Assembly (NCBI GenBank): GCA_016840025.1
Contig: JAEOTF010000517.1
Coordinates: forward strand, 1 to 14,512
DNA length: 14,512 nucleotides
Direction of reading: 5' to 3'
Source: Candidatus Hodarchaeota archaeon
GTDB taxonomy: Archaea; Asgardarchaeota; Heimdallarchaeia; Hodarchaeales; YT1-039
The translations under genes were made by a program, and so were the position numbers. Positions 1-14,512 of this stretch are shown in pieces (the stretch's first letter is position 1; every line of letters starts with the position of its first letter). The notes under the pieces were generated by a model that saw only the letters and a program-made list of their open reading frames with translations, was not told the DNA's origin and did not search any database.

Positions 1-1371
1 TATAACGTAAAATGCCCAGTCGACATTCATGGACGGAGTACGTAGCATATAAATGACAGCAAATCCAAAAGCGATTATACTTCCGAAAGTAAGAAAAATG
101 CTAATGATATGTCGAATTTTACCTGTTAGTTCAAGATAATCCACCGATAAGAGCAATACAATAATTGCTATCACTGTCGCTAACACATGCCAGTGGCCAA
201 CATTGAAAATACGCTCAACTTCAAGATAAGGGTCCGTCCGGTATCTCGTTCTCAAGTTTATAGCAACAAAAATTCCTGGAATTGTTACCACAAAATTAAC
301 CCAGAAAAATTGGAAATAGAGTCCAAATTTTGTTGGCTCCTTTAACATTGCAATAGCTCTTGTTGACCAAGAAGAGGATTCATAAGTTGAACCAAGCGTT
401 TCTTTACTCGTTTTATTCCATCCAAAAAGGGTTAAAATTAAAGCAGCACTTAAAAGAAACATTGATCCAACATTAATTACTATATGTGCTCTTTCCCAAC
501 CAATTACCACTAACCACGCCCCAAAAGATACTATAATTGTTCCTGGTATCATGAGTATCATAGAAATCTTATACCATTTCCCTGACATTTCTGAGTAGCG
601 GAAAACTACTAATAATACTGCTGCAGCAACCAAGGCGACCATGATGTGCAAATGACTGATGATAATTCGCTCAAAAATATCATGTTCTTCTCGAACAATA
701 TCTTCTGCTAGGAAAGCTTCCATTTCTTGACCGAAATAAGATCCTGCAATAGCGCCTATTACAGCAGAGATAAGAAGACAAACAGTTACTAACATTAGGT
801 TGAATTGCTCTAAGATTATCCCTCGAAAATAAGGAGCATCTTCAGATTTTGAAGGATCGGGAAAATTCTTTGTGGGAAAAACTCCTATAAAAAGAATAAT
901 CCCGCTGTAGAAGACTAATGATAGACCAAAGAGAAAGAGTCCATGAATAAGCCAATTGTGTGGGAGAATATACGCAAAAGCTATTCCACATAATGAGGAT
1001 AAAACTGAACCGAAGAAAAGAGGCCATTTCACACGAGGTTTTATTGATTCCCGAACATCACAAATATCAAGAACAAAAAAGATAATAGCAGCTATGAAAG
1101 GAATTGCCATTGCATGATAAACCATAATGATCCGTCCCACCCGTTCAGTTTCCTCTAATTCAATAGGGATTATCGGTGAACCTAGAAATTGGACTATTGG
1201 TTCTGAAAATGATGATAAGAAGGCAAAAATACCGACTTCAAGAAATATCATCAATGTAATTAGGCCCTTGTTTGTACCAAGGAGATAATTTAACTTATAA
1301 ACAATAACCTGGTAAAAATTTACCTTTAACTCTTTTTTATTAACTGTACTCACTATATTTGTACTCCACAT
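1..1371 (-). CDS. Multi-pass membrane protein with paired His motifs, heme-copper oxidase/NO reductase subunit I-like (partial, runs off left edge)
   Basis: The frame is open for 457 codons from the ATG at 1371 to base 1, so the C-terminus is missing. An in-frame TAA sits two codons upstream of the ATG, which fixes the start region. About eleven hydrophobic segments are visible (near residues 35-55, 79-101, 115-135, 139-165, 185-210, 233-257, 268-290, 297-317, 350-372, 387-411, 421-443). Histidines fall inside helices in the motifs YHAMAIPF (H86), SHLHIMVAL (H240, H242) and GHWHVLAT (H393, H395). Such intramembrane His pairs are typical of heme ligands in heme-copper oxidase/NO reductase catalytic subunits, but the canonical HPEVY and HH motifs are not evident. 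The call is therefore structural resemblance, not firm homology. It starts 40 bases after the DUF438/PAS gene ends and probably shares its transcript. It could be another heme- or metal-binding membrane protein. Confidence 0.6.
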   Translation of the reverse strand, partial: MWSTNIVSTVNKKELKVNFYQVIVYKLNYLLGTNKGLITLMIFLEVGIFAFLSSFSEPIVQFLGSPIIPIELEETERVGRIIMVYHAMAIPFIAAIIFFVLDICDVRESIKPRVKWPLFFGSVLSSLCGIAFAYILPHNWLIHGLFLFGLSLVFYSGIILFIGVFPTKNFPDPSKSEDAPYFRGIILEQFNLMLVTVCLLISAVIGAIAGSYFGQEMEAFLAEDIVREEHDIFERIIISHLHIMVALVAAAVLLVVFRYSEMSGKWYKISMILMIPGTIIVSFGAWLVVIGWERAHIVINVGSMFLLSAALILTLFGWNKTSKETLGSTYESSSWSTRAIAMLKEPTKFGLYFQFFWVNFVVTIPGIFVAINLRTRYRTDPYLEVERIFNVGHWHVLATVIAIIVLLLSVDYLELTGKIRHIISIFLTFGSIIAFGFAVIYMLRTPSMNVDWAFYVI

Positions 1372-1411
1372 ATGTTAATTTTCATCAGGTTTTACATTTT
1401 AAAAACTAAAA

Positions 1412-1984
1412 TTATAGAGGATCAAATACTCTTTTCTCATTTTTCAATTCCCTAATATCGGAGATATCTTGAGTCATTTCAAGTGTTCCCTTATACTGCC
1501 CCTTTGTATCTCTAATAGCAAAATAACGAATGTTAACGAATTTGTTTCTGTACGAGAGCCAAAATTCCACATTATCTCGTTTGTTGTTCTTGAAATCATT
1601 CAAAATTTGTTCTACAATATGAACGCTCTTTGGTGGATGACAATTCTGGACTTTTCGTCCTATTATAGCTTTAGTTCTAGTAAAAATCCGTTCTGGTCCA
1701 GAGGAGAAGTAGGTTACTCTATCATTCTCATCAATAAATGTAATATCAACAGGAAGGTGTGAAAACAATAACTCAAGTTGTTTAATCGTTAGATGACCTG
1801 TTGGTAATTTTACCCTATTTTTAGAGACTTCTTCACTAATTTCCTCTCTTAACTTAACAATTGGAACCCATTCTGTTTCTGGTTGGACAAGGAAATAACC
1901 AATTTCATCACTTTGACGTGCGATACTAATCCATTCTTCTTTGCTCAATTTTTCAAAAGATGGATTGAAAATTAGCCTTAGCAT
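1412..1984 (-). CDS. PAS-domain protein, C-terminal part of a frame-split DUF438-PAS sensor
   Basis: This 190-codon frame holds a complete PAS domain of the type that ends DUF438/hemerythrin/PAS proteins. Family-like signatures are the lead-in PTGHLTIKQLELLF, the core LPVDITFIDENDRVTYFS, the strongly conserved-looking GRKVQNCHPPKSVH, and the closing strands RYFAIRDTKGQYKG and TLEMTQDISDIREL. The segment before it (EEWISIARQSDEIGYFL) resembles the linker that follows the hemerythrin domain in full-length relatives; no hemerythrin domain is present here. The first ten residues after the ATG at 1984 do not look like family sequence. The DUF438-like N-terminus lies in a neighbouring frame just upstream (2072-1953), so this ATG is probably not the real start. 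Joining the frames with a +1 shift gives a 219-residue protein. It lies upstream of, and probably in an operon with, the His-rich membrane protein, and is divergent from the HxlR regulator. A signalling role is inferred from the PAS fold. Confidence 0.75.
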   Translation of the reverse strand: MLRLIFNPSFEKLSKEEWISIARQSDEIGYFLVQPETEWVPIVKLREEISEEVSKNRVKLPTGHLTIKQLELLFSHLPVDITFIDENDRVTYFSSGPERIFTRTKAIIGRKVQNCHPPKSVHIVEQILNDFKNNKRDNVEFWLSYRNKFVNIRYFAIRDTKGQYKGTLEMTQDISDIRELKNEKRVFDPL

Positions 1985-2072
1985 CTTCTACTTTTGCACC
2001 TGCATGCAAATCATGAATGATTTTTTTCAGTATATCTCGTCGTTTTATTTGATCAGTAAGTACTTCTATCAT
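1953..2072 (-). CDS. N-terminal DUF438-like fragment of the frame-split sensor (39 codons)
   Basis: From the ATG at 2072 the frame reads 39 codons before a TGA at 1955-1953. The peptide contains RRDILKKIIHDLHAGAKVED and then AKANFQSIF, matching the DUF438 pattern of a basic helix, I-x2-LH-x-G and an x-F-x2 helix. A TTG two codons further up is an alternative start; an in-frame TGA lies six codons beyond that. The last codons are ATC TTT TGA. Skipping one T gives ATC TTT GAA AAA TTG and continues directly into EKLSKEEW of the PAS frame, restoring one smooth helix. The two pieces are therefore one gene, interrupted by a frameshift, an assembly error, or a recoding site of the UUU UGA type. Confidence 0.6.
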   Translation of the reverse strand: MIEVLTDQIKRRDILKKIIHDLHAGAKVEDAKANFQSIF

Positions 2073-2296
2073 TTCCAAACTCTTTTGAAATCAGTTAATA
2101 CACTCGCATTTGTGACATAATTTTTTGACAACTTGCTAAAACTATACTCAGAGAGTGAGGTTAGTGTTACTCGAGCTAAAAAATATAAGTAGCAATTTGG
2201 ATAGTATTTTCTTGCGTTAGTATTGTTCAGAAAAAAGCACTAATCGTCGTTTTTTCGTCTCATTAGGTCAAGATTTCAAATTTTGAGGATAAATTT
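2073..2296. promoter_or_regulatory. Divergent promoter region between the DUF438/PAS operon and the HxlR gene
   Basis: This 224-base gene-free stretch must hold both promoters. For the plus-strand HxlR gene, AAAAAATATAAG near 2178-2189 is a TATA-like element, and TGAGGAT just before the ATG at 2297 can serve as ribosome-binding site. For the minus-strand operon, the complement of 2113-2126 reads CAAAAAATTATGTC, a possible TATA element about 45 bases from the ATG. Two related 13-mers in direct orientation, GTTAGTGTTACTC (2160-2172) and GTTAGTATTGTTC (2216-2228), differ at three positions and could be operator half-sites for a winged-helix regulator. Element assignments are by eye. Confidence 0.4.
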
Positions 2297-2755
2297 ATGT
2301 CAACTAACATAGAAGATGAATGTGTGATCTTACATACCCTTAGAATCATAGGGAGGAAGTGGATGGCCTTTATTCTTTCAGAGTTGCTTATGGTGAGGAA
2401 GGGAATGTATTTTTCGGAGCTTTTAAAGCATGTACGAGGGAAATACGGTGAACAAATTTCTGCACGAATGCTAACCGATTCTTTAGGCATTTTAGAGGCG
2501 CAAGGAATAATAGAACGGACAGTTATTCAAGAAAGGCCTATTAGAGTTGAGTATTCATTAACCGAAAAGGGTTATGATTTAGAGGTCGTATTTGGTGCAC
2601 TTAAAGGTTGGGGGACTAAATGGAGTGATGTAGAGTACAAGAAATGTCAATCCTTTACCTGTATTCATAATGCTGTCCCAACCCTTGATATAGATAAGGC
2701 TAGTTTACTATTATATTCAGGTAGTACGGAGATTAATCAATCTGAACCTACTTGA
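2297..2755 (+). CDS. HxlR-family winged helix-turn-helix transcriptional regulator
   Basis: The 152-residue protein matches the HxlR/MarR-like layout. C9 is followed by a helix with IIGRKWMAFILSELL (residues 17-31), then ISARMLTDSLGILEAQGII (54-72), which is the recognition-helix region. The wing is ERPIRVEYSLTEKG (79-92), and the dimerisation helix ends in LKGWGTKW. The conserved N-terminal Cys is the redox- or aldehyde-sensing residue in several HxlR members; two further Cys (C117, C122) sit after the winged helix. The roughly 30-residue C-terminal tail is not part of the domain and looks unstructured. The gene is divergent from the PAS/His-rich membrane protein operon, the usual arrangement for a local regulator. 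It converges on the SDR gene with only three bases between stop codons. The family call is firm; the target genes are inferred from position. Confidence 0.9.
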   Translation: MSTNIEDECVILHTLRIIGRKWMAFILSELLMVRKGMYFSELLKHVRGKYGEQISARMLTDSLGILEAQGIIERTVIQERPIRVEYSLTEKGYDLEVVFGALKGWGTKWSDVEYKKCQSFTCIHNAVPTLDIDKASLLLYSGSTEINQSEPT

Positions 2756-2758
2756 TAT

Positions 2759-3514
2759 CTATCGATATCTGATTATTCTCCAGTTTATGAGCTTCACGCC
2801 TATTTTATTTCGGAATCCAGTGATCACGATTGTTTTCCTTTTCCTAATAGCTTTCAACGAAATTTCAACTACTTTTTCAGATGTCATCCATGCGAATTTA
2901 GGAACACGAGAATAAGCATCCATTCCCTTAAATTCCTCTGTTTGGTGAAATTCTGAATAAGTAAATCCTGGACAAAGTGCCTGAACAACTATATTAGTAT
3001 TTTTTAGACGTTCCTTGAGGAGTTTAGTAAAATTAACCAAATACTCTTTCGTTAACCGATATAGGTTTTTTCTTCGAATAAATGCTGCCATTGAAGCTAC
3101 GTTTATTATTACTCCCAAATTATTCTTAATCATAATTGGCAAAGCTGCATGAGTAAGCTGGGTTGGAGCATTAATATGTACAGATAACATATTTTGGTGC
3201 TTATACCAAGGTAAATTCTCGAAAGAACCAATAGTTGCAAAGCCAGCATTGTTAATCAAGAAGTAGAGATTTTCATGTTTGACTAATTCTTCTTCCACTT
3301 TTTTAATACCCTCTTGAGTCGCTAGATCAGCAACTACAATTATAGAAGTTGTATTATGCTGTTTTTCTAATTCTTCTGCTAAAAATTTTAATCTATCTTC
3401 CCTTCTCGCCGTTAATATTAAATCATAGCCTCTTTCAGCTATTTTTCGTGCGAAAATTTCCCCAATTCCACTTGATGCACCAGTAATCAGAGCAAAATCT
3501 TTTTTTCCAGTCAT
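2759..3514 (-). CDS. Short-chain dehydrogenase/reductase (SDR), NAD(P)-dependent
   Basis: This is a classical SDR of 251 residues. The nucleotide-binding motif TGASSGIG is at 11-18, followed by TARRED at 36-40, where the basic residues suggest NADP(H) preference. VADLA is near 61-65 and NNAG at 88-91. Catalytic Asn in the VHIN helix (N114), Ser S141 in NVASMAA, and Y152-x3-K156 complete the active site. CPGF follows at 181-184. The C-terminal region is short and basic (ending IIRYR), without an obvious membrane anchor. The substrate cannot be read from sequence; the pattern is that of the DltE/YqjQ-like group acting on ketones, aldehydes or acyl alcohols. Upstream, GAGTGAGGTCATAAGG precedes the ATG. 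It is divergent from the BadF-type ATPase gene and convergent with HxlR. Confidence 0.9.
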   Translation of the reverse strand: MTGKKDFALITGASSGIGEIFARKIAERGYDLILTARREDRLKFLAEELEKQHNTTSIIVVADLATQEGIKKVEEELVKHENLYFLINNAGFATIGSFENLPWYKHQNMLSVHINAPTQLTHAALPIMIKNNLGVIINVASMAAFIRRKNLYRLTKEYLVNFTKLLKERLKNTNIVVQALCPGFTYSEFHQTEEFKGMDAYSRVPKFAWMTSEKVVEISLKAIRKRKTIVITGFRNKIGVKLINWRIIRYR

Positions 3515-3636
3515 CCTTATGACCTCACTCGTCTTCTAGACTCAAATACCTATTAGACCTAACAATTATAGTCCCTACAACAAAATGTTATAAAGAATCT
3601 ATAATTACTTGTGAAATGAAGCGAAGTTGAATAACT
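3515..3636. promoter_or_regulatory. Divergent promoter region between SDR and BadF-type ATPase
   Basis: For the plus strand, GTTATAAAG near 3587-3595 is a TATA-like box about 45 bases before the ATG at 3637. For the minus strand, the complement around 3562-3570 reads CTATAATTG, about 50 bases before the SDR start. No clear operator dyad was found. Confidence 0.35.
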
Positions 3637-4422
3637 ATGTATTTTGCGGGAATAGACATTGGTAGTAATACTACGAAAGCCGTTATAGTAAAAAATTCAA
3701 AAATCTTAGGTTACGCAATTACAAAAACTGGCGCAAAAGCATTAAATACTGCCGAAAACATTTACCAAAACGCCCTTAACCAAGCAAATGTTCGCAGGGA
3801 CCAAATTTCTTATTCAATTGCGACAGGATACGGAAGAAACTTGGTCTCCGACATATGTGATAAACAAGTTACAGAAATTACCTGCTTTGGTCGTGGGAGT
3901 TTTGAGGTTCATCCAAAAACAAGAACCATTATTGATATAGGGGGTCAGGATAGTAAAGTTATCCGGATTGACACAAAAGGTCGAATAACATCCTTTGAAA
4001 TGAATGATAAGTGTTCTGCGGGTACTGGAAAATATTTAGAGATATTATCTAAAACCTTAGGTGTAAATCTTGAGGATATGGGGAAGATTGCGTTACGTTC
4101 TAATGGAATTGTTGCTATTAGCAGCACTTGTACAGTATTTGCTGAATCCGAAGTTATCTCTAGGATCGCAAATGGTGCTCCTTCAGACCACATTTTGAGA
4201 GGAATTCATAAAAGTATGGCAGTTAAGGTTGCAGAACTTGCTAAACGGGTTGGAATCCAAGCTGATGTATTAATTGCAGGAGGAGTTGCTTATAATGAGG
4301 GTATTGTTCATTTTCTTTCTCACCAACTGGATACAAAGATCAAAGTTGCACAAAATCCACAATTAGTAGGTGCTTATGGAGCCTCTCTAATAGCTCAGGA
4401 AAAATATTCAGTAGACCATTGA
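3637..4422 (+). CDS. BadF/BadG/BcrA/BcrD-type ATPase, 2-hydroxyacyl-CoA dehydratase activase (HgdC-like)
   Basis: This is a 261-residue ASKHA-fold ATPase of usual family length. It has phosphate-1 motif DIGSNTTKAV (7-16), phosphate-2 motif DIGGQDSKVI (100-109), NDKCSAGTGKYLE (123-135) with C126, SSTCTVFAESEVIS (162-175) with C165, and adenosine motif AGGVAYN (214-220). In HgdC the two Cys bind a single [4Fe-4S] cluster bridging the homodimer; ATP hydrolysis then drives an electron into the dehydratase or benzoyl-CoA reductase partner. Both cysteines are present, so it should be active. The partner subunits normally sit next door, but here the neighbours are an SDR and a peptidase, so the partner must be elsewhere. 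Other single-gene members activate unrelated double-cubane proteins, so the substrate is open. Confidence 0.88.
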   Translation: MYFAGIDIGSNTTKAVIVKNSKILGYAITKTGAKALNTAENIYQNALNQANVRRDQISYSIATGYGRNLVSDICDKQVTEITCFGRGSFEVHPKTRTIIDIGGQDSKVIRIDTKGRITSFEMNDKCSAGTGKYLEILSKTLGVNLEDMGKIALRSNGIVAISSTCTVFAESEVISRIANGAPSDHILRGIHKSMAVKVAELAKRVGIQADVLIAGGVAYNEGIVHFLSHQLDTKIKVAQNPQLVGAYGASLIAQEKYSVDH

Positions 4423-4557
4423 GATACTCCATTTCCCTGTATTATAGCAGAATTTATTCAAATTAATAACAAATTAACAAATAATATCAGCGATTTCAAT
4501 GCTGGTAAGATAAAACTCACCTCCATGGCATTTGGATTAAGGATCGAAAAAGATTTT

Positions 4558-4584
4558 TTCTCATATAATTTGAATCCGATGAGG
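4558..4584 (+). promoter_or_regulatory. TATA-like box and ribosome-binding site of the M24 peptidase gene
   Basis: TCATATAATTT (4560-4570) lies about 25 bases before the ATG at 4589, and GATGAGGAAAA immediately precedes that ATG. The rest of the 166-base gap after the ATPase gene (4423-4588) holds no other recognisable element. Confidence 0.35.
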
Positions 4585-4588
4585 AAAA

Positions 4589-5803
4589 ATGCTGCGAATC
4601 AACACACCACCGGAAATATTAATCTCGATTGTAAAGGAAAAACACACTCAAATTCCCAACATCATGGAAGAAACCAGCATAGATTGCTGGGTAGTATTTG
4701 TACGTGAAACAGCGGGAAATCCAGATCCTGTAATGAAACTAGCTACAGGGGGAGATGTAGTATGGGAATCAGCCTATATTTTCCTGAATAATAAGGAAGG
4801 ATTTTCTAGAACTGCTATAGTTGGAGAGTATGATGCTCCACCAGAGGAAAATAAAGGTATTTGGGATAACATTATTCCCTATAGAGAGGGTATTACTCCC
4901 CCTCTTCAAGAATTTTTTAAGAACACGGACCCTAAGCAAATAGCCTTGGATTATTCTATAGATGATGTAAAGGCCGATGGATTAACACATGGTATGTTCT
5001 TAAAACTAGCCGATATTCTTCCCGATAAAAAAAGCAGGTTCATAAGTGCTGCTCCAATAATAAGTATGATACGAAGTAGAAAAACTGCTAAAGAGCTTGA
5101 ACTGATTACTGAGGCATGTAAACTTACGGAAGAGATCAATAAACGCGCGATAGAAAGAGTACAAGTAGGAATGACCGAAAAACAAATTCAACAGCTGTAC
5201 TTTGAAGAAATGGATAAGGAAGGAGTTGGTGCATCATGGCAAAGATCCCATTGCCCTGCGATTGATACAGGTCCCAATAAGGAAATTGGCCATTCGGGTC
5301 CAACCGATGAACATACACTTAAGAAAGGGCATACCCTGCATAATGACTTTGGAGTAAGGCTACACGGTTACTGTTCAGACCTACAACGAATGTGGTTTGT
5401 AGGTTCAGCCGATGAAATTCCAGAAGAGCTTATTCACGCGTTCGAGACAGTACGAGATGCTATCTCTCTCTCGTTTGATGCTATTCAACCAGGTAAGATC
5501 GGTTATAAGATAGATAAAATAGCACGTGATCACGTCATATCCCGTGGTTATGAAGAATTTGGGCATGGATTAGGTCATCAAGTAGGAAGGCAGGCTCATG
5601 ATGGTGGGACAACTCTATGTCCATTATGGGAAAGGTACGGTGAGTTACCTAAGGGCAAATTAGAAGAGAATCAGGTCTATACCTTAGAGTTGAATGTGAA
5701 AACAAAGAACTACGGGACAGTCTCTCTTGAAGAAAACATAGTAGTTACTCGTGATGGAGCCCGTTTCTTGGTTCCCCAGCAGACAGAGTTCAAACTTATC
5801 TAG
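4589..5803 (+). CDS. M24-family metallopeptidase, aminopeptidase P/prolidase-like
   Basis: The 404-residue protein has an N-terminal creatinase-like domain (about 1-155) and a C-terminal pita-bread domain. The five expected metal ligands are visible: D253 in NDFGV, D264 in GYCSDLQR, H326 in GHGLGH, E367 in TLELNV and E381 in SLEENIVVT. H337 in RQAHDGG matches the second active-site His. This is the di-metal centre that hydrolyses Xaa-Pro bonds in aminopeptidase P and prolidase, so it is predicted active and cytosolic. The glutamate that normally starts an E-P/E-x pair is followed by LN rather than PG, so substrate preference may differ from classical prolidases. The ATG at 4589 is supported by an adjacent GAGGAAAA. 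It runs the same way as the BadF-type gene but is separated by 166 bases and has its own TATA-like box. Confidence 0.9.
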   Translation: MLRINTPPEILISIVKEKHTQIPNIMEETSIDCWVVFVRETAGNPDPVMKLATGGDVVWESAYIFLNNKEGFSRTAIVGEYDAPPEENKGIWDNIIPYREGITPPLQEFFKNTDPKQIALDYSIDDVKADGLTHGMFLKLADILPDKKSRFISAAPIISMIRSRKTAKELELITEACKLTEEINKRAIERVQVGMTEKQIQQLYFEEMDKEGVGASWQRSHCPAIDTGPNKEIGHSGPTDEHTLKKGHTLHNDFGVRLHGYCSDLQRMWFVGSADEIPEELIHAFETVRDAISLSFDAIQPGKIGYKIDKIARDHVISRGYEEFGHGLGHQVGRQAHDGGTTLCPLWERYGELPKGKLEENQVYTLELNVKTKNYGTVSLEENIVVTRDGARFLVPQQTEFKLI

Positions 5804-5815
5804 ATTTGACCTTAC

Positions 5816-5843
5816 TTTCTCTCTTTTTTTCTAATTTCTTTTT
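5816..5843 (+). terminator. T-rich transcription terminator after the M24 gene
   Basis: Starting 12 bases after the stop codon is a run of T-rich tracts (TTTCTCTCTTTTTTTC, then TTTCTTTTT). Archaeal RNA polymerase terminates at such T runs without a hairpin. The remainder of the 148-base gap to the convergent gene has nothing else clear. Confidence 0.5.
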
Positions 5844-5951
5844 AATGCAAATAGCTTCCTTAATAAATCTCATTATACTTATTCTGGTAGCAGTGATTCA
5901 TAAATGGAATCTGACTTAAGTAACTCTTGAAATCTAGCAAGCTATTCTTGG

Positions 5952-6602
5952 TTAGGCTTTTCTCTTCTTCATGAATACGACAAACGGTATTAGTGCGATA
6001 AGAGGGATGTAAAGTAAATTTATTTGTTCTGACATAGTAGTATAGGTCAAATGTAGTAGTGGGGGATTAGATGCTTCACTAGATTCTATATCAATGTTAT
6101 CTGGTCCATCATCATCTTCGAGTATTATGCCATAATTTGTGACCTTTCCACTTTCCCAATCTTGTGCTAACTTCGTTATATCAACAGAGTTACCATAACC
6201 AGTAATAATGCTAGCGCTAGCGATGGTTGCATTTACTGCTGTATCATAAGTTGGGGGGAAATTCCATGTTGCTGTTGATTCAACCCATGAATTTGTGACG
6301 ATATGAATGTTGATACCACAACCTGCTCCTTGTATTCCAGAGACTGAGAATTCTAAAGTTGCAACACTTATACCCTCGTAAGCACTGACGTCAAAAAGGA
6401 TCAATGAGCGATAAATACTAGCACCTGTTAGACCCACATAGAGAAAAGGCACTTCTCCATAATTGGTATTAGGATTGGTTTGATAGAGCATTGCATCTTC
6501 TATTGCGTCAATTGTTGTTGTAGCATTTGGAGTAGCAGCTGCTGATTGCGTAGAAATACCTGCTACTAAGAGAGTAATTATCAGTATAATTTTAATTTTC
6601 AT
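5952..6602 (-). CDS. Secreted, membrane-anchored DNRLRE/CBM96-type domain protein
   Basis: The 216-residue protein has a signal peptide (MKIKI, hydrophobic 5-16, cleavage near the AAA at 21-23) and one beta-rich domain with DNRLRE-type signatures. These are D-A at 36-37, NYG (47-49), LYVG, YRSLILFDVSAY (64-75), a predicted beta strand SVATLEFSV, and WVESTATWNF (106-115). A C-terminal helix (about 195-211) is followed by the basic tail MKKRKA, so the domain is displayed outside and anchored at the C-terminus. Related domains bind carbohydrate or act as structural modules of surface proteins; no catalytic residues are expected. I chose the ATG at 6602 because GGTGAG sits seven bases upstream; a TTG at 6614 is the longer alternative. 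It is divergent from the solute-binding protein gene, with a shared promoter motif between them. Confidence 0.8.
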   Translation of the reverse strand: MKIKIILIITLLVAGISTQSAAATPNATTTIDAIEDAMLYQTNPNTNYGEVPFLYVGLTGASIYRSLILFDVSAYEGISVATLEFSVSGIQGAGCGINIHIVTNSWVESTATWNFPPTYDTAVNATIASASIITGYGNSVDITKLAQDWESGKVTNYGIILEDDDGPDNIDIESSEASNPPLLHLTYTTMSEQINLLYIPLIALIPFVVFMKKRKA

Positions 6603-6700
6603 TTTTCTCACCAAATTATTATACTTTGTAGAGATAAAAATTATTGATAGTGTTGGGGTTTTTCTATAAAGCTTTTTGGATAAAAACTTAGGTTCATTAT

Positions 6701-6830
6701 ATCGATGTATAAAGAGAATTTGTCGTCATGAGTATACTTGCACAACTTCCCCAATTTACATTGACAGAAACGGAGAAGGTGTGAACCGAGTTATTAAGGG
6801 ATCTAAAAACTGTAAAATTAATACATCGAT
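6701..6830. promoter_or_regulatory. Divergent regulatory region with a perfect 10-bp inverted repeat
   Basis: ATCGATGTAT (6701-6710) and its exact reverse complement ATACATCGAT (6821-6830) are 110 bases apart. Read toward each gene, both copies are ATACATCGAT followed by an AT-rich TATA-like stretch: ATAATG toward the DNRLRE gene, and TTTATATTAAA toward the solute-binding gene. The plus-strand TATA-like box at about 6831-6841 lies roughly 45 bases before the ATG at 6883. This arrangement fits one regulator acting on both promoters. The 281-base gap also holds a short open frame at 6728, discussed under findings. Confidence 0.45.
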
Positions 6831-6882
6831 TTTATATTAAAATTTTTGAGACATTAAACAATTCCTCATATTGGTGTCGAAG

Positions 6883-8661
6883 ATGTATCTTAAGAAGACT
6901 AATGCACTTATTCTTATTGTACTATGTTTATTCTGTTCATTTTCCATAGAATCTGTCATGTTACCTCTTGGAGTTAAATCTAATACTGATCAAATGGTTA
7001 TAGTTATTGGTACTACTGATTCTATTGTTTATCTGGATCCCGCGAATGTATTTGATTATTTTGCTTCGAATATTTTAGTTCAACTTACTCATGGACTCAT
7101 GGAAACACCAATTGACTCCACAGAAGCTGTAAAAGGACCAATTGTTGACACTTATACTGTTTCCGTTGACGCAAAGACCTATACATTCACTTTAAAACAA
7201 GGCATCCAATTTTCTGATGGAGAACCATTCAATGCTGATGCAATGGTATGGAATCTAAACCGTTCCAGAGCATTATCTGGTGACCCTAGCTACATTTTAA
7301 CTGATGTAGTTGAAAACATTACTATATTCAGTGACTATACTTTTGAAATTAAATTGTCAAGAGCTGATGCTGCTTTCCTGCAAAGATTAACTTATACTGT
7401 TGCCTGGCCAGTTAGCCCTGAATCATTGCCAAAAGATGAACTTGCTGGTGGGCCTGATCGAATTCCTGCTGGGTTAGGTCCATACAAGGTTTCCTCCTGG
7501 ACCCAAAACACCGAACTCATTCTTATCCCAAATGAGTACTATTTTAGTGATGTTCCTCAGAATGACAAAATAATCATCAAATTTTATCCCGATACTTCTA
7601 CAATGTTGACTGGTTTAGAGGCTGGAGAGATTGATGTCGCACAACCTGAGTTTGAAGTTGAAACAATGAACAATGTCATAAATAATGACAATTTACGGTA
7701 TCAAACTATGACCTCACCAGGAATACGCTATATACTCATCAATGTTGACATACATACGGATGTAAATGTTCGGAGAGCTATAGCTGCAGCGATTAATCGT
7801 ACAGAAATCTGTGAAGCCGTTTTTAACAATTACAATGAACCTTTATATAGCCAAGTTCCAAAGATTTTCGGAGATTGGCATATTGATGCCTTCATGGACG
7901 GTAATCCGACCAACCCAAATGTAGCCAGTAACATGACAGCTGCTGGTTACTCAATAACAAACCAGTATCAATTAGACTTATGGTTCACTCCCATCCATTA
8001 CGGACCTACGGAGGAAGATGTAGCTCTTCTAATTGAAGATCAACTTGAAACAACAGGCTATTTCAATGTAACTGTCAAATACGCCGAATGGGCGCCCTAT
8101 CTTTCTCAAAGACGAACCATGGGCTTTTATTTGCTGGGTTGGTGGTATGACTATCCCGATCCAAGCAATTATATTGATCCATTCGTGGGAGCTGGATCAA
8201 TCAGTCTTGGAGTCAATTATTCATCAACTGAAATGGATGGATACATTGATACTATACTTACTGACCCAATTCAAGATAACAGAAAAACAGCAACCATCAA
8301 TGCACAGGAACTTATGGCAAAGGATGTACCTCTGATTCCACTTTTTACAATGTTGCACCAATTCATTGCTTATGCTCCTAATGTAAGAGGAATAGTATTA
8401 GAACCTTCTGAGAGATTACATTATAATTCGATCTATCTGTCTGATTTTCCATCCACTACTACCACAGTAGATGAAACTACTACTACCACAACAGGTGAAA
8501 CTACTACTACCACAGTAGATGAAACTACTACTAGCTTGAGTGAAACAATCACTAATTCAGCTTCTCCACCTGCAGTAATTGGCTTCACTCTGATGGAAGT
8601 ATTTTTGCTCATAACAGGGATTTTCTTCATCCTAATCTTCTTAAAGAGACGTAATTGTTAG
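6883..8661 (+). CDS. ABC transporter solute-binding protein, family 5 (oligopeptide/nickel type), with Thr-rich stalk and C-terminal membrane anchor
   Basis: From ATG 6883 the protein is 592 residues. A signal sequence (basic MYLKK, then a hydrophobic stretch) precedes a family-5 binding domain. Its signatures are the TTDSIVYLDPA opening, YTFTLKQGIQFSDGEPFNAD, GLGPYKVSSW, FYPDTSTMLTGLEAGEIDVA and VRRAIAAAINR, plus the late WWYDYPDPSNYIDPF region. The domain is followed by a Thr/Glu/Asp-rich stalk of 8-residue repeats and a hydrophobic helix after PPAVIGF, ending LKRRN. This layout holds the receptor at the cell surface in archaea lacking a periplasm. The ligand cannot be told; peptides are the commonest. 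No permease or ATPase gene is nearby, so it must use a transporter encoded elsewhere. TTG 6871 is a possible longer start, but GGTGTCG ahead of ATG 6883 and the better signal-peptide length favour the ATG. Confidence 0.92.
   Translation: MYLKKTNALILIVLCLFCSFSIESVMLPLGVKSNTDQMVIVIGTTDSIVYLDPANVFDYFASNILVQLTHGLMETPIDSTEAVKGPIVDTYTVSVDAKTYTFTLKQGIQFSDGEPFNADAMVWNLNRSRALSGDPSYILTDVVENITIFSDYTFEIKLSRADAAFLQRLTYTVAWPVSPESLPKDELAGGPDRIPAGLGPYKVSSWTQNTELILIPNEYYFSDVPQNDKIIIKFYPDTSTMLTGLEAGEIDVAQPEFEVETMNNVINNDNLRYQTMTSPGIRYILINVDIHTDVNVRRAIAAAINRTEICEAVFNNYNEPLYSQVPKIFGDWHIDAFMDGNPTNPNVASNMTAAGYSITNQYQLDLWFTPIHYGPTEEDVALLIEDQLETTGYFNVTVKYAEWAPYLSQRRTMGFYLLGWWYDYPDPSNYIDPFVGAGSISLGVNYSSTEMDGYIDTILTDPIQDNRKTATINAQELMAKDVPLIPLFTMLHQFIAYAPNVRGIVLEPSERLHYNSIYLSDFPSTTTTVDETTTTTTGETTTTTVDETTTSLSETITNSASPPAVIGFTLMEVFLLITGIFFILIFLKRRNC
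8452..8544 (+). repeat. 24-bp tandem repeat encoding the Thr-rich stalk
   Basis: There are three 24-base units and a shortened 21-base fourth: 8452-8475, 8476-8499, 8500-8523 and 8524-8544. The consensus unit ACTACTACTACCACAGTAGA plus TGAA encodes TTTTTVDE. It is in frame, so copy-number change alters stalk length without breaking the gene. The Thr-rich stretch is a likely O-glycosylated linker. Confidence 0.9.
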
Positions 8662-8672
8662 AATAATCCCGT

Positions 8673-8698
8673 ATTTTCTTTTTTTCTTTTTTATTATT
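8673..8698 (+). terminator. T-rich terminator after the solute-binding protein gene
   Basis: Eleven bases past the stop codon is a T-rich run (ATTTTCTTTTTTTCTTTTTT), the typical archaeal termination signal. Confidence 0.5.
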
Positions 8699-9028
8699 AG
8701 GGAATTTCTTCTTCTTCTGTTGCTGTAGGTACCACTAGCATCGCTGCTCCTTCTACTGAGGCATGTATCACTAGGCTCGTAGGTGATTAAACCACAATAT
8801 CGGTATCACCCCCCCTCAGGAGTAATTTTTCTATTGATATCTGTAGGTTTTGTTAATAATGGTTAATTTCAGTATATCTCTAATACTCTCAAGTTTTGAT
8901 ATATTTGGGGGATTACCATCTTGTCTATCGTACAGAGACGTAAAAACTAAAAAGTGTACAAAAATAGAGGTCTTCAGAGATAAAAAATGCTATAGAAATT
9001 CAATTTTTCACGTTCTCTTAAAATAATT
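8699..9028. other. Gene-free stretch with a GC-richer island, hairpin and possible gene remnants
   Basis: No complete gene is supported between the solute-binding protein and the coiled-coil gene. Bases 8700-8820 are clearly richer in G+C than the surroundings. They contain a hairpin at 8782-8810 (GGTGAT paired with ATCACC, ACC with GGT, one TAA bulge, 8-base loop) followed by seven C. A loose direct repeat ACCACTAGCATCG (8731-8743) / ATCACTAGGCTCG (8767-8779) is also present. On the minus strand a 29-codon open frame ending at 8697 looks protein-like. Further right, 8821-9028 is AT-rich with no clear element. Confidence 0.4.
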
Positions 9029-9784
9029 CTATCTTCTGTACTTTGCTTCTTCTTCTTTGATCTCGCTTATCAAAAAATCAATTTTTTCTTTAAACGTCAT
9101 TAATGCAGGTGTTTCCAGTGGATCTCGTTCACGATTGAGTTCATTTACTATTTCACGAAACTTTCGGAGTACTAGGGTTATAAATGGTGCAGAAGCTTCT
9201 TCCATCTGGATTTTATCTCTGACATTCTCAAGTTGGGAGCGTAAGGTATCTGTAGTCAATGTTCCTGCTCCTTGTACAATTATTTGGTTAAGTGTATGAA
9301 GTCGTTCGATAGCATCACGATGGGGAGATACCAGTTTCTGCAAATCGTGTTTGTCTTGTTCCAGCTTATCCCGTTCACTTATCGTTTCTAATGTCTTATC
9401 TTTAAGTGAGAAAATCTTGTCGGCTAATTCACGGATCGCGTCTCGATTTTTCGTAATATTCGATTTAACTACTTCTTCAATATCCTTAATTAATTTTGAT
9501 GTATTTGTGGTAAGCGTATTCTCTAAATCTGTGACTCTTGTGTCTAAATCAGCACTTAGTTTGCTTATTGGACCTGTTTGTAATTCATTAACTAATTCAT
9601 CATACGCGGTTTTTACTTCATTGAGCTTTGTCTCAAATTTTTCATTCAAATCTTGAATTTTTTTATCATAATCTACCAGAAAATTAATTTCTTCCTTTAC
9701 TACAGATCGAACTAGTTCAGGTATAAGTTTTGCTAATTTCTGTTCGAAAATTTCCTCGAATTCTGCTCTATCTTTGTCCTTCAT
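9029..9784 (-). CDS. Soluble coiled-coil protein of unknown function
   Basis: I do not recognise a family. The 251-residue protein is almost entirely charged, heptad-patterned helix. A short basic/acidic N-terminal helix (1-30, ending LIPELVRSVVKEE) is followed by a long coiled coil at about 33-152, with a break at GPISKL (71-76). A linker around SPHRDAIERLHTLNQIIVQGAGTLTTD leads to a second helical region with a hydrophobic patch (PFITLVLRKFREIVNEL, 200-216) and a C-terminal helix. There is no signal peptide, membrane segment or cysteine. The ATG at 9784 is well supported by GGTGA eight bases upstream (AGGTGAACACAAATG). It lies 103 bases downstream of the CoA synthetase gene on the same strand with its own TATA-like box, so it may be transcribed separately. 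A scaffold or cytoskeleton-like role is possible but unsupported. Confidence 0.85.
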   Translation of the reverse strand: MKDKDRAEFEEIFEQKLAKLIPELVRSVVKEEINFLVDYDKKIQDLNEKFETKLNEVKTAYDELVNELQTGPISKLSADLDTRVTDLENTLTTNTSKLIKDIEEVVKSNITKNRDAIRELADKIFSLKDKTLETISERDKLEQDKHDLQKLVSPHRDAIERLHTLNQIIVQGAGTLTTDTLRSQLENVRDKIQMEEASAPFITLVLRKFREIVNELNRERDPLETPALMTFKEKIDFLISEIKEEEAKYRR

Positions 9785-9860
9785 TTGTGTTCACCTGATA
9801 ATTTTGGACTAAACATGATTTAGAGATGGTTTGTACTAACTCTCTCAAGTATTTTAATAC

Positions 9861-9873
9861 AATTATATATATC
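9861..9873 (-). promoter_or_regulatory. TATA-like box of the coiled-coil gene
   Basis: The complement reads GATATATATAATT, the most TATA-like stretch in the 103-base gap. It would give a transcript with a leader of about 50 bases carrying the GGTGA ribosome-binding site. Confidence 0.4.
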
Positions 9874-9887
9874 TATTTTTAAATCTT

Positions 9888-11288
9888 TCAATCAAATTTC
9901 CCTTCTAATGACTTCAAGAAGTTCGTACGGGCAACTAATGCTGAAAGAGCGATTGAAGTACCTCTTACTTCTTCAAAAGCAGGAATACCCGCCCTTTCGA
10001 GTATTTTTTGTCCATGACGTGCAACCTCACCAGCCATCCACAAGGCGAGAAGAGGCTTATCATTCTTCTTCGCGTCAACGACGCCTTGAGCTAGCGCAGC
10101 ATCTTCCCCAGGAGGAAGGAATGTCGGGACAACACATGCTGCAATCATAGCATCAACATTATCGTCATTTAAAACAATTTCCACGCATTCTTTATATTCC
10201 CTATAACGTGCACTTGCCACTAGATCCACAGGATTTTGATTGGAAGCAAATGGTAAGATAACTTCTCTTAGCGCTTTTTTGGTGGTCTCTGTAAAACTTA
10301 TTACTTCTAAACCATTGATATCACAACTATCGGTAAGTAATACTCCCGCTCCACCCGCATTAGTAATAATCCCCACCCGATTCCCTTTTGGTAAAGGTTG
10401 CATACTGAAAGCCTTAGCAACATAAGTTAGTTCCTCTAAAGAAGAGTATTCTTGAACACCTATTTGGCGGAACATTCCCGAATAAACATGGGAAGATCCT
10501 GCGAGTGCTCCTGTATGAGAAGCAACTGCGTGTCCTCCTTGCTCTGAAATTCCTCCTTTTACTACAAGCACTGGTTTTTCTTTACACGCATCTGCAAGAG
10601 AAGTTACAAACTGTTTACCATCAGGGACACCTTCTATATAAGCTGCTATCGCTTTAGTATCTTTGTCTTGAATTAAATAGTCAACACATTCGGCTACTGA
10701 GACATCACAAGCATTCCCGAGGGAAATAAACTTAGATAATCCTGTATTGAGATCGTTCATTTGTGAAATTAAAGCATGACCAAGTGCTCCACTTTGAGAG
10801 ACAAGACCTACTTCTCCCTTAGCTGCTCGTATGATAAAAGTCCCATTAAAGTTGAATATAGGATTTTGAGTTCCAACGCAGTTAGGTCCAATGATACGGA
10901 CATCTAAGTCTTTTGCTTGACTTTTTACCAGTTCTTCAAGCTCTTTCCCTTCTCTCCCAGTTTCTGCAAATCCCCCAGAAACGACTGTAATGTGTTTAAT
11001 TCCTCGATCTGTACAGAGTTGAATGATGTCAGAAACAATCTCCGCCCGAAGAGCAATAATTGCTAGATCAACAGGATCAGGAACCTCAAGAATATTCTTA
11101 TAGACTGGTAATTCAAAAATAGAGTCTAAATGAAGATGCATAGGATAGATAGATCCATTAAACTTACTATCTATTAAATTTCTGAGAATATGATATCCAA
11201 GTTTAGCAGGATCGTTAGTAGCTCCAAAAATAGCGACCCCTTGCGGATAAAAGAAAGAATTCAGTGAGCTAGAGGAAGTTGTAGACAT
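9888..11288 (-). CDS. acdA: ADP-forming acyl-CoA synthetase (acetyl-CoA synthetase type), alpha subunit
   Basis: The 466-residue protein has the length of the stand-alone alpha subunit. It opens with a CoA-binding Rossmann domain (SFFYPQGVAIFGATNDPAKL, 11-30), then VVSGGFAETG (102-111) and GPNCVGTQNP (134-143). The ligase-CoA domains carry SQSGALG (164-170), SLGNACDV (189-196), VKGG (243-246), and the phosphohistidine motif SHTGALAGSS with H258. TNAGGAGVL follows at 309-317. The enzyme interconverts acyl-CoA + ADP + Pi with acid + CoA + ATP; the His relays phosphate between the alpha and beta subunits. The ATP-grasp beta subunit is neither fused nor adjacent, so it must be encoded elsewhere. 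Substrate (acetate, branched-chain or aryl acids) is not readable. The start at 11288 is supported by a TATA-like box 26-36 bases upstream and almost no leader. Confidence 0.92.
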   Translation of the reverse strand: MSTTSSSSLNSFFYPQGVAIFGATNDPAKLGYHILRNLIDSKFNGSIYPMHLHLDSIFELPVYKNILEVPDPVDLAIIALRAEIVSDIIQLCTDRGIKHITVVSGGFAETGREGKELEELVKSQAKDLDVRIIGPNCVGTQNPIFNFNGTFIIRAAKGEVGLVSQSGALGHALISQMNDLNTGLSKFISLGNACDVSVAECVDYLIQDKDTKAIAAYIEGVPDGKQFVTSLADACKEKPVLVVKGGISEQGGHAVASHTGALAGSSHVYSGMFRQIGVQEYSSLEELTYVAKAFSMQPLPKGNRVGIITNAGGAGVLLTDSCDINGLEVISFTETTKKALREVILPFASNQNPVDLVASARYREYKECVEIVLNDDNVDAMIAACVVPTFLPPGEDAALAQGVVDAKKNDKPLLALWMAGEVARHGQKILERAGIPAFEEVRGTSIALSALVARTNFLKSLEGKFD

Positions 11289-11308
11289 GAAAATTTACTA
11301 TCCTAACA

Positions 11309-11452
11309 TTATTCTTTAAATATACTTTGTTTATTATCCGAAATGCCCTCATTATGTAAAATTCTTAGGATTAGTGATACTCTTGAATTTTTTCCCATTG
11401 CAAAAAGAACGATTTTTGAACCGTTCATGGAAAATTTATTTCCATAATCCAT
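11309..11452 (-). CDS. Possible small protein of 47 residues
   Basis: An ATG at 11452 opens 47 codons ending in TAA at 11309, in the gap between the RING-like gene and the CoA synthetase gene. The C-terminal half (SRVSLILRILHNEGISDN) looks like a helix-turn-helix-sized segment, but I recognise no family. Spacing of 29 bases after the RING-like gene would suit a third operon member. Against it: no well-placed ribosome-binding site (GGAAAG abuts the ATG), overlap with the downstream gene's TATA box, and a length that could arise by chance in AT-rich DNA. Confidence 0.22.
   Translation of the reverse strand: MDYGNKFSMNGSKIVLFAMGKNSRVSLILRILHNEGISDNKQSIFKE
11314..11324 (-). promoter_or_regulatory. 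TATA box for a near-leaderless acdA-like transcript
   Basis: The complement reads TATATTTAAAG, centred about 31 bases before the ATG at 11288. With the usual archaeal spacing, transcription would begin about four bases from the start codon; no ribosome-binding site is present, consistent with leaderless translation. Confidence 0.55.
11401..11426 (-). terminator. Hairpin plus T-run, possible end of the membrane zinc-finger operon
   Basis: On the minus strand GAACG (11426-11422) pairs with CGTTC (11411-11407) around a 10-base loop and is followed by TTTTTG. It lies about 55 bases past the stop of the RING-like gene. It would also fall inside the possible 47-residue frame, so only one of the two readings is likely right. 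Confidence 0.35.
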
Positions 11453-11481
11453 CTTTCCAACACAGTGTTAATTTACTAAGT

Positions 11482-12591
11482 TCAAACTTTACAGATTGGG
11501 CATCCTTTTCCCATTCTCTGCCATTGTTGCCAATGTGGTTCATGAAAGGGAGAACTGCAACTTGGACAGTGGAAAATCTTCTTATCGGGTGTGATAGGTA
11601 ACCCGCATACTTGACATCGTTCTGGAGCTACCTCACAAGATGGACATTTTCGTTCCGTAACTTTGAGTTCCACACCACACTTCTCACACAGGATTTTTCG
11701 TCTTCTGATTCGTTGAACCATATTTTGGGTTTGCCAAGTGATATTCCATGCACGGTCTTGAGTAGCTTGTACATATCTTCCAAGTGTTCCTCGACGCGGA
11801 TATGCAAAGAGTAATCCTGCCATAAAGAGAGTAATGCTCGCCAATCCTACAAAATGATCTTGATAAACAATGATGGCGCCAATTCCACCTATTAGAACAA
11901 ATAGATAGACATTTGCTCGTGCTCCTTCATAGATTAGTAGGACTAACCTTTTCCCCGCTCCAAGGAGTAAACTAACATATTCACGAATAAACTTGGACAT
12001 ACTGGATCTAAAACGTTGTAGTGTAGTTTTTATCCTTCTAATCCCTCGCACACTGTAATGTACTAACACTTTGAAGATTTCAACTATAAAAGAAGCAATA
12101 CGTCCTGGAATTCTACGATATTCCGCATTCTGGATTACTTCAATGATCTCACCTGCTTTACGAATAAACCGTTCATTCAGATCATACGCTTCAACAAAAA
12201 CTCCTGATAAAATTACTAAACCCCCTGATAAAACAACTCCAGCCGTCCAAATATCCTCTAAATGAATGTCAAACGCTAAAAAGAACAATGGACTAAATAG
12301 AATCAGAAATCCTAAATAAACTACAACTGCTCCTAATGCCCAAGATTCAATACCACGCATTTTAAGGAGTTCAACTACAAAACCTAAAGCAATAAAATAA
12401 ATTGTAACACTCATAGCAAGTAAAACAGCATTCATAGTTGCGTCAGGGATCCATTTCGAGACACTTTTGTTTTGAATGATAATAGCTCCCCCTATTGTGA
12501 GCAGAAATCCTATAACTCCTATTTTGGAGATTTTAGAAATTTTAACTCTGGTTATTATAGTTTTGTCAAGTTCTTTTATCTTTTTAGCCAT
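11482..12591 (-). CDS. Multi-pass membrane protein with C-terminal zinc ribbon and RING-like finger
   Basis: The 369-residue protein has about six membrane helices (near 23-40, 51-73, 84-107, 115-135, 228-243, 248-264). A long basic amphipathic stretch (about 140-225) separates the fourth and fifth. The C-terminal tail carries two zinc modules. A zinc ribbon uses C302, C305, C316 and C319. Four ligand pairs follow: C326/C329, C342/C345, H350/H353 and C364/C367, with spacings 12, 4 and 10 and W354/W357 between the last pairs. Four spaced pairs in this order are the cross-brace pattern of RING fingers; it resembles the prokaryotic RING (Prok-RING) type. RING domains recruit ubiquitin-type E2 enzymes, but E3 activity here is inference; a purely structural finger is possible. 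It is the second gene of a tight operon: three bases after the upstream stop codon, with GGAGGA inside that gene's end as its ribosome-binding site. Confidence 0.8.
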   Translation of the reverse strand: MAKKIKELDKTIITRVKISKISKIGVIGFLLTIGGAIIIQNKSVSKWIPDATMNAVLLAMSVTIYFIALGFVVELLKMRGIESWALGAVVVYLGFLILFSPLFFLAFDIHLEDIWTAGVVLSGGLVILSGVFVEAYDLNERFIRKAGEIIEVIQNAEYRRIPGRIASFIVEIFKVLVHYSVRGIRRIKTTLQRFRSSMSKFIREYVSLLLGAGKRLVLLIYEGARANVYLFVLIGGIGAIIVYQDHFVGLASITLFMAGLLFAYPRRGTLGRYVQATQDRAWNITWQTQNMVQRIRRRKILCEKCGVELKVTERKCPSCEVAPERCQVCGLPITPDKKIFHCPSCSSPFHEPHWQQWQRMGKGCPICKV

Positions 12592-12594
12592 TAT

Positions 12595-14490
12595 TCATAT
12601 TCCTCCTTTGATTTTTGCACCACAATTCTTACAAAATTTCCAGTTGAAAGAGATTGTAACTCCACAATTTTGACATTTATTACCTATAATTTCTACTGTG
12701 TCTGCTTGTTCTTGTTCATCGCTGACTTTTCGCTCAAATCGCGAAGCTGGTTGTCTTTTCTCTATTTGATTTTTTACTTGTTGTATCTTGCTGAGTGCAT
12801 CTCGTTCAATCCCACTCATAAACTGATCAAATCGCGAAACTGGTTTTTTCATTTCTTTTTGATCAGTTACTTGTTGAATTCTGTTAGGTAGTCGATCTTG
12901 GAATCCACTCCAAAATTCTCGTTCCTGATCGGATAAAGCTTCTAGTAATAACAGTTCTTTAAGAAGTGGTGGAATCCTCACCAATTCATTGGATTGATCT
13001 AATTGTCTAATTTGACCAATAAGGTTATTTTTCTTTTTCTTTTCTGCTTCTTGCTTAGTTTTGGTCATATATTGTTCTTGTTCAATCAGAAGCTGTTTCT
13101 TATAATCACTCCAATAATTCTGTGCTTGTTGTGACAGGTCCTTCAATTGTAATAATTCATCTACCATTGGAGGGATTTTTTTCAATCTAGTTGATTCCTT
13201 GTAATGACTTTTTAGCTGATTAATTCGAGAAATAAGTGTGTTTTTCTTCTCTTTTTCAGCTTGCTGTTGGATTCTAGTAAGCAGTTGTTCTTGATATTCT
13301 ATCCAGTTACTACGTTCCTGCTTTGATAAGTTTTCGAGCTGTAATAATTCCTTAACAAGTGGCGGAATCATTTTTAATCGTTTAGCTCTATCAAAATGCC
13401 TAATTTGAGACGTTAATTCCCTTTTCCTTTTCTTTTCTACTTTTAGAATCTTTTTTGCTAATCTTTCTTGATATTTGTACCAATAAAGCTTTTCTATTTT
13501 TGACAGATCTTCTTGCTCTAGCAATTCTCTAACAAGTGGATAAATCTTTGATAGTTTCTCAGTTCGTTCTAACTCTTTAATTCGGGCAGTAAGTCTTTTT
13601 TTTCTAGTTCTTTCCTTTATTTTACTAACTGTTTTACTTTTTAACGTTTTTGAAACCTGGGTTGAACCTTTTATTGTTTGTTCTATGGTTTGTGCAGATT
13701 TAGTTGCCAAGGTTAATCCCTTTGACTTCCATTCATCTAATGAATCAGAAGGGGATGTTATGGACTTCGATGGTTCCTTAACAAGTGATGAGCTAGATAG
13801 GGATGGAATAATGTTCCATCGTAAGGTATCTCGTCTTTCAATAGTCCAACGCCCCACAACTGCCCCCACAAATATGAAAGCGATCCCAAGGAGAGATTTA
13901 TAATACCAAAACTGCTCATCGACATCAAGAATCCCTAATAAATCCATGGTTAGTATATATGGAATACCAATACCAATCAATACAATAGATACAAAACCTA
14001 AAATAACTAACGGTAAAATTAATACAAATTCGTAAAATATTTGTTTTAATGCTATTAGTCCTCTGATTATTTCCTGTATAATTAGATGGACTAAATTTTG
14101 CAGAAAATTCCAAATGTTTTTGGTTGTATTTATTAACATCCGATTTATAGGGTAGAAGAATGCTCCATATAATAGTGCTCCTGCAGTTAGAAGCGAGAGT
14201 TGCCCCTCAGCTCTTTCAATATTAATAATTCCCCAAAATCCAAATCCAATCGCTATTATTGTGACTAACCCACGAACTACCCCTTTCCAATGAATGTAGA
14301 CCCAGTGTACAACTGCAATTACTTGGTATTGAACCCACTGTCCAAAGCATATTAGTTGATACAGTATCCATTTCCCTAGGATAATTACTATAGGATAATT
14401 GAAGCAAAGAATAAAGAGGATACCTAAGCTAACCAGGAAAAACATTCCCCACTCAGGGTTTAGCGAATCCCCGATGAATGGAGCTATCAT
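12595..14490 (-). CDS. Membrane protein with four tandem helical repeats and C-terminal zinc ribbon (start possibly beyond the window)
   Basis: I recognise no named family. From ATG 14490 it is 631 residues. The N-terminal third (1-220) has hydrophobic helices near 14-38, 74-90, 97-115, 152-185 and 198-214, separated by Trp-rich amphipathic segments (QWVQYQVIAVVHWVYIHW, 51-68). A Ser-rich cytosolic linker (226-290) follows, then four copies of a 59-67-residue, Lys/Glu/Gln-rich helical repeat (298-545). Next come two copies of a 31-residue unit (538-599) and a zinc ribbon with C606, C609, C620 and C623. The frame stays open upstream to the window edge and the extra codons (VIGIYLI) are hydrophobic, so the true start may lie further out. 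The gene is followed after three bases by the RING-like membrane protein, so the two are very likely made together and act together at the membrane. Confidence 0.82.
   Translation of the reverse strand: MIAPFIGDSLNPEWGMFFLVSLGILFILCFNYPIVIILGKWILYQLICFGQWVQYQVIAVVHWVYIHWKGVVRGLVTIIAIGFGFWGIINIERAEGQLSLLTAGALLYGAFFYPINRMLINTTKNIWNFLQNLVHLIIQEIIRGLIALKQIFYEFVLILPLVILGFVSIVLIGIGIPYILTMDLLGILDVDEQFWYYKSLLGIAFIFVGAVVGRWTIERRDTLRWNIIPSLSSSSLVKEPSKSITSPSDSLDEWKSKGLTLATKSAQTIEQTIKGSTQVSKTLKSKTVSKIKERTRKKRLTARIKELERTEKLSKIYPLVRELLEQEDLSKIEKLYWYKYQERLAKKILKVEKKRKRELTSQIRHFDRAKRLKMIPPLVKELLQLENLSKQERSNWIEYQEQLLTRIQQQAEKEKKNTLISRINQLKSHYKESTRLKKIPPMVDELLQLKDLSQQAQNYWSDYKKQLLIEQEQYMTKTKQEAEKKKKNNLIGQIRQLDQSNELVRIPPLLKELLLLEALSDQEREFWSGFQDRLPNRIQQVTDQKEMKKPVSRFDQFMSGIERDALSKIQQVKNQIEKRQPASRFERKVSDEQEQADTVEIIGNKCQNCGVTISFNWKFCKNCGAKIKGGI
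12601..12606 (-). promoter_or_regulatory. Ribosome-binding site of the RING-like gene inside the preceding coding end
   Basis: The complement reads GGAGGA, nine bases before the ATG at 12591, and overlaps the Gly-Gly-Ile codons that end the upstream gene. This is the strongest Shine-Dalgarno match in the window and implies translational coupling of the two membrane proteins. Confidence 0.8.
12734..12845 (-). repeat. 31-codon duplication with a nearly identical 19-base core
   Basis: TCAAATCGCGAAGCTGGTT (12734-12752) and TCAAATCGCGAAACTGGTT (12827-12845) differ at one base and lie 93 bases (31 codons) apart. In protein the two copies read IQQVTDQ...PVSRFDQF and IQQVKNQ...PASRFERK, between the helical repeats and the zinc ribbon. 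Confidence 0.75.
12856..13599 (-). repeat. Four tandem protein repeats of about 59-67 residues
   Basis: Each copy has a first helix (L-x2-I-x2-[LF]), the core IPPLVKELLQLE-x-LS, and a third helix with W-x2-[YF]-[QK]-x2-L. Core positions are 316-320 (IYPLV), 375-379 (IPPLV), 439-443 (IPPMV) and 506-510 (IPPLL). The Trp residues are W337, W396, W460 and W527. Spacing of 59, 64 and 67 residues is the same for both landmarks, confirming register. DNA identity between copies is low, so the duplications are old and kept by selection on protein. Confidence 0.85.
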
Positions 14491-14512
14491 AATTAAGTAA
14501 ATACCTATTACA

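Follow-up and report, generated by a model that had tools for sequence, protein, structure and literature searches.

The window, meaning the whole 14,512-nucleotide stretch of Hodarchaeota DNA that was analysed, carries two adjacent genes on its reverse strand, here called A and B. The features of the pair and of A are as follows.

12595-14490, reverse strand: gene A, an open reading frame of 631 amino acids counted from the first ATG, 5' end open.
13840..14436, reverse strand: region of A with four hydrophobic segments (aa 19-217), from a Kyte-Doolittle scan.
12811..13629, reverse strand: four-copy repeat array of A (aa 288-560 examined), from repeat alignment and shuffles.
12613..12681, reverse strand: C-terminal zinc ribbon of A (aa 604-626), matching Pfam Zn_Ribbon_1 at E 1.3e-4, below its cut-off.
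12601..12606, reverse strand: GGAGGA, candidate ribosome-binding site of B, seen in the sequence within A's last codons.
11482-12591, reverse strand: gene B, an open reading frame of 369 amino acids for a predicted membrane-anchored ribbon-RING protein.

The stop codon of A (TGA, 12597-12595) is followed by three bases and then by the ATG of B (12591-12589), and the GGAGGA at 12606-12601 stands nine bases ahead of that ATG. The first-pass annotation had described this spacing, with the GGAGGA inside the end of A, and had placed membrane helices at the N-terminus and zinc fingers at the C-terminus of both proteins; the sequence bears this out, hydrophobic segments preceding the zinc motifs in each. 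With only three bases between the genes and the GGAGGA falling within A, their translation appears to be coupled. The pairing of A and B is real on this contig; beyond it, it is unproven. Because the frame of A reaches the window edge (638 amino acids), its start is provisional. Defining a hydrophobic segment as a 19-residue Kyte-Doolittle mean of at least 1.5, the scan gave four segments in A and six in B. An NCBIfam search gave no match near a cut-off.

The repeat copies of A are ∼65–70 amino acids long, and each of the six pairwise scores was reached by none of 200 shuffles. The ranges taken for neighbouring copies overlapped by ∼11–14 residues; the scores of the non-overlapping pairs (1-3, 1-4 and 2-4) were also reached by 0 of 200. 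A recurring motif, [IY]xPLVxELL...LS...W, can be seen in the copies, and the repeat is without a Pfam match at E <= 10. The terminal ribbon has C606/C609/C620/C623 as ligands, so that both the repeat array and the separate zinc ribbon attributed to A at first pass are present. Searches of a protein database gave no relatives of A at E <= 0.001 with the whole protein or at E <= 1 with residues 1-235, and since they failed to return A itself they are weak as proof that relatives are absent. The only PDB matches were to Tweety homolog 2 (E 0.16 and 0.2); they are not significant and were set aside.

A and B could be membrane proteins with no relation to each other that share an operon by chance, B acting alone, and we judge the chance of this to be somewhat short of even. 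Consistent with such an arrangement, A has no detectable relative though B has three, and the similarity between the membrane parts of A and B is not significant. The score of a hand-picked best segment pair was matched or beaten by 20 of 500 shuffles, that of the whole N-terminal regions was reached by 181 of 500, and that of a third pair by 392 of 500, with a profile comparison giving a probability of 46 over 28 columns. A and B were not accepted as paralogues. Against a chance association, the close spacing suggests coupled translation, as noted above, and A, too, has a zinc ribbon at its C-terminus; moreover, a search that did not return its own query says little about A. The proposal made at first pass, a membrane-anchored E3-like complex, is partly supported: B has a RING and retains the putative E2-contact residues, and a conserved A–B complex is unsupported, since A is without a detectable relative. 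The features of B are listed below, numbered against two proteins considered later, the RING protein srfp of Caldiarchaeum subterraneum and Arkadia (RNF111).

12196..12531, reverse strand: hydrophobic segments 1-4 of B (aa 21-132), from a Kyte-Doolittle scan.
11797..11922, reverse strand: hydrophobic segments 5-6 (aa 224-265), then a basic stretch, from Kyte-Doolittle and charge counts.
11635..11688, reverse strand: zinc ribbon C302/C305/C316/C319, all 4/4 ligands invariant.
11488..11619, reverse strand: RING finger (aa 325-368), from Pfam, PDB sequence match, predicted fold and conservation.
11608..11610, reverse strand: V328, likely counterpart of srfp I30 (an E2 contact) by position and spacing, invariant 4/4.
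11521..11523, reverse strand: W357, aligned with Arkadia W972 and likely counterpart of srfp W58, invariant 4/4.
11488..11490, reverse strand: K368, at the place of the linchpin (R983 in Arkadia, R69 in srfp); the three relatives have Arg here.

When about 5.8 billion proteins were searched and 7998 candidates scored, four sequences matched: B itself and three relatives, which are 65, 50 and 48% identical to it across 96-100% of its length. These are labelled Promethearchaeota archaeon, Candidatus Hodarchaeales archaeon and Candidatus Hodarchaeota archaeon, thus only Hodarchaeales-type records (NCBI taxonomy places Hodarchaeales within Promethearchaeati), and the last is named RING finger protein by its source. 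A B-family search of the genome contig collection matched 77 stretches, none of them a relative of B, and in the viral contig collection none of 77 was one. Across B and its three relatives 147 of 369 columns are invariant, as are 26 of 43 in aa 224-266. Blocks of basic charge occur at aa 1-50 (+7), 151-200 (+8) and 251-300 (+8), which would fit a cytosolic placement of both ends. The full-length predicted model was of poor quality, and the reading of the fold rests on the ribbon-RING piece.

The RING ligands of B (C326, C329, C342, C345, H350, H353, C364 and C367) form the pattern C-x2-C-x12-C-x2-C-x4-H-x2-H-x10-C-x2-C, in RING order in all four sequences. The four ligand pairs beside a zinc ribbon that had been noticed initially are indeed there, and all 12 ribbon and RING ligands are invariant (4/4). 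Within the ribbon region (aa 301-322) 6 of 22 columns are invariant, but outside the ligands only two of 18. The ribbon-RING piece matched Prok-RING_1 (8e-6; 26.2 bits for a cut-off of 29.1), zf-RING_2 (5.8e-5; 23.7 of 27.3 bits) and zf-RING_5 (0.0012) in Pfam, and the whole protein matched Prok-RING_1 at 22.5 bits (E 1.1e-4) and zf-RING_2 at 17.6 bits. The suggested comparison with RING and Prok-RING profiles thus gave matches that all lie below the curated cut-offs, none being exceeded in Pfam by either the whole protein or the piece. Scanned whole at E <= 1, three of the four family members matched Prok-RING_1, and three of four zf-RING_2. Prok-RING_1 (PF14446) is the best Pfam family for B, although the match covers only positions 5-37 of the 54 in the profile and ends before the last ligand pair. 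In the PDB searches the first matches were Ark2C/RNF165 and Arkadia, with E of 5.2e-4 for the B piece, 0.0014 for the full family profile and 9.7e-5 for a four-domain profile; the same lists held non-RING entries, among them dipeptidyl peptidase 4 (E 0.036, B piece) and PHF2 (E 0.025, four-domain profile). As a control, the ribbon-RING piece was shuffled ten times with every Cys and His kept. Pfam gave no RING family for any of the 10 shuffles at E <= 1. Two of them were searched against the PDB and brought up no RING-named chain, the lists holding Rubisco small subunits and a protein of UBR type. Double zinc ribbon (DZR) was, however, matched by one shuffle (6e-4) and Zn_ribbon_DUF2089 by another (0.0075); with one in ten reaching DZR, ribbon matches carry little weight.

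The predicted model of the ribbon-RING piece has a mean pLDDT of 79, with ten-residue means of 82-90 over the RING. Chains of RNF165, RNF38 and the Prp19 U-box fit onto it with deviations of 1.2-1.4 Å across 43-45 residues (1.3 Å over 45 for RNF165). These fits point to a cross-brace, as the first-pass annotation had it, and RING-H2 ubiquitin ligases are the closest sequences of solved structure; on the predicted fold and the RING sequence matches, two independent zinc ribbons were rejected. We are highly confident that the C-terminus of B has a RING fold. B is like Arkadia and Ark2C (RNF165) in that these are its best solved-sequence match, superpose as given above, and have the Trp and the linchpin aligned. 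Unlike them, it has Ser347 in place of the His that is their fourth ligand, C342 being the likely substitute; the second ligand pair is shifted relative to RING-H2, and the sixth ligand of B is His where theirs is Cys. A comparable departure is found in the archaeal RING of srfp, whose C3/H4 ligands are two residues out of register and which has an extra Cys, as described in PMC5654768.

The serine at the fourth ligand position, with its apparent replacement by C342, might also mean that the metal sites belong to some other treble-clef or tandem-ribbon module (PHD, C1 or double ribbon) binding protein or lipid, and that the likeness to a RING is superficial. Matches to C1_2 (E 0.0022) and to the PHF2 PHD chain listed above point the same way. 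However, these matches are partial (profile positions 33-58 for PHF2 and aa 325-351 for C1_2), whereas RING matches, that to Prok-RING_1 excepted, span the last ligand pair. No PHD chain was present among the 50 structure superposition matches listed, and another structure list has PHD at ranks 31, 32 and 46. A PHD or C1 finger was rejected because its matches cover part of the domain only, and we regard this kind of explanation as a whole as very improbable.

In RING fingers the E2 is contacted by the hydrophobic residue in C-x-[IVL]-C, by a Trp in the helix and by the Pro in CPxC. For B the corresponding predicted set would be V328, W357 and P365, and P365 is invariant (4/4) like the other two. 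The correspondence of V328 to srfp I30 was drawn from position and spacing; srfp, Arkadia and B all have a spacing of 11 between the Trp and the basic residue. Over aa 346-368, 19 of 23 columns are invariant, compared with 28 of 44 for the RING overall. This conservation favours E2 binding, though four sequences are few. In srfp, according to PMC5654768, I30Q abolished ubiquitylation and W58A and R69A impaired it. B is like srfp in the Ile-type, Trp and basic positions for the E2 and the closed state, the roles being those given for srfp in the same paper (PMC5654768) and putative in B. In Arkadia, Lys at the linchpin is described as weakening or disabling activity. With Lys at this position in the B of the window and Arg in its relatives, activity may be lower in this lineage.

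A helix Trp probably occurs in GATOR2-type RINGs too, so W357 alone cannot separate an E3 from a scaffold, and the CP[IV]C[KR] end is the better guide. The distinction matters because the ribbon-RING tandem of B resembles the assembly domains of SEAC/GATOR2 and IFT-A, which makes a non-catalytic scaffold, an alternative already raised at first pass, the main rival. The ribbon and RING would then serve to join a partner with a zinc domain, perhaps the ribbon of A, within a membrane scaffold. As in the SEAC/GATOR2 and IFT-A subunits, a ribbon is followed directly by a RING-like domain, the structure match extends across the whole piece, and a structural role is described for the RINGs of SEAC that have this tandem. 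The large SEAC/GATOR2 subunits have an N-terminal beta-propeller, an alpha-solenoid and a C-terminal RING. Unlike these and IFT-A, B is without a beta-propeller or alpha-solenoid (no propeller family at E <= 10 in Pfam) and has six hydrophobic segments instead; the resemblance is confined to its zinc-binding part, and the sequence similarity is not significant. The Pfam families zinc_ribbon_16 and zf-RING_16 we take to be of GATOR2 type. In sequence, canonical E3s rank first and GATOR2 chains follow at E 0.32 (MIOS) and 4.7 (WDR24), and B and its relatives keep the CP[IV]C[KR] end, the predicted E2 loop and the linchpin. Nor is scaffolding exclusive of catalysis: work cited in PMC10938194 reports binding of UBE2D3 and ubiquitination of NPRL2 by a WDR24 RING. 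Overall we consider a purely structural role unlikely.

We lean towards B being a cytosol-facing, membrane-anchored RING E3-like protein. Its gene layout, ligands, conservation and likeness to RING sequences are observed, its RING fold and topology are predicted, and E2 binding, ligase activity and the role of A are what we infer. In this scheme, six predicted membrane segments would anchor B in the cell membrane, its two ends both facing the cytosol, and the ribbon and then the RING would stand at the membrane surface, at the C-terminus. V328, P365 and W357 would be the residues by which the RING takes hold of an archaeal E2~ubiquitin, with the basic residue 368 keeping the conjugate closed, and ubiquitin would be handed to membrane or membrane-near substrates, selected perhaps by the ribbon or the membrane part of B. 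A, if co-translated, could serve B in this organism as a partner in the membrane or as a receptor for substrates.

The host belongs to the group thought closest to eukaryotes, and Hodarchaeales genomes are described as rich in ubiquitin-system proteins in PMC12077186. Heimdallarchaeota AB125 is credited with four candidate E2-like proteins, of which two have a putative catalytic Cys (PMC9192718), and ubiquitins are shown for three Heimdallarchaeota genomes (PMC5654768). Among the 10 other genes of the window, no ubiquitin-system family was found at E <= 0.001. The characterised archaeal E3, srfp, is unlike B a small, soluble-type RING from an operon with ubiquitin, E1 and E2 (PMC5654768), whereas B adds a zinc ribbon and six membrane segments, and the window genes scanned include no ubiquitin, E1 or E2. 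The open-licence papers searched yielded no account of a membrane RING protein from Asgard archaea, though this does not prove that there is none. If B does act as proposed, a membrane-fixed RING would mean that ubiquitin signalling was present at the membrane before there were eukaryotes, beside the Asgard ubiquitin-ESCRT pathway described in PMC9192718. More speculatively, and we would give it little credence, Hodarchaeales may carry a family of membrane-integral RING ligases that is a pre-eukaryotic counterpart of membrane quality-control E3s, its tandem kin to the SEAC/GATOR2 and IFT-A domain, with one module behind both uses. The gene for B is small enough for direct reconstitution, making the question testable.

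Elsewhere in the window, two reverse-strand genes encode proteins without a Pfam match at E <= 0.001: a partial 457-amino-acid multi-helix membrane protein at the window edge (1-1371), with the His-rich stretches SHLHIM and GHWHVL, and a charged, probably coiled-coil protein of 251 amino acids (9029-9784). An M24 peptidase is encoded on the forward strand (4589-5803); its relatives in the genome collection are 12 loci, all bacterial, at 25-33% identity, from a pattern search that reaches close relatives only. On the reverse strand, 5952-6614 encodes a CBM96 protein of secreted type that starts at a TTG codon and has, judged by eye, a C-terminal hydrophobic anchor.
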